NCBI GenBank assembly: GCA_011089965.1
Contig: JAANAU010000003.1
Span: 1 to 64,000, forward strand
From: Magnetococcales bacterium
Lineage (GTDB): Bacteria; Pseudomonadota; Magnetococcia; Magnetococcales; Magnetaquicoccaceae
Length of the DNA: 64,000 bases
Direction of reading: 5' to 3'
A model generated the notes under the pieces. It was not told the origin of the DNA. It made no database searches and saw only the letters and a program-made list of their open reading frames with translations. Positions 1 through 64,000 of the stretch are shown here, piece by piece; positions within the stretch are counted from its first letter, which is position 1, and every line of letters begins with the position of its first letter. The position numbers and the translations under genes were made by a program.

Positions 1-320
1 CCTCCGAAATGGCCATGACACGCTTCCACCCGCCACTGGCGACCGGTCTGCGGATCCACGTCCAGGACCGTGGCGCCGATGCGCCGCAGATTGCGGACGA
101 AGCGGGTTTCCTCCAGTTGCCCGGTTTCGAACAGCCGCAGCATGCGACCGGCAAACGGGGCGCAGGTGGTCCAGCGAAAGTCCAGCCACAGGGAGCGTTC
201 GCACTCCCTGCCGATGATCGATGCCCCCAGGTGAGGCCGGAGACCATCCCCGGCGTCCGCCTCGTAGGCGGCGAGGATCGCCTCGACCGTGGGAGGGTTT
301 GGTTTGGGAAGAGGCACCAT
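1..320 (-). CDS. PD-(D/E)XK (Cas4/RecB-like) phage nuclease, N-terminal part
   Basis: The gene is cut by the left window edge; about 106 N-terminal residues are visible. The ATG at 320 shares its A with the TGA of the preceding gene (TGATG), so the two are translationally coupled. The start reads MVPLPKPNPPTVEAILAAYE and continues with GASIIGRECERSLW and FAGRMLRLFETGQLEE. This arrangement (small residues, Cys-x-Arg..LW, then a helix with GxxxE) is typical of Cas4/RecB-like PD-(D/E)XK exonucleases of phages. The D and E-x-K catalytic motifs would lie beyond the edge, so the assignment rests on the N-terminal pattern and on the neighbouring DUF669 and ATPase genes. Inferred role: DNA end resection in phage recombination. 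Confidence 0.6.
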   Translation of the reverse strand, partial: MVPLPKPNPPTVEAILAAYEADAGDGLRPHLGASIIGRECERSLWLDFRWTTCAPFAGRMLRLFETGQLEETRFVRNLRRIGATVLDVDPQTGRQWRVEACHGHFG

Positions 321-712
321 CACGCACCTCCCTGAGTGGCGAGCAGGTGGTGGGCCCTGTCCATGACCGTGCGCCACTGCTCCTCGGTGAAATGGTCGCG
401 CACGACCCGGATGATGCACTCCTTGAGTCTCGCCTTGGTCTCTTCCGGTCCGCCGGGCATGCGTCGCAGATGCTCCTGCATGCGGGCAAGTTCCTCCCGC
501 TTGTGGCGCAGTGCCGAACGGGCCCGGGCGAACCACGCCGGGTCCATGGGCAGGCTGTTGACCTGCCGGTTGAGATCCGCCACGGCGATCTGATCGCGAA
601 TGGCGGCGATGTCGGATTGCAACTGGATGATGCGGTTGCGGCACTCTGGCCGGGTCGCGGGCAATGGGGTCTTGTCCCGCCGCTCTTGATCCTGCAAGAT
701 GGCAGTGTCCAT
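320..712 (-). CDS. hypothetical phage-type protein, 130 aa, coiled coil
   Basis: I chose the ATG at 712 (MDTAILQDQERRDK) because GGGAGA lies about 9 bases upstream; an in-frame extension to 871 has no ribosome site and overlaps the upstream gene. The protein is strongly helical and charged: residues about 20-45 and 55-85 (RSALRHKREELARMQEHLRR) should form a coiled coil, followed by KECIIRVVRDHFTEEQWRTVMDRAHHLL. I do not recognise a family. It lies in the leftward recombination operon between the DUF669 gene (88 bases upstream) and the nuclease gene (overlapping stop/start), so an accessory or structural role in that module is likely. Confidence 0.6.
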   Translation of the reverse strand: MDTAILQDQERRDKTPLPATRPECRNRIIQLQSDIAAIRDQIAVADLNRQVNSLPMDPAWFARARSALRHKREELARMQEHLRRMPGGPEETKARLKECIIRVVRDHFTEEQWRTVMDRAHHLLATQGGA

Positions 713-800
713 GGGTCTTCTCCCAAAAAAGTCGTCTCGTGGATGGGGCGACGCCGTCACACATGCTTGCCGGCGGGGTGACGACGTGCGCCCCTCGATT

Positions 801-1334
801 TCATCCCATGCGTCGCCATGGTCCGGTACCGCCTGCAACCGGCTGGGCTGGCTTGGCCTGGGGGGCGGCACTTTGCGGCGCCGGTGCGGGCGACGGTGGC
901 GGTGCCGCTTGTTGCCCCTGGATGGCCGGACGGAACGCCTGGGCGGCGTTGGCCACGGGCTTGTAGCCCTTCACCTGGTTGTAACCCTCCCGATCCACCG
1001 TCACCTTCACCATCACCGGCTTGAAATGCAGTTCCTCCGAATCGCTCACCTGCAAACGCCCGATGGCGTGGCAGATGGCCGACAGGGTGCGCTGGGCGAT
1101 CTCTTCCGCCTGACGGTTGGGATTGATCAGATTGAGCCGGTCAAAAAGTTTGCGTCCGGCCAGTGGGCCATCCAGGACATCCATCTCCATCCACAGGTAC
1201 TGCCCGGAGCCGGTCTTGGTGGCCCGCATTTCGCTGTTGATGATCTGCACCCGGTAGTCGCCGGGGGGCAGGGTTTCGAAGGGTTGCGACGGATCCACCT
1301 GGGAGGCGTCGAAGGTTCCACCGAGTTGTGCCAT
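801..1334 (-). CDS. DUF669 family phage protein (putative ssDNA-binding)
   Basis: 177 residues from an ATG at 1334 with a GAGGAGAG ribosome site; longer in-frame starts overlap the upstream ATPase gene. The first 125 residues carry the DUF669 pattern: PPGDYRVQIINSEMRATKTG, then YLWMEMDVLDGP, GRKLFDRLNL and AQRTLSAICHAIG. The C-terminal 45 residues are Ala/Pro/Gln-rich and probably disordered, like the tails of single-stranded DNA-binding proteins. DUF669 proteins sit in phage recombination or replication modules next to RecA-like ATPases and Cas4-like nucleases, as here. The ssDNA-binding role is inferred from that context and the tail. Confidence 0.75.
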   Translation of the reverse strand: MAQLGGTFDASQVDPSQPFETLPPGDYRVQIINSEMRATKTGSGQYLWMEMDVLDGPLAGRKLFDRLNLINPNRQAEEIAQRTLSAICHAIGRLQVSDSEELHFKPVMVKVTVDREGYNQVKGYKPVANAAQAFRPAIQGQQAAPPPSPAPAPQSAAPQAKPAQPVAGGTGPWRRMG

Positions 1335-1344
1335 TTCTCTCTCC

Positions 1345-2106
1345 TCATGCGGTTTGGGTGTTTTGTTTGCCCGTGAGATGCTCTTCCAGGGTGGACCACT
1401 CCATGGACATCTCCGGGGGAAGGCCGTAGCGGTTCTTGGCCAGAAAGGCGGGCCGCTCCTGCGTGAACAGCACCCGCTCTCCGGTGCCGACGGCCCGGTT
1501 GACCCGCTGGCCAAAGCCGACATCGGCCTTGGTGGTGGCGATCCGGTAGTTGGCGAACAGCACGCAGTCGCTGTGCTCCTGCACAAGGGCGGCGGCCTTC
1601 TGGTGGAGCTTCACGTCGTAGCGGTCGAAGGGTTCGTGCTCCGGAGAATCGAACCGGCGGATAGTGGCGTGGGCGATCTGGATCACCACCATGTTCTTTT
1701 CCGCCCGCAGTCGGTTGAGACGCTCCAGGTACATGCGCCAGAGATCCAGGGCGGCGACGTAACCCTTGCCGTAGCCCATATCCTCGATGCTGTTGACCCG
1801 GTTGATCCGGCACACCTCGGCCCAGATCAGGGGTTCGAGCCAGTCCACCGAGTCCATAACCACGCTCTCGAAGTCATGCTGTTCGGCAAGCAGGCTGTCG
1901 AGGGCCTCCAGAACCTCGCCGAAGGTGCGGGAGATCGGGAAGTTGGTCACCTGCAGCAGCCCGAGACCATCCTCGGTCAAAATGAAGACCGGTTTGGGCG
2001 AACATGCCGCCAACGTGCTTTTGCCGACTCCGGCCACGCCGTAGACAAGAATGCGAGGTGGCAGAAGCGCCTGCTGCCGGTTGAGAGAGGCGAGCGAAAT
2101 GGCCAT
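1345..2106 (-). CDS. phage RecA/AAA_24-type ATPase (Sak4-like)
   Basis: 253 residues from the ATG at 2106, which overlaps the upstream TGA (TGATG). Walker A is GVAGVGKS at residues 23-30, Walker B is around FESVVMDSVDWLE, and a following KNMVVIQIAHATI strand fits a RecA-fold core. The size and layout match phage nucleotide-binding proteins of the AAA_24/Sak4 group, which act in single-strand annealing and recombination. The gene runs directly into the DUF669 gene (10-base gap). Inferred role: ATP-dependent recombination mediator of the mobile element. The exact subfamily cannot be fixed by eye. Confidence 0.75.
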   Translation of the reverse strand: MAISLASLNRQQALLPPRILVYGVAGVGKSTLAACSPKPVFILTEDGLGLLQVTNFPISRTFGEVLEALDSLLAEQHDFESVVMDSVDWLEPLIWAEVCRINRVNSIEDMGYGKGYVAALDLWRMYLERLNRLRAEKNMVVIQIAHATIRRFDSPEHEPFDRYDVKLHQKAAALVQEHSDCVLFANYRIATTKADVGFGQRVNRAVGTGERVLFTQERPAFLAKNRYGLPPEMSMEWSTLEEHLTGKQNTQTA

Positions 2107-2591
2107 CACAAACCTCCCCGGCCCGCAGGCCGTTCCAGCTTGAAGGTCGGTTTGCCCACCTTGAGGGTGCGTGCCGCCTCGAAGAACTTCCGGATGGAGG
2201 TGGGCCAGGCGGTGTAGCGGCTCTCCGGCACCCGGTAGGCGACCTCGACGTAATCCGTGGGGTCTTCCCCGGACTCCTCGATTTTTCCGACTAGTTCGGC
2301 AAGCTTCTCCTGGTCCCACTCCGGCTTCTTGGGCAGATCGGTGATCACGATGAACGGGCCATCGTCGAAGCGGACGATGCCGGTGGGCTTGTTGTTCTGA
2401 TTGCGGACCAGGGCAGCCCGGTCGTTGTAGCGGTGCGCGATGGCGTCATCCAGGCTGGCCTTGATCGCCTTGGCGCGGTTCAGGTGGGCGTCGGCTTCGT
2501 CCAAAAGAGTGGCCAGCGACTCGATATCGAGATCGGCCACCTGGGCAGTGGGCTGCTCCGGAAGATCGTGAATGGAAAGGGTGGTGTTCAT
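2106..2591 (-). CDS. hypothetical phage-type protein, 161 aa
   Basis: The start ATG at 2591 overlaps the upstream stop by four bases (ATGA), and its own stop overlaps the ATPase start, so it is an integral operon member. Residues 25-55 are a charged helix (LATLLDEADAHLNRAKAIKA); the middle contains FDDGPFIVITDLPKKPEWDQ, and the C-terminus is basic (ARTLKVGKPTFKLERPAGRG). I do not recognise the family. Such small conserved proteins commonly precede the AAA_24 ATPase in phage recombination operons, so a partner role is plausible but unproven. Confidence 0.65.
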   Translation of the reverse strand: MNTTLSIHDLPEQPTAQVADLDIESLATLLDEADAHLNRAKAIKASLDDAIAHRYNDRAALVRNQNNKPTGIVRFDDGPFIVITDLPKKPEWDQEKLAELVGKIEESGEDPTDYVEVAYRVPESRYTAWPTSIRKFFEAARTLKVGKPTFKLERPAGRGGL

Positions 2592-2809
2592 GCCAAACCT
2601 CCAGCTTGGGCAGTACGTTGAGATTGGGAACGATCGTTGCGCCGTTGCTTGGCCTCATACCGTTCGATATCATCCTGACGGTAGACGACCCTACCGCCGA
2701 TCTTGAGATAGGGCGGTCCCTCGCCGAGAGAACGCCAACGCTCCAGGGTGCGGTGAGAAATGCCCCACCGGCGGGAAAGCTCGATTTGATTGAGATGATG
2801 AGTGGTCAT
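2588..2809 (-). CDS. AlpA/excisionase-type helix-turn-helix protein
   Basis: 73 residues. The ATG at 2809 has a perfect GGAGGAGG site six bases upstream; the longer reading frame to 2857 has none. The sequence LSRRWGISHRTLERWRSLGEG followed by PPYLKIGGRVVYRQDDIERY is the classic winged HTH of the MerR-superfamily excisionase/AlpA group (helix_turn_helix domain type 17). These proteins act as excisionases or as activators of integrase genes. It is the first gene of the leftward recombination operon, consistent with a directionality or regulatory factor for the element. Confidence 0.85.
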   Translation of the reverse strand: MTTHHLNQIELSRRWGISHRTLERWRSLGEGPPYLKIGGRVVYRQDDIERYEAKQRRNDRSQSQRTAQAGGLA

Positions 2810-3123
2810 GTCCTCCTCCAAGAGGTTGTGGGAAGCTGATGGGGAGGAAGATACCAACCACCAGGGGAGGAGGAACTACCCACGAAAGGGAGGAGCCAGG
2901 GGAGGAATGCACGGAAACGGATAAAAATGACCCTGCAAAGGAAATGGAAATATGGATTCAGTGGGTGCCGAGCCTGTTCAACAAGACTCCTGACAGCGCC
3001 GGTCGCGCGCTGGTGATAGATGAGGTGGTATCATTCGAGAATTTCTGACTGGTGGCACACATCCAAGGCAGGACCACAAATACGCCCCCTGCTTGAACAC
3101 CCAGGAGGTCTGAAAGAGGGCAG
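2810..3123. promoter_or_regulatory. divergent intergenic region, 314 bp
   Basis: No gene is supported here. The stretch separates the leftward recombination operon from the rightward PilZ-like pair and must hold the promoter of the leftward operon, but I cannot point to convincing -35/-10 boxes. The ribosome site of the HTH gene lies at its left edge. Confidence 0.35.
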
Positions 3124-3324
3124 ATGAGTAGTGTCAGGAGGAGAAGATTTTATACCTGCCTGCTCCCGGGAGGCATTCCCCGGCTTGTTGTACGGGAATT
3201 GCATGGAATTGATCGCACAGAGATCACGCCAGCTTTTGAACCCCGAGGAGAACGCGGCATGACGATGATGAATGGGCGACGGACGGTGCGGGTCGAACAT
3301 CTGGAGGAGTTTGGATTGCTGTGA
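3124..3324 (+). CDS. small hypothetical protein, 66 aa, coupled to a PilZ-like gene
   Basis: A short basic reading frame (MSSVRRRRFYTC) ends with GRRTVRVEHLEEFGLL. Its TGA overlaps the GTG start of the next gene (GTGA), and the GGAGGAG that serves that gene lies inside it, which favours a real coupled gene. The ribosome site of its own start is weak. I do not recognise the product. It may be a remnant of a longer protein. Confidence 0.35.
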   Translation: MSSVRRRRFYTCLLPGGIPRLVVRELHGIDRTEITPAFEPRGERGMTMMNGRRTVRVEHLEEFGLL

Positions 3325-3695
3325 GCCTTCAGGGCGAGGATGGAAACCAGCACGACGTGTTTCCGTTGAATCTGAGCGCCGGGGGGTGCGCTTTCCTCTG
3401 GCCCGAGGAACCGGTGGCCTGGCAGGCGGGAAGTGCGCTGGAATTGACCTTGCACTGGTGCATGGACAGACGCATCCGGATCCCGAGCGCCCTGGCGCGC
3501 ATGGATCGCCGTGCCGCAGGGTTGACCGGCCATGTGGCGTTCTCCCCCTGCGAGCCGAGGGCATTGCGGGAGGTGGAGGCACTGATTCCGGTCATCGAGC
3601 GGAGTCAATTGCAGGCCAGAAGCGACTGGCAACCCCCCACCGGCGCGTATCCCGCCATCCGGTCTGTCCGTTCACGGCCCTGTTTCACATGTTGA
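3321..3695 (+). CDS. PilZ-like domain protein
   Basis: 124 residues from a GTG at 3321, preceded by GGAGGAG about 11 bases upstream. The motif NLSAGGCAFLW at residues 17-27 matches the second PilZ signature (D/N-x-S-x-x-G), and the following beta-rich stretch (SALELTLHWCMDRRIRI, ARMDRRAAGLTGHVAFS) fits the PilZ barrel and its terminal helix. The first signature (RxxxR) is not obvious, so c-di-GMP binding is uncertain. It lies on the mobile element away from any c-di-GMP enzyme. The last 20 residues are low in conservation signs and may be read-through of decayed sequence. Confidence 0.5.
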   Translation: MSLQGEDGNQHDVFPLNLSAGGCAFLWPEEPVAWQAGSALELTLHWCMDRRIRIPSALARMDRRAAGLTGHVAFSPCEPRALREVEALIPVIERSQLQARSDWQPPTGAYPAIRSVRSRPCFTC

Positions 3696-3714
3696 CGACT
3701 GCTCAAGTGTGCCG

Positions 3715-4653
3715 TCAGATCAATAACCAGCAGTATCCATCCCCGTAGCCAATCAACTCCTTCCAATCGGGATGTCTGTGAAACAGCTTGGTAATCTGGG
3801 TGGCATTGGAATCGATGGCCTCCAACACCTCCTGGGTTCTGACCCTGGGTTCTCCGCGTTGCCAGGCGTTGATCAAAGCACCGATCACCTGCTTTTGTTT
3901 GTCACCCCGGAATAGAAAATTTCGCCCACTGACCGTTATGGAGCTGTAATCATTGCTGTAGCGTAACGGCAGCTCCCGTTCTTGAACGGCGGTTCCGGAC
4001 AGCACCCTCGCTATCGCATCCAGGTCGATGCGGACGTGCTCTTCTCCGGGCGGAAAGCAATCATGCAAACGCATCACCCGATGATTGCCTGGAAAACGGG
4101 CATTGCGAATCGTCCAGAGCGAGGTGGTCAGCAGTACGCCCGCTGGTTCTCCGCTACGCTCCTGCAGAGCATCGACCACCTGATCGTACCCACTGGCAAA
4201 TCCAAGACGGCGGGTAAAAAACAGCGCACAACGTCGCTTTCCGATCCAGGGATTACCAAGATGCCACAGACGATCCTGAATCAGCAATTTGGGCGAAAGC
4301 GGCATGGAGAGGCCGAACTGTTCTCCGATCCAACCCATCAACCACTCCAGGTCCAGATCCCAGGTGAGCATGTCTTCCTTCGGCACCGGAACCCAGCCTC
4401 GAGCGTCCGCGCTGAAATAACGAAATCCTCTGGAGGCGGCATCCCATTCCGCCTCCACATAATGGCATTCATGATTGGACCGGTCCGGCACCATGGTCTG
4501 CAGCGGTCCCGGACGCAGCGCTCCGAGACGAATGGCCTCGGCACCCTCCCTGGGGAAATGGTCGCTCATTTTTTCTCCGCCCGTGCGGGGGGTGGCTCCC
4601 TCGCATAGTTCGGCGAGCAACTCCATGGTCATTCTGGAAATCTTCTGTCCCAT
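3715..4653 (-). CDS. hypothetical protein, 312 aa (last gene of XRE-ImmA cargo)
   Basis: It starts seven bases after the stop of the 411-aa gene and is evidently the last gene of that operon. I do not recognise it. Features visible: an N-terminal charged segment; a central region rich in aromatic residues (HYVEAEWDAASRGFRYFSAD, DLEWLMGWIGEQFGL); and a C-terminal part (RGDKQKQVIGALINAWQRG, then EAIDSNATQITKLFHRHPDWK) that resembles a winged helix-turn-helix. No membrane segment and no Walker motif are visible. Inferred: a cytoplasmic partner of the upstream genes, perhaps DNA-binding through its C-terminus. Confidence 0.7.
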   Translation of the reverse strand: MGQKISRMTMELLAELCEGATPRTGGEKMSDHFPREGAEAIRLGALRPGPLQTMVPDRSNHECHYVEAEWDAASRGFRYFSADARGWVPVPKEDMLTWDLDLEWLMGWIGEQFGLSMPLSPKLLIQDRLWHLGNPWIGKRRCALFFTRRLGFASGYDQVVDALQERSGEPAGVLLTTSLWTIRNARFPGNHRVMRLHDCFPPGEEHVRIDLDAIARVLSGTAVQERELPLRYSNDYSSITVSGRNFLFRGDKQKQVIGALINAWQRGEPRVRTQEVLEAIDSNATQITKLFHRHPDWKELIGYGDGYCWLLI

Positions 4654-4660
4654 ACTCTGG

Positions 4661-5896
4661 TCACACCTCCCGCACCAATCCCCAGAGAGCGAGGTACTTT
4701 TCGCACACGAGGCGCTCCTTTTCCGTTTTGCTTTTCAGATTGCAACCGTTGGGCAGGGAGAGTCTGACAGGTATGGTCTTGCCGCGACCAAACCCTTCGT
4801 CCGGGTGAAACTGGACCGAAAGGACCGCCTTCTGGATGCGAAAGCCTGAGGTCAATGGATTGTGTTCCTGGAACCATTCGAAAAGCCGTTCGTATAGGCT
4901 TCGACCGGTTTGACGATCCGCCTCAAAGGTCATGAGTTCTGCGCCATCCAGCAAGGGTTTCAGGGTCAGAGAGATCACCTCGACCCCCTTGATGCCATCT
5001 TCCGGGTCCGTGGCAAAGGCTCGCAGAGTCATCAGCGGTCGCAAATCGAACTCCCGCAAAGGAATCCGCGTACTGACGATCTCCTGGCGCAACAGGGTGT
5101 TTGCAAAGGCGCGGGCCATCTCTTCCCGGCTGGCCCGGTCCTGGGCAATGACCTCGATGATCCCGGTGTCGGCTTCGTAGGTGAGGGAGAATTCGTGAAC
5201 AGGACGCAGATGTCGCCGGGCCAGATCGCCGTTCTCGAACTCCAGGATGCTGTCCGGCAACCCTTCCCGATAGACCACCACCTGCACCAACCGGCTTTTG
5301 CCTCCCTTGTCTTTATGCCGGATGCGTTCGTAGATCTCCACCTTGACATGGGAAGAGCGGAACCAGGTCTTGACCCTTTCGACGAACTCTCGGCGATGCT
5401 CCGGGTCGGCACTGACGGTCATTTTTTTCGGGCCTACGAATCCGTCCCAGATCCGTCCCAGGCGATACCGGTCGGCATGGCGGATTTCCATGGCCCTCCG
5501 GAAAGAGTCGGGTTCATGGAGATGGAGCCAGATGCCACGTGCAATGGCACTCTCTTGTTCAACAAATCCTTTCCGGTCGATCACGACCGCCTGCATGGCT
5601 TCCTGCCCCAGATCGTCGGCCATCTCCACGAATCGTTCGGCATCTGTTCCAACCTGCCCCAGAAGGGTGTCATCCAGGTGGCCGATCTCTGCCAGAATTT
5701 TCTGTGTTCTGGCTCGCGCCGACCCTCCGGAGGCAGAAACGAGCGTTCCCAATTGCACCCCGAGGCCATCAAAATAGGCCACCAGCATGGAGTCCGAAAG
5801 ATGACGGACAACCTTGGCGATGGCAGGGGACACGGGCAGAGTACTTCCCGCCGACACTGCCGGAGACAGGTCGGGAACAACAGCGTGCAGATTCAT
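4661..5896 (-). CDS. hypothetical protein, 411 aa (XRE-ImmA cargo)
   Basis: I chose the ATG at 5896 (MNLHAVVPDLSP) because GAGGAGG lies six bases upstream; the in-frame ATG at 5941 has no such site. The product is soluble and acidic, with no transmembrane segment or Walker motif. The N-terminal third is helical (AIAKVVRHLSDSMLVAYFDG). The central part alternates beta strands with conserved-looking charged turns (VKVEIYERIRHKDKGGKSR, VVYREGLPDSILEFENG), and a late segment reads FEADRQTGRSLYERLFEWF. I do not recognise a family. Gene order (XRE, ImmA, this, 312-aa) and a mobile-element location suggest an effector or sensor in a defence or stress module. Confidence 0.75.
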   Translation of the reverse strand: MNLHAVVPDLSPAVSAGSTLPVSPAIAKVVRHLSDSMLVAYFDGLGVQLGTLVSASGGSARARTQKILAEIGHLDDTLLGQVGTDAERFVEMADDLGQEAMQAVVIDRKGFVEQESAIARGIWLHLHEPDSFRRAMEIRHADRYRLGRIWDGFVGPKKMTVSADPEHRREFVERVKTWFRSSHVKVEIYERIRHKDKGGKSRLVQVVVYREGLPDSILEFENGDLARRHLRPVHEFSLTYEADTGIIEVIAQDRASREEMARAFANTLLRQEIVSTRIPLREFDLRPLMTLRAFATDPEDGIKGVEVISLTLKPLLDGAELMTFEADRQTGRSLYERLFEWFQEHNPLTSGFRIQKAVLSVQFHPDEGFGRGKTIPVRLSLPNGCNLKSKTEKERLVCEKYLALWGLVREV

Positions 5897-6007
5897 TGCG
5901 GCCTCCTCATCAAAAAAGTTCAACTCAATGCTTATCCGCAAAAGAACGTATCATGGAGGCATGATGCGGTCAATCTGCATTTTTACAAAATAAGCGGATA
6001 AACATAT

Positions 6008-6724
6008 TCAGCTGGAGGCGAAATCTGCCGATGAGTGGTCGGTTATGGCATTGAGTTTGAGCAGGCGGACCCGGGCCGCATCCCCGGAAACGGCGAATTG
6101 CTCTTTGATGCGTTGGATCAGAGCCTGGACAGGCTTGGTTTCCAGGTCGAGGGGATCGACCAGGTGGTTGGATTGCCAAACCTCCTCGATCAGGGGACGA
6201 AGATGGCTGATCGGCATGAGCAGAGCGCCGCTCGCATAACCGGCCTGCCACTCCATCCAGTCGTCGTGTGTGGTCTCCAGAATCGTGTCTCGTTTGCAGA
6301 TCGCCTTGTTCCCCAGGTCGTCCCGGTCGAGCAGGCGATCCACGAAAAATTTTTCATCCCACAACTGGTGATGGAAATAGAGGTGGCCGAACTCGTGGGC
6401 CAAGGTGGTACGGAGGCGGTTTTCCCTCCTGGAGTCATTGGCCAATTTTTCGGAAATCAACACGGAGGGCCTGCGATCCGGGAAGAAGGCCGTCATTCCC
6501 TCCACGTCATCGCCAAAGTCCGACAGGTCGGCATAGGAGTCCAGATCGTCGGCGTACTCTTCGATCAGACTCTGGAGATCCTCGGTGACGATGGGGAACC
6601 GTTCCTCTCCATAACGTCGCCGCAGAAAGGAACGCATAATCCCGTCGCATTCCAACTCCAGCTCTTCCTGGGTATAGAATGGACGTTGCCCGAACCGGCC
6701 TGTGTTGTCGTGCACCATCCACAC
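6008..6724 (-). CDS. ImmA/IrrE-family metalloendopeptidase
   Basis: 238 residues. The zinc motif HEFGH lies at residues 110-114, followed by LYFHHQLWDE and a downstream EWQAGYASGALLMP, in which the Glu and Ala-rich helix match the third-ligand helix of ImmA/IrrE peptidases. Family members cleave or remove XRE-type repressors after a stress signal. The XRE gene ends only 13 bases upstream, so the pair is probably a repressor/antirepressor switch controlling the operon. The start is either GTG 6724 or ATG 6718; neither has a clear ribosome site. The 411-aa gene follows 111 bases downstream. Confidence 0.88.
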   Translation of the reverse strand: MWMVHDNTGRFGQRPFYTQEELELECDGIMRSFLRRRYGEERFPIVTEDLQSLIEEYADDLDSYADLSDFGDDVEGMTAFFPDRRPSVLISEKLANDSRRENRLRTTLAHEFGHLYFHHQLWDEKFFVDRLLDRDDLGNKAICKRDTILETTHDDWMEWQAGYASGALLMPISHLRPLIEEVWQSNHLVDPLDLETKPVQALIQRIKEQFAVSGDAARVRLLKLNAITDHSSADFASS

Positions 6725-6737
6725 GGCGGCATCCCCG

Positions 6738-7067
6738 TCAACCGTTGGTCAGATTGCGACGGAAATTGGCGAAGCTCTCCATGATCTGTTCCCGATTGGT
6801 GGCCTGTTCCCGGAGATCGTCCGGGATCTTCCCGGCCAGAACGAACAGATAGCCTTCATCCTCTCCAAGCACCGAGGCAAATTGGCGGATCAGGTGGTCG
6901 GAGGTCGGATTGCGCCGATCATGCTCGATATCGTTCAAATACTGTGGAGAAATGGGACCGCCGTCGTCGTCCTTGTGGATCATGGCGGCCAGATCCTTTT
7001 GATTGATCTTTTTTGATTTCCTGGCCAGAACGATGGCCCGGCCAAATGTGACTGGTTTCTCAGCCAT
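6738..7067 (-). CDS. XRE-family HTH transcriptional regulator
   Basis: 109 residues from the ATG at 7067, with AAGGAA about eight bases upstream; the frame extends to 7193 but lacks a site. The helix-turn-helix runs FGRAIVLARKSKKINQKDLA, then PISPQYLNDIEHDRRNPTSD. The recognition helix and the 'IEHDRRNPT' ending are typical of phage Cro/CI-like XRE repressors. The C-terminal helix (NREQIMESFANFRRN) may dimerise. Being first in the operon with ImmA/IrrE next to it, it probably represses its own promoter in the AT-rich upstream region. Confidence 0.88.
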   Translation of the reverse strand: MAEKPVTFGRAIVLARKSKKINQKDLAAMIHKDDDGGPISPQYLNDIEHDRRNPTSDHLIRQFASVLGEDEGYLFVLAGKIPDDLREQATNREQIMESFANFRRNLTNG

Positions 7068-7346
7068 GAAATTTCCTTTTCGTTGATATACGCATGTTCG
7101 CGGATATGTCAAATCTATTATCACACTCCAAAGCCCGAGGAAAGAAAAAAACAGTGACCTCGTCATGAACAACAGAGAGATCGTTGCGATCATCAGACCG
7201 ATTTACGCTCCAGTTCGCGCCACCATATTTGTTTGCGCTCCTTTTCTATATCTGTTTGTTTTTGTTGTTAATTGATAAATTATGCATCTATCCTCGGTTC
7301 CCGATTACACAATCGAACCGCCGCCTTCAAGGAGACCGAGGAGAAG
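7068..7346. promoter_or_regulatory. divergent AT-rich intergenic region, 279 bp
   Basis: The stretch lies between the leftward XRE operon and the rightward recombinase module and is clearly more AT-rich than its neighbours (around 7090-7300). It must hold the promoters of both. The XRE protein is the likely autoregulator, but I see no unambiguous operator pair. The ribosome site GGAGACCGAGGAG of the next gene lies at its right end. Confidence 0.5.
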
Positions 7347-7553
7347 ATGGTCAGTACCGCCGAACCCACCCGCATGACCCCCGACCAGCGCCTGGATGAA
7401 ATCGCCGGAATCCTCACCTCCGGCATACTGCGACTGCGTCTAAAAAAGGCACAACACATTGAAAAACGAGAATATTTTTCACTTGATAAAGGGAACCGAA
7501 TGGCCCCTTATGGCACTCCCAACCACATTGATATTCAAGGGAAAAAACCATGA
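7347..7553 (+). CDS. small protein of the serine-recombinase module, 68 aa
   Basis: The start reads MVSTAEPTRMTPDQRLDEIAGILTSGILRLRL. The stretch MTPDQRLDEIAGILTSGILRL resembles small proteins found just before DUF2924 and large serine recombinase genes in proteobacterial elements. The C-terminal half (KKAQHIEKREYFSLDKGN) looks less regular and may be altered by decay. GGAGACCGAGGAG precedes the ATG, and the stop overlaps the DUF2924 start by four bases. Confidence 0.6.
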   Translation: MVSTAEPTRMTPDQRLDEIAGILTSGILRLRLKKAQHIEKREYFSLDKGNRMAPYGTPNHIDIQGKKP

Positions 7554-7984
7554 GTACACTATCCCAGATCGCAGCCCTGCCGGGCAGGTCCACCCAGGAG
7601 TTGAACCAATTGTGGCGAAAATTGTTCGAGACCGATCCGCCCCAGGCTGGGAAGGATTATCTGGTGCGTCGCTTGGCCTACCGAGTCCAGGAACTGGCCC
7701 ACGGGGGCCTCTCCCAGGCAGCGACCACCATTCTGGACGGACTGGGACGTGGGACTTCCGATCCGGGCAAGACGCCCGCCAGGACGGAGGGTGCCATACC
7801 GGCTCCAGGTGCTCGGTTGATCCGGGAATGGCAGGGGGTGGAGTACACGGTCACGGTTCTCGATGACGGGTTTGAATATCAGGGCCGCCGGTTCAAAAGC
7901 CTGTCGTCGGTGGCCAAAGCCATCACCGGCACCCACTGGTCGGGTCCGTTGTTCTTCGGACTGCGTAAGGGAGGCAAGGTATGA
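7550..7984 (+). CDS. DUF2924 family protein
   Basis: 144 residues. The N-terminal part LNQLWRKLFETDPPQAGKDY and RRLAYRVQELAHGGLS, and the C-terminal REWQGVEYTVTVLDDGFEYQ, with GRRFKSLSSVAKAITGTHWS and GPLFFGLR, are the hallmarks of DUF2924. These proteins accompany large serine recombinases on integrative elements and prophages; their function is unknown, though the C-terminal part resembles a small DNA-binding fold. Stop and start codons overlap with the recombinase gene (ATGA). Confidence 0.9.
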   Translation: MSTLSQIAALPGRSTQELNQLWRKLFETDPPQAGKDYLVRRLAYRVQELAHGGLSQAATTILDGLGRGTSDPGKTPARTEGAIPAPGARLIREWQGVEYTVTVLDDGFEYQGRRFKSLSSVAKAITGTHWSGPLFFGLRKGGKV

Positions 7985-9342
7985 ACCGCAAAAAGCCAAC
8001 CACCATCGTGACTCCCAAGGTGCGCTGCGCGGTCTACACCCGCAAATCCACCGACGAGGGTCTCGATCAGGAGTTCAACTCCCTGGATTCGCAACGGGAA
8101 GCCTGTCTCGCCTACATCACCAGCCAAAAGGCGGAAGGGTGGATGCCGGTCGCAGACCGTTACGACGATCCCGCCTATTCCGGCGGCACCCTCAATCGCC
8201 CCGCGTTGCAACGATTGATGGGTGACATCGACGCCGGGAAGGTGGACTGCGTGGTGACCTACAAACTGGATCGCTTTTCTCGCTCCCTGGCAGACTTCAC
8301 CCGGTTGATGGAGGTTTTCGAGAAGCGCAGCGTCACCTTTGTCAGTGTCACCCAGTCGTTCAACACCACCACCTCCATGGGTAGGCTGACGCTGAACATT
8401 CTTCTGAGCTTCGCCCAGTTCGAACGGGAGACCACGGCAGACCGGATACGTGACAAATACGCCGCTTCGCGCCAAAAGGGGATCTGGATGGGTGGCATTC
8501 CGCCCCTGGGGTACGATGCCCGCAACCGGGAACTGGTGGTGAATGCGGTGGAAGCCGATCAGGTGCGGCATATCTTCCGCCGCTTTGCCGAATGCGGCTC
8601 ACCCACCCAGGTGGTCAAGAATCTGCGGGCGTCCGGCATCAGCAACAAATCCTGGACCACTGCCGAGGGAATTTGTCGCAAGGGGCAACCCATTCACAAG
8701 GCTGCGCTTTATCGGATTCTCAAGAACCCGGTTTACATCGGCGAGGTGGTCTATCGGGAGGTTTCCTATCCAGGCAAGCACCAGCCCATCGTCGACAGGG
8801 AGCTTTGGGACCGGGTGCATGGCCTGATCGCGGAACACAACCGGCCCAACTCCACCCTCCCACGGGGACAGACGCCGTTCCCCCTGAAAGGGCTGGTGCG
8901 CTGCGGTCATTGCGACGTGGCCATGAAACCCACCCATTCCAGCAAAAATGGTCAGGTCCAATATCGTTACTACATCTGCATCAATGCCGCCCGCACCAGT
9001 CACGATCAGTGCGCCCTGCCCAGCGTGCCAGCGGCGGAACTGGAGCGATTGGTGCTGAACCGGGTGCGCGGTCTGCTCAAATCGCCGGAGGTGGTGGCTC
9101 GCGCCATCCACAAGGTGCGCAAGGCCGACCCGGAGATGGACGAACGGGAGATCGTCGGGTTGCTTTCCTGCCTGGATCCCATCTGGGAGGAACTCTTCCC
9201 CCTCGAGCAGAACCGGCTGCTCAAGCTGCTGGTGGACAAGCTGGTGGTCAGCGCAGGAGGTATCGATTTGCGCCTGCGGGTGGCGGGCCTGGGCGCCCTG
9301 GTGGACGAACTTACTTCAACGCAAGAAAGGAACATGGCATGA
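7981..9342 (+). CDS. large serine recombinase (resolvase/invertase family)
   Basis: 453 residues. The N-terminal catalytic domain has the nucleophile Ser23 in VYTRKS, then SLDSQREACLAYI, YKLDRFSRSLADF and LSFAQFERETTADRIRDK. A recombinase domain follows (PPLGYDARNRELVV to LYRILKNPVYIGEV), then a zinc ribbon (VRCGHCDVAMKP with two later Cys) and a coiled coil near the C-terminus. Such enzymes integrate and excise elements between short att sites without a tyrosine intermediate. It probably mobilises the left 9.8 kb of this window. All motifs are intact. Confidence 0.95.
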   Translation: MNRKKPTTIVTPKVRCAVYTRKSTDEGLDQEFNSLDSQREACLAYITSQKAEGWMPVADRYDDPAYSGGTLNRPALQRLMGDIDAGKVDCVVTYKLDRFSRSLADFTRLMEVFEKRSVTFVSVTQSFNTTTSMGRLTLNILLSFAQFERETTADRIRDKYAASRQKGIWMGGIPPLGYDARNRELVVNAVEADQVRHIFRRFAECGSPTQVVKNLRASGISNKSWTTAEGICRKGQPIHKAALYRILKNPVYIGEVVYREVSYPGKHQPIVDRELWDRVHGLIAEHNRPNSTLPRGQTPFPLKGLVRCGHCDVAMKPTHSSKNGQVQYRYYICINAARTSHDQCALPSVPAAELERLVLNRVRGLLKSPEVVARAIHKVRKADPEMDEREIVGLLSCLDPIWEELFPLEQNRLLKLLVDKLVVSAGGIDLRLRVAGLGALVDELTSTQERNMA

Positions 9343-9758
9343 ACGCTCATCTCTCCGAAGACGGAACGATTCTCCACATTCACATCCCCATGCAACTGCG
9401 GCGGCGCGGGGGGCGCAAGGTGATCCTTACCCCGGACGGACGCACCGTTGAACCTTCTGTCGCTCCGGCTCCCGTCATGCCAGATGATCCGGTGGTGCGT
9501 GCCCTGGTCAAGGCGCGGCGCTGGCAGACCATGCTGGAGTCCGGCGATTTTGCCACCATCAAGGAGTTGGCGGAAAAAGAGGGTGTGGAAAAATCCTACC
9601 TCGCCCGCATCCTGCGGCTCAACGTGCTGGCTCCCTCCATCGTGGAGACCATCCTGCGCGGGGATTATCCGGACAGCCTCAGTCTGGAAAAGCTGCGGGC
9701 GGGAATTCCCGTGGAGTGGGAGGAGCAACAGGAGCTGTTCGGCGTCCGGGCGGCGTGA
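9339..9758 (+). CDS. conserved protein following the serine recombinase, 139 aa
   Basis: The ATG at 9339 overlaps the recombinase TGA (ATGA), so the pair is coupled; a longer in-frame opening inside the recombinase is a shadow. The N-terminal part is a short beta hairpin (GTILHIHIPMQLRRRGGRKV). The C-terminal half, SGDFATIKELAEKEGVEKSY followed by LARILRLNVLAPSIVETIL, is a helix-turn-helix of the ParB/KorB-like type. Proteins of this kind often follow large serine recombinases and may help set recombination direction. That role is inferred. Confidence 0.75.
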   Translation: MNAHLSEDGTILHIHIPMQLRRRGGRKVILTPDGRTVEPSVAPAPVMPDDPVVRALVKARRWQTMLESGDFATIKELAEKEGVEKSYLARILRLNVLAPSIVETILRGDYPDSLSLEKLRAGIPVEWEEQQELFGVRAA

Positions 9759-9943
9759 GAACGATCGGACTTCATTTCAAAAAAGAGCGTTTCAGCATCT
9801 TGCAGGCAAGCCGGAGGATTAATCTATCTCCGCGATTCATGCGGTGATTGCGGCATGCATTTACCGCAAGAGCAAGATATCGCATCGGCAAGGCAGAAGA
9901 TAATGGGGCCTGGCGGAGGAAAGCCAAACGGCCTGAGAGATAA
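9759..9943. other. probable right boundary of the mobile element
   Basis: No gene is seen. An imperfect palindrome with arms TGCGGT (9840-9845) and ACCGCA (9863-9868) lies here, just past the recombinase module and before the core gene yaiI. It could be an attachment-site or binding-site remnant, but no matching copy is visible in this window. Confidence 0.25.
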
Positions 9944-10393
9944 TCATCGTCCTCGCTTGAGGGTCTGAATCACCTCCTCCAGAGCCTGCAGGAATCGCGA
10001 TCGGTCCTTGTTGCCGAAGGGCGGACCTCCACCCCGGATCTCTCCAGCATCGCGTAAATGGGCGTTGAGGTCGCGCATGGCCAGGGCCATGCCGATGCCG
10101 TCGTCATCGAATGGCTTGCCCGTGGGACCGATGACCCGCGCTCCCTTGGTCAGGCAGCGGGCGGCCAGGGGAATGTCCGCCGTGATGGCGATATCTCCCC
10201 GTTCGATGCGCTCTACGATCCAGTCATCGGCCTTGTCCAGACCGCCTGTGACCACCTGGAGCTTCAGCAGCGGGTGGGCGGGCAGGCTCATCCATTGGTT
10301 GCTGACCATGTGAACGACAAGAGCATGACGTTCGGCGACCCGCATCACCTCGGACTTCACAGGACAAGCGTCGGCATCCACGTAGATCATCAT
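9944..10393 (-). CDS. yaiI: YaiI/YqxD family protein (UPF0178, DUF188)
   Basis: 149 residues of normal length. The family pattern is complete: IYVDADACPVK at the N-terminus, ADDWIVERIERGDIAITADIPLAARCL in two steps, GARVIGPTGKPFDDDGIG and RDLNAHLRDAGE, ending NKDRSRFLQALEEVI. The acidic residues fit a PIN-like nuclease fold, but the biochemical role is unproven. Either of two adjacent ATGs (10393, 10390) may serve as start. The gene lies just outside the mobile element and looks chromosomal. Confidence 0.92.
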   Translation of the reverse strand: MMIYVDADACPVKSEVMRVAERHALVVHMVSNQWMSLPAHPLLKLQVVTGGLDKADDWIVERIERGDIAITADIPLAARCLTKGARVIGPTGKPFDDDGIGMALAMRDLNAHLRDAGEIRGGGPPFGNKDRSRFLQALEEVIQTLKRGR

Positions 10394-10750
10394 GCCGACC
10401 TTTTAACGTTTGAAGCAGTGAGCATCCCAACGCCCCCGTATCCAGAGCAAATCCTCAATTTTCCTTCACCAAGGACGGTGCTTTCAGAAGTATCCATCTC
10501 GATCATGGTCGCCTTTTCGACCTCAGATTCCTTCGATCCAAAAGCGGTGCGAAGGGAGGTCAAAATAGCTCTGAGGTCGGGGTTGGTGCAACCTATTGAT
10601 TTCATGGGCGAGGTCGGGGTCAAAGGGGCGTGAGGTCGGATGGGCCGAAGTCCTCGGCCAGTGAGAAAGAGAGAGGGGTTGGGGCAGGTTTTGGCCTGAG
10701 TGGGCATAAGGCCGACCTCGTGGCGGACGCGTCACATTGTGACCGTCTCC

Positions 10751-10783
10751 GTAACCATTGAATTTATTGGGACTTTATACGCA
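10751..10783 (+). repeat. 33-bp imperfect direct repeat, left copy
   Basis: Core TAACCATTGAATTTATTGGG. A second copy, TAACCTTTGAATTCATTGGG, lies at 11761-11793 in the same orientation, about 1 kb away and about 50 bp from tRNA-Ser. They may be att-type direct repeats of a lost element. Confidence 0.45.
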
Positions 10784-10815
10784 AAAAAGGCCACCCTTGC
10801 AGGTAGCCCTTTTCA
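10784..10815 (-). terminator. possible terminator after a tRNA remnant
   Basis: On the minus strand CCCTTTT-side and AAAAGG-side arms flank a short loop, ending in a T run, about 25 bases downstream of the tRNA 3'-end fragment. The pairing is imperfect in the middle of the stem. It fits a former tRNA terminator. Confidence 0.3.
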
Positions 10816-10839
10816 GATAACTTCTTGATATTCTTAAAT

Positions 10840-10873
10840 TGGTGGCTCGGAATAGGATCGAACTTCCGACTTT
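10840..10873 (-). pseudogene. tRNA 3'-end fragment (T-arm, acceptor strand, CCA)
   Basis: Read on the minus strand it gives AAGTTCGATCC, a canonical T-loop, then TATTCCGAGCCACCA, which ends in a possible acceptor strand with CCA. No D-arm, anticodon arm or 5' acceptor strand exists upstream (the DNA becomes AT-rich). The T stem is also imperfect. It is not a functional tRNA. It is probably the half-site left by an element that integrated into a tRNA 3' end. Confidence 0.55.
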
Positions 10874-11098
10874 TTCCTTATTTATCAAATACTTATCTTA
10901 AAATTTTTCAAAAAAATTCTCAAAATTATATCTTTATTCGTTCAATCTCTATTATGGTTTATTTACTTTAAAAAAACAGCTAGATGCTACCTAAAATACA
11001 TAAAAATTTTGCTTATAGTGGTTGTAATAGGGTGCGTGAGCCACCTACTCCCTCCGCCAAACGTCACGCCAGTTCGTTTTCGGTCTTTTAAGTCGCTT

Positions 11099-11202
11099 GC
11101 AACCGAGAGGAGATCGAACTGCCGACCTCAGGGCCTTGGAGGTGCTATCGGCAACCGAATGGATGTCGAACTGCCGACCTCAGGGCTTTGGAGTCCCTGT
11201 GG
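11099..11202 (-). repeat. two tandem 52-bp tRNA-like units
   Basis: The units 11099-11150 and 11151-11202 share most bases, including a 21-base identical core beginning TCGAACTGCCGACCTCAGGG. Read on the minus strand each gives an anticodon-loop-like part (CTCCAAAGCCCT in the second unit, as in tRNA-Trp), then GAGGTCGGCAGTTCGA, a T-arm. Neither folds into a full tRNA. They are probably duplicated tRNA fragments. Confidence 0.5.
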
Positions 11203-11211
11203 CCGAACCAT

Positions 11212-11280
11212 GCAGCAGGGAGCCGGGCCAGCAGAGTCATCTCGGCCAGGGCATGGCAGCCGCAGCAGGGAGCCGGGCCA
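11212..11280 (+). repeat. 19-bp direct repeat, 50-bp spacing
   Basis: GCAGCAGGGAGCCGGGCCA occurs at 11212-11230 and again at 11262-11280 without mismatch. The spacing is close to the 52-bp unit just before it. No coding role is seen. Confidence 0.6.
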
Positions 11281-11760
11281 CCCTCTGGACGCCAAACAGT
11301 CCGCGCCCGTCGCGCCGTGTCGGCTTTTCCCGGCTGACGGCAAGGGCAGTGGTGGCTCTCCAAGTGTCGCGCAACAGGGCGGCACACAGGCCATCGCCGA
11401 ACACCGAAACACCTTGTTCATTCCGACTCAACGAGAACGAGTGGCCAACAGTGTCATTTTACCATTCTGAACCGGTTCAAGACAGGGATGACATGCCGCA
11501 ACCAATGAAAATCCAACGTCTTTCTGCTTCGCTAAACTTACTCTACCCACCGAGAAAAGTTCGCCAAAACCCATTGCCCGCCATTCGCCGTCCAAACTCG
11601 CCCTAAAAAAAGTTGAACAAAATCGCGGGTGGGGTTGAACCACACTCACCCCCGGTGCGTGGGGTTGAAATGGAGAAGAGAGGCCAAAAAGGAGAGTCCT
11701 GGAGCCAGAAAAGGCAATGGGAGGGCAAGAACGGGTGCGGTGAGTTCTCCGTCGTTGTTC

Positions 11761-11793
11761 GCTAACCTTTGAATTCATTGGGATATTTTGGCA
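11761..11793 (+). repeat. 33-bp imperfect direct repeat, right copy
   Basis: Partner of 10751-10783. It ends about 50 bp before the 3' end of tRNA-Ser. Possible relic attachment site. Confidence 0.45.
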
Positions 11794-11840
11794 GGGTGTG
11801 CCGGAGATTCGATAACTAAAGAATGCGCGCAAAAACTAAA

Positions 11841-11932
11841 TGGCGGAGGAGCAGGGATTCGAACCCTGGGTGGAGTCGCCCCCACAACGATTTTCGAGAC
11901 CGTCCCATTCGACCGCTCTGGAACTCCTCCGC
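11841..11932 (-). tRNA. tRNA-Ser (anticodon CGA)
   Basis: Read on the minus strand, 92 nt from GCGGAGGAGTTCC to GCTCCTCCGCCA. The acceptor stem GCGGAGG pairs with CCTCCGC, the anticodon arm is ACGGT-CTCGAAA-ATCGT (loop CT-CGA-AA), a long class II variable arm follows, and the T-arm is CAGGGTTCGAATCCCTG. CCA is encoded. The CGA anticodon reads UCG serine codons. The gene stands alone, upstream of the repeat-rich tRNA-fragment region. Confidence 0.95.
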
Positions 11933-12017
11933 ACTCAAGAGTCCAAGATCATAATCAATTGGGTGAGGATTGGCAACCTTCTTGTTGACCTGGAGTCAGA
12001 AAAAGCCTGTTCCATCC

Positions 12018-13382
12018 TCATGAGGTTGGGCGTTGACGGTGGCGGATGGCTTGGTAACAGAGGATCAGAAACAGGATGCCGCCAAGTACGGCGATGAATC
12101 CGCCGACACCGGTCAACCCCATGGCCAGTTTCTTGGGCAGTGTTTCCAGACCTTGGGCTTCTCCTGCGGTTTTGCGTTGGATCCCCAACATGCCGGACCA
12201 GGCCAATCCAAATACATGCAGCAACGATCCCCCGCCATAGAGCCACAGTTGAGGTGCTGCCCAGCGAATGTGGGGCAGGGGCATGCCGAATGCAGGCAGC
12301 AGGTGATACGTCAGTCCCATATAGGCCACAGTCACCGAGACGATGGAGCCGTGATAATGGGAGGGGATGGTGACATTGATCCCCTGGATCAGAAAACCGA
12401 TGACCCCGCCCACGCCAAACAGTACCAGTGAGAGGATCAATGCGACCCGCAACGGCTCTACAGAGCTTGTGGAGTGGCTGTTTTTCCAGGCCACGAAGGC
12501 TGCCAGACCGGCAGGCAGGGCGGCAACGCCACCGCCGTATTTCATCAGATCGGCAAATCCGGACTGAAAGCCGGGATCTCCGGGTGCAAAAGCGGCATGG
12601 AGTACCGGGGCCACGGCCACTGGGGCAGCACCGAGTAAAAACAGGATCGCAGCCACGCGCGGGGTCAGAGGGATGGTTCCTCCGGATGCGTGCGCAAGCC
12701 ACAACCAGGCCACGATCACCAACTGGGTATGGGTGAATTGCAAAACATGGCCCCCGCCCCAGAACAGGGCCTCATAATAGAGCACCCCTTCCAAACCCTT
12801 GGGCAGTACGAGATAGCTCCAGACCCAGAAGAGAATGGACAGAACCAGAATTCCCACGCCTGTGCGCAAGCCGAATCGCAAGGCACCAGCACCGTTCGAC
12901 CACCCTTCCGAAGGTTCCGTCATCCACAAAGCATACAGGCCCATGACCCCGACACCGGCCAGAAAGAGCGCCAGTCCGAGAAAAAAGGCACCGTTTTCCA
13001 ATACCGGGACGTAGTTGTTCATATAGGGTGCGTCCACACCCAGAAAGGGCGAGAAGGTGATCAGGAGCGCACCGGTCGTTGCCACGCCGAGTGCAATCAG
13101 TCCAACCTTGTCGCTGCCGGAACGGAGATTGAAACAGGCCAGGAATCCCGCAAACGACAAAAACCACACCAGTACCGACAGATCCACATGGATCACCAGG
13201 GCGGTTTTGAAGGATCCGGTCCAAGGGATCAGGTCATGGATCACCGGCATGCGGGCAATCAGAATCAGGATGACCACCAAGCCAGCGCCGATCAGCGAAT
13301 AGAGTGCCAAGTAGAGCCAGCCAATCGCCAGTCTGCGAGCAGAACTGGCAGGAATCGGGAGGGAATAATTTTGGTCCATCAT
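12018..13382 (-). CDS. divergent heme-copper-oxidase subunit I-like membrane protein
   Basis: 454 residues with about 12 hydrophobic helices. I start at ATG 13382 (MMDQNYSLPI), with AAGGA about 10 bases upstream; the frame opens to 13487. Histidines match part of the oxidase subunit I scheme: H65 in a second-helix position (VIHVDLSVLVW), H212 and H218 (GGGHVLQFTH), single H262 (PVLHAAF), and H342/H344 (PSHYHG). The adjacent His-His CuB pair of true oxidases is not seen, so a classical binuclear centre is doubtful. It could be a heme b membrane protein or a divergent NO-reductase relative. The response regulator-phosphatase gene ends 49 bases upstream on the same strand. Confidence 0.75.
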   Translation of the reverse strand: MMDQNYSLPIPASSARRLAIGWLYLALYSLIGAGLVVILILIARMPVIHDLIPWTGSFKTALVIHVDLSVLVWFLSFAGFLACFNLRSGSDKVGLIALGVATTGALLITFSPFLGVDAPYMNNYVPVLENGAFFLGLALFLAGVGVMGLYALWMTEPSEGWSNGAGALRFGLRTGVGILVLSILFWVWSYLVLPKGLEGVLYYEALFWGGGHVLQFTHTQLVIVAWLWLAHASGGTIPLTPRVAAILFLLGAAPVAVAPVLHAAFAPGDPGFQSGFADLMKYGGGVAALPAGLAAFVAWKNSHSTSSVEPLRVALILSLVLFGVGGVIGFLIQGINVTIPSHYHGSIVSVTVAYMGLTYHLLPAFGMPLPHIRWAAPQLWLYGGGSLLHVFGLAWSGMLGIQRKTAGEAQGLETLPKKLAMGLTGVGGFIAVLGGILFLILCYQAIRHRQRPTS

Positions 13383-13431
13383 GGGTGTTGAGATCCTTGC
13401 GTCGATCAAAAAAAAGAATTGAGTGCAGCGT

Positions 13432-14568
13432 TCATGCCACGATTTCTGCCAGCGTGATATCGTCTTCGTGGACTGTGGCCCCGACATATTGATTCAAGGT
13501 TTCGAGGAGTGTTTCCAGGGGGAGTTGGTGGGTGAGCAGACGACACAACTCCTCTTCCAGTCGTTCTTTTCCGAACATCTGACCATCCGGATTGACGGCT
13601 TCAATGATTCCATCCGAGCACAGATAGAGTCGATCTTCCGGTTGCAGGGTCAATTCGTGACACACGGGTCTTTCTGACCAGGAGAGGATCCCCAACGGCA
13701 CCATGAGTGAGGGATATCTCTGTTGGATGGTTTTGTGATGGACGTGCAAAGTATCGGGCATGCCGCCGTTGTAGATTTTGGCCTGGGTGCGATCCGGGGT
13801 CAGTTCGACCAGCTGCACTGCAAAGAAGATGCCGGTGGGCAGACGCAGGCAGAGTTGCTGGTTGAGTGCGGTCAGAAGTTGTCCACCGCTGGCACCTGAT
13901 GCCACCAGTTCATGAAACAGATGGCCCACCAGGGGGCCGCCAATGGCTGCGGATAGGCCATGTCCGGTGAAGTCTCCCATCATGACCATCTGGCGTCCAT
14001 CCGGGGTAAAGGCAGCCAGCAGCATGTCACCAGCCGTGGTTTCCACCGGTGCCACCAGATAGCGCAGATATTTTTCGTCCATTTGATCCGCGTGCCGCAT
14101 TTTGACAATCATCTCTTCGATGAGTCTGCGCTCTTCGAGCAGAATCCGGTTGCGATCATTCAGATCCCGGTGGGCCTGGCGCAGTGCCAGATGGGTGGAG
14201 ACGCGCGCCTGGATGATCGGGATGCTGTAGGGTTTGATGATGTAGTCCACAGCTCCGGCGGCCAGACCCAGTACCTCATCTTCCACGTCGGATTTGGCGG
14301 TGACAAAGATCACCGGGATATCCCGAGTGGCGGGATCGGCTTTGAGTTGACGACACACCTCGTATCCGTCCATGCCGGGCATCATGATATCCAAAAGAAT
14401 CAGGTCCGGATTGGGTTGGACATTCGCGGCGCGCAGGGCGATTTTGCCATTGGTGGCGGGTCGCACCTGATAATCTGCGATCAAGGCCCCTTTGAGTACA
14501 TCGATGTTTTCCGGTATGTCATCCACTACCAGGATAATCGGTTTATTGGAACGTTTCTGGGATCTCAT
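13432..14568 (-). CDS. response regulator with PP2C-type (RsbU/SpoIIE) phosphatase
   Basis: 378 residues from the ATG at 14568 (CGGAG upstream). Residues 10-130 are a receiver domain: ILVVDDIPENIDVL, phosphoacceptor Asp in LILLDIMMPGMDG, IFVTAKSD, and Lys in DYIIKPYS. A coiled-coil linker (LNDRNRILLEERRLIEEMIV) follows, then a SpoIIE/PP2C Ser/Thr phosphatase domain with GDMLLAAFTPDG, VMMGDFTGHGLSAA and LCSDGIIEAVNPDG. Such proteins dephosphorylate anti-sigma antagonists or similar targets upon phosphorylation by a histidine kinase. No kinase or STAS/anti-sigma partner is adjacent. The downstream neighbour is the oxidase-like membrane protein. Confidence 0.93.
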   Translation of the reverse strand: MRSQKRSNKPIILVVDDIPENIDVLKGALIADYQVRPATNGKIALRAANVQPNPDLILLDIMMPGMDGYEVCRQLKADPATRDIPVIFVTAKSDVEDEVLGLAAGAVDYIIKPYSIPIIQARVSTHLALRQAHRDLNDRNRILLEERRLIEEMIVKMRHADQMDEKYLRYLVAPVETTAGDMLLAAFTPDGRQMVMMGDFTGHGLSAAIGGPLVGHLFHELVASGASGGQLLTALNQQLCLRLPTGIFFAVQLVELTPDRTQAKIYNGGMPDTLHVHHKTIQQRYPSLMVPLGILSWSERPVCHELTLQPEDRLYLCSDGIIEAVNPDGQMFGKERLEEELCRLLTHQLPLETLLETLNQYVGATVHEDDITLAEIVA

Positions 14569-14799
14569 ACGGCTCCGGGGGCTGTGAAAGGTTTCCAGGC
14601 AGGTCAATATATAACACAAGATGGTGCCTGGAAACCAGACTCCCGGATCAATACCGTAAAAATGGAACCGGGCAGCTTATTGGACAGGGTGTGACAGAGT
14701 TCAAAGCGTGTGACCTTTTCACGTTGGTGCGTGGTGAGAGCAGACAGTGCATAAATGCCGGGAAGCTTGGTTGTTCCGGTTCCGGTGATTGTTGAAAAT

Positions 14800-16980
14800 T
14801 CAAAATTGTTTTGGAAGATGGCTGGGATGAGGGGCAAAATGGACGAATAACTGTTCTGTCTCCTGGTCGGCCAATACGCGGGTCAACTCACGGTAAGCGT
14901 TCAAGCCGCGTACATGACGCACACAACTGAACAAAGGGCGTGCCCGAATACGCAGACGACCATCCTGACGCACGGTCTCCAGAATGCCACGCAAGCGATT
15001 CAGATGCTCGGAGGTGAACCAGGAGCGCCACAGATGGGTCAATCGGTCCCAAGGCATGACCCCTTCTTCCCGGTTGCCCAGTTGTCCTTCGTCCAGAATC
15101 CATTGTTCCGTATCCACCACCGAACGCAGAATGATCAGATTCAATGAATAGATGGCCAACTGACCGATCAAAGGGACGGGTCCAAACCAGGGATCGCGTT
15201 CGCCGGTCATGATGGTCGGCATGGTGTTGCCCTGCAAGATCCAACCGATCTGACCATGTACGATTTCATCCAGGATCACCAGGAAGTTGTTCCGATCCAG
15301 CAGTGTGCTGCGCTCCCCTTTTTCCGGCATGAAGCAGCAGTTGACCCGTTCCCGCATCATGGCCAGGATACCGGGTCGATCCAGCAACGGGGTGTGCATC
15401 AGGACGGTCAACCACAGCTCCGGGGTGGTGGCGGGATTTTTGAAACGCTCTTCCGAGAGTTTGCGCACGGTGCGGTTGCGTCCGCGTCGTTCCCGGCAGA
15501 TGCGGGTGGCTTCATCCCAGGTAAGACGCAACATGAAATCGGCACTCAAGAATTCGCCAAAGGCCGCATGCCAGAACGAGAAGGCGCGACGTGGTGGTTC
15601 TTTGTCACGACCCACCGGTGTAGACCGTTTCAGCGTCTCCACATGCACAAAAAAAAGTCGTTCCAGAATATGAGCGGCAGGTGCGCTGCCTGGTGGTGTG
15701 GCAACTGTGGGCAACAACAAGGCGGCATCGCGCTCCAGTTCTTCGGAGCGGATCGTCAGGGTGCGGCGATGAAACATGCCCAGGGCCGCAGCCCCCAGAC
15801 GTTGCCACTCCTGGTGAATCGATTCATTGGGTGATCCTGGAGGTAGGCTGCGTGCGACAAAGCGTTGAATGATCTGCTGAAACAGTGCGGCCCGGCTTAA
15901 AGGACCACAGGTGCGCAGCGGATTGCCATCGGCATCAAAGACTGCCAGCAGGGTGAGCAGGAACGGAGTTTCCATCAACTGTTGTACGGTGGGATCTTCG
16001 GGGATTGCCAGGGGTTGCACTCCGGTGGCCCGGAAATAGTCGCGATTGGCCCGGTTCCACACCTGCATCCAGTGTTGGCAACGTGGGGTATCAAAGGGTT
16101 CCAGGCGCACCACCACGGCATCTTCCGGGATGTCGGCCCGATCAATCACCTCGGTGCGGCTGGTCAGGATCATGCGCACCGGGCGTCCCAGTGACGCCTC
16201 CAGCTCCTGAAAGCGGCGCGCCTTTTCCGGATAGTCCCGGAACACCTGCTCATTGGCCCCCAACAGGTCATTCATGCCATCCAGCAGCACCAGCGGGATC
16301 TGTTCGCGCACCGAACGGCTCAGGCTGCTCCATTCGATCTTGCGTCCGGTTTCGTGACGCAACTGCTCTTCGATTTGGGCCTGGATGGTCGCTTTGGCAT
16401 CCACACTGCCCAGAACCACCCGTACGGCAAAAAAGCGTTCAGCACCCAGATGGGCGGCCAGCATGCGGGTCAGCAGGCTTTTGCCAGAACCGGTTGGTCC
16501 CAGGATCACCAGCGGGACAGATCGGGAGAGATCGGAGCACAGCCAGGCGAGCAGGAAGCGTCCCAGATCCGTGCGGGGCATCGATTGCGCCCAGAACAGA
16601 TCATCCCCGTAGTGGGGTTCGCCAGCCACATGGCGTACGGCGCGAAAGGTTGAGGGAATAAAAGTTTGGACCAGGCGCGGAGGGGTCATGGTATGCCCCT
16701 TGAATACCGGAGCCTGTTTGACCGGAAACAGAGGTGCCATCAAAGGAGCGGCATGCAATTGGTTCAGCTCTTTCCAGGTCGGATCGGCCTGGCGTGCAGC
16801 ATCGGGTGTGGCGAGCATGCGCACCACCTTGCGCAAGCGGGCAAAACCGACATCCAGCGGATGGGCAAGCAGCCGTTGGGCAGTCTCAGGCAGGGCCAAT
16901 CCTGCAGTTTCCAGGGTGGGCAGCAGTGCCGGATCGGTCAGAACTGGCTCCATCAAAGGCTTTGTCTCCGGTGGTATCAT
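14800..16980 (-). CDS. NACHT-type STAND NTPase
   Basis: 726 residues from the ATG at 16980; a TTG at 17016 is possible. Walker A GPTGSGKS is at residues 161-168, Walker B PLVLLDGMNDLL around 229-240, followed by MILTSRTEVI (sensor 1). After these come the winged-helix region and the FWHAAFGEFLSADFMLR motif, the F-x-H-xx-F-x-E-F-L box of NACHT proteins. The C-terminal 250 residues are helical and may sense ligand. The 100-130 N-terminal residues have no recognisable effector. In bacteria, NACHT proteins include antiphage sensors (bNACHT/Avs groups) as well as regulators. The gene stands alone between the hdrB terminator and the response regulator gene. Confidence 0.85.
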   Translation of the reverse strand: MIPPETKPLMEPVLTDPALLPTLETAGLALPETAQRLLAHPLDVGFARLRKVVRMLATPDAARQADPTWKELNQLHAAPLMAPLFPVKQAPVFKGHTMTPPRLVQTFIPSTFRAVRHVAGEPHYGDDLFWAQSMPRTDLGRFLLAWLCSDLSRSVPLVILGPTGSGKSLLTRMLAAHLGAERFFAVRVVLGSVDAKATIQAQIEEQLRHETGRKIEWSSLSRSVREQIPLVLLDGMNDLLGANEQVFRDYPEKARRFQELEASLGRPVRMILTSRTEVIDRADIPEDAVVVRLEPFDTPRCQHWMQVWNRANRDYFRATGVQPLAIPEDPTVQQLMETPFLLTLLAVFDADGNPLRTCGPLSRAALFQQIIQRFVARSLPPGSPNESIHQEWQRLGAAALGMFHRRTLTIRSEELERDAALLLPTVATPPGSAPAAHILERLFFVHVETLKRSTPVGRDKEPPRRAFSFWHAAFGEFLSADFMLRLTWDEATRICRERRGRNRTVRKLSEERFKNPATTPELWLTVLMHTPLLDRPGILAMMRERVNCCFMPEKGERSTLLDRNNFLVILDEIVHGQIGWILQGNTMPTIMTGERDPWFGPVPLIGQLAIYSLNLIILRSVVDTEQWILDEGQLGNREEGVMPWDRLTHLWRSWFTSEHLNRLRGILETVRQDGRLRIRARPLFSCVRHVRGLNAYRELTRVLADQETEQLFVHFAPHPSHLPKQF

Positions 16981-17061
16981 GTTCCAGAACAGGTCAAACC
17001 GGTAATGATAATGCAAAACATGTCAGGCAAGAAGGAATTTATCTCGACAAGCTCAGAAAAG

Positions 17062-17100
17062 AAAAAAAATCGCCTCCGAAAGCCGGGTTTCGGAGGCGAT
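17062..17100 (-). terminator. strong Rho-independent terminator of the qmo/hdr operon
   Basis: A perfect 13-bp stem (ATCGCCTCCGAAA pairing with TTTCGGAGGCGAT) with a 6-base loop is followed on the minus strand by a run of eight T. It lies 33 bases past the hdrB stop and insulates the NACHT gene. Confidence 0.95.
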
Positions 17101-17132
17101 CCAGACAGACCAGGACAAGAATACAGAATCGA

Positions 17133-18017
17133 TCAGGCGAAACGGCGCAGCGGTTCAGCGGGAATCACCTGTTGATGCAAGGCCGCATCCTGCCAGCTTC
17201 CCCCCCAGGAGAGGACAAAAAGCTGGGAGTAGTAGAGGATCGGGATGTTGAAGTTGGTATTCAAGGTGGTGTTGATTTTTCCCTGATAGACCTCCAGATT
17301 CAACTGGCAGACCGGGCAGGGGGTGACAATGACATCGGCACCGTTGTCCACAGCGGATTGGAGAATCTGCTTGGTCAGGACGCAGGATTTGTCGGGTTCC
17401 GAGAACATCAATGCACCGCCGCAGCAGGCCACCTTCATGGGAAAGGGAACTGCCGTGGCACCCGTGGCTTCGATCATCTGGTCCAGATAGGTGGGATTTT
17501 CATAACTGTCCCCGCACACCCCGAAAGGACGGTTGGTCTGACACCCCACATATCCGGCGACCTTCAACCCTTTCAAAGGTTTGGTCACTTTGGCCTTGAG
17601 AGCATCCCAGCCAAAATCTTCGATCAGCACCTCGACCATGTGACGGGTCTTGATGTGGCCGTCGTAGGAGAGACCGGCTTCGGCAAGGGCGGTATTGATG
17701 TTCTTTTTGATGTCATCGTCTGTTTCGATGCGCTCGTTGGTCTCGCGCATGGCCAGCCAGCAGGCGGCACAGGTGGCCACCAGATCGGCATTGCCTTTCT
17801 GTTTCTGGGCCAAAGCAAAGTTGCGGGCCGACAAGGCCATGCGGGGCAGTTGACCACCGCCCGCATAGCCGATGGAGGCGCTGCAACAGTTCCAGTCATC
17901 GATTTCGTTCAGTTTGATCCCCAGCAGGCGGCACATGGCTTGAACCGAGTTCTCCATGTTGGCGGCTGAGGCGTTGTGTTCAGAACTGCAACCAGGAAAA
18001 AACGTGTACTCCTTCAT
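17133..18017 (-). CDS. hdrB: HdrB-like iron-sulfur subunit (CCG domains)
   Basis: 294 residues. Two cysteine-rich CCG motifs are present: FFPGCSSEHNA with DWNCCSASIG and TCAACWLA, then YVGCQTNRPFG with VACCGGALMF and CPVCQLN. In HdrB these bind the noncubane [4Fe-4S] clusters that reduce heterodisulfides. With HdrC it can replace the QmoC subunit, linking QmoAB to a disulfide or quinone-side partner. Its ATG overlaps the hdrC stop (ATGA). It is the last gene before the strong terminator. Confidence 0.93.
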   Translation of the reverse strand: MKEYTFFPGCSSEHNASAANMENSVQAMCRLLGIKLNEIDDWNCCSASIGYAGGGQLPRMALSARNFALAQKQKGNADLVATCAACWLAMRETNERIETDDDIKKNINTALAEAGLSYDGHIKTRHMVEVLIEDFGWDALKAKVTKPLKGLKVAGYVGCQTNRPFGVCGDSYENPTYLDQMIEATGATAVPFPMKVACCGGALMFSEPDKSCVLTKQILQSAVDNGADVIVTPCPVCQLNLEVYQGKINTTLNTNFNIPILYYSQLFVLSWGGSWQDAALHQQVIPAEPLRRFA

Positions 18018-18604
18018 TCTTTGTTCTCCAGTTTGCTTTCGAGTTCAGCCGCTTTTGCCAACATCTTCGCAAACCCGTCATACCCTTTGATCTTGCCCCG
18101 GAACGGGATCGGATTGAGGCGGCGGGTCTTGAGCATGCCCAGGGCCGAATCCTTCATCTCCAAGGCCTTTTGAATGCCGGAGCCAATGCCGTCCTGGAAA
18201 TACAACCGCATGGTCAGCATGGCCTCGCCCACGCGTCCGGTGGCTGTGATGTTTTTCCAGAACACCTCCACGGCAAAGCGCCGGGTCGGTTGCATGGGAT
18301 CGGTCATCTTTTCGGTCTCGGCGTAGCGCGCCAGGCCGTGGATGATATGGGTAATGGGCAGGTTGCGTGGGCAGCGTACAATGCAGTTGTAGCACGAGGT
18401 ACACATCCACATGTCCGAGCTTTTCAGCACCTCGTCGCGTTTGCCAGCGCGCACCATCTGAAAGAGTTGACGCGGGGAGTGCTGCCAATGGGCGCGCAGC
18501 GGGCAGGAACCCGCACACACGCCACACTGCATGCACATCTTGATCCAGTGGCCCATTTCAGACTTCTTGTAGACATCTTTGGCAAATGTCAGGTCGTATG
18601 CCAT
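18014..18604 (-). CDS. hdrC: HdrC-like [4Fe-4S] ferredoxin subunit
   Basis: 196 residues. Two cluster motifs are visible: CMQCGVCAGSCP and CTSCYNCIVRCPRNLP, spaced as in HdrC. There is no NarI-like membrane domain, which distinguishes it from QmoC (an HdrC fused to a membrane cytochrome b part). It hands electrons between QmoAB and HdrB. The gene lies 22 bases after qmoB and is coupled to hdrB. Confidence 0.93.
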   Translation of the reverse strand: MAYDLTFAKDVYKKSEMGHWIKMCMQCGVCAGSCPLRAHWQHSPRQLFQMVRAGKRDEVLKSSDMWMCTSCYNCIVRCPRNLPITHIIHGLARYAETEKMTDPMQPTRRFAVEVFWKNITATGRVGEAMLTMRLYFQDGIGSGIQKALEMKDSALGMLKTRRLNPIPFRGKIKGYDGFAKMLAKAAELESKLENKE

Positions 18605-18626
18605 GATGATTATCTCTCCCCTCTGG

Positions 18627-20846
18627 TCAGAAACCCTTGTAGGGGTTGGGATTCAGATTGCCGATCTGCTCCACGAAATCACTGATGACACCCGGCAGGG
18701 TGTCGGCATCCATGATGTTCACTTCGACCATCTTGACGCGGTTGGATTCGAGTTTCAAACGTTGGAGCGTTTCGGAGACCTTGCTCAGGCGGATTTCGGC
18801 CAGGGCCGAACCGCGCACGTTGTGGCACTGATAGTCGTCGCCATGGCGGCATCCCATCAGCAGCACACCGTCAAAACCTTTGGACATGGCGTCGGCAATC
18901 CAGACCAGGCTCAACGACCCCATGCACCGCAACGGAATGATACGGATGTAAGGGCTGATCGGAGAGCGCAAACGACCCATCATGTCCAAGGCCGGGACCG
19001 CATCATTGGTGCAGGCAAAGACCAGGATGCGCGGCTTCTCTTCATCCTCTTCGGGGATTTCGACCTCCTTGAGCATGGCGCTGATCATATCCACCGAGTA
19101 GTTGGCAAAGGAGATGATCTTCTGCGGGCAGGCACCCATGCAGGTGGAGCAGCGCCGACAGCGCGCCGGATTGAAGAGCGGATTGCCTTTGTCGTCTTCG
19201 TTGATGGCACCGAACGGGCACTCCTCGGTGCAGCGTTTGCATTGGGTACACCCTTCCGGACGATACGAGGGGAAGGAGAGATCCCCGGAGCGGGGATGTA
19301 CCGCCACCCCGCGTGCCACCGCTTCCACGGCCTGGATCGCTTTCAGCGCCGCACCCGAGGCATCGGTCATGGTGGCGGCAATGCCCATGGGACGCCGGGC
19401 GGGTCCAGCCACATAAATGCCGGTGCGACGGGTCTCATAGGGGAAACAGATGAAATGTGAGTCCGGAAATGCGCTCGTTCCCAACTGGGGCAGACTCGGG
19501 CCTTGGCGATACTGGAGGTTCAACACCGAACCCGGCAGTTCATCCCGGGCCGAACCCACAGGCGAGGGGACATTCGGATCCTGGGTGTCGACCGTGGAGA
19601 TCATGCCGGTGGCCAGGACCAACAGATCCACATCCAGCGTCTCCTGGTTGCGAATCAGATGGTCATTCACCTTGACAGCCACACCGCCCTTGTTGTTGCT
19701 GCCGACCTGGGTTACATCCCCTTTGATGAAGACCGCCCCTTTGTCCTGGGCAGCACGATAGAAATCCTCCATCTGCCCCGGGGTGCGGATCTCCTGATAG
19801 ATCAGATAGGTCGAGGCGTCCTGACCATATTGATCGATCACATACATCGCCTGTTTCATCGAGTAGATGCAGCAGGCGCCGGAACAGTAATCCAGATGGG
19901 CCGGGTCGCGTTGACCGGCACACAAGGCAAAGGCCACCCGTTTGGCTGGCTGACCATCGGATTTGCGCACGATCTGGCCCGCTTTGGCCATCCGTTCAAA
20001 CTCGGCGCTGGTCACCACGTCCGGTGAGCTGCCATATCCCAATGATCCCGGCAGTTTGGTCGGATCATACAGCGTGAACCCGGTGGTCACCACAATGCTG
20101 CCAACCCGCAGCTCTTTGCTGACCGTGTCGTTTTTGATGGTGATGTCGAACTGGCCCGGTTGGCCAACGGTTTTGGTGACGACCGAGTTCTTGAAGATCT
20201 TGATGCGATTGTCCCCTTCCACCTCGGAGACCAGCGCACCGATGAAATTTTCTGCCACATCCCGATAGGGTGGTTTGTTGTCCGGGGTCACCTTGAGCAT
20301 ATCGTTGAGCTTGCCGCCCAGGAGCGCACTCTTTTCCACCAGCACCGCGTTGTAACCCGCCTTGGCCACATCCCGCGCTGCCGTCAGTCCGGCCAGACCA
20401 CCGCCTACCACCAGCACATCTTTGGAACCGTCGGAGTGCAGGAAGGGATCCGGGACATTCATCTTTTTCATCTTGACGCAACCGAGGCGCAGATAGTCCT
20501 CGGCCATCATTTGCCGATCCTCTTCTGCGGTTTCGTCGCCTTCTTTGACATCCAGCAACCACAGGCACTTGTCGCGCAGGTCCACCCGTTCGAGCAGATC
20601 GATGTCAAAACGGAATTCGGCGCTTTTTTCCCGGTGGGAGCAGGCGGCAATGATCACGGAGTTGACCACGCCATCGGTGAGATCTTTTTGAATCAGACCC
20701 ACCCCTTCGGCACCGCACAGCAGTGCATGATCCTTGACCACCGGGATTTTCTGCTCTTTGGTGGCAATCGCCTTCAGGGCCTTGAGATCCAGGGCCTCGC
20801 CCAGGCCGCAGCCCGTGCAGATGTAACAACCGATTTTCTTCTCCAT
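18627..20846 (-). CDS. qmoB: QmoB-like HdrA flavoprotein with ferredoxin and MvhD-like domains
   Basis: 739 residues. A short N-terminal Cys-rich part (GCYICTGCGLGE) is followed by an FAD-binding HdrA domain (VLVVGGGLAGLTAARDVA, LLGGKLNDM), two [4Fe-4S] motifs (CTQCKRCTEECPFG and CRRCSTCMGACPQ), and a C-terminal MvhD-like domain (VFACTNDAVPA, CMGSLSL, GCRHGDDYQC). This order is characteristic of QmoB. In sulfur-oxidising or sulfate-reducing bacteria Qmo exchanges electrons between APS reductase (AprAB) and the quinone pool. aprAB is not in this window. Confidence 0.93.
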   Translation of the reverse strand: MEKKIGCYICTGCGLGEALDLKALKAIATKEQKIPVVKDHALLCGAEGVGLIQKDLTDGVVNSVIIAACSHREKSAEFRFDIDLLERVDLRDKCLWLLDVKEGDETAEEDRQMMAEDYLRLGCVKMKKMNVPDPFLHSDGSKDVLVVGGGLAGLTAARDVAKAGYNAVLVEKSALLGGKLNDMLKVTPDNKPPYRDVAENFIGALVSEVEGDNRIKIFKNSVVTKTVGQPGQFDITIKNDTVSKELRVGSIVVTTGFTLYDPTKLPGSLGYGSSPDVVTSAEFERMAKAGQIVRKSDGQPAKRVAFALCAGQRDPAHLDYCSGACCIYSMKQAMYVIDQYGQDASTYLIYQEIRTPGQMEDFYRAAQDKGAVFIKGDVTQVGSNNKGGVAVKVNDHLIRNQETLDVDLLVLATGMISTVDTQDPNVPSPVGSARDELPGSVLNLQYRQGPSLPQLGTSAFPDSHFICFPYETRRTGIYVAGPARRPMGIAATMTDASGAALKAIQAVEAVARGVAVHPRSGDLSFPSYRPEGCTQCKRCTEECPFGAINEDDKGNPLFNPARCRRCSTCMGACPQKIISFANYSVDMISAMLKEVEIPEEDEEKPRILVFACTNDAVPALDMMGRLRSPISPYIRIIPLRCMGSLSLVWIADAMSKGFDGVLLMGCRHGDDYQCHNVRGSALAEIRLSKVSETLQRLKLESNRVKMVEVNIMDADTLPGVISDFVEQIGNLNPNPYKGF

Positions 20847-20852
20847 GGCTTT

Positions 20853-22112
20853 TTATCCTTTCTTGACCGCGGCGTGGATGGCCTTCATCGCCATGGCCGT
20901 GGCAGACTGGACCGAACTGGCGACATCGGTGGGTGCAGCCGCGCACCCCGCAGCCAACACCCCGCCGGTGACAAAGCCGTAGTCATCGCTGGTGGCATCG
21001 TTGGCCGGAACCTTGGCATCGACCGCCGAGTGGGGTTCCATGCCTGTGGCCAGCACCACCAGATCAAACGGCATGGCATACCGCTCGCCGGTCAGGGTGT
21101 TTTCCCCGATCACCACCGGATTGCCCTGAGCATCCTCTTCGATCCGGGCCGGTTTGGATTTGATCCAGCTGATGTTGGCATCAGCGCGGGTTTTTTGCAG
21201 GAAGGCCTCATAGCGATCCATGGCCCGCAGATCGATATAGAAGATCGTCACCTTGGAGTCGGGATATTGATCACGCACATAGGCTGCCTGTTTCATCGAG
21301 GCCAGGCAGCAGACCCGGGAGCAGAAGGGCAGATAATTGTGATCCCGGGAACCGGCGCATTGGATGAATGCGACGTTTTTGGCCTCTTTGCCATCCGAGG
21401 GGCGGACGATCTTGCCCGCAGTCGGGCCGTACACGCTGGCCAGACGCTCGAAACGCATGTTGGTGGTGACATTGGGATATTGTCCGAAACCATAGGGCAG
21501 GATCTTTTCCGCATCGTAGGGTTTCCAGCCTGTAGCCCAGACAATGGAGGCCACCTGCTCTTCGATGACGCTGGCCTGCATGTCGGGCTGAATGGCACCC
21601 ACCGGGCAACTCTTGGCCACTTTTTTGGCTTCGTCGCTTTTGGCATACTCCGGATCCATGTAATACCAGCTCGGAAACGCCATGGCATGGTTGTTGCGGA
21701 TGGCCTTCACCTGGTTCATGCCGAAGTTGAACGGATCCGGAACCGTGACGGAACAGGCGGCTGCACACTCTCCGCAACCGGTACAGGCTTCGGTGACAAA
21801 ACGGGGATGTTTGCGGATGCGGACCGTGTATTGGCCTTCACTGCCCCGGATCTCCTCCACCTCTGCCAAGGTCAGGTAGCGGATGCGGGGATTGCCCTTG
21901 ATGCGCTGGAAGTTGATCTCCAGCCCGCAGACCGGAGAACAGAGTTTGGGGAAATACTTGTTATGTTGCGCAACACGACCTCCGAGGTGGGGAGCTTTCT
22001 CCACCAACAGAACGTCGTACCCGGTCTCGGCAGCCTCAATCGCGGTCGTAAGGCCGCTGATTCCTCCGCCGACGACCAGGATGGTTTGACCCGCGGCATG
22101 AGCATCCGCCAT
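20853..22112 (-). CDS. qmoA: QmoA-like HdrA flavoprotein
   Basis: 419 residues from ATG 22112, chosen for GGAGGG six bases upstream rather than ATG 22130. The FAD motif is ILVVGGGISGLTTAIEAAE with HLGGRVAQHN; conserved HdrA cysteines follow (KLCSPVCGLEI), then a [4Fe-4S] motif CTGCGECAAACSV. It is the first gene of qmoA-qmoB-hdrC-hdrB, with six bases between qmoA and qmoB. The complex would link a cytoplasmic sulfur enzyme to the energy chain by FAD-based electron transfer. Confidence 0.92.
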   Translation of the reverse strand: MADAHAAGQTILVVGGGISGLTTAIEAAETGYDVLLVEKAPHLGGRVAQHNKYFPKLCSPVCGLEINFQRIKGNPRIRYLTLAEVEEIRGSEGQYTVRIRKHPRFVTEACTGCGECAAACSVTVPDPFNFGMNQVKAIRNNHAMAFPSWYYMDPEYAKSDEAKKVAKSCPVGAIQPDMQASVIEEQVASIVWATGWKPYDAEKILPYGFGQYPNVTTNMRFERLASVYGPTAGKIVRPSDGKEAKNVAFIQCAGSRDHNYLPFCSRVCCLASMKQAAYVRDQYPDSKVTIFYIDLRAMDRYEAFLQKTRADANISWIKSKPARIEEDAQGNPVVIGENTLTGERYAMPFDLVVLATGMEPHSAVDAKVPANDATSDDYGFVTGGVLAAGCAAAPTDVASSVQSATAMAMKAIHAAVKKG

Positions 22113-22385
22113 GGTTTCCCTCCGATTCATGGGTTATAATGAGTGTTTGGCCATTGCATGGCATGCTTGTGAACCATCTGACATCGATTTGCAAGGACCG
22201 GTCTGGCTTTTTGAGCCGGGATGATGCACCATGTCAGCATTTTCTTATATGCTGATGTTCTTACACGTCATGCATCTTAAGCATTATGGGCACAAGTTTC
22301 AAACAGCTTTCTGCACCGTGCCCTTTTTTGTGTGTTACCAACTTTTTTGTTTGTATGTTGACATCCAGCGACTCCAAGGATCCCC
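22113..22385. promoter_or_regulatory. divergent promoter region of qmoA and the M16C protease
   Basis: 273 bases between divergent genes, holding both promoters. An inverted repeat TCAGCAT-N8-ATGCTGA lies at 22234-22255 and could be an operator. AAGGATCC at the right end is the ribosome site of the protease gene. I cannot assign the sigma boxes with confidence. Confidence 0.45.
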
Positions 22386-25301
22386 ATGACCCATCCTGAA
22401 TTTGTCTTGTTGCGCCGCGAAGCCGTGGCGGCCCTGAAACTGACCGTGGAGTCCTACCGTCACCAGACCACCGGGGCACGTCATGTCCACCTGGTGGCCG
22501 ATGACCCGCATAACGCCTTTCTGGTGGCCTTTCTGACCGTACCCCGGGACTCGACCGGGGTGGCCCATATTCTGGAACATACCGCCTTGTGTGGGAGTGA
22601 ACGTTATCCGGTGCGCGATCCCTTTTTCATGATGCTCAGGCGCTCTTTGGCCACCTTCATGAATGCCTTCACTTCCAGCGACTGGACCGCCTATCCCTTT
22701 GCCTCGCAATCGCGCAAGGATTTTGATAATTTATTGCGGGTTTATCTGGATGCCGCCTTTTTTCCCAACCTGCATGCCTTGGATTTTGCCCAGGAGGGGT
22801 GTCGGATCGAGTTTGCCGAACCGTCCAATCCCGACTCGGAGCTGGTGTTCAAAGGGGTGGTCTTCAATGAAATGAAAGGGGCCATGAGTTCCCCGGCGCG
22901 TGTGCTGTCTCAAACCCTTTCGGCCCACCTCTTTCCCACCACCACCTATCACTTCAACAGCGGTGGCGATCCAGAGGAGATACCAGATTTGACCTGGGAA
23001 GGTCTGAAAAGTTTCCATGCCCGTTATTATCACCCCTCCAATGCCATTTTCATGACCTATGGCGAGATTCCGGCCAGCCACCATCAGGCCCGTTTTCAGG
23101 AGCTGGTGTTGTCCCGTTTTGCGGATAATCCCGGGGCATCGGCCATTCCAGATGAACAGCGATATGCTGCGCCGCTTCAGGTTGAGGATCACTATGCCCT
23201 GGATGGTGCCGAGGAGACGGGTGGCAAGACCCATATCGTGCTGGGATGGTTGTTGGGGCGCGGCATGGAGATGGACAGCCTGCTCAATGCCCACATGATG
23301 AACGGCGTGTTGCTGGACAACAGCTCATCTCCACTGTTGCAGGTTCTGGAGACCACCGAATTGGGTGCTGCACCCTCCTCGTTGAGCGGGCTGGATGACT
23401 CCGGACGCGAGCTGGTGTTTGTCTGCGGTCTGGAAGGGTCTGAAGTCGAGCATGCCGATGCCGTGGAGCGGTTGGTGTTGGAGCTGTTGCAACGGGTTGC
23501 CCGCGACGGCGTGGAGCCGGAGCGTCTGGAGTCGGTATTGCACCAGTTGGAGCTGTCCCGTCGGGAGATCGGTGGGGACGGATTGCCATATGGCCTGAAG
23601 CTGTTGCTGAATGCCTTGACCCCGGCCTTGCACGGCGGGGATCCGGTGGCGGCTTTGGCATTGGATGAGGCCCTGGTGGGGTTGCGCGAGCGGGTGCAGA
23701 ATCCGGAGTTCATCAAGAAACTGGTGCAGGAGTGGCTGCTGGACAATCCCCATCGGGTGCGGGTGGTGTTGTCGCCGGATCCGCAACTGCATGCCCGTCG
23801 CAATGCGCGCGAGGTCGAACGGCTGCGCACCATTCGGGCTGCCCTGGATGAAGCGGCACAACAGCAGGTTCTGGAGCAGACCCGTCTGCTCACCGCCCGT
23901 CAGGAGATGGCCGATGACCCGGAGATTCTGCCCCGTCTTGAGCTGGAGGACATTCCCAACGAGATCTCCATCCCCGAAGGAGAGACGCAACCATTGGGGC
24001 AGTTGCCGGTCATTTGGTTCAAGGCAGCGACCAATCGACTGGTGTATCAACAATATGTACTCGATCCGCCCGAAATGAGCGCCGAGTTTCTGGATCTGTT
24101 GCCGATCTTTTCCACCTGTCTGCCCGAAGTCGGCTGCGGAGGACGGGATTATCTTCAGACCCAGGCCCACCAATCCGCAGTCAGCGGCGGCATTGCCGCC
24201 CGCATGGGGTTGCGGGCCTCGGTGGATGATCTGGGGCAGTATCGTTGCGTATTCTGCATCTCTGGCAAGGCGTTGTCACGCAATCAGCACGCTCTGTCCG
24301 AATTGCTGCAACAAACTCTGGATACGGCCCGTTTTGATGAACTCTCCCGTCTGCGTGAACTGGTGGCCCAGATGCGTTCGTCGGCAGAGTTGCGGGTCAC
24401 GGAGAACGGCCATGTGCTGGCTCTGTCTGCGGCTGGGGCCGGGTTGAGTCCGGTGGCGGCCCTGAACGATCACTGGGGTGGTCTTGTTGCGGTCAAACGT
24501 CTGAAAAATCTTGATAAAATGTTGGATGATCCACGCGAGTTGACCCGGTTTGCCGAGCGTTTGGAGGCATTGCGGGATCGGTTGCGCCAGGCCCCGGGCC
24601 GTATGCTGATTGTCGGGGAGGAGGAGGATTTCAGCAGTTTTGCCCAGGTTCTGGTCACGCAGTGGAGCGGCAGGGGTGGGGCGGGGGAGGGGCAATCCGG
24701 GATCAGTGCCGCTCCTCTGGCAGGTCCGGAACATCGTGCCTGGTCTACGGTGACGGCGGTCAATTTCTGTGCCCGGGTGCATAAAACCGTCTCCTACTCC
24801 CATCCCGATGCCCCGGTATTGGCGGTCTTGGGACTCTATTTGAAAAATGGTTATCTCCATCGGGCGATCCGTGAACGCGGTGGCGCATATGGGGGTGGGG
24901 CGGGTTATGATTCGGATAGCGGACTGTTCCGTTTCTACTCCTACCGGGATCCGCGACTGGAGGAGACCTTGACCGATTTCCAGCAGGCTCTGGATTGGCT
25001 CCTGGCTGGCAAGGCCGAATCCCGTGCCCTGGAAGAGGCGATTCTCGGCGTGATCGGGTTGATTGATCGTCCCGGGTCGCCTGCCGGTGAGGCCAAACGG
25101 GCCTTCCACGATGCGCTCTATGGTCGCGTTCCGGCAGCCAGACGGGCTTTTCGCCAACGGGTTTTGGAGGTGAGTGAACAGGATCTGCGGCGTGTGGTGG
25201 AACACCACCTGGTTGCAGACAAGGCCGGATTCGGCATTCTGACCAACGCCGAGGTTCTGGAGAAACGACTTGGGCCAGAGTGGCACAAAAAGAGTTTGTG
25301 A
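22386..25301 (+). CDS. M16C metalloprotease (presequence-protease/insulinase family)
   Basis: 971 residues, the normal length for the PreP/Cym1 group. The inverted zinc motif HILEH lies near residue 60 (GVAHILEHTALCGSERYPVRDPF), and the distal Glu is in FKGVVFNEMKGAMSSP. Two homologous halves are joined by a long helical linker; the C-terminal half has RERGGAYGGGAGYD, typical of the family's substrate-binding Arg/Tyr. It degrades short unstructured peptides in the cytoplasm or periplasm; no signal peptide is seen. AAGGATCC precedes the ATG. The deacetylase gene follows within three bases. Confidence 0.93.
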   Translation: MTHPEFVLLRREAVAALKLTVESYRHQTTGARHVHLVADDPHNAFLVAFLTVPRDSTGVAHILEHTALCGSERYPVRDPFFMMLRRSLATFMNAFTSSDWTAYPFASQSRKDFDNLLRVYLDAAFFPNLHALDFAQEGCRIEFAEPSNPDSELVFKGVVFNEMKGAMSSPARVLSQTLSAHLFPTTTYHFNSGGDPEEIPDLTWEGLKSFHARYYHPSNAIFMTYGEIPASHHQARFQELVLSRFADNPGASAIPDEQRYAAPLQVEDHYALDGAEETGGKTHIVLGWLLGRGMEMDSLLNAHMMNGVLLDNSSSPLLQVLETTELGAAPSSLSGLDDSGRELVFVCGLEGSEVEHADAVERLVLELLQRVARDGVEPERLESVLHQLELSRREIGGDGLPYGLKLLLNALTPALHGGDPVAALALDEALVGLRERVQNPEFIKKLVQEWLLDNPHRVRVVLSPDPQLHARRNAREVERLRTIRAALDEAAQQQVLEQTRLLTARQEMADDPEILPRLELEDIPNEISIPEGETQPLGQLPVIWFKAATNRLVYQQYVLDPPEMSAEFLDLLPIFSTCLPEVGCGGRDYLQTQAHQSAVSGGIAARMGLRASVDDLGQYRCVFCISGKALSRNQHALSELLQQTLDTARFDELSRLRELVAQMRSSAELRVTENGHVLALSAAGAGLSPVAALNDHWGGLVAVKRLKNLDKMLDDPRELTRFAERLEALRDRLRQAPGRMLIVGEEEDFSSFAQVLVTQWSGRGGAGEGQSGISAAPLAGPEHRAWSTVTAVNFCARVHKTVSYSHPDAPVLAVLGLYLKNGYLHRAIRERGGAYGGGAGYDSDSGLFRFYSYRDPRLEETLTDFQQALDWLLAGKAESRALEEAILGVIGLIDRPGSPAGEAKRAFHDALYGRVPAARRAFRQRVLEVSEQDLRRVVEHHLVADKAGFGILTNAEVLEKRLGPEWHKKSL

Positions 25302-25303
25302 GC

Positions 25304-26167
25304 ATGCGTGCAACCCATGCGGGCAGAAAACGGTTGATCGTCAATGCCGATGATTTGGGACTCAGTGTCGCAGTCAATCGCGGCATCCTGAAAGCGCATC
25401 GTCAGGGGATTGTCACCAGCGCCACCCTCCTGGCCAACGGACCAGCTTTTGACGATGCCGTGCAACGGATCCGGGAGGCTCCGGAACTGGGGATCGGTGT
25501 GCATCTGAATGTGTTGCGCGGCGCTCCTTTGACAGATCCGGAACGGTTGCCCCATTTGACCCGCAATGGTCGTTTTCATCTCTCCTGGAGCCGGATGGGG
25601 ATGGTCTGGCGTCCGGGGATGGCCGCAGAGATCGCCTGGGAATATCGCGCCCAGATCGAACGGGTTTTGGCAGCCGGAATCGCCATCACCCATCTGGATG
25701 GGGAGAAACATCACCAGCAATTTCCACCGCTGTTCCGACTGCTTCGGAGGCTGCTTCCAGAGTACGGGATTCGGGCCGTGCGCTGCGCACCCGAGTCCCT
25801 GACCTTCCGTTTTGGATTGACGAAAATGGTCAAGGTGGCTATTTTGAACACTCTTGTCCGGATCAACCGTGCATCTTTGGAGGCAACGGGCATCCGCTCC
25901 CCGGACCATCAGGCAGGCATTGCCATGACTGGAAAAATGACCGTATTGGCCCTGGAAACGATCCTGTCCAATCTGCCAGCAGGTGTCACTGAGCTTTGTT
26001 GTCATCCGGGTTGCATGGACGCGGAACATCTTTTGCAAACTGCCGATTTTGGATCTTTTTATATCGATGATCTCCGTGAGGGGGAACTGGCTCTGCTGAC
26101 GGCTCCAGACCTCAGACGCACGCTTGCACTTGCCGGAATCGATCTGATCCATTATGCCGATTTGTAA
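25304..26167 (+). CDS. hpnK: YdjC/ChbG-like deacetylase, probably HpnK
   Basis: 287 residues. I take the ATG at 25304, two bases past the stop of the protease; a GTG at 25280 is also open. The motif RLIVNADDLGLSVAVNRGIL supplies the metal-binding DD, with H in GIGVHLNVLRGAPL and later THLDGEKHHQQFP (HxxxxHH) and ELCCHPGCMD. This is the YdjC/HpnK pattern of carbohydrate deacetylases. HpnK is tied to hopanoid head-group formation. No other hopanoid gene is seen here, so the substrate is uncertain. Confidence 0.85.
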   Translation: MRATHAGRKRLIVNADDLGLSVAVNRGILKAHRQGIVTSATLLANGPAFDDAVQRIREAPELGIGVHLNVLRGAPLTDPERLPHLTRNGRFHLSWSRMGMVWRPGMAAEIAWEYRAQIERVLAAGIAITHLDGEKHHQQFPPLFRLLRRLLPEYGIRAVRCAPESLTFRFGLTKMVKVAILNTLVRINRASLEATGIRSPDHQAGIAMTGKMTVLALETILSNLPAGVTELCCHPGCMDAEHLLQTADFGSFYIDDLREGELALLTAPDLRRTLALAGIDLIHYADL

Positions 26168-26185
26168 TTTATAGCATGGAGTGGA

Positions 26186-27145
26186 ATGGTCATGTCCAAG
26201 GTCAGCATCGTTGTGCCGTTTTACAACGAGGCAGGTATTCTGCCCCGATTTCACAACGAAATGGTGCAGGTTCTCACATCTCTGGATCAGCGTGAATGCG
26301 AGCTGATCTACATCAACGACGGCAGCAAGGATCAGACCTGGTCCATTCTTCAAAGCCTGGCTGAACAGCCGCCGCCCGGAATCACCATTGTTTTGGTGGA
26401 TTTCCGGAAGAATTATGGTCAGACCGCTGCCTTGCAGGCAGGATTCGATCTGGCCACCGGAGATGTGATCGTGGCCATGGATGGCGACATGCAACATCTG
26501 CCCGCAGAAATCCCCCAGTTCCTGGCCAAAATCGACGAAGGCTACGATCTGGTCAGCGGTTGGCGTGCCAATCGCATCGATAACTACTGGTTGCGTCGTC
26601 TCCCCTCCATGCTGGCCAACCGCATGATGGCCAAACTCTCGGGCGTCTCCCTGCACGATTTCGGGACCACGTTTAAAGCCTATCGCCGTGAAGTGCTCCA
26701 TGAGATCAATCTCTACGGAGAACTGCATCGTTTCATCCCGGTTCTGGCCGCCGAACGCGGTGCCAAAATCTGTGAAATCCCGATCACCAATGTCCTGCGC
26801 TCCACCGGTCATTCCAATTATGGGATCTCCCGGACCTTTCGCGTCTTTTTCGATGTGTGGACTTTGGCCTTCCTCAGCCGTTTCGGCACCCGCCCCATGC
26901 ATGTATTGGGGTTGATCGGGGTGGGCTTCATGGGGATCGGTGCCCTGCTGATCCTGACGATCATTGTCGATTACCTGCTCTCGACCTCGGATTTTCGGGG
27001 CACGCTGCAAATTGCCATCATGATATTTTTGTTTGGCAGTCAATTGGTCGCCACCGGACTGGTGTTGGAAATGCTGGTCCGGGTCGGCCATGAAGCCACG
27101 GGGAAAAAGATTTACGCCATTCGCACCATCTCCAAATCCGGATGA
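26186..27145 (+). CDS. family 2 glycosyltransferase, polyprenyl-phosphate type
   Basis: 319 residues. The GT-A core has SIVVPFYNEAGILPRF, LIYINDGSKDQTW, FRKNYGQTAALQAGF and VAMDGDMQHLPAEIP (the DxD-like metal site). After residue 230 come two membrane helices (VLGLIGVGFMGIGALLILTI and TLQIAIMIFLFGSQLVATGL). This matches DPM1/ArnC-like enzymes that load sugars on to polyprenyl phosphate for the following membrane-bound transfer. The YfhO-like gene overlaps its stop by four bases, so both probably act in one surface-glycan pathway. Confidence 0.92.
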   Translation: MVMSKVSIVVPFYNEAGILPRFHNEMVQVLTSLDQRECELIYINDGSKDQTWSILQSLAEQPPPGITIVLVDFRKNYGQTAALQAGFDLATGDVIVAMDGDMQHLPAEIPQFLAKIDEGYDLVSGWRANRIDNYWLRRLPSMLANRMMAKLSGVSLHDFGTTFKAYRREVLHEINLYGELHRFIPVLAAERGAKICEIPITNVLRSTGHSNYGISRTFRVFFDVWTLAFLSRFGTRPMHVLGLIGVGFMGIGALLILTIIVDYLLSTSDFRGTLQIAIMIFLFGSQLVATGLVLEMLVRVGHEATGKKIYAIRTISKSG

Positions 27146-29334
27146 TCTTTATGGATCGGTTGTGGCACCGGATTGCGACCGCCAACAACGAACGTGGCTG
27201 GCTGCTGTTCTGGCTGGCCTGGTCGCTGTCGATTTCGGCCATCTACTGGATCTTTGGTCCGCACTCCTACTTGCGTATTCAAGATAACGCCGACTTCAAC
27301 ATCCCGTATCGGATCGCCGCAGCAAAGGATCTCTTGCACCATGGTTTGACCTACTGGCAGCCCAAATTCAGCGGGGGCATGCCAGCCATGGTCCATCCCA
27401 TGTTTGATAATTTCCTGATTGACGGGGTGCCTTATCTGCTGTTGCCTGCCTGGTTGGTGCATGGCATGGTCATGTGGTTGCAGCGATTCCTGGCCGGATA
27501 CATGACTTTCCGTTTGTGTCGTGGCCCGTTGCAGATGGATGGGATCGCAGCTCTGTTTGTCGGCATGAGTTTTTCCCTTTATCTGTGGAGCGTGCAGGAC
27601 TGGAAGCTGGTGGAGGCATTGGGTATGCCTGCCATTGCCTTGACCTTGTGGGTGTTGGAGCGACTGCTCGGCATGCGTGTCTGGCATGGGGTGGTGTTGT
27701 CTCTGGGTTTTGGGGTGGTGTTTGCGACTGTTTCACAAACATTCATCTTTACTTTCTTTTTTCTTGGAGCTGTACCGTTCTGGTTCTGGATCGTCCGCCA
27801 GGTGCGTTGGTCGGTGTTGTTGCCGTGTTATGGGGCTTTTGTGGTGGGTGTGCTGCTGACCGAAGCCCCGCAACTGATTGCCCTGTTGAGTTATCGTCCC
27901 TCCACAGCCCGTTTTTTGCTTTCCACAGACGGGGAATCCGTACCTGCTTTCATGGAGTCTGTCCGGCATGCCTGGCAGATCATGGGCTGGAGTGATGTGC
28001 CGAGGAATGGATTGTATTATGGTTTATGGATTCTGGGCATGGTGCTGACCCGCACGGATCCAGCCCGGAATCTGGCCTGGCGCTTGTTGATCCTGTTTTT
28101 GTTGTCCGGTGTGGGTGCGGAATTGTTGTATGCCGTGCAGCGCGGTTTTTCCTGGTTCATTCCCACTTCCAGTGGCAATCTGCTTGATTTGAACCAGTTC
28201 ACCGTATTTGTTGGACCGTTATTGGGTGGTATTGGTGTCCATCTTTTGCGTGTCCATCTGGAGCAGACACCTTCTGTCTGGGTGAAACCGCTACTCCGGG
28301 GAGTCCTTCTGATGGCCCTGGCGGTTCCGGTCTATTACGGGTTTCACGTCAGTTATCTGCTTAGTTATCGACTTGCCACGGACAATTTTGCGGTCAATTT
28401 CCAGAATCCACTGCTGCAAGAGTTGGGGCAAAAGCAGGCCAGAGTCTTGCCGCCGGAGCGGGTGGTCACGGTTGGAACCTGGCCGCCACGCATAACGGCA
28501 GCCTCCGGAGATCGGATCTATCCAGCGTATGTGTATGCCTATGGCCTGGAAAATGCGGATGGTTATTATCGTTTGCACTCGGCCCGGTATCACCGGCTCT
28601 GGCGGAGAATCATCAAAAAGACCTTGAATCACTATCCGGAAGTGGATCGCAGAACCTCCACGTGGTACTATCTGTTTCAGCCCCCTTTGCCGCGTTTTGT
28701 TTCACGTGCGCCATTGATCATGCAGGATTGGTACAATCTGGATCTGCTCTCTTTGGCCAATACCCGCTATATGATTTCCCACTGGCCGTTGGAGCATTCG
28801 GATTTGACATTGAGACACCATCCGGAACAGGAGTTGCGGGAGGGGCAGGCGTGGGAGCGATTGGGCAGAAGGGATCAGCTTTGGCAGACCTGGCTTGGCA
28901 ATGTGCCGCACCATGCCCTGTATCTCTATGAAAATAGGAATGTTTTGCCCCGTGCCTTCCTGGTGTCCAGGGTGCGGGTGGTTCCGGATGCCACGCGTTT
29001 GTTGGATGAGATGGAACAGACCCCTGCCGAAGGGTTGCGCCAGATCGCTTTTCTGGAACAGCCTCTGGCTTCAGAGATCAATCCCGGTTTGACGCAGGCT
29101 GAGGTCAATTGTGAACTCTATACCCCGGATCGCATGCAGTGGCGTGTGCGCAGCAATGGCCCTGGCGTATTGGTGGTGACCAACAATTATGATCCTTATT
29201 GGCGTGTGACCATCAACGGAAAATCCGGAACCATCATTCCCGTGGACCACGCCTTTCAGGGGGTAGTGCTGGAGGCCGGGGAGCACCAGGTGGTTTTGGA
29301 GTATTGGCCCCCTTACCGGCCTGGTTCATCCTGA
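27142..29334 (+). CDS. YfhO-like membrane protein (GT-C type)
   Basis: 730 residues. About 12 membrane helices fill residues 20-420, with charged loops such as RIQDNADFNIPYRIAA and KFSGGMPAMVHPMFDN that recall the GT-C acidic first loop. The C-terminal soluble part ends with NGPGVLVVTNNYDPYWRVTI and GKSGTIIPVDHAFQGV, the beta domain typical of YfhO proteins. YfhO is required for sugar modification of lipoteichoic acid in Gram-positives, using undecaprenyl-linked sugars, which fits the upstream polyprenyl-phosphate transferase. Its end overlaps the convergent MFS gene by 22 bases. Confidence 0.85.
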   Translation: MIFMDRLWHRIATANNERGWLLFWLAWSLSISAIYWIFGPHSYLRIQDNADFNIPYRIAAAKDLLHHGLTYWQPKFSGGMPAMVHPMFDNFLIDGVPYLLLPAWLVHGMVMWLQRFLAGYMTFRLCRGPLQMDGIAALFVGMSFSLYLWSVQDWKLVEALGMPAIALTLWVLERLLGMRVWHGVVLSLGFGVVFATVSQTFIFTFFFLGAVPFWFWIVRQVRWSVLLPCYGAFVVGVLLTEAPQLIALLSYRPSTARFLLSTDGESVPAFMESVRHAWQIMGWSDVPRNGLYYGLWILGMVLTRTDPARNLAWRLLILFLLSGVGAELLYAVQRGFSWFIPTSSGNLLDLNQFTVFVGPLLGGIGVHLLRVHLEQTPSVWVKPLLRGVLLMALAVPVYYGFHVSYLLSYRLATDNFAVNFQNPLLQELGQKQARVLPPERVVTVGTWPPRITAASGDRIYPAYVYAYGLENADGYYRLHSARYHRLWRRIIKKTLNHYPEVDRRTSTWYYLFQPPLPRFVSRAPLIMQDWYNLDLLSLANTRYMISHWPLEHSDLTLRHHPEQELREGQAWERLGRRDQLWQTWLGNVPHHALYLYENRNVLPRAFLVSRVRVVPDATRLLDEMEQTPAEGLRQIAFLEQPLASEINPGLTQAEVNCELYTPDRMQWRVRSNGPGVLVVTNNYDPYWRVTINGKSGTIIPVDHAFQGVVLEAGEHQVVLEYWPPYRPGSS

Positions 29335-30512
29335 CCCTTGAGCGCAAACCAGATTGTTCCAGCCAGACCAAAAGCGGCAGAACTCCAGAGATTGACCTCG
29401 GGTCCGATCTGCCAGAGCAGCGCCCCGATAAATGCCCCTGCCGCGACAAACAGATCCCGAACCAGATAATAGGCCCCAAAAGCCATGGCGCGGCGGTCGG
29501 GTTGGGCCAGATCGAGGATCAGGGCCTTGCGTGCCGGTTCGCCAAACTCCTTGAGTCCCCGGACGATGAAAGCGATCACCAGCATGGTAAAGCTGTCGGC
29601 ATGTAATAACAGTACCGGAAAGGCGGTAAAGAACAAAAAGGTGATGACCACAAACGGTTTTTTGCTGGTGCGGTCTGCCATCCAGGCCACAGGCAGATAG
29701 ATCAATACGGCGGTGGCCATTTCAATCGAGGTCAATACGCCGAATTCGACTGCTGAAACCGGGGTTGCGATCTCCTTCATGCACCAGATCACCACAAAGG
29801 CGTAGGGCATGTGTTCGCAGAAGCGCACCAGGATGTCTGCCACCAGCAGACGCCGCATATTGGGGGTCAGCAGGGTCAGAATGGTGGACCAGTGGTGGGG
29901 GTGTGGTGCAGCGGTGGGGCGATCATCCGGGATGAGGCGCTGCTGGGCATACAGACCTGTGCCAGCCAGGAGCAGGGCCAGGCCAAAGGAGATCCGGATG
30001 CCGTCTACCTCTCCGAACTGGTCAATACACAGACCACCCAGGATCGGACCCAGGGCCATGGGGATGCGTTTGACCAGAGAGTGCATGGTCACGCCCATGG
30101 TGCGTTTGGTCGAGGGGAGAACCTGGGCGATCAATCCCATGCTGGCTGGCAGTGACAAGGCGCTCCACGCCAGAAAGAACACGGCACCGATCAACACCGC
30201 TTCCCAGCGTGGAATGGCGATCACCAGTACATAGCCCAGCATGGCCGTGAGATTGATGATCAGCAGGCTTTTGTGGATGCCGAACCGTTCGGAGAGATAC
30301 CCCCCCGGATAGGAGTAAATCGCGCCCAGCAGATTGTGCAGCGCCCCGAACAGGCCGATCACCAGCGGACCACCCCCGAGAGCCAGTAAATAGATGGGCA
30401 GAAACCGTTCGGCCAGCCGTTCCCCCAATCCCATCAGAACGACCAACAGCAACAAACCGACGGTTGCGCGTTTCAGGGCGAAAAATTCCAACAGATGCCT
30501 GGATGGCGTCAT
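29313..30512 (-). CDS. MFS transporter
   Basis: 399 residues with 12 predicted helices. The signature loop between helices 2 and 3 is GGYLSERFGIHKS and its second-half counterpart is WMADRTSKKPFVV. The substrate is unknown. The start overlaps the chrA stop by four bases, making it the last gene of a five-gene leftward chain that starts at 34797. Its stop lies within the convergent YfhO-like gene. Confidence 0.88.
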   Translation of the reverse strand: MTPSRHLLEFFALKRATVGLLLLVVLMGLGERLAERFLPIYLLALGGGPLVIGLFGALHNLLGAIYSYPGGYLSERFGIHKSLLIINLTAMLGYVLVIAIPRWEAVLIGAVFFLAWSALSLPASMGLIAQVLPSTKRTMGVTMHSLVKRIPMALGPILGGLCIDQFGEVDGIRISFGLALLLAGTGLYAQQRLIPDDRPTAAPHPHHWSTILTLLTPNMRRLLVADILVRFCEHMPYAFVVIWCMKEIATPVSAVEFGVLTSIEMATAVLIYLPVAWMADRTSKKPFVVITFLFFTAFPVLLLHADSFTMLVIAFIVRGLKEFGEPARKALILDLAQPDRRAMAFGAYYLVRDLFVAAGAFIGALLWQIGPEVNLWSSAAFGLAGTIWFALKGQDEPGR

Positions 30513-31855
30513 GAGAGATAAACCTGAATCAAGCCCAATACCATGCAGACCAGGATGATACGCATGATCTCTTGTTTGTAACGGAACAGCGCAATAAAGG
30601 CGGCCAGGGCAATGATGGCCTGAATGGCTGCAAAACTACCGGAAAAGGGAGCAGCTTCCGTGGCGTGCGGCCAGAATACGTGCCAGGCGAAAAAGATCGC
30701 CAGATTGACGACAACCCCGACCACGGCAGCGGTAATGGCGGTCAGGGGAGCGGTAAATTTGAGATCCCCGTGTGTGGCCTCGATCAGCGGTCCGCCAGCC
30801 AGAATGAACAGATAGGAGGGCAGAAAGGTGAAAAGGGTTGCCACCGATGCTCCGGCAATTCCGGCGCTCAACAGGGCCTCGGGTCCGAACAGCTCCTTGG
30901 TCCAGCCGCCGATGAATCCGACAAAGGCCACCACCATGATCAACGGTCCGGGTGTGGTCTCGCCCAGAGCCAGGCCATCGACCATCTGCGCCCCGGTGAG
31001 CCAACCATAGGTCTCCACGCCGCCTTGATAAACATAGGGCAACACGGCATAGGCACCGCCAAAAGTGACCAGGGCGGCTTTGGTGAAGAACATTCCCATG
31101 GTATGCAGCGTGGGATTGGGCACGAGCAGGAGCATGATCAGGCCCCAAAGTGCCAGGAAACCGATGACCATGACCGCCATGCGCACAGGCTTGAACCGGA
31201 CATGCTCGGGAGGCGGGGTGTTGTGATCGATCAGGGCCGGACCGTAACTTTTGCCATGTGCGCCATGACCTCCGCCCCCCTTGAAGGCTTCGGGGGCGAT
31301 CTTGCCCCCGATGGCACCCAGGATGGCTGCGGCCAGTACGATCATCGGGAAGGGAACATGCAGGACAAAGATGGCCAGAAACGAGGCAATGGCCAATCCC
31401 CACAATACGCGGTTCTTGAGAGTGCGTGATCCGATGCGCCAGGCGGCAAAGAGTACCACGGCCACCACAGCCGGTTTGATGCCGGTAAACAACCCTTGTA
31501 CCCACCTCACGTCACCAAAGGCCAGATACAGGTAGGTCAAGGCGATCAGAATCAACAAGGAGGGGAGGACAAACAGGGTTCCTGCCACAATCCCGCCCCA
31601 GGTGCGATGCAGCAGCCAGCCGATATAGATGGTGAGCTGTTGGGCTTCGGGACCAGGGAGCAACATGCAGTAGTTCAAGGCGTGCAGGAATCGCTCTTCC
31701 GAGATCCAGCGGCGCTTTTCCACCAGTTCCTGATGCATGACCGCAATCTGTCCTGCCGGTCCGCCAAAACTGATGAATCCGAGCCGCAACCAGTATCGGA
31801 AGGCTTCCCAGAACGAGGGGTGAGGGGGAGGAGTCAACGGCGGGGAAGGGTTCAT
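30509..31855 (-). CDS. chrA: chromate-transporter family protein (ChrA, two-domain)
   Basis: 448 residues from ATG 31855, which overlaps the upstream permease stop (ATGA); the frame is open upstream but lies inside the permease gene. Two chromate-transport domains are visible: FGGPAGQIAVMHQELVEKRR with LPGPEAQQLTIYIG, and TFGGAYAVLPYVYQGGVE with LGETTPGPLIMVVAFVG. ChrA proteins export chromate by sulfate/chromate-type transport; some have other anion roles. The linker between the domains is His/Gly-rich (FKGGGGHGAHGKSYG), which is unusual. Confidence 0.93.
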   Translation of the reverse strand: MNPSPPLTPPPHPSFWEAFRYWLRLGFISFGGPAGQIAVMHQELVEKRRWISEERFLHALNYCMLLPGPEAQQLTIYIGWLLHRTWGGIVAGTLFVLPSLLILIALTYLYLAFGDVRWVQGLFTGIKPAVVAVVLFAAWRIGSRTLKNRVLWGLAIASFLAIFVLHVPFPMIVLAAAILGAIGGKIAPEAFKGGGGHGAHGKSYGPALIDHNTPPPEHVRFKPVRMAVMVIGFLALWGLIMLLLVPNPTLHTMGMFFTKAALVTFGGAYAVLPYVYQGGVETYGWLTGAQMVDGLALGETTPGPLIMVVAFVGFIGGWTKELFGPEALLSAGIAGASVATLFTFLPSYLFILAGGPLIEATHGDLKFTAPLTAITAAVVGVVVNLAIFFAWHVFWPHATEAAPFSGSFAAIQAIIALAAFIALFRYKQEIMRIILVCMVLGLIQVYLS

Positions 31856-32667
31856 GACGGGCCTTTGGGGGATTGAGAGATGAAACGGGCCGGATCCAGC
31901 CCGCGTTCCACCTGATTGACGCGCCACAAAGCCAGAACCAGACAGGCTGAGGCCCAGGTGATGGCAATGCCCCCTGCCCACCAGTAGGAAGAGGAGGTCA
32001 ATAACTCCATTGGTGAATGATAGAGTGGAGTTCGGATCAAGGTCAAGGCATGGGTGACTGGATTGATGATCATCAGACTTTTCAGCCACATCGGGGCGTG
32101 GTCCAGGGGAAACAGCGCGCCGGAGAGCATCCACATCGGCATGAGAAACACCGACATCACGGCATGAAATCCGGCGGTACTTTCCATGTTCCAGGCGATC
32201 AGAAAGCCCAAGGCCGTAAAGCCCAGCGTGGCGATCAGAAAGCCGCCAGTCAGCCAGACCAGACCGCTCCAGGTCAACGGAATGTCGAGAAGCGGGGCGG
32301 CCAGCAGCAAAGGCAACGTCTGGATGCCGGCAATGGCGATTCCGCCGATCACCTTGCCCATGACGATGGCCATGCGTGGTGCCGGGGAGACCAGCACCCC
32401 TTGCATCAATCCCTGGGCACGGTCCTCAATCAGGGTGATGGTGGAGAAGATGCCGGAAAAGAGCATCAACATCAACAATATTCCCGGATAGAAATATTCG
32501 GTGTACGAGATCTGTTCCATGCCTGGTGTTCGGAATGACGGGGAGAACCCGGCACCGAGAAAGGCCCAGATCAGCAGAGGTTGAGCCAGGCTGCCGATCA
32601 CGCGGTGGGGTTGACGAAAAAAGCGGATCCATTCCCGCCTGGCCAGGATCAGAGTGGCACGGATCAT
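31852..32667 (-). CDS. ABC-2 type transporter permease
   Basis: 271 residues with six hydrophobic helices. The N-terminus ILARREWIRFFRQPHRVIG and the motif LIEDRAQGLMQGVLVSPAPR are the coupling region of ABC-2 permeases, followed by LSGALFPLDHAPMWLKSLMI and NPVTHALTLIRTPL near the end. It pairs with the ATPase encoded just upstream (four-base overlap). The substrate is not evident; export of lipid, heme-related compound or polysaccharide are all compatible. Confidence 0.92.
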   Translation of the reverse strand: MIRATLILARREWIRFFRQPHRVIGSLAQPLLIWAFLGAGFSPSFRTPGMEQISYTEYFYPGILLMLMLFSGIFSTITLIEDRAQGLMQGVLVSPAPRMAIVMGKVIGGIAIAGIQTLPLLLAAPLLDIPLTWSGLVWLTGGFLIATLGFTALGFLIAWNMESTAGFHAVMSVFLMPMWMLSGALFPLDHAPMWLKSLMIINPVTHALTLIRTPLYHSPMELLTSSSYWWAGGIAITWASACLVLALWRVNQVERGLDPARFISQSPKGPS

Positions 32668-33638
32668 CGGTTCTCCTCCTCCTCGTCGCTGGTCAGTGCT
32701 CGGCCTGTCAGGGTGATATACAGATCTTCCAGCGTTGGTTGTTTGATGGCCAGGGTTTGAATCCGTGCGCGCTGGGCCTGGAGGAGATCGGCCATCAGCG
32801 TGGGCAGTTGGGTGCCCTGAATGCGCAATTCATGGTTGTGAATCTGCCAGGAGAGTTCGGGCCGGTTGGTCAAGGTGTGGGCGATGGCAGCGGGATCGTC
32901 GGCCTGGATGACCAGGATTTCGTTTCCCAGCCGGGCAGTGAGTCTGGAGGGTGCATCCATGGCCAACAGTTGGCCCTGTCTGAGAATTCCCACCAGATCG
33001 GCCTGTTCGGCTTCGGCAAAGATGTGACTGGTCATCAGGATGGTGACATTGCGTTTTTTTTGCAGACGGCGCAGCGTGGACATGAAGGCCATTCTGCCAC
33101 CGGGATCCAGTCCGGCAGTGGGTTCGTCCAGCAGCAACAATTGGGGTTCGTGCAGCAACACTTTGACCAGTTCCGCCTGGCGGGCCAGACCTCCGGAGAG
33201 CGTGCCCACCCGGGTATGGAGTCGGGTTTGCAGATCGCTCCAGGCAAGGGCAGCATCCAGGCGTGGTTGAAACTGGTGAGACGGGATGGCGTGCAACCCG
33301 GCATGGATTTGAAAATTCTCCAGTACGGTCAGATGTTTGTCCAGTGCCGGTCGCTGGAAGATCACCCCCATTTGCCGGCGTACCCGATTGGGTACGGCCA
33401 ACAGATCCTGGCCATGGATGGACACGGTGCCAAGACCGGGTCTGGTCAGGCCGGACAGGATTTTGAACAGGGTGGATTTGCCGCTGCCATTGGGTCCGGT
33501 CAGAACGAAAAAGGCACCGGTCGGAATGTTCAGATTCACCCCATCCAAGGCCAGACGTGGCGCTTCGTGGCGTGTGCCAGGATAGACATGATGCAACCGG
33601 GAGATATGTACTGCTGGTACCTGGGAGAAGTCATCCAT
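32664..33638 (-). CDS. ABC transporter ATP-binding protein
   Basis: 324 residues. Walker A is TGPNGSGKST, Q-loop VIFQRPALDKHLTV, the signature LSGGLARQAELVKVLL, Walker B LLLLDEPTAGLDPGG, and the H-switch MTSHIFAEAEQADLVG. A 90-residue C-terminal extension (DAPSRLTARLGNEILVIQAD onward) is typical of export ATPases of the DrrA/CcmA group. It overlaps the oxidase-like gene by eight bases and the permease by four. Confidence 0.95.
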   Translation of the reverse strand: MDDFSQVPAVHISRLHHVYPGTRHEAPRLALDGVNLNIPTGAFFVLTGPNGSGKSTLFKILSGLTRPGLGTVSIHGQDLLAVPNRVRRQMGVIFQRPALDKHLTVLENFQIHAGLHAIPSHQFQPRLDAALAWSDLQTRLHTRVGTLSGGLARQAELVKVLLHEPQLLLLDEPTAGLDPGGRMAFMSTLRRLQKKRNVTILMTSHIFAEAEQADLVGILRQGQLLAMDAPSRLTARLGNEILVIQADDPAAIAHTLTNRPELSWQIHNHELRIQGTQLPTLMADLLQAQRARIQTLAIKQPTLEDLYITLTGRALTSDEEEENR

Positions 33639-34797
33639 GACTGTGTTGACCGAGGTTGCGGTCGGAAAAGATCCAAACCATGGCAGAGATCATCAGGACA
33701 ACCCCTCCCGACTGCCAGAGGGCTGTCGAGGTTGTGAACAGGCTGGTGGCCAACAGCACCACCGCCAGCATATGGAGCAGCCATCCACGATTGCCTGGAA
33801 TGGCATCCGGACGCAGGGCAGACATGGTGCCCAGCAGTTGACTCAAGGTCCAACCCGGCAGAATCAGCACCCCGAACAGCAGCGGCCAACGGTCATCCGG
33901 CCAGAGTGGCCAGAGCAGCCAGGTCAACAGGGCCAACACTCCGAACAGATCCGCACTCCACCAGTAGCGATGGTGGTGCCAGCTCTCAAGGTGTCGGGCG
34001 TGAAGAGTCCAGATTCCCCAGGAGAGCATGCCCGGTACTGCTGCCAGTCGTACCCAAAGCGGTTGGTCCGGAAACTGGAACAGCGTGACCGGAACAAGGA
34101 TCCAGGTGATGAGCAGTCCCGCAAACCAACCGGAGGCGGGTGCGTTGCGGCTGGCAGTATTGCCGGTGATGCGCATGACCCACAAGATGACTCCTGCCCA
34201 GCCAAAGATGCCCCAGGTCAGATGGGTGCCCAACAAAGCCAGACGATCATGGGCGAGAAAACCATGTGCATACTCACCCAGAAACATGGCACCCAGGAGA
34301 AACACCCCGGTCAGAGAGAGGGTGGCGAGTGTCAACAGGGCCATGATGCCATCGCGACGGCGGCTTCTCCAGAGCAGCAGGGCCATTTGTACCACAAATA
34401 TGGGAATGGCGACGCCAACACCGGCAGAGGCCGAAAGCAGAAACCAACGATGTATGTCCGTGCCGATTCCCAGAAATACCGACCAGGCTCCGACCAGCAG
34501 ACTCCATACGATCCAGGAGTGCAGTGCAGGTTTTGGCCAGCCACTTCCGGCCCACTCCGGCAGATGCCGGATGGCCAATCCTGTCAAGGACAAGGTCAAC
34601 ACCCCCAGAACATACAGATGGACCGTAGCCACGACCATTGGATTGAGAAAATGCTTTGGGAAGTCGCTCTCCATGAGGGCGATGGCACCACCGGTCAGAG
34701 CCAGATTGATGGCAGTAAAAGGAATGAATCCAGTAGGTTGAATGCATGCAACCTGCGCCACAATCTGTTTTTTTCCTTTGAATGTGTGAAATGACAT
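33631..34797 (-). CDS. oxidase subunit I/NnrS-like polytopic membrane protein
   Basis: 388 residues with about 10-12 hydrophobic helices. The segment FLNPMVVATVHLYVLGVLTL, with H60 and H78 (LAIRHLPEW), resembles the short oxidase-I-like/NnrS-like proteins that start NP-x-VxxxHLxxLGxxT. Later His-containing helices include GTDIHRWFL, LGTHLTWGIFGWAG and LESWHHHRYWWS. It has no recognisable CuB set, so it is not a terminal oxidase by itself. NnrS-like proteins are heme/copper membrane proteins tied to NO metabolism. The gene is divergent from the CuA oxidase operon and first in the ABC-chrA-MFS chain. Confidence 0.7.
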   Translation of the reverse strand: MSFHTFKGKKQIVAQVACIQPTGFIPFTAINLALTGGAIALMESDFPKHFLNPMVVATVHLYVLGVLTLSLTGLAIRHLPEWAGSGWPKPALHSWIVWSLLVGAWSVFLGIGTDIHRWFLLSASAGVGVAIPIFVVQMALLLWRSRRRDGIMALLTLATLSLTGVFLLGAMFLGEYAHGFLAHDRLALLGTHLTWGIFGWAGVILWVMRITGNTASRNAPASGWFAGLLITWILVPVTLFQFPDQPLWVRLAAVPGMLSWGIWTLHARHLESWHHHRYWWSADLFGVLALLTWLLWPLWPDDRWPLLFGVLILPGWTLSQLLGTMSALRPDAIPGNRGWLLHMLAVVLLATSLFTTSTALWQSGGVVLMISAMVWIFSDRNLGQHSHG

Positions 34798-35065
34798 GTT
34801 ATAGAAGACTCACATCGTCCGGGGGGTGGAATTTTTACCGTTCTCAGTCTCGCAAACTGCGTATACGTGCGTCAAGGCACGAGCCTTCCCGGATCGGTTC
34901 CTGATCGTGAATGAATTTTTTTGATCTTTCTTGATACAGGTCAAGGTGGTGGTCAGGCGGTTCCATTAAAATATGGTGTTAATGTGCAGTTACGATTGCT
35001 GGTCACTCCGGTAACGTTGAAGATAAAACCTCTTTATAAACCTTTCCAAAGCGAGGGAAACAACC
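34798..35065 (+). promoter_or_regulatory. divergent regulatory region of the CuA oxidase operon
   Basis: 268 bases between divergent genes. The FNR-type site and -10 box are listed separately. GAGGGAAACAACC at the right end is the ribosome site of the 56-aa gene. No ORF is supported. Confidence 0.6.
34931..34972 (+). promoter_or_regulatory. FNR/Dnr-type box and -10 element (class II promoter)
   Basis: TTGATACAGGTCAA at 34931-34944 matches the FNR/ANR/DNR consensus TTGAT-N4-ATCAA at 9 of 10 positions. TAAAAT at 34967-34972 is a fair -10 box, centred 32 bases from the box centre, the spacing expected for an activator bound at -41.5. The operon would then be induced by low oxygen or, with a Dnr-type regulator, by nitric oxide. 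Confidence 0.7.
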
Positions 35066-35236
35066 ATGCAAAGAAACGACAATCAAAGTGCCACTCAAGG
35101 AGATGAGCCGATTCCTCCCATGCAACAGTTGCTGGACAACCCGTTTATGCTGGTGTTCATCGGTGTGTTGTTTCCCACAGTTTTCTATATCTTGTGGGGG
35201 ATCATGGAGATCATCTCAATCCCCGCGGTTAAATAA
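35066..35236 (+). CDS. 56-aa single-helix subunit before coxB
   Basis: MQRNDNQSATQGDEPIPPMQ is followed by one hydrophobic helix (PFMLVFIGVLFPTVFYILWG) and IMEIISIPAVK. GAGGGAAAC precedes the ATG. Its place just before the CuA subunit gene and its one-helix size recall the small subunits (IIa/CbaD type) of B-family oxidases. No sequence match to a named family can be claimed. Confidence 0.75.
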   Translation: MQRNDNQSATQGDEPIPPMQQLLDNPFMLVFIGVLFPTVFYILWGIMEIISIPAVK

Positions 35237-35295
35237 AATTTAACAACAAAAAAAGGAACTTCTATGCACAACACACAAAGAAGGAGGGCAACCGT

Positions 35296-35832
35296 ATGAG
35301 CATTCTGCCTCCCTCGCAGAAAATCTGGTGGAAAGAGCCGATTCATGGCATTGAGATCACCTGGATCATCATTGCCCTGATCTGGTGTCTGGTGCTGTTT
35401 GCGTGGATGCCGTACTGGCACATCTACGGCAAACAGAACCTCTCGAACGAATCCTACAAGACCCCGCCCGAAGTGTTCGAGGCCAAAGCCAATGCCATGG
35501 CCAAGGCCCACACCGTGCGTACCGAGCCGAAATCCAACATCCCGGTGGTGAAACCCCCGGCTGGCAGCGATGTCTATATGTTGGGCCGTCTGTGGCAGTG
35601 GTGGCCGATCCTGGAGTTGGAAAAGAACAAGACCTATCGTCTGCATCTCTCCTCGCTGGATTGGCAGCATGGCTTCTCGCTTCAACCCACCAACATCAAT
35701 CTGCAAATCCTTCCAGGATACGAGACGGTGGTGACCATTACCCCAGACCAATCCGGTGAGTTCGCCATTGTCTGCAATGAATATTGCGGCGTTGGCCATC
35801 ACACCATGTTGGGCAAGATCTTTGTGAAATAG
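35296..35832 (+). CDS. coxB: CuA-containing cytochrome oxidase-type subunit II
   Basis: 178 residues. One N-terminal helix (ITWIIIALIWCLVLFAWMPY) anchors a periplasmic cupredoxin domain. CuA ligands are complete: His in DWQHGF, then CNEYCGVGHHTM (Cys-x3-Cys-x3-His-x2-Met, with the Glu). The single helix and short length place it with B-family (ba3-like) subunit II proteins. It takes electrons from a c-type cytochrome or cupredoxin and passes them to subunit I. AAGGAGGG lies eight bases before the ATG. Confidence 0.95.
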   Translation: MSILPPSQKIWWKEPIHGIEITWIIIALIWCLVLFAWMPYWHIYGKQNLSNESYKTPPEVFEAKANAMAKAHTVRTEPKSNIPVVKPPAGSDVYMLGRLWQWWPILELEKNKTYRLHLSSLDWQHGFSLQPTNINLQILPGYETVVTITPDQSGEFAIVCNEYCGVGHHTMLGKIFVK

Positions 35833-35845
35833 GGAGTCATCACAC

Positions 35846-37570
35846 ATGGCCATGTTTCGTCAATGCCCGGATTCGGGACTCTTCTTTCATAAATCCGCCG
35901 AATCCCTCATGAAGGCGCACGCCGTGCTTGGCGTGGTCTACCTTCTGATCGGCGGTGTGCTGGGTCTGCTCGTTGCCCTGACCCGTATGCCCTCTCTGCA
36001 TGTTCTGAATGCCGAGGATTTCTATCTGGCCCTCTCCATCCATGGAACGGCCATCCTGATCTTCTGGATCATCTTCTTTGAAATGGCGGTGCTTTACTTT
36101 GCCGCATCCACCCTGCTGCGCTGCCGTCCAGCCACCCCGGGGATCGGTTGGATCGGGTTTCTGCTCATGGTGATCGGTTCCACGCTGGTGATGGTGGCCT
36201 TTTTCCGTGGCAACTCCAGCGTCATGTTCACCTCCTATGTCCCGATGCCGGCAGAACCGATCTTCTATCTGGGTCTGATTCTGTTTGCCGTGGGGGCATT
36301 GATCGGCTGCTTCATCTTCCTGGGCACGCTGGTCATCGCCAAGAAGGAAAACACCTATGACGGCTCCATCCCGCTGGTGACCTTTGGTGCCTTGACGGCC
36401 ACCGTCATCGCCATCTTCACCATCGCTTCGGGTGCCGTGATCCTCATCCCGACTTTGTTGTGGTCGCTGGGCTTCATCAACCACATCGATCCTCTGATGT
36501 ACCGCACCATCTGGTGGGCCTTGGGTCACTCCTCCCAGCAGATCAACGTCTCTGCCCATGTGGCCATCTGGTATGCCATTGCCGCCATCATCTTCGGCGC
36601 CAAGCCCATGTCGGAAAAGGTCAGCCGTACCGCCTTCCTGCTCTATATCCTCTTCCTGCAACTGGCCAGTGCCCATCACATCCTGGCCGATCCGGGCGTC
36701 AGCTCTACCTGGAAAGTGTTCAACACCAGCTATGCCATGTATCTGGCCGTGCTCGCCAGCATGATCCATGGTCTGACCGTGCCAGGCTGCATCGAAATCG
36801 CACAACGCAAGAAAGGCTTCAACAACGGCCTGTTTGAGTGGCTGCAAAAAGCACCGTGGGCCAATCCGGTCTTCTCCGGCATGTTCATCTCCCTGATCAT
36901 CTTCGGCTTCATCGGCGGTATCACGGGCGTGGTCATGGGAACCGAGCAGATCAACCTGATCATCCACAACACCATCTTCGTGCCTGGTCACTTCCACGCC
37001 ACTGTGGCTGTGGGTACGACCCTCGCCTTCATGGCCATCACCTACTTCCTGATTCCGGTTCTGTTCCGTCGTCAACTGATCTGGCCGAATGCCTGCAAAT
37101 GGCAACCCTACATCTTCGGCGGCGGCATGCTGATCCTGTCTCTGTTGCTGTTGGGTGCCGGAACCCTGGGTGTGCCGCGTCGTCACTGGGATATCAACTT
37201 CTCGGATGCCGCGCTGCAATTCCAGTATGCCGGTACGGCCATCACCATGATGGGTATTGCCGGTCTGGGTGGTCTGATGGCTGCGGTGGGTGGTGCCATG
37301 TTCTGCCTGATCGCCGTTGGCTCACTGGTCTTCGGCAAGCGTCTGGATCCGGGTGCCAGCCTGTTCAGCAGTTTTGGCTTCCCCATGGCCGCCTCCTGCT
37401 ACAACATCGAGCGTCCTGGCAAGCTGGAGTTGGCCCCCATCGAGCAGACCGGAGACAGCGGTGTCCAGGCCAAAGGTACTTTTGTCCTGGCCCTGGTCTT
37501 CCTGGCCTCCTTCGTGGTCTACTTCTTCATCAATGCCAAGTATCTGTCCTCCATCTGGCCGATGGGCTGA
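35846..37570 (+). CDS. heme-copper oxidase-superfamily subunit I lacking the cross-link Tyr
   Basis: 574 residues, about 13 helices. Metal ligands are intact: H66 (SIHGTAILIFW), CuB H228, H277/H278 (ASAHHILAD), and H382/H384 (GHFHATV). But where oxidases have HPEVY, this protein reads GHSSQQ (H228 to Q232), so the His-Tyr cross-link residue is replaced by Gln. O2-reducing A and B families need that Tyr; CuA-type NO reductases of this superfamily lack it. The operon also has a B-type subunit II, ctaB and SCO. I therefore keep both calls open: atypical B-type oxidase or CuA nitric oxide reductase. Calling it coxA would be premature. Confidence 0.88.
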   Translation: MAMFRQCPDSGLFFHKSAESLMKAHAVLGVVYLLIGGVLGLLVALTRMPSLHVLNAEDFYLALSIHGTAILIFWIIFFEMAVLYFAASTLLRCRPATPGIGWIGFLLMVIGSTLVMVAFFRGNSSVMFTSYVPMPAEPIFYLGLILFAVGALIGCFIFLGTLVIAKKENTYDGSIPLVTFGALTATVIAIFTIASGAVILIPTLLWSLGFINHIDPLMYRTIWWALGHSSQQINVSAHVAIWYAIAAIIFGAKPMSEKVSRTAFLLYILFLQLASAHHILADPGVSSTWKVFNTSYAMYLAVLASMIHGLTVPGCIEIAQRKKGFNNGLFEWLQKAPWANPVFSGMFISLIIFGFIGGITGVVMGTEQINLIIHNTIFVPGHFHATVAVGTTLAFMAITYFLIPVLFRRQLIWPNACKWQPYIFGGGMLILSLLLLGAGTLGVPRRHWDINFSDAALQFQYAGTAITMMGIAGLGGLMAAVGGAMFCLIAVGSLVFGKRLDPGASLFSSFGFPMAASCYNIERPGKLELAPIEQTGDSGVQAKGTFVLALVFLASFVVYFFINAKYLSSIWPMG

Positions 37571-37582
37571 TACGGATCACCT

Positions 37583-37608
37583 CCGGGATGGGCTTCGGCC
37601 CATCCCGG
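37583..37608 (+). terminator. stable UUCG hairpin between subunit I and ctaB
   Basis: CCGGGATGGGC-TTCG-GCCCATCCCGG, an 11-bp perfect stem with a TTCG tetraloop, 13 bases past the subunit I stop. No T run follows, so it may act as an mRNA-stabilising or attenuating hairpin that lowers ctaB expression, more than as a full terminator. Confidence 0.7.
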
Positions 37609-37673
37609 CCTGCCTGACATTCCATTGTTCGTTCGATTGCTAAATTTTTTATAGTATCGGGAAGTTGCACGCC

Positions 37674-38582
37674 ATGTCCATCGTCGCTTCGCTCAAGCAG
37701 GTTCTGATTTTGTTCAAATTGCGCATCGGCGTGGCCATGGCCTTGACTGCCGGTGCCGGTATCGTGGCCATGCCAGGCCAGGCACCTGCCGTGGAGCAGA
37801 TCGTTTTGTTGATCGTGGCAGTCCTGCTCTCTGCCGGGGCGGCGGGTGGTCTCAATCATTATCACGATTACGATATCGATGCCCGTATGGGACGGACCCG
37901 CAACCGTCCGTTCGTGACCAATGCCTTGCCGCGTTCCCCATGGTGGCTGGTGTTTTTTGCCTTGCTGGTGGTGGTTCCGGTCGGTCTGGTGTGGCATTAT
38001 ATCAATCCGACTGCGGCCATTCATGTCTTCATGGGTGCCTTTTTTTATGGAGTGGTTTATACCATCTGGTTGAAACGGCGCACCTGGATGAACATCGTCA
38101 TCGGTGGACTGGCCGGGAGCTTTGCCATTCTCTCCGGTACGGCCATTCAATATCCGGAACCCACCCCCCTGGCCATGGCTCTGGCTTTCATTCTTTTCCT
38201 CTGGACGCCGCCCCACTTCTGGAGCCTGGCGATTGCCCTGAAAAATGATTATGTGGCTGCCGATGTCCCGATGCTGCCGGTGATCGCGGGTGAGGAGAAG
38301 GCAGCCCGCGTGGTCTTCTTCAATACCGCCCTTCTGGCCCTGGCCACCCTGTTGCCCGCCTTTTTCGGCCTGGGATGGGTCTATCTGGTGGGCGCATTGA
38401 CCGGCAGTGGCTATTTTCTGGCCAAAAGCCTGCTGTTGGTGCGCAACCCCACCACGGATCAGGCCATGGTCAACTTCAGAGCCTCCCTGATTCAACTCGT
38501 GCTCTTCTTGACAGCCCTGTATGTTGAAGGTAGCTTCATGCAGATGTCGGCTGCCAATTCCACAGTCGTGGCCTTGTTGTAG
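37674..38582 (+). CDS. ctaB: protoheme IX farnesyltransferase (heme O synthase)
   Basis: 302 residues from ATG 37674 with GGGAAG upstream; a TTG at 37665 is also in frame. The UbiA-type Asp motif is NHYHDYDIDARMGRTRNRP, the second loop LWTPPHFWSLAIALKNDY with DVPMLPVIAGEE. Eight or nine helices are present. It farnesylates heme b to heme o, which supplies the oxidase encoded upstream with heme o or a. No ctaA is seen. Confidence 0.95.
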   Translation: MSIVASLKQVLILFKLRIGVAMALTAGAGIVAMPGQAPAVEQIVLLIVAVLLSAGAAGGLNHYHDYDIDARMGRTRNRPFVTNALPRSPWWLVFFALLVVVPVGLVWHYINPTAAIHVFMGAFFYGVVYTIWLKRRTWMNIVIGGLAGSFAILSGTAIQYPEPTPLAMALAFILFLWTPPHFWSLAIALKNDYVAADVPMLPVIAGEEKAARVVFFNTALLALATLLPAFFGLGWVYLVGALTGSGYFLAKSLLLVRNPTTDQAMVNFRASLIQLVLFLTALYVEGSFMQMSAANSTVVALL

Positions 38583-38608
38583 CTTCTTTTCCACTATTTC
38601 TGGCTTTT

Positions 38609-39478
38609 TTGCGAGTGGACGTGCCTCGGAACCAATCGTTGCCGCTACACACGGTGCGTGCCTTGTTGATGGGCATGCTTATGGTCTGGATGGTCGCTCC
38701 TCTGCATGCGGCACCTCCGGTGGGAAAAGGGCGCGATCCGGTTTTTGATGCGCGTCAGGCCGTGGAGAACAGTCAGGCCTCCATAGGCCGTACCCTGGAT
38801 GCCTACACCTTGACCAAACCCTCTGGTGAGCGGGTGGAACTGTCAAGCTTTCTGGGCAAACCTCTGATCATCAGCCTCATCTATACCAGTTGCTATCAGA
38901 CCTGTTCGATTGCCACCCGTTTTCTCGCCTCGGTCGTGGACAAGGCGCGGGAAGCCTTCGGCGACCAAAGTTTTCATGTGGTCAGTATCGGTTTTGATAC
39001 CCGTTTTGACTCCCCAAAAGCCATGGAACGCTTTGCGCGTCAGCAGGGGATCGACTCCCAACCCAACTGGAGCGTGCTGAGTGCCTCTCCCGAGACCCTG
39101 AACCGTCTGGTCCAGCAGTTGGGATTCATCTATCAACCCTCACCCAAGGGGTTTGATCATCTGGTGCAGGCCACGGTGGTGGATGCCAAGGGGGTGGTGT
39201 ATCGTCAGGTGTATGGCGAATCCTTTCAGACCCAACTGCTGACCGAGCCTCTGCGTACCTTGATTCTTGGCACCCCCCCTTCGGATAACGAAACTCCGGT
39301 GGACGAGTTGATGCGTCGGGTCCGTTTTTTCTGTACCACCTATGACCCGAATACCGATGCCTATCGTTTCGATTATTCATTGTTTGTTGGCATGTTTTGT
39401 GGCGGAACCGTAATTCTTGGGATTCTTTATTGGATCCTGCGCGAATGGTGGCGAGGCCGCAAACTGCGTCGTGGCTGA
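38609..39478 (+). CDS. SCO1/SenC-type copper chaperone with C-terminal anchor
   Basis: 289 residues if the TTG at 38609 is used; GTG starts at 38615 and 38621 are alternatives and I cannot decide. A signal-like segment (RALLMGMLMVWMVAPLHAAP) leads to a thioredoxin-fold SCO domain: YTSCYQTCSIA (CxxxC) and the copper His in GFDHLVQATVVDA. A C-terminal helix (YSLFVGMFCGGTVILGILYWI) anchors it in the membrane. SCO proteins assemble CuA in subunit II, matching the operon. Confidence 0.93.
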   Translation: MRVDVPRNQSLPLHTVRALLMGMLMVWMVAPLHAAPPVGKGRDPVFDARQAVENSQASIGRTLDAYTLTKPSGERVELSSFLGKPLIISLIYTSCYQTCSIATRFLASVVDKAREAFGDQSFHVVSIGFDTRFDSPKAMERFARQQGIDSQPNWSVLSASPETLNRLVQQLGFIYQPSPKGFDHLVQATVVDAKGVVYRQVYGESFQTQLLTEPLRTLILGTPPSDNETPVDELMRRVRFFCTTYDPNTDAYRFDYSLFVGMFCGGTVILGILYWILREWWRGRKLRRG

Positions 39479-39604
39479 CAAGGTTCATCTGGACCCTTTG
39501 ACACTTTCATTGTAACTCCTTGACAATTCGGATGAACAGTGCTTGGCAGGGAATATGCTATTTACTGGCATAGAAGAGTAACCTTTGCCATCACGGAGTT
39601 CATT

Positions 39605-39793
39605 ATGGAGACCTTGAGAATCATTTCCAAGAAAAACGATTACGAAATTTACGATACCATCGAAAAGATGACTGTCGTTAAAGGAATAGAGACCTATCAA
39701 ACCGCTTTGATCCTGCAAAGAAAGTTAATGAAACTCAAACAGGATGCTGCGGCTTACTCCGTGCGACCGATTCATCATCGCAGCGGGCGTTGA
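39605..39793 (+). CDS. small hypothetical protein, 62 aa
   Basis: The ATG at 39605 follows CACGGAGTTCATT. The product, METLRIISKKNDYEIYDTIE then KMTVVKGIETYQTALILQRK, is helical and basic at the C-terminus, with no membrane segment. I do not recognise it. It lies alone between the SCO gene and the uracil-DNA glycosylase gene. Confidence 0.55.
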   Translation: METLRIISKKNDYEIYDTIEKMTVVKGIETYQTALILQRKLMKLKQDAAAYSVRPIHHRSGR

Positions 39794-39833
39794 GGTGTTC
39801 TGGAACGGCCTGACTCTGGGCCTGTGAGCGGAC

Positions 39834-40670
39834 ATGGTGACCATGGAGTTGGGATCAGCCTTGCTGGCCACCCTGCGCTACTGGCGGGAGTGTGGCATAG
39901 ATCGGCTCTCCGGAGAGGATTATGGTTGGGGTGGTGCCAACCCATTCATCCGGATGCCTGCCAGGCAATACCCCAGTCAGCGGGTGTTGTCATCTCCCCC
40001 GGTTGTGCAGGTTCCCCAAACACCGTCTGAACCCACTGTTGCTGTCGAGCCGCCTCCGGTTGTCTCTCTGGACCGTTTGTTGACCCCGGTTGTGCCTCTG
40101 TCCGAACGTGCGCCATTGTTTCAGCAATGGTCTGACCAGGTGGCGCAGTGTCGGGCCTGTCCCCTCTCGGTGACGCGCCAACAGACCGTTTATGGCTCAG
40201 GAGCCAAGGATGCCACAGCGGTCTGGATTGCCGATGCCCCCAGTGCCCTGGATGAACAGACCCGCCAACCTTTGGGCGGTGAAACCCGTGAACTGGTCAC
40301 CGGCATGATCCGGGCGGCGGGTTGGCAACGCGATCAGGTCTATGTCACCTATGTCGTCAAATGCCGCCCTCCAGGGGATCGGAATCCGAAAAGCGACGAG
40401 ATTCGTCTCTGTCAGACCTATTGGATCCAAGAGTTGGAGACCATTCGTCCCAGAATCATCGTGGCCCTGGGCAAGGTGGCGGTGGAGACCCTGTTGGGAC
40501 CGGTTGGACAACTGGCCACCATCCGGGGACAGCTCCATAGCTGGCGTGGCATTCCGGTCATCCCCCTTTATCATCCAGCCTACTGTTTGCGCACTCCCTT
40601 GGCCAAACGGGCGGTTTGGGAAGATCTGATCAAGCTGATCAAGTTCATGCATAATCAGGGATTTTGTTGA
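39834..40670 (+). CDS. family-4-like uracil-DNA glycosylase (iron-sulfur type)
   Basis: 278 residues. FeS cysteines: C106 and C109 (VAQCRACPL), then KCRPPGDRNPKSDE and RLCQTYW. The strand RPRIIVALGKVAVETLLG and the later PLYHPAYCLRTP are family motifs. The first active-site motif, usually GEAPG-x-DE-x-x-G-x-PF, is altered to ADAPSALDEQTRQPLGG, so substrate range or activity may differ. The first 90 residues are Pro/Val-rich and disordered. It removes uracil from DNA in base excision repair if active. Confidence 0.9.
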   Translation: MVTMELGSALLATLRYWRECGIDRLSGEDYGWGGANPFIRMPARQYPSQRVLSSPPVVQVPQTPSEPTVAVEPPPVVSLDRLLTPVVPLSERAPLFQQWSDQVAQCRACPLSVTRQQTVYGSGAKDATAVWIADAPSALDEQTRQPLGGETRELVTGMIRAAGWQRDQVYVTYVVKCRPPGDRNPKSDEIRLCQTYWIQELETIRPRIIVALGKVAVETLLGPVGQLATIRGQLHSWRGIPVIPLYHPAYCLRTPLAKRAVWEDLIKLIKFMHNQGFC

Positions 40671-40836
40671 TTCGTCCCTTGTCGGTTCACGGTATCCATC
40701 CAGCATTTTTTTGGCGTGGTTTGCAATTCTCCTTGATTCGGAAATTGATTTTAGGTTCCATGTTCCGGGTATGGGGGTTGCATGCGGTCACGCCCGGAAA
40801 CTTACTGACCTTCACCCAGTGGAAATCAAGACGCAC

Positions 40837-43227
40837 ATGGAACGACTTTTCAAATTCCTGCAACAAGTCAGTGTCAAGACGCGCATCGGGTTGATGTTGA
40901 TTGTGATCTTCATCGGCATTTCTATCGGTGGTGCCATTCAATTGACCTTTGAGCGCCGCGAACTGATGGAGCACAAAAAGATGTTGACCAATGTGCTGGT
41001 CGAGAGTGCCTACAGCATCCTGCAACACTATCAGGCGCTGGAGGCCAAGGGGGAATTGACCCGCGACCAGGCGCAGCAGAAGGCCATGGAAGTGGTCAAG
41101 TCGCTCCGTTATCGGGAGGTCGAGTATTTCTGGATCAACGATATGCATCCCAAAATGGTGATGCATCCCTATAAACCGAAACTGGATGGTACGGATCTGT
41201 CGGGTTTGAAAGATCCTGCCGGCAAGTTGCTGTTCATCGAGTTTGTCAAGACCGTCAAAGAGTCTGGAGCCGGATTCGTCGATTATCTGTGGCCAAAACC
41301 CAACATGGAGCAGCCGCAACCGAAGGTTTCTTATGTCAAGGGGTTCGCACCCTGGCAGTGGATCATTGGAACCGGGGTGTATGTCGATGATGTGGATGCG
41401 GAATTCCGCCGCAAATCCATCCGGTTCATGGGTGGATTGGGGGGATTTATGGTGATCATGTTCGGGCTGGCGTATTTGATTTCACGCAGCCTGACCGTGC
41501 CCATTGGCAAGATTTTGCAGTTGGTGGATGAGATGGCCCAAGGCCATCTGACCAAACGGATCGAGATTCCCAAAAAACAGGATGAGATCTTTTCGATAGC
41601 GGCGCGGATCAACCAGATGGCCGATGGGTTGGCCCGGATGGTCCATACGCTGCAATTGCAGTCGGAAACGGTCATGGCCGTGGTCGGTGAACAGATGCTG
41701 TTGCGGGATACCCTTGCCGGAGATTCGCGCGCCACGTTCGAGTTGGCAGAAAAGGTGGTGGAAAAGAATGACCATCTGGACGAGGAGAGTCAAAAACTGA
41801 ATGTCCAGATCGATACCACCAAAATTCATGTAGAGGATGTCTCCAAGGAGGCATCATCCCTGTCAGGAGATGTGGCATCGATTGCAGCGGCTTCGGAACA
41901 GGCCAGCATCAATGTGCAGACCATGGCAGCAGCGGCCGAGCAGATGAGTGCCAATCTGGCCCAGGTGAATGAGAATCTTGGGGATGTCAGCCATTCGGTT
42001 CAGTCGGTCTCCATGGCTTTGACCAGTGTGACGGGTGAGCAGAGCAACATCCGCACCCAATGTCGGATGGCTGAAGAGCAGTCCAAGTCAGCCAACGATC
42101 AGGCGCATGATATGGTCAATTTCATTCAGGAGTTGACGGGTGCGTCCCAGGAGATTCGCAATGTGGTCAGCGAGATCAATGCCATTGCCGAGCAGACCAA
42201 CATGTTGGCTCTGAATGCGGCCATTGAAGCGGCCAGTGCAGGCGAAGCCGGCAAGGGATTTGCCGTGGTGGCCAATGAGGTGAAGGCGTTGGCCAAGCAG
42301 ACTTCGGATGCCACGGTGACCATTGCCGAACGGATCGATGAGATGCAAATCCGCTCCAGGTCGGTGGCCGACGCTGCGGATCAGATCGTGCGGGTGATTC
42401 AGATGATTGCCGACATGAATCTGGCCATTGCCCGTTCCGTGGACCATCAGACCCGTTCCGTGGAGAAGATCACCACCTCAATGGATCAGGTCAGCCAGTC
42501 GACCGAAGAGGTGACGCGCAACGCCTCCGAGTTGTTGCAGGCCGCCAATGAAGTGGCACGGGCCGCAGAGGAGGCGGCACAAGGTACTTCGGAAATTGCC
42601 CGTTCTTCTGGCAATGTGGCCGCAGGTGCGGCCCGAACTGCCGAATATGCGGCCAGTGCCCTGGAGTGCGCCAACAAGATGCAATTCTCTTCGGTGGAGA
42701 TCTATAGTGCCTCGGTTGAGGTGCAGAAGATGATGATGCGTTCGATTCAGCTCATCAACTTCCTGGATGGATCGATTCGGCAGGCTGGCAAACTGACCGT
42801 GGTGACGCAGCAGACCAGCGAGGCATTGCGCGAGGCCATTCAAGGCAAGGAGGTGGGGGGGGCGCCGTTCAATGTTCTGGAACTCAAACAATCCCATCTG
42901 AAGTGGTTGGGGCATCTGGAACATATGGTGCGCGGACGTGTCCGCCTGCGTCAGAGTGAGGTGGTGGATGCGCATGCCTGTCATTTTGGCAAGTGGTATG
43001 ATCAGGAGGGGACGGTCCGATTCAGCGATGATCCGTTCTTTGAGGAGTTGGGGCGGGTGCATGCTGCGGTGCATGCCAAGGCCGGAGAGGTGGTGGGGTT
43101 GGTGGATACCCAGGATCACTCCCGGATCAATGAGGCCATGGAGCAGTTTGATGAACTCCGGCGTGAGCTGTTCATCCAGTTGGATCGGTTGTATTTGAGT
43201 ATTGTCAATCGCAAGGGGGCTTCATGA
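40837..43227 (+). CDS. methyl-accepting chemotaxis protein (sCache, HAMP, MA, CZB)
   Basis: 796 residues. One helix near residues 14-36 precedes a single Cache domain (RYREVEYFWINDMHPKMVMH, then VKGFAPWQWIIGTGVYVDDV), a second helix, HAMP, and a signalling hairpin whose tip reads AIAEQTNMLALNAAIEAASAGE followed by AGKGFAVVANEVKALAKQT. The C-terminus is a CZB zinc-binding domain (HLKWLGHLEHM, then HACHFGKWYDQEG). It probably senses small organic acids and, through CZB, zinc or hypochlorous acid. The start is chosen as the first Met after a weak ribosome site. Its stop overlaps the convergent map gene by six bases. Confidence 0.94.
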   Translation: MERLFKFLQQVSVKTRIGLMLIVIFIGISIGGAIQLTFERRELMEHKKMLTNVLVESAYSILQHYQALEAKGELTRDQAQQKAMEVVKSLRYREVEYFWINDMHPKMVMHPYKPKLDGTDLSGLKDPAGKLLFIEFVKTVKESGAGFVDYLWPKPNMEQPQPKVSYVKGFAPWQWIIGTGVYVDDVDAEFRRKSIRFMGGLGGFMVIMFGLAYLISRSLTVPIGKILQLVDEMAQGHLTKRIEIPKKQDEIFSIAARINQMADGLARMVHTLQLQSETVMAVVGEQMLLRDTLAGDSRATFELAEKVVEKNDHLDEESQKLNVQIDTTKIHVEDVSKEASSLSGDVASIAAASEQASINVQTMAAAAEQMSANLAQVNENLGDVSHSVQSVSMALTSVTGEQSNIRTQCRMAEEQSKSANDQAHDMVNFIQELTGASQEIRNVVSEINAIAEQTNMLALNAAIEAASAGEAGKGFAVVANEVKALAKQTSDATVTIAERIDEMQIRSRSVADAADQIVRVIQMIADMNLAIARSVDHQTRSVEKITTSMDQVSQSTEEVTRNASELLQAANEVARAAEEAAQGTSEIARSSGNVAAGAARTAEYAASALECANKMQFSSVEIYSASVEVQKMMMRSIQLINFLDGSIRQAGKLTVVTQQTSEALREAIQGKEVGGAPFNVLELKQSHLKWLGHLEHMVRGRVRLRQSEVVDAHACHFGKWYDQEGTVRFSDDPFFEELGRVHAAVHAKAGEVVGLVDTQDHSRINEAMEQFDELRRELFIQLDRLYLSIVNRKGAS

Positions 43228-43998
43228 TCCGTTCAGATACTCACCATCCAGGTCGGTCAGCACTTCAAAGCCAGTGGGGGTGACCAGGATGGTGTGTTCA
43301 AACTGGGCAGACAGGGAGTGATCCTTGGTGACCACGGTCCATTTGTCTGGCAGCACCCGGATGTCTGGTTTGCCGAGGTTGATCATGGGTTCGATGGTAA
43401 AGATCATGCCGGGTTTCAATTCGGCCCCGGTTCCCGGAATGCCGTAGTGGAGTACGGCAGGTTCTTCGTGGAAATCGCGACCAATTCCGTGGCCGCAATA
43501 TTCGCGCACCACCGAGCAGTTGTATTGGCTGGCTACAGCCTGGATCGCGGCCCCGATATCACCGAAAAACCCTTTGGGGCGCACAGCCCGGATGCCCACA
43601 TCCAGACATTTTTTGGCCACCTGGATGATGCGTTCTCCTTTTGGCGAGGGGATGCCAACATGGAAAGTTTTGTTGGTATCACCATGAAAGCCGTTGAGGT
43701 GGGCGGTGACATCAATGTTGATGATGTCACCGGACCGCAAGGCCCTGGGACCGGGGATGCCGTGACAGACCTGTTGATTGACCGAGGTGCAGATCGATTT
43801 CGGGAAGCCCCGGTAGTTGAGTGGCGAGGGACGGGCATGATGATCCAGCAGAAAATGATGACATAGGTCGTTAAGTTGTTGGGTGGTCACACCGGGCTGA
43901 AGATGCGACTCGACCATTTTGAGGCAGAGTGCGGCCAGGCGGCAGGAGGCACGCATGGATTCGATCTCTTCGGTGGTTTTGATTTTGATGGCAGGCAT
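43222..43998 (-). CDS. map: methionine aminopeptidase type I
   Basis: 258 residues, normal length. The metal ligands are visible: D in IINIDVTAHLNGFHGDTNKT, H in YCGHGIGRDFHEEPAV, E in FTIEPMIN, and E in SAQFEHTILVT. It removes the initiator Met from nascent proteins. It is divergent from the PDZ gene only in position (both are leftward, 32 bases apart), and its stop overlaps the convergent chemoreceptor stop through the palindrome TCATGA. Confidence 0.97.
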   Translation of the reverse strand: MPAIKIKTTEEIESMRASCRLAALCLKMVESHLQPGVTTQQLNDLCHHFLLDHHARPSPLNYRGFPKSICTSVNQQVCHGIPGPRALRSGDIINIDVTAHLNGFHGDTNKTFHVGIPSPKGERIIQVAKKCLDVGIRAVRPKGFFGDIGAAIQAVASQYNCSVVREYCGHGIGRDFHEEPAVLHYGIPGTGAELKPGMIFTIEPMINLGKPDIRVLPDKWTVVTKDHSLSAQFEHTILVTPTGFEVLTDLDGEYLNGS

Positions 43999-44030
43999 GA
44001 TGGTTTGCGGGTTCCTTGGAGATCAGCGAT

Positions 44031-44846
44031 TCAGGGTGCTTCCGTGGGGGGTGCGGCCAACTGGGCCTGGGTATCGATCATTTGATTTTTGCGGTTGATG
44101 GTCACCTCCACCAGGTCGCCGGGTCGGTAGCTGCGCAGGATGCGGGCAATGGCCATGGGCGAGGAGACCGACTGGCCATTCAAGGAGATGAGGATGTCAC
44201 CCTCTTTCAGGCCTGCCCGTTCGCCGGGTCCACCAGGTGCGATGCGGGAGAGAAGTACGCCCTGGGGCGAGAGTTCCGGTGCAACTCCCAGCCAGACTGC
44301 GGGTGGTGTTTCATTGGGGGGAGGGAGTTTGGTTCGTTCGCTGACCGACGGGGGTTCCATCGTGGCTGGCGGTGGCCGTTGTCCTGGCATCGGGTCTGCC
44401 CGGGGATCCTGGGTGGGCATGGGGTTTGCAGGCCAAGGTTCAGGGTATTGCCAGTTTCTGCTGTGGGGTGGCAGCTCCATGGGTTCCAGGGGATGACCGT
44501 CGGCAACGCGGGAGGCGTGATCACGGCTGTCATCCGGTGTGATCGGGATGTTTTTTTCCTCACCTTTGCGGATGATGGTGAGTTGCATCTCTTTGCCTGG
44601 TGTGGCATTGGCCATGGTGGCCAGGAAGTGTTGCAAGGAAGTGATTGGTTTGCCATCGACCTTGATCACCACATCCCGTCTGGTCAATCCGGCTTTGTCC
44701 GCAGGCCCGTCCTTGAGAATTTCACCGATCTGCACCCCGTCCGGAGGTTGCACGGTGATTCCCAACCAGCCACCGGCATTCACCGGTGTGGCCAGGAGCC
44801 ATGGAGAGAGCAGCAGGGTGCAGACTATCCAGGTGGTGGGTCTCAT
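44031..44846 (-). CDS. secreted two-PDZ-domain protein
   Basis: 271 residues. A signal peptide (WIVCTLLLSPWLLATPVNAG) is followed by PDZ 1 (GWLGITVQPPDGVQIGEIL to GKPITSLQHFLATM), a Pro-rich linker, and PDZ 2 (VWLGVAPELSPQGVLLSRIA to SVSSPMAIARILRSYRPGD). It has no protease or kinase domain, so it probably acts as a periplasmic adaptor for HtrA-like or assembly partners. Confidence 0.88.
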   Translation of the reverse strand: MRPTTWIVCTLLLSPWLLATPVNAGGWLGITVQPPDGVQIGEILKDGPADKAGLTRRDVVIKVDGKPITSLQHFLATMANATPGKEMQLTIIRKGEEKNIPITPDDSRDHASRVADGHPLEPMELPPHSRNWQYPEPWPANPMPTQDPRADPMPGQRPPPATMEPPSVSERTKLPPPNETPPAVWLGVAPELSPQGVLLSRIAPGGPGERAGLKEGDILISLNGQSVSSPMAIARILRSYRPGDLVEVTINRKNQMIDTQAQLAAPPTEAP

Positions 44847-44898
44847 GGTTGTTGGCTCCGTGATTGGTCATGGAACATTGCCATTTTGGGTATGCACG

Positions 44899-45888
44899 TC
44901 ACTCTCTGAACACCTCTTCCAGAGTGCGGGCATCCATATAGTTTAAACTCCATAGCTCAAGAGTTGAAGAGTTGGCTTGTTTGATTTTTTCAGTGGCCCA
45001 CTCTGGCACAGGTCCAAAGCGATGTTGCAGTTGACGAATCAGAATGGAGATTTCTCCTTCCTGCCGTCCTTCCTGCCGTCCTTCCCGTTGTCCCAGCCAT
45101 CGTTCATCCTGGAGTCGTTTCATGAAAAGCTGTTCGATGCGGGGCATGGCGAACAGTTCTTCATCCGGGGTTGTATCCACCAGAAAATCCAGCCACTCCT
45201 TTCCTCCCAGGATGGCGATTTGTTCCGGTGTCACCCCTTCGATGGTGGGATTGTTCAATGAGTTTCTCATCAGCAACCTCCCTAAGCCGAGAATAAGGCG
45301 ACCAAAAGCAATGGAGAATCGATACAGTCCAGCATGTCGGATGGTTTGAAAGGCTTTGTTTCTCTCCTTCTGACGGCTGGCAAAGCATTTCAGCGGGGCA
45401 TTCCAGGATTCATTGGCCAACTCGTTCAGCAGGATGATGCGGATCGTTCCTCCCCATTTCGGGATGCTGTCATACACTCCAGGCGCTCCAACAGGTTTGA
45501 AATCATGTCGTTGGAGAAAGTTTCGTGATGGTGTGATGGAGCTGATGATGACGCTTTGGAGTTGTGTTCTTTTCAGTTTGGAGTGATCCAGAAAAGCCGT
45601 ATCGTAGAGAGACACCCATGTCAGTGTTTTTTCGGTTAAATGTTCTGTGACTTTGATTTCTGCCAGAATGCAATCGACATCCAGATCCCGCAGGCCATCG
45701 GCCATGCGCAGGCGTTGTTCATGGGTTCGGCCATTCGCGTGGCGCTGGAGCAGGATGAGATCTGCCTTGGGTGCCAGAGAGAGGACCGGAATTTCGGTTC
45801 TGACTTCGATGCCAACCGGTTCCAGCAGCTCTTTCAGCGTGGCTCCGATGAGACAGTGCCAGCAGGTCTTGGATTGGGTGTCACTCAA
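44899..45888 (-). CDS. Rpn-like PD-(D/E)XK nuclease with DUF4351 tail
   Basis: 329 residues. The N-terminal domain has the nuclease signature: KADLILLQR (Asp) and DCILAEIKVTEHL (E-x-K). The middle is helical; the C-terminus carries REGRQEGRQEGE repeats and a DUF4351 domain (LIRQLQHRFGPVPEW, LELWSLNYMDARTLEEVFRE). Family members are recombination-promoting nucleases related to PD-(D/E)XK transposase proteins. The RQEG stretch is coded by three 12-bp tandem units (45057-45092). Confidence 0.85.
   Translation of the reverse strand: MSDTQSKTCWHCLIGATLKELLEPVGIEVRTEIPVLSLAPKADLILLQRHANGRTHEQRLRMADGLRDLDVDCILAEIKVTEHLTEKTLTWVSLYDTAFLDHSKLKRTQLQSVIISSITPSRNFLQRHDFKPVGAPGVYDSIPKWGGTIRIILLNELANESWNAPLKCFASRQKERNKAFQTIRHAGLYRFSIAFGRLILGLGRLLMRNSLNNPTIEGVTPEQIAILGGKEWLDFLVDTTPDEELFAMPRIEQLFMKRLQDERWLGQREGRQEGRQEGEISILIRQLQHRFGPVPEWATEKIKQANSSTLELWSLNYMDARTLEEVFRE
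45057..45092 (-). repeat. three 12-bp tandem units inside a nuclease gene
   Basis: CTTCCTGCCGTC occurs twice and then CTTCCCGTTGTC. Because the unit is 12 bp, copy-number change keeps the frame and alters only the RQEG linker length. Confidence 0.8.
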
Positions 45889-46141
45889 CCGATGGGTTCC
45901 GTTTTGCTCCAGTCACGCCATACCACAGGATGAACTGTGCATCATATCCAGCTTCTATCTGAAGGTCAACATACAAGCCGGTGGGTTGGAAGCGGTTATG
46001 CTCTGTACCATGCCAGAACCAGAGATTATGTGGGTTTGGGTCAGCTTGGCATTGGGATCTGACTGTTCTTGGCTGTTGTGAACAGATACAAGCATAATTT
46101 TTTAGTAGATTCTGGCTGACATGGCTGTTATCTATTAAACT
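45889..46141. other. intergenic region, no gene seen
   Basis: 253 bases upstream of the first DUF4351 gene hold its promoter; I see no gene in it. The duplicated element begins at 46142. Confidence 0.4.
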
Positions 46142-46259
46142 GCACCCATTTCGGGATGCGTCGTTTATGTCAAGGGGGTCCAGGGGCAAAGCCTTTGGTG
46201 GGGTTTGGGGCAACGCCCCAACAAAACAAATGACACATTCCAAAATGGTTTTGGTTTAG
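46142..46259 (+). repeat. dispersed intergenic repeat, copy 1 (118 bp)
   Basis: Starts GCACCCATTTCGGGATGCGTC and ends CAAAATGGTTTTGGTTTA. Copy 2 is at 48398-48515, same orientation, with most bases identical. Internally it has hairpin-prone GC blocks (GGGGCAACGCCCC, GGGGCAAAGCCT). It resembles REP/MITE-like intergenic repeats. Confidence 0.8.
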
Positions 46260-46295
46260 TATCTGGACTTTAGAGTTTCAGCATTGTTTGTAAAT

Positions 46296-46467
46296 TTTAA
46301 CTCCCGTCGTGAAACTCATGAAGTCAAAGTCAAAACAAGGCGCTTCGCGCTTTAAGGGAAAAAGCGTAATAAAGTCAAGGATTAGTCCTCAGCAGGCGGG
46401 CGCCCAGGGCGCCGTTGCGAGCACCCGAACCGATGTTGCTGCGATACGCGGAGCGGAGGCTGACTGG
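46296..46467 (-). repeat. DGR-like variable repeat plus downstream flank, copy A
   Basis: 172 bp covering the last 30 codons of the FGE-fold gene and 79 bases after its stop. Copy B is at 49805-49975. Flanks are nearly identical, while codons between about 46399 and 46447 differ heavily in positions 1 and 2. The downstream flank has a GCGC-GAA-GCGC hairpin at 46337-46353. Confidence 0.8.
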
Positions 46468-48291
46468 GTAGTAGTTCCAGCCGCCGCCCCGACCGACCCG
46501 GTGGGAGCCTGATGATGGTCCTTGTGGATCCATCACTGATGTCGATGCGAAAGATCCGTACCAATCTTGAACCCACTCCCACACATTCCCGTGCATGTCA
46601 TACAATCCCCATGGGTTCGGCAGTTTCTGGGCCACGGGACGAGTTCCGCTTGATGCGTTGCTATAGGACCAACCATAGTTCCCAAGATTACTCTCGCTGT
46701 CCCCAAACGAATACGCCGTCGTCGTCCCGGCACGAGCCGCATACTCCCACTCCGCCTCAGTCGGCAAACGATACGTTCCATCATTCCGGGCATTCAACGT
46801 CGTGATGAAAGTCTGAAGATCATCCCAGGAGACTTGTTCAACCGGGCAGTTGTCCCCGCAACTCGAAAAATACGATGGACTGTTCCCCATCACCGCTCGC
46901 CACTGACCCTGCGTGATCTCCGTCGTTTGCATGTAAAAGGCACGGCTGATCGTCACCTGATGTTGTGGAGTCGCTTGGCTGTACCATGAATTTGCACTGA
47001 CATCACTGGCAGAAGCTCCCATCGTAAACATTCCAGCCGGGATCAACTTGAAGGTCATCCCCAAGCTGTTGGTTACCTCCGGCGCCGGTCCTTCCCGAAT
47101 GGTTACCGTGATCATGGCCACGTTGGAATCACCCGTGCCGTCGTTGGCCTTGAAGGTGAAGGTGTCCGCACCTGTAGTCCCGGAGTTCGGGGTATAACGG
47201 TACTCTCCGGTCGTAGCATTGGTGATGGTGGCACTCCCCTTGCTACCATTGGCAACGATGAAATAGGCCAATTGGTCACTATCCGCATCCGTCGCACGCA
47301 ATATTCCGGTCCCGGCGGTGTTCTGGGAGACGGTCAGGGTATCGGAAGTGGCCACCGGGTCATGATTGTTCCTCAGAAAGGTCACGGTCACCGTGGCCAG
47401 GTTGGAATCGACACGGCCATCGTTCGCCCGGAAAGTGAAAGTGTCTGTTCCGGTGGCGCCACTGTTCGGCGTATAGGTGAATGCACCGGTGGAGGCGTTC
47501 AGATTCACTTGCCCTTTCGTCGCATTGCCCACAATCCGGTATGTCAAAGGATTCCGATCCGAGTCAGTGGCCGTCAGGGTGTCGGTGATGGCTTGACCCG
47601 GTGTGACGCTCAATGAATCGTTCGCTGCCACCGGTGCCCGGTTGGTGAAGGCGATCACAAAACTGTCGCTCACCGACCCGCCACGTCCATCGCTCGCCGT
47701 CACCCGGATAGTCAGTGTGCTGGCATAGGCCGGGGGTGTGCCGGAAAAAGTCCGGGTGCTCGACGAAAAACGCAGCCAGCTCGGCAAGGTCGAACCATTG
47801 GCCTGACGCGCCGTGTAGGTCAGACGGTCGGAGTCCCGATCCCGGAAGGTGGTCGAGGAGAATTGGAATGACTGGGCGCTGCCACGCCTCCAGCTCTTGT
47901 CCGTGATCGCCTCGCGCACGGTTGGCGTGTCGTTGACGTCCACCAGATTCAACCCGAAGGCGCACACAGCCGTTCCGTTGTTGCCGTCATTCGCCCTCAC
48001 CCGCAATGTCAACTTGGATGTGCCCGCCGGAGGATTGCCGGAAAAGGTCCGCGTGGCCCCGTTGAAACTCAACCAGGAGGGCAGCGCCGTGCCGTCCGCC
48101 TGTTGGGCCGTGTAGGTCAGATCATCCCAGTCGGTATCCCGAAAGGTGATGGACGAAAACTGAAAACTCTTGCTCCCTCTGCCCGTCCACGTCTGATCCG
48201 GAATTGGCGTGAAACAGACTGGTGCCGCCGCCTCCGCCACCCGCCACGGCAGCAACACCAGAGAGAACAAACCCAATGTGGTTTTTTTCAT
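46375..48291 (-). CDS. secreted cadherin-like/FGE-fold protein, probable DGR target
   Basis: 638 residues from ATG 48291 (GGAGAC upstream), with signal peptide TTLGLFSLVLLPWRVAEAA. Two dystroglycan-type cadherin-like repeats (each with DDLTYTAQQADG- or DRLTYTARQANG-like strand, then PSWLSFNGATRTFSG) are followed by two cadherin-like domains (APVAANDSLSV, DPVATSDTLTV; both with TDTFTFRANDG-like ends). From about residue 420 comes a formylglycine-generating-enzyme fold: KLIPAGMFTMGAS, QTTEITQGQWRAVMGNSPSY, PVEQVSWDDLQTF, RLPTEAEWEYAARAG, and GLYDMHGNVWEWVQD. The last 33 residues (from YPVSLRSAYRSN to ARLLRTNP) lie in the duplicated variable block. It is probably a surface-displayed binding protein rather than an FGE enzyme. 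Confidence 0.85.
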   Translation of the reverse strand: MKKTTLGLFSLVLLPWRVAEAAAPVCFTPIPDQTWTGRGSKSFQFSSITFRDTDWDDLTYTAQQADGTALPSWLSFNGATRTFSGNPPAGTSKLTLRVRANDGNNGTAVCAFGLNLVDVNDTPTVREAITDKSWRRGSAQSFQFSSTTFRDRDSDRLTYTARQANGSTLPSWLRFSSSTRTFSGTPPAYASTLTIRVTASDGRGGSVSDSFVIAFTNRAPVAANDSLSVTPGQAITDTLTATDSDRNPLTYRIVGNATKGQVNLNASTGAFTYTPNSGATGTDTFTFRANDGRVDSNLATVTVTFLRNNHDPVATSDTLTVSQNTAGTGILRATDADSDQLAYFIVANGSKGSATITNATTGEYRYTPNSGTTGADTFTFKANDGTGDSNVAMITVTIREGPAPEVTNSLGMTFKLIPAGMFTMGASASDVSANSWYSQATPQHQVTISRAFYMQTTEITQGQWRAVMGNSPSYFSSCGDNCPVEQVSWDDLQTFITTLNARNDGTYRLPTEAEWEYAARAGTTTAYSFGDSESNLGNYGWSYSNASSGTRPVAQKLPNPWGLYDMHGNVWEWVQDWYGSFASTSVMDPQGPSSGSHRVGRGGGWNYYPVSLRSAYRSNIGSGARNGALGARLLRTNP

Positions 48292-48745
48292 GCCCAAGTC
48301 TCCATAATCAAAGTCAGGGTGACATCGCAATACGTTCTCAATCCATTATACTACACCTCATCCTGAAAAATCATCTTTTTTCGCAACGATTGGTATCGCA
48401 CCCATGACGGGATGCGTCGTTTATATCAAACGGATCCAGGGCAACGCCCTTGGTAGGGTTTGGGGCGAGAGCCACCCAAGAAAAAAATGACATATTCCAA
48501 ACTGGTTTTGGTTTAAGAACAGTCGGATCGGCACTGGGCTTCGACTGTTCTAACCGCCCTTGACCGATGCTGAAAGAGGCTGTAAACCAGCACAATGAAC
48601 GCTAACGAAACCATCAATTGAGCGGACTCCTGCCATGGCGGCAGGACTGACAAATCATCGGTGGACGATGAAGGAGCTGTTGGAGTATAAAACCTCTCCA
48701 AAGTTCAAAACTTATATCGTCCATGGTTGGATGTGGTGCTACCCC
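48292..48745. other. intergenic region with dispersed repeat copy 2
   Basis: 454 bases between the FGE-fold gene and the second DUF4351 gene, holding the FGE promoter, repeat copy 2 (48398-48515) and a stretch from 48516 with no supported gene. Confidence 0.5.
48398..48515 (+). repeat. dispersed intergenic repeat, copy 2 (118 bp)
   Basis: Begins GCACCCATGACGGGATGCGTC and ends CAAACTGGTTTTGGTTTA. Together with copy 1 it brackets the FGE-fold gene in direct orientation. Confidence 0.8.
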
Positions 48746-49720
48746 TCACTCTGCGAAGACCTCATCGAGTGAAGTTGCGTCCACGAATCTGAGACTCCAT
48801 TCCTCCAGCTCGGAGGATTTGGCCTTGGTGATCTTTTCGTTGGCCCAGTCTGGGAGTGAGCCGAAACGGCGTTGGAGTTGGCGGGTCAAAATGATTGCTT
48901 CGCCTTCCTGGCGTCCATCCTGGCGGCCTTTTTTCTCACCGATTTGGATGCCTTCCTCAATCCCTTCCTTTTTACCCTCTATTTTCCCTGCCTTCCAGGT
49001 GTTCTCCACCATGCTGGCCTGGGAACGAAGATCTTCCTGGTACTGCTCGTAGGCCTGACGTTCGGCATCAGAGAGTTGCAGGATATCCAATACCTTTTTG
49101 GCTTTTTCCAGACCACGGGCAGTGAAATCGTCTCGTATTTCTCCTTTCTTTAAAAAATAAATCCACTCGTCCAGAGTGTCTGTCGCGACTTCATTGAACC
49201 GTTTTACCATGATGAGGTAAATCGCTGGAAATATCTCCTGAACTGTCTTTCTGTGAAACATTTCTTTTTGAACATCATTTAAGATTAACTCGTCTTTGGT
49301 GTGCATACCTCTGAATGATGTCTCACCAAGATAGACATAATCTTTACCTTCTCCAATATCAAAGTAGAAGATATTGATTGAGATTACCTTTGGTATTTTG
49401 GTGTAAGATTCTCCTTCATCTACATGCTCGGTGATGGTCTTGGCGATACCAAAAAGCAGCCGTTGAAGATAATCAAACTCCCGCTCGTATTGCAGCTCGA
49501 TCAGGATTAGCTCACCCTCGCTGTTCTTGACCTTCATATCCACGCGGTTGAACTTGTCTTTGGCATCCTCCTTGTTGCTCTCACTCTCCAGGATCTCGAC
49601 GATGCGGATGTCGGTGGTGAGCAGTTCACTCAGAAAGCCCTCCAGCACCTCGAAATTGGCCTTGCTGCGCAAAAGCCGTTTCAGGGCCCAGTCGAAGGTG
49701 ATGAGACGACGTTTGCTCAT
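48746..49720 (-). CDS. Rpn family recombination-promoting nuclease (PDDEXK_2) with DUF4351
   Basis: 324 residues from ATG 49720 (GGAGATGC upstream). The N-terminal MSKRRLITFDWALKRLLRSK and the catalytic NRVDMKVKNSEGELILIELQ (Asp with E-x-Q) match PDDEXK_2; QYEREFDYLQRLLFG and FRGMHTKDELIL follow. The C-terminus has a charged linker (KEGIEEGIQIGEKKGRQDG) and DUF4351 (LTRQLQRRFGSLPDWANEKI). It resembles the gene at 44899-45888 in its tail but belongs to a different nuclease subgroup. Confidence 0.92.
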   Translation of the reverse strand: MSKRRLITFDWALKRLLRSKANFEVLEGFLSELLTTDIRIVEILESESNKEDAKDKFNRVDMKVKNSEGELILIELQYEREFDYLQRLLFGIAKTITEHVDEGESYTKIPKVISINIFYFDIGEGKDYVYLGETSFRGMHTKDELILNDVQKEMFHRKTVQEIFPAIYLIMVKRFNEVATDTLDEWIYFLKKGEIRDDFTARGLEKAKKVLDILQLSDAERQAYEQYQEDLRSQASMVENTWKAGKIEGKKEGIEEGIQIGEKKGRQDGRQEGEAIILTRQLQRRFGSLPDWANEKITKAKSSELEEWSLRFVDATSLDEVFAE

Positions 49721-50264
49721 ATTGCATCTCCAGATTTCAAAGTCGGTCGGCTTTTGGCGGTCCCGCTTCGCTTGGGACCGCCTTTCGCCTCCCTCATAGA
49801 ACACTTTAACTCCCGTCGTGAAACTCATGAAGTCAAAGTCAAAACAAGGCGCTTCGCGCTTTAAGGGAAAGACGTAATAAAGTTAAGGATTTGTCCTCAG
49901 CAGGCGGGCACCCGGGTCGCAGCTGCGAAAACCCGAATCGTCGTAGCCGCGAAGCGCGGAGCGGAGGCTGACTGGATCGATGTGTTCATGTCGCATTCCT
50001 CCCATGCAAGCTGTGTTGAGCAGTTTCGTCGGTAGTGTAGCCACATGAATTACGATAATCAACCAAATTCGACCCGTCCACGTTCAAGTGCGGTGGTACC
50101 CTGTACAGGATTTCAAGGAGTTGCATGGTCTCCTTGCCGGAGATGCCGGACACCTCACCACCTTGTATTGACTTTGAGAGCGGGCTGGGCATAAAATTGG
50201 GGATTGATCCAAGGGATGCTTGGACCAGGGATGGGAATTTCAAACGCTTTCTAAGGATGGTCGC
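49721..50264. other. intergenic region with variable-repeat copy B and carA leader
   Basis: 544 bases. The left part holds repeat copy B (49805-49975); the right part holds the carA promoter. A small hairpin (CCAAG-GGATG-CTTGG near 50210-50225) lies before carA. I see no clear PyrR-type attenuator. Confidence 0.5.
49805..49975 (-). repeat. DGR-like variable repeat plus downstream flank, copy B
   Basis: 171 bp, read leftward: PVSLRSALRGYDDSGFRSCD then PGARLLRTNP and stop, followed by the same downstream flank and hairpin (49846-49862) as copy A. The rest of an FGE gene is missing, so it is a gene 3'-end fragment, not an expressed gene as it stands. Confidence 0.8.
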
Positions 50265-51410
50265 ATGGCGAACGACAGTGCGCGGGCTGTGCTGGTATTG
50301 GAAGATGGCACCCGGTTCGATGGTTTTTCTTTTGGGGCCAACATCGAACAGGTGGGAGAGGTCTGTTTCAACAGTTCCATGACCGGTTATCAGGAGATCG
50401 TGACCGATCCCTCCTATGCCGGTCAGATCGTGACCATGACCGCTCCCCAGATTGGCAATGTGGGGGTGAACCCCGAAGACATGGAGTCCGAAAGACCACA
50501 TGTTCGCGGTTTTGTGGTCAAAGAGTATGCACGACGACACTCCAACTGGCGGGCTGTGGAAAGTCTGAGCGCGTTTTTGATCCGCTTCGGGATTCCGGCC
50601 ATCGAAGGGATCGATACCCGCCGTCTGGTCAATCACTTGCGCGAGCATGGCGCCCGGCGCGGTGTTCTCTCCACCCAGGATTTCGATACCGCCTCGCTGA
50701 GGGTCAAAGCACTGGCCTGGCCAGGATTGACCGGCATGAACCTCACACCCGAGGTGACCTGCGCTACCCAACATTCATGGCACGAAGGCGCCATCCCCTG
50801 GAAGAAAGGGATCTGGGGACCGGTTTCCCCGGACTCTGCACCGATTGTTTCCGGGAAACGGGTGGTGGCCCTGGATTTTGGCGTCAAACGCAACATCCTG
50901 CGGGGATTGGTTGGAGTCGGGTGCGCGGTGACGGTATTGCCAGCTCATGCCACCCTGGAGGAGATATTGGCTCTGCGACCGGATGGGGTGTTTCTCTCCA
51001 ATGGTCCTGGCGACCCCGAAGCTGTCCACCACGCCATTGCCGTGATCCGGCAACTGCTGCATCACGAGTTGCCAATCTTCGGGATCTGTCTGGGCCACCA
51101 GATGCTCTGCCTGGCCCTGGGTGCCAAAACCAGAAAATTGAAATTCGGCCATCGCGGTGGCAACCACCCGGTGCAAAATCTCAAAACCGGCCAGGTGGAG
51201 GTCACGTCGCAAAACCATGGTTTCGTGGTCGAACCGGATGGCTTGCCCAAGGAGCTGGAAGTGACCCATCTCTCCCTGTTTGATGGCACCGTGGAAGGGG
51301 TTCGCCTCCGTTCGGCACCGGTTTTTTCGGTGCAGTATCATCCCGAGGCCAGCCCTGGCCCTCACGATGCCCACTATCTGTTCCGTCAATTTGCGGAACT
51401 CATGGTGTAA
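50265..51410 (+). CDS. carA: carbamoyl-phosphate synthase, small (glutaminase) subunit
   Basis: 381 residues from ATG 50265 (AAGGATGG upstream). The N-terminal [20 protein letters not shown] and the class I amidotransferase domain with the nucleophile Cys in [22 protein letters not shown] and [12 protein letters not shown] are all intact. It hydrolyses glutamine and passes ammonia to CarB for arginine and pyrimidine synthesis. carB follows directly. Confidence 0.98.
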
Positions 51411-51411
51411 T

Positions 51412-54400
51412 ATGCCAAAACGTACCGATATTCAAACCATTCTGATCATTGGCGCCGGCCCCATCATCATTGGCCAGGCGTGCGAATTCGACTACTCCGG
51501 AGTGCAGGCCTGCAAGGCTTTGAAACAGGAAGGCTATCGGGTGGTTCTGGTCAACTCCAATCCGGCCACGATCATGACCGACCCGGAAATGGCGGATCGG
51601 ACCTATGTCGAACCCCTGACCGTGGAGTCTTTGACCTGCATCATCCGCCAGGAACGTCCGGATGCCCTGTTGCCCACCATGGGTGGACAAACGGCGCTGA
51701 ATCTGGCCATGGCCCTGTCCAAGGCCGGGGTGCTGGAACAGTACGGAGTCGAGCTGATCGGTGCCACGCAACAAGCCATTGCCAAGGCCGAAGATCGCAT
51801 GCAGTTCAAAGAGGCCATGGCCCGCATCGGATTGGGTTTGCCCAAATCCGGGTTTGCCCATTCGCTGGAAGAGGCGCTTGAAGTCCTGGAAGAGGTGGGT
51901 TTCCCGGCCATTTTGCGCCCAAGCTTCACCCTGGGAGGCACGGGCGGCGGGATTGCCTACAATCGTGAAGAGTATGAGGAGTTGATCCGGCATGGATTGG
52001 CAGCTTCACCTACCCACGAGGTGTTGGTGGAAGAGTCGCTGTTGGGCTGGAAAGAGTACGAGATGGAGGTGGTGCGGGATCGGGCCGACAATGCCATCAT
52101 CGTCTGCTCCATCGAAAATCTCGACCCCATGGGCATCCATACCGGGGACTCGATCACGATAGCACCAGCCATGACCTTGACCGACAAGGAGTTGCAGGAG
52201 CTGCGTGACGCCTCCATTGCCGTGTTGCGGGAGATCGGCGTGGATACCGGCGGATCGAATGTCCAGTTCGCCATCCAGCCGACCACGGGCCGCATGATCA
52301 TCATCGAGATGAATCCCCGGGTCTCCCGTTCGTCGGCTCTGGCCTCCAAGGCCACCGGTTTCCCGATAGCCAAGGTGGCGGCCAAGTTGGCAGTCGGATA
52401 TCTGCTGCCTGAGATCATGAACGATATCACCGGTGTCACTCCGGCCTCGTTCGAGCCGTCCATCGATTATGTGGTCACCAAGATTCCCCGTTTCACCTTT
52501 GAGAAATTTCCCCAGGCCGAGGCCATTCTCACCACCCAGATGAAGTCGGTTGGCGAGGCCATGGCCATCGGGCGCACCTTCAAGGAGTCGGTGCAGAAGG
52601 CTTTGCGCTCCCTGGAAACCGGACTGAGCGGTTTTGATCCGCTGTTCGATGCCTCAAAATATACCAACAATGCGGAACGGGATGCGGAGTTGGCCTATCG
52701 GTTGAGCCATCCGGGACCGGATCGCATCCTGTTGTTGGCCGATGCCTTGCGACTGGGCAAAAGTGTCGAGTGGTTGCATGAAACAACCGCTGTCGATCCC
52801 TGGTTTCTGGATCAAATCGAACAGATTGTCCAGGCGGAACAGGAGTTGGTCGGAACCTCCCCGGGTGCGCTCACGCCTGAGCGGTTGCGTTCTTTGAAGG
52901 CTATGGGTTTTTCCGATCAACGTTTGGGAACGCTCTTGCATGTTTCTGCCGCTGAGGTGCGTGCGCTTCGACGTTCACAGGGGATCATCCCGGTCTTCAA
53001 GCGGGTCGATACCTGTGCTGCCGAGTTTGCCTCCCAGACCACCTATCTCTATTCCACCTATGAAGAGGAGTGCGAGGCCCGGCCTTCGGCGCGGCGCAAG
53101 ATCATGATTCTGGGTGGCGGTCCCAACCGCATTGGTCAGGGGATTGAATTCGACTACTGTTGTGTGCATGCCGCGTTTGCCCTCAAGGAGGCCGGATATG
53201 AAACCATCATGGTCAACTGCAATCCGGAAACCGTTTCCACGGATTATGACACCTCGGACCGGCTCTATTTCGAGCCGTTGACCTTCGAGGATGTGATGGC
53301 CATCGTGGATCGGGAGCAACCCCAGGGGATTATCGTGCAGTTTGGCGGTCAGACGCCGTTGAAACTGGCCAAGGCGCTGGAAGCGGCTGGTGCACCGATC
53401 ATCGGCACCTCACCGGATGCCATCGATATTGCAGAAGACCGTGAGCGGTTTCAGGTGTTGCTCAAGCAACTGGATCTCAAACAACCGGACAATGGTCTGG
53501 CCCGCTCTCCGGAAGAGGCCAGGCGTGTGGCCGAAGCGGTCGGTTATCCGGTGGTGGTGCGTCCCTCGTATGTTCTGGGCGGTCGCGCCATGGAGATTGT
53601 CCACAATGCCACGGATCTGGAGCGGTACATGGTATCCGCAGTCCGGGCCTCTCCGGATCATCCGGTGCTGATTGACCATTTTTTGAGCGATGCCATTGAG
53701 ATCGATGTGGATTGCGTCTCGGATGGCCGGAATGCGGTGATCGGTGGCATCATGGAGCATATCGAAGAGGCGGGTGTCCACTCCGGGGACTCGGCCTGTT
53801 CTCTGCCCCCCTATTCGGTCGAAGAGCCGTTGCTCAACGAGATCGAACGGCAGACTCTGCTTCTGGCCAATGCCTTGCGGGTGGTTGGATTGATGAATGT
53901 GCAGTTTGCCATCAAGGATGGCGAGATCTATCTTCTGGAGGTCAATCCCCGCGCCTCGCGTACCGTGCCGTTTGTCTCCAAGGCAACCGGCGTGGCCCTG
54001 GCCAAAGCCGCTGCACGGGTGATGGCCGGAGAGAGCCTTCAGGAGGTGGGGTTGCGCAACTATCCACGTGTGAACCATGTGGCGGTCAAGGAGGTGGTCT
54101 TTCCGTTCCAGAAGTTCCCGGGTGTGGATACCATTCTGGGTCCGGAGATGAAATCCACCGGTGAGGTGATGGGTGTGGCCGATGATTTTGGTCGCGCTTT
54201 TGCCAAAGCCCAGGAGAGTGCCGGTACATTCCTGCCCAAAGCGCCCTCGGAAGGTGGCAACCCTGGCATGGTATTCATTTCGGTGAAGGACAGCGACAAA
54301 CAGGCGGTGACAGCATCGGCGCGCGGTTTGTTGGCGTTGGGATTCAAACTGTGCGCCACACGTGGAACCGCTGCCCATCTGCAACGGGAAGGGGTGGATG

Positions 54401-54657
54401 TGCGCGTGGTCAACAAGGTTCTCGAAGGACGACCGGACATCGTGGACATGATGAAAAATGGCCAGATCGTCATGGTGTTCAATACCACGCATGGCAAACA
54501 GACCATAGCGGCCTCCTTTTCCATTCGTCGTACGGCCTTGATGACCGGGATTCCCTATTTTACCACCGTGGCGGGCATGCGGGCTGCCGTGGAGGCCATG
54601 TCCGCAGTGCGCATGTCTCAATTCCAGTGCAAGGCGTTGCAGGATTATCATCCTTGA
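51412..54657 (+). CDS. carB: carbamoyl-phosphate synthase, large subunit
   Basis: 1081 residues, normal length, ATG one base past carA. Two ATP-grasp halves are evident: [20 protein letters not shown] and [20 protein letters not shown], each with carboxylate-binding motifs ([34 protein letters not shown]). The C-terminal MGS-like allosteric domain begins about residue 940 ([20 protein letters not shown]). The enzyme makes carbamoyl phosphate from bicarbonate, ammonia and ATP. Confidence 0.98.
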
Positions 54658-54673
54658 GGATTCCGGGAGAGCC

Positions 54674-55147
54674 ATGATGAAAAAAGTACCAATGACCCTG
54701 CAAGGCGCAGACAAACTGAAAGCTGAATTGAAGCGCCGCAAAACCGAAGATCGACCCCGCATCGTCGAAGCGATCTCTGTGGCGCGTGCGCATGGCGATC
54801 TGTCGGAGAACGCGGAATACCATGCGGCCAAAGAGCAGCAATCCTTCAACGAAGGACGGATTCAGCAAATCGAAACCATGCTGGCCAATGCCGAAATCAT
54901 CGATACCAGCCGCATCCGTTCCAGCAAGGTGGTTTTTGGCGCTCAGGTGCGGGTGGTGGACGAAAAAACCGATGCCGAGAGTGTCTACCGCATTGTGGGT
55001 GAAGATGAGGCCGATCTGGAGCAGGGGATGATCTCCATCACCAGTCCGATGGCGCGCGGCATGATCGGCAAAGAGGTTGGGGATACCATCGAGGTGCGGG
55101 CACCGGGTGGGGTGATGCGTTATGAAATTCTTGCCATTCAATTTTGA
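54674..55147 (+). CDS. greA: transcription elongation factor GreA
   Basis: 157 residues. An N-terminal coiled coil ([20 protein letters not shown], with the tip acidic [13 protein letters not shown]) and a C-terminal FKBP-like domain ([21 protein letters not shown]) are complete. It reactivates backtracked RNA polymerase by transcript cleavage. It lies 16 bases after carB, a common arrangement in proteobacteria. Confidence 0.97.
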
Positions 55148-55150
55148 TCC

Positions 55151-57303
<2,153 letters not shown>

Positions 57304-57308
57304 GTGGA

Positions 57309-58874
57309 ATGGATGATCTGTTGCACGCGCAAAAGATTCTGGTTCTGGACTATGGTTCGCAATACACCCAACTGATCGCACGACGGGTACGTGAATCGGG
57401 TGCCTACTGTGAAATTCACTCCTGGCGTATGGAACCGGCAGAGATGCGTGCCTTTGCCCCCAAGGGGATCATCCTTTCCGGCGGGCATCACTCGGTCTAT
57501 GACGCCGATGCTCCGATGTTGAATGAGGCGGTGCTGGCCCAAGGGGTGCCGGTCCTGGGAATCTGTTATGGCATGCATCTGTTGGCGCGCCATTTTGGTG
57601 GTGAGGTCGCTCCGTCTGCCACACGCGAATATGGTCATGCCATGGTGCAGGGGGTGGGGGGCAAGGGTCATGGTTTGCCTGGAGGTTTCTTGTCCAGTGG
57701 TGCTGGTCAGGTCTGGATGAGCCATGGAGATCATGTCACCCGCGTGCCTTTTGGATTCCGTGCCCTGGCCAACAGTGACAACGGCATCCTGGCTGCCATG
57801 GAACATGAGGAGATGGCGGTTTTTGGGGTGCAGTTTCATCCGGAAGTCAATCACACCGTGGATGGGGAGAAGTTTGTTCGTGGTTTTGTCCAGGAGGTGT
57901 GCGGTTGTTCCGGCTTGTGGACAGCGGGCAATGTCATAGAACATGAGGTGGCCCTGGCCCGGGCCAGGGTGGGTTCGGATCGGGTGATTCTGGGGCTGTC
58001 TGGCGGGGTCGATTCGGCGGTCACGGCGGTATTGCTCCATCGGGCGATTGGGGATCAGCTCACTTGTGTCTTTGTGGACAATGGCCTGTTGCGTCTGAAC
58101 GAGGGCGAAGAGGTGATGGCGACCTTTGCCAGTCATCTTGGGGTCAAGGTGATTCGGGTGGATGCGGAAGAGCGTTTTCTGACGCGCCTGGCCGGAGTGA
58201 GCGATCCGGAACAGAAACGCAAGATCATCGGGCATACCTTTATCGAGGTGTTCGAGGAAGAGGCCAACAAGATCGATGGAGCCAGATGGTTGGCCCAGGG
58301 CACCATCTATCCGGATGTGATCGAATCCGCAGGTGCCAAGACCAAAACGGCTGCCAATATCAAATCGCATCACAATGTCGGTGGTCTTCCGGAACGGATG
58401 GGGTTGCAACTGCTGGAACCCTTGCGTGAACTCTTCAAGGATGAGGTGCGGACCGTGGGTTTGGAGTTGGGTTTGCCGGCACGGATGATATTCCGGCATC
58501 CTTTTCCTGGTCCTGGCCTGGGCGTGCGCATTCTGGGGGAGGTGAAAAAGGAGTACGCCGATCTGTTGCGGCGTGCCGATGCCATTTACCTGGAAGAGCT
58601 GTATTCAACCGGTCATTATGACAAGATCTCTCAGGCTTTTGCGGTCTTTTTGCCGGTCAAGAGCGTTGGGGTGATGGGGGATGGGCGCAGCTATGATTAT
58701 GTGGTGGCATTGCGTGCGGTGGAGACGCGGGATTTCATGACCGCTGCCTGGTATCCCATGCCCCATGACCTGTTGTCACGCATTGCCAACCGGATCATCA
58801 ATGAGGTCAAGGGGATCAATCGCGTGGTCTATGATATCACCTCAAAACCACCGGGAACCATTGAGTGGGAATAA
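57309..58874 (+). CDS. guaA: GMP synthase (glutamine-hydrolysing)
   Basis: 521 residues from ATG 57309. The class I glutaminase domain has [17 protein letters not shown] (Cys), [11 protein letters not shown] (His/Glu). The ATP pyrophosphatase P-loop is [18 protein letters not shown], and the dimerisation domain ends IEWE. It amidates XMP to GMP after GuaB, six bases upstream. Confidence 0.98.
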
Positions 58875-58901
58875 CGCCGACTTGACGGTAGACCGGTCAG
58901 G

Positions 58902-58939
58902 ATCGGCCTACTGAACGTTTGTTCGTCCGGCAGGCCGAT
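58902..58939 (+). terminator. possible bidirectional stem-loop between guaA and cheW
   Basis: ATCGGCCT at 58902-58909 pairs with AGGCCGAT at 58932-58939 around a 22-base loop. It lies between convergent genes. The T run is short, so termination strength is uncertain. Confidence 0.4.
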
Positions 58940-58960
58940 TTCCCGGTCACGCGGAGGCAA

Positions 58961-59452
58961 TCAACCTGCCGATTGGACAGCAGACAGCTCTTCGACAGAA
59001 AAGACCTTGTCGATATCCAGGATCATGATGAACCGTCCATCCTGTTTTCCCATACCTTTGAGGAATTCAGTCCGCAGTCGCATGCCGATTTTCGGGGGGG
59101 GTTCGATCTGATTGGGTTCCAACTCCATCACTTCGCGCACCGAGTCGGCCAGCGCCCCCATCACCACCACGCCGCCATCCTCCTCCGGAGCGATTTCCAG
59201 AATAATGATACAGGTGTTGACTGATTTCTCTCCCTGGGTCATATTGAACTTCTGGCGCATATTTACGACCGGAACCACACTCCCGCGCAGATTGATCACG
59301 CCACACATAAAGGCCGGAGTTCTGGGAACTTTGGTGACCTGAGTATATTCCAGCACCTCGCGAATTTTGGCGATATCGACGGCAAAGACTTCGGTGCCGA
59401 GAGTGAACGTCAAGTATTGTGTTGATGAGGTTGTGGTTTGTTCATTGCTCAT
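58961..59452 (-). CDS. cheW: chemotaxis coupling protein CheW
   Basis: 163 residues from ATG 59452, with AAGGA eight bases upstream; ATG 59461 is too close to that site. The CheW fold shows QYLTFTLGTEVFAVDIAKIR, PRTPAFMCGVINLRGSVVPV and RFIMILDIDKVFSVEE. It links receptors to CheA. It is the last gene of the visible leftward che operon. Confidence 0.95.
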   Translation of the reverse strand: MSNEQTTTSSTQYLTFTLGTEVFAVDIAKIREVLEYTQVTKVPRTPAFMCGVINLRGSVVPVVNMRQKFNMTQGEKSVNTCIIILEIAPEEDGGVVVMGALADSVREVMELEPNQIEPPPKIGMRLRTEFLKGMGKQDGRFIMILDIDKVFSVEELSAVQSAG

Positions 59453-59466
59453 GCCAAACATCCTTT

Positions 59467-62220
59467 TCAGACAGATGCAGTGGGTTCGGATCCGAAGGAA
59501 TTCGGAAGGGTTGGGGTGGGTTGGGGGGTGAGGTTGGACGATACCGGTTCCGGAATCGCGACCTCATGGGGTACAAAGTAAGAGGTGGCCTGATGCAAGG
59601 GACCGGTGGTCAGATCAAACACCCCTTTGGCGGCCAGGATGATCTCCCGGGCAGTGGCCTGATTTTTTTTGAGCAGGCCATCCAGTCGTTCCAGTGCCAT
59701 CAAGGTTTTTTCCGGGGAGTGATCCAGCAGGACCGTGAGATCGCTTTCGGTCTGCTGGGGCATGGGCATGGCAGGCAGAAGGGCATCCAGGGTGGAGATG
59801 GCATTTTCCGAGGTGGTCAGACGTTCGTCAATGAGTCGTGTCAGGGCGTCCAGTTCGGTCTGAATGGCACACTGGATGCGGTTCTGGGCCTGCTGGGCCG
59901 CGTGTTCCTTGCCATGACCTTTGCCATGTTTGGATCCTTTGCCCTGTTGTTGCTCTTCCTGCACCAATCGCGACCACTGTCGTGTTGCCTCCTGAAGGTG
60001 ACGCAGGCGGGTGTGCAGATGGTTCCAGGCGGTCATGGAGTCACTGACCACCTGTTTGCCTTCCACCACAGCCTGGGCAGTCAAGCCGGCCATTCGTTCG
60101 CTGTCGTGCAGCAGTGTGGTCTGCTCGCCGAGCAGGCGTTTGCGATCTTGCAACAGCCGCACCGACTCGTCATGGGATTGGCGGGCATTGTCCAGCAAGG
60201 TGGTTTTGGCTTCTTGCAGGGTTTCGGATCCGACTGCCGATTCACGGGAGATGACCATGGCCAGAGAGGCCAGACGACGAATCCGGACTGCCAGGGGGTC
60301 TGCTGCTGCCTGAATGCGTTGTCCGGCTTGGGAGATTTCGGTTGAGACCGTATGGACCGAACGGGTCAGTGTACCGATCTCATCCCGTCGGGCGGAGGTG
60401 GATGTGGCCGTGAAATGGCCCGATGCCATGCGATTGAGGGTAAAAGCCGTGGCACGCAAAGGTCCAAGCAGGTCGTGCTGGAGGAACAAGGATCCAGCCA
60501 CGGTTAACAAGGCAACGCAAAGCAGCATGCCCAGCAGAATGGAAACGGGATGCAGAGGGGGTGTGTTTTCGCTCAGATTGATTTCGACGATCACTCCCCA
60601 CAGAAATCCATCCATGGCCAGGGGTGCATAGGCAGACAGTACGGTTTTGCCGTCGTTGCGCGGTCCGTGGTAGGTTCCGGTTTCACCGGCCAGGGCATTC
60701 TGGATGGCGTGGGTGGAGACCACGGTGGTTGCCGCTCCGCCAATAAAAGCGGTAGCCGTGGAGGGATTGGCGGCATCGGTGAAGGCGTCGGAACGCAACC
60801 GTTCGTCCGGTCCCACCAGAAAGATCCGATAGGGGTTGGATTGAGAGAGTTGATACAGCAGATTGGTGATGGCATCCGGAGCCAGTTGCAAAGCGGCGAT
60901 CAGGACCACCTGGCCGTGATCGATCACCGGCTGGGCCATGAAGATGGCGGGTTGGTTGTCACTGGGCGGATAAGGTTGCAGGTCCGACAGTCCGGCCTGC
61001 TTGGTTTTCAACACTCTCTGGATCAGTTGACCCAGATTGGTGGTCGCGAATCGTCCGGTCAATAAATTCGTGGCATAATCGGCCTGTTTGGCGGATGTAT
61101 AAAAGACATTGCCGTCCGGATGGACCAGAAACAGATCATAATAGCCGGAAGATTCACTGAATTGATGCAACCAGCTGCGCTGCTCTTTTTCCGGGGAGCC
61201 AAACAGGCGAGCGGCCTCCTTGGCCACCAGAATGGTCCAGTGCAATCCTTTGATCTGGAGCGGTGCCCAGGCTGCCAGCATGGGAGAGCGTCCAGACGGG
61301 GTCAGGACTCCGGAGTTGCTTTTGCCTTCCATGAGAGAAGAGATCAAGGTCTGCGGCAGCGGTTCGTGGGTGCGGTTGGCAGGTGGATCCGAGCGGAGGC
61401 CGTCGGAAGCGAGCAGGAGCAGTTCATGACCCGAGGCCGGGTCCACACCGGCGTGCAGCAGTTGGGTCAGATAGGTGCGGGAGAAACGGATGATGACCGT
61501 ACCGATGGTCGTACCATCTTTTTTGACCGGGGCACCGATAAAGACGGTTGGAACCGGTGCATTTGGGGGATAGGGTTGAAAATCCTGAATGACGGGTGCT
61601 TCCAGGGCGGCTTTGTGTGCCTGGGCCAGAGCGGACTCTTTCCAGGGTTTCTGGGTGAGTGATTGTCCCAGTTCAGCCTGTTTGTGCAGAGAGTAGACGA
61701 TATCCCCATGCGGAGAAATGAAGAAAAGATCTTCAAAGCCTTGGCCGACCGGTCTGCCGTGCAGGGGAGGGACAAATCCTTCCACGGTATCGCGCCACGG
61801 TTTGTCATCGGTTTTGCGTCCGCCTTGTCGAAACAACCAGTCAATGGCAGCAACCCGTTTGGTGAAATCCGGATTGGCGGCCAGTTGGGTGACATCGGTC
61901 AACTGGGCGTTGAACAGGTGTTCGATGCGTTCTTTTTTCAGGTCACGCAACGCCTCCAGGGTGGTACGGGCCTGACGCTGTTGTTCGACGACCACCTGGG
62001 TGAGCAGTTCCAGATCTGCGCGCCGTTCCGCCATGTGGCGTTTGATATCGGCCAAGGCAATGTGCCGGACCGTTTCGAGTTGGCTGCCAAGCTGGTTGAT
62101 GCGGAGTTGATCGTTTTGATAGGTGGTAATCGACCATTGAATCCAGACCGGGATCAATCCGCACAGCAGCAGCAGCGCCGTCAGTTTATGGCGCAGCCGG
62201 ATATCTTGCAGTCGGATCAT
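59467..62220 (-). CDS. large Cache/HAMP receptor-like protein without MCP hairpin
   Basis: 917 residues. An N-terminal helix (HKLTALLLLCGLIPVWIQWS) leads to a long extracellular region with several repeated PAS/Cache-like units (EDLFFISPHGDIVYSL, YDLFLVHPDGNVFYTS and RIFLVGPDERLRSDAF). A second helix (SILLGMLLCVALLTVAGSLF) leads to HAMP and a long coiled coil. The conserved MCP tip (E-x-x-A-x-x-T-N-x-L-A-L-N-A) is absent, and a Lys/His/Gly-rich segment (QQGKGSKHGKGHGKEHAAQQ) interrupts the coil. It lies between cheA and cheW, so a receptor or scaffold role is likely. Confidence 0.85.
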   Translation of the reverse strand: MIRLQDIRLRHKLTALLLLCGLIPVWIQWSITTYQNDQLRINQLGSQLETVRHIALADIKRHMAERRADLELLTQVVVEQQRQARTTLEALRDLKKERIEHLFNAQLTDVTQLAANPDFTKRVAAIDWLFRQGGRKTDDKPWRDTVEGFVPPLHGRPVGQGFEDLFFISPHGDIVYSLHKQAELGQSLTQKPWKESALAQAHKAALEAPVIQDFQPYPPNAPVPTVFIGAPVKKDGTTIGTVIIRFSRTYLTQLLHAGVDPASGHELLLLASDGLRSDPPANRTHEPLPQTLISSLMEGKSNSGVLTPSGRSPMLAAWAPLQIKGLHWTILVAKEAARLFGSPEKEQRSWLHQFSESSGYYDLFLVHPDGNVFYTSAKQADYATNLLTGRFATTNLGQLIQRVLKTKQAGLSDLQPYPPSDNQPAIFMAQPVIDHGQVVLIAALQLAPDAITNLLYQLSQSNPYRIFLVGPDERLRSDAFTDAANPSTATAFIGGAATTVVSTHAIQNALAGETGTYHGPRNDGKTVLSAYAPLAMDGFLWGVIVEINLSENTPPLHPVSILLGMLLCVALLTVAGSLFLQHDLLGPLRATAFTLNRMASGHFTATSTSARRDEIGTLTRSVHTVSTEISQAGQRIQAAADPLAVRIRRLASLAMVISRESAVGSETLQEAKTTLLDNARQSHDESVRLLQDRKRLLGEQTTLLHDSERMAGLTAQAVVEGKQVVSDSMTAWNHLHTRLRHLQEATRQWSRLVQEEQQQGKGSKHGKGHGKEHAAQQAQNRIQCAIQTELDALTRLIDERLTTSENAISTLDALLPAMPMPQQTESDLTVLLDHSPEKTLMALERLDGLLKKNQATAREIILAAKGVFDLTTGPLHQATSYFVPHEVAIPEPVSSNLTPQPTPTLPNSFGSEPTASV

Positions 62221-62238
62221 GCCGATTCCCAGGTGGTA

Positions 62239-64000
62239 TTATTGAACTTCCAACTCGTGCAGCTCTTCCTCCTCGACATAGCGCACCATTTTGGTGAGAT
62301 CCAGGATCAAAGCCACGCCACCATTTCCCAGGATGGTGGCACCCGAGAACTCTTCAGAGTGCTGGAAATTTTTGCCCAAGGTTTTGATCACGGTCTGGTG
62401 CTGTCCGACCACCTTGTCGACCACGAAACCGATCCGTTTCTCATCGACTTCGGAGATGACGATCTGTTCGATCTCCGGAGCATTCCCTTCGATCTCAAAG
62501 CGGTCGCGGATGCGGATGTAGGGGATGATATCGCCGCGCACGTTGATGACATGGCGTCCATGGGCTTTTTTCACATCGTCGCGGGAGAGTTCCACGCACT
62601 CTTCGACGGCGGCCAAGGGCAGGACGAAATATTCGTTTTCGACCATGACCAGCAATCCTTCGATGATTGCCAGGGTCAACGGCAGTTTGAGGGTGATGGT
62701 GGTCCCTTTGCCCAGGGTGCTGTTGACATCGATGGAGCCGCGCAGCCCTTCGATGGAGCGGCGTACCACGTCCATGCCCACGCCCCGGCCCGAGACATTG
62801 GTAATTTTGGCTGCTGTGGAGAAGCCGGCGGCAAAGATGAGTTGGAAGGCCTCTTTTTCCGACAGTTCATCATCAGCGGAGATGAGTCCTTTTTCGATCC
62901 CTTTGGCGCGCAATTTGTTGGCATCCAGTCCGGCACCATCGTCTTCCACACGGATCAGCACATTGGCACCCGAGTGAATGGCGGCCAGGGTGATTTTGCC
63001 GACCGGATTCTTGCCCCGTGCCCGTCGTACATCCGGGCCTTCGACCCCGTGATCGATGCTGTTGCGAATGATATGGACCAATGGATCGTTGAGCTGGTCG
63101 ATGACGGTTTTGTCCAGTTCAGTCTCTCCGCCTGAAGTGATCAGTTCGATCTCTTTGCCGAGTTCGGTGGAGAGGTCGCGGACCAGGCGTTTGAATTTGT
63201 TGAAGGTGGTATCAATCGTGAGCATGCGGATACTCATGGTATTGTCCCGCAGCTCGGCAGTGAGTCGTTCCACCTCTTCGGCGATCAATTGCAGGGTGTG
63301 GTCCCCGATAGTGCCAGCGGTTTGATTGAGGCGCGCCTGCATGGTGACCAGTTCGCCCACCAGATCGACCAGGCTGTCCAGTTTATCCGAGGGCACCCGG
63401 ACGCTGGTGGCAGTTTCGGCGGTTTTCTTTTTATCGTGTTTTTCCTGGATGACCTGTTGTTCGGTGAGAGCGGCCCGGACCTTGTCGGGTGAGACCACAC
63501 CGGCTTGCACCAGGCGATCTCCCAGGGGCATGAGTGCCCGTTCCAGTTCCGAGGCGTTCACGTCACCGCGTTCCAGGAGGATCTGTCCAAGTTTTTTGGA
63601 CTCTTCCCGATCCCGTATCACCTGGTCGCGATCCAGGAGGCGGATGTTCAGTTCGCATTCGTCTTCGACAAAGATGAAGACATCGCGGATGGCATTTTCA
63701 CCGATTTCGCTGGTCAGAAAGATCTCCCAGCCGGTATAGCAGACTTCAGGATCCAGGTCGTCGAAATCCGGGAGTTTTTCCGTATGGGCTACGATACGGC
63801 ACTCTCCGAGTTCGCGCAGTTCGTTGAGCAGCAGGAGGGGATTGGTGCCAGTGCCGAAAATGTCCTGGTTCGGGGTGAAACGAATGCGGAAAATATTGGG
63901 TTCTTTGGCGGCTGCCGTTTGGGCAGGTGCTTTGCTGCCGGTTGGGGCAGCGGGTGTGGTTGAGCCGCCTGCCGGTTTTTTGTCCGGGCTTAAGGAGCGC
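62239..64000 (-). CDS. cheA: chemotaxis histidine kinase CheA, C-terminal part
   Basis: The gene is open at the right edge; about 586 residues are visible. The right part is a domain with RIRFTPNQDIFGTGTNPLLL and NELRELGECRIVAHTEKLPD, as in CheA regulatory regions. Then come the dimerisation helices (SDKLDSLVDLVGELVTMQAR), the kinase N box (DPLVHIIRNSIDHGVE), G1/F/G2 boxes (VEDDGAGLDANKL, SGRGVGMDVVRR, GKGTTITLKLPL), and a CheW-like domain (EYFVLPLAAVEECVEL). The Hpt domain lies outside the window. It autophosphorylates and signals to CheY. Confidence 0.95.
   Translation of the reverse strand, partial: RSLSPDKKPAGGSTTPAAPTGSKAPAQTAAAKEPNIFRIRFTPNQDIFGTGTNPLLLLNELRELGECRIVAHTEKLPDFDDLDPEVCYTGWEIFLTSEIGENAIRDVFIFVEDECELNIRLLDRDQVIRDREESKKLGQILLERGDVNASELERALMPLGDRLVQAGVVSPDKVRAALTEQQVIQEKHDKKKTAETATSVRVPSDKLDSLVDLVGELVTMQARLNQTAGTIGDHTLQLIAEEVERLTAELRDNTMSIRMLTIDTTFNKFKRLVRDLSTELGKEIELITSGGETELDKTVIDQLNDPLVHIIRNSIDHGVEGPDVRRARGKNPVGKITLAAIHSGANVLIRVEDDGAGLDANKLRAKGIEKGLISADDELSEKEAFQLIFAAGFSTAAKITNVSGRGVGMDVVRRSIEGLRGSIDVNSTLGKGTTITLKLPLTLAIIEGLLVMVENEYFVLPLAAVEECVELSRDDVKKAHGRHVINVRGDIIPYIRIRDRFEIEGNAPEIEQIVISEVDEKRIGFVVDKVVGQHQTVIKTLGKNFQHSEEFSGATILGNGGVALILDLTKMVRYVEEEELHELEVQ

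Follow-up and report, generated by a model that had tools for sequence, protein, structure and literature searches.

The prototype diversity-generating retroelement (DGR) is that of Bordetella phage BPP-1, a phage cassette in which all parts lie together. In BPP-1 a variable repeat (VR) differs from a template repeat (TR) specifically at adenines, and a hairpin with an 8-bp stem and a 4-nt loop lies downstream of the VR. The sequence upstream of the VR is dispensable for a BPP-1 target, the downstream hairpin is required, and truncated VRs still take up cDNA, at cryptic 5' sites (PMC3240598). Among phage DGRs the hairpin is found 4–34 bp after the VR and has a stem of 7–10 bp (PMC3240598). VRs that have no reverse transcriptase (RT) but show adenine-directed change are also known, and two reports read them as fossils or as sites that are served in trans (PMC4372165, PMC10907252). 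These reports concern RT-less nanoarchaeal DGR fragments, whose hairpins have trinucleotide G-R-A loops (PMC4372165), and incomplete or remote DGR loci in Thiohalocapsa PB-PSB1 (PMC10907252). Remote targets would escape detection in at least one DGR survey, as the survey itself states (PMC8144416). Judging by title or abstract, full-text searches of a literature library gave no earlier report of a DGR in Magnetococcales or magnetotactic bacteria.

Here we describe two VRs from a Magnetococcales bacterium that, like the nanoarchaeal and Thiohalocapsa cases, come without an RT. They lie in a window of 64,000 nucleotides, the whole stretch of DNA that was analyzed, which is part of contig C56 of an assembly of 3.66 Mb (80 contigs, 98.9% complete). 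We believe, with a probability of roughly 90%, that both are orphaned recipient sites of an FGE-type DGR that is found complete in other Magnetococcales, and that each was rewritten separately. The pair differs from the two published cases in host and in target protein, and the text of those reports available to us notes no gene-less copy of a VR 3' end.

Copy A (46378–46467, minus strand) reads PVSLRSAYRSNIGSGARNGALGARLLRTNP and copy B (49886–49975, minus strand) reads PVSLRSALRGYDDSGFRSCDPGARLLRTNP. The coordinates and translations given for both copies in the original prediction were correct when we re-read the sequence, and a recount of the base differences in the core again came to 14. 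Thirteen of them are at codon positions 1 or 2 and every one of these changes an amino acid; the remaining one is synonymous (GGC/GGT). All 14 fall in an 80-nt VR overlap, and an additional third-position difference (ACT/ACA) lies just beyond the core. The scarcity of third-position changes had been used as an argument for a DGR; taken alone it is the weaker evidence (P = 0.02). The repeat is real as well, but it had been drawn too short: about 90 nt of downstream flank are also repeated, and the direct repeat (46296–46467 vs. 49805–49975) is 172 nt long and 90% identical. Over the 92 nt that lie 3' of the VR, A and B differ by only about three to four substitutions and one deletion. Because of these few differences, we regard A and B as recent duplicates whose template-adenine sites have diverged strongly (11 of the 19 invariant template-adenine sites differ).

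The gene that contains VR-A (46375–48291, minus strand) encodes He_PIG and Big_9 (cadherin-like) domains followed by a C-terminal FGE-sulfatase domain (PF03781, E 2.9e-44; PF17963; PF05345). Its open reading frame is listed from a TTG at 48330, the first ATG is at 48291, and by eye the predicted N-terminal sequence resembles a signal peptide. VR-A forms the C-terminal end of the PF03781 domain, and thus sits in a C-type-lectin-like domain. A gapless alignment to the FGE-type TRs of relatives places it at about 46388–46509 (minus strand), so that it reaches farther upstream than the copy A of the original prediction. VR-B (49896–49975, minus strand) is truncated at its 5' end: it begins inside the VR and spans just the 3' two-thirds of it. 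Upstream of the CCAGTC at copy B, that is upstream of 49975, we found no FGE homology, only an open frame of about 70 codons with a possible ORF of about 38 codons. Hence, copy B is not a second target gene but a truncated site without a gene. The FGE-sulfatase family has 24 matches in this genome, and several of the genes concerned have He_PIG/Big_9 repeats at their N-termini. A dispersed intergenic repeat (GCACCCATTTCGGGATGCGTCGTTTATGTCAAGGGGGTCCAGGG...) flanks both ends of the FGE gene (46142–46258 and 48398–48515) and occurs again on contig C6.

A DNA search with the end of VR-A across 61 genomes found FGE VRs in several genera. In one relative (G012, contig C103), an AAC/AAT-rich copy that starts at base 339, GSNRVNRGGSWNNNPVNLRSANRNNNDPGNRNNNIGARLLS, is a template repeat, with genes for HRDC and Avd behind it. 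FGE target VR, HRDC, Avd, RT and AAY-rich TR occur all together in G008, which belongs to the same genus, and in G018 and G030; G003, also of the same genus, has the RT and the TR. A TR is therefore present in five relatives. Within a genome, TR and VR differ at 22 adenines and no other base in G008, at 17 adenines and one other base in G018, and at 20 adenines and one other base in G030. The Avd of the relatives matches PF22296 (bAvd), and for the FGE-type RT of G008 the nearest structure is 8ub7 (E 6.9e-53). This structure is listed as "Reverse transcriptase", and we take it to be the DGR RT of a Bordetella phage. An FGE/HRDC/Avd-type DGR thus exists in Magnetococcales. It resembles BPP-1 in the adenine-specific change from TR to VR, in a putative hairpin downstream of the VR and in RT homology, and differs from it by the HRDC gene. 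The cassettes of the relatives are like A and B in the VR frame, the AGGAC terminus, the downstream block and the kind of target, an FGE domain. The difference is that HRDC, Avd, RT and TR occur there in varied combinations, in three genomes all beside the target, whereas here the recipient sites stand alone and, in contrast to BPP-1, without machinery.

Adenine specificity could be measured only against the templates of relatives, because our own assembly lacks a TR, an FGE-type RT and genes for Avd and HRDC. Compared with the closest template, that of G012, VR-A is changed at 18 of 32 adenines and at 5 of 90 other bases (Fisher 5.3e-9), and VR-B at 14 of 21 adenines and 7 of 59 other bases (Fisher 4.2e-6). 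Weaker, though still significant, values come from the other three templates, which are more distant. Adenine-templated diversification had been proposed for the pair without a template at hand, and the templates of the relatives bear this out. Of the 14 positions that differ between the copies, 12 are an adenine in these templates: 11 in all four, and one more in three of the four. By chance, 11 of 14 differences would fall on the 19 invariant template adenines with P = 1.9e-6, and 12 of 14 on sites with an A in any template with P = 1.5e-6. The two differences off the template adenines are CTG/CCG and the synonymous GGC/GGT (VR bases 104 and 108). Either at least one copy has drifted since its last rewriting, or both bases fall in a 3' segment that does not get transferred.

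Both copies also carry a DGR recipient block. AGGAC ends A, B and the FGE VRs of the relatives, and AGTAC ends all TRs, which is the distinction between IMH and IMH*; judging from its position, AGGAC is probably the functional IMH. After VR-A, the recipient block (46334–46389, minus strand) consists of the AGGAC terminus, a conserved T-rich segment (CCTT..TTACGCTTTTTCCCTT) and a hairpin, GCGC-GAA-GCGC (46340–46350, minus strand). Sequence and alignment place the block after VR-B at 49843–49897 (minus strand), with a T-rich segment that is one base shorter and the same hairpin (49849–49859, minus strand). The T-rich block (consensus CCTTAACCCTTTTACGCTTTTTCCCTTG) follows A, B and the VRs of eight other Magnetococcales genomes from four families, and it is absent behind the templates of the relatives. 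A hairpin of the form GCGC-GNA-GCGC comes after the T-rich block in A and B and is clear in five of the eight genomes (G007, G008, G014, G018 and G042). It starts about 33 nt past AGGAC, within the range of phage DGRs, but its stem, of 4 bp with flanking pairs, does not reach the length seen in phage DGRs (PMC3240598), BPP-1 included. Its GAA loop has 3 nt, as do the loops in nanoarchaeal DGRs (PMC4372165), compared with 4 nt in BPP-1. In the hairpin alignment 83% of cells are paired, yet covariation is not above that of shuffles; since the base-pair test did not exceed shuffles, the hairpin could alternatively be a transcription terminator. Another gene-poor VR remnant lies on contig C26 of a genome of the same genus (G007, locus L084, about 3620–4350), where an FGE gene that has decayed and lost an internal segment has kept its VR end and recipient block.

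One could also argue that A and B are ordinary FGE paralogues, in which a variable C-terminal loop has changed through positive selection or recombination between genes, without any DGR. The 24 family matches in the genome would fit this view, and so would two further FGE ends (C21:3389–3513 and C49:12894–12966) that resemble a VR and have no DGR terminus. However, B lies outside any FGE gene, so selection at the protein level cannot now act on it, the changes between A and B are concentrated at template adenines (P 2e-6), and each copy has a DGR recipient block. We therefore give the paralogue explanation very little probability. The ends on C21 and C49 have neither the AGGAC terminus nor a recipient block, and they differ from the templates of the relatives mostly at adenines but at many other bases too. 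For these reasons we did not count them as DGR sites; they are possibly older, dead DGR targets.

The original prediction called for a genome-wide search for a template with an RT and Avd, and would have taken a complete genome with neither an RT nor a template as a refutation. This search had a mixed outcome. Our assembly, at 98.9% completeness yet split into 80 contigs, has no RT, Avd or template of the FGE type, whereas relatives do have the template. Queries with the A sequence and with a synthetic AAC/AAT template found no FGE-type template, nor did a degenerate template pattern match anywhere in the assembly with up to three mismatches. AAC-rich matches on C51 and C16 were rejected as templates, being simple AAC runs inside unrelated frames. 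The assembly yielded no FGE-type DGR RT and, at E<=1e-5, no HRDC accessory gene, in searches that recovered the cassettes of the relatives; the Avd query, run on this assembly alone and hence with no positive control, found nothing at E<=1. Since TR, RT and accessory protein of this type are not found in its genome, A and B represent two DGR recipient sites rather than a DGR.

Most likely, A and B are recent relicts that were left after the machinery was lost. The FGE-type cassette might instead be present and active but missing from the 80 contigs, with A, and perhaps B, as current remote targets in trans. This is a variant of our main reading and takes its share of the probability given above; we consider it possible, though less probable than loss. 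The cassettes of the relatives often lie on tiny contigs (3.5, 4.1, 5.9 and 7.3 kb), as expected where strain-level variation breaks assemblies, A and B retain termini and hairpins, and remote targets that are diversified in trans are documented (PMC10907252). Yet every one of TR, RT, Avd and HRDC is absent from an assembly that is nearly complete, and A and B disagree at VR bases 104 and 108, where there is no template adenine; hence the two cannot both have been copied recently and in full length from one template. It is because of these two off-adenine differences and the absence of all four parts of the machinery that we favor relicts over an unassembled cassette.

That the window holds no RT, as first noted, is correct, but the genome does hold a DGR RT, which belongs to a different, Lcl_C/DUF1566 type of DGR. 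An RVT_1 search of the genome turned up two types of RT, each encoded on contig C6. One belongs to a group II intron; the other is a DGR RT (7047–8579; DGR motif IGNLTSQ, of the form IGxxxSQ; best solved relative 8ub7, E 1.4e-42; phrog_1423, E 4e-103) that is flanked by two Lcl_C (DUF1566) genes. As a real DGR RT, and the only one found in the genome, it might have rewritten A in trans, or might still do so. However, in G021 and G042 the orthologous RTs are accompanied by TR/VR pairs that serve Lcl_C targets and differ almost exclusively at adenines, so an FGE-type VR is not what the C6 system would be expected to rewrite. FGE-type repeats were not found beside these orthologues. The FGE-type RT of the relatives belongs to a different lineage (37–40% identity). 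Moreover, no template was found on C6, where a VR-like target end occupies the template slot. All of this makes a role of the C6 enzyme highly improbable. At this locus (L008, C6 5788–9181) the slot comes just before the RT, and the VR-like gene end in it has a template-type GGAGAATG terminus. The same arrangement is seen in G029 (L060); it looks as if recombination between VR and TR had disabled the system.

If A and B are orphaned recipient sites, an AAY-rich template, reverse-transcribed mutagenically with the help of Avd and the HRDC protein, would have served to rewrite the two copies separately by retrohoming in this lineage, so that the FGE-domain protein would have displayed a changing C-terminal surface. 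B would be a duplicated 3' part of a VR with its hairpin, whose gene was lost or never present. By analogy with the Bordetella phage, in which sequence upstream of the VR is dispensable and whose minimal target B resembles, B could still be open to rewriting. Copy B offers a natural experiment on the rule from BPP-1 that a target needs only the 3' part of a VR and the downstream hairpin, but no gene. It is very unlikely that VR-B serves as a silent, gene-less cassette in which variants gather through retrohoming and from which they pass to VR-A by recombination in the 172-nt repeat; if it did, it would be a stored repertoire apart from the expressed gene. More generally, target sites can outlive, or be distant from, the machinery that wrote them, and the templates of relatives can expose orphan VRs that are overlooked by DGR surveys centered on the RT.

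Both VRs lie in an island of about 5 kb (44850–50160, ends approximate) between a PDZ-domain gene and carA. In eight genomes of the same genus these two genes are directly adjacent and the island is absent. Upstream of carA, homology to the relatives starts near 50158 at the earliest, and VR-B sits at the carA end of the island. Between the two VRs there is a gene for an Rpn-family PD-(D/E)XK recombination-promoting nuclease (48746–49717, minus strand; PF12784, E 2e-25; TIGR01784 above cut-off). A second nuclease-like ORF (44899–45888, minus strand), on the left of the island, is probably also of Rpn type, going by sequence resemblance. Rpn-type nuclease genes recur beside DGR target genes in several Magnetococcales genomes (also at loci L084, L087 and L058), which may simply reflect their abundance.
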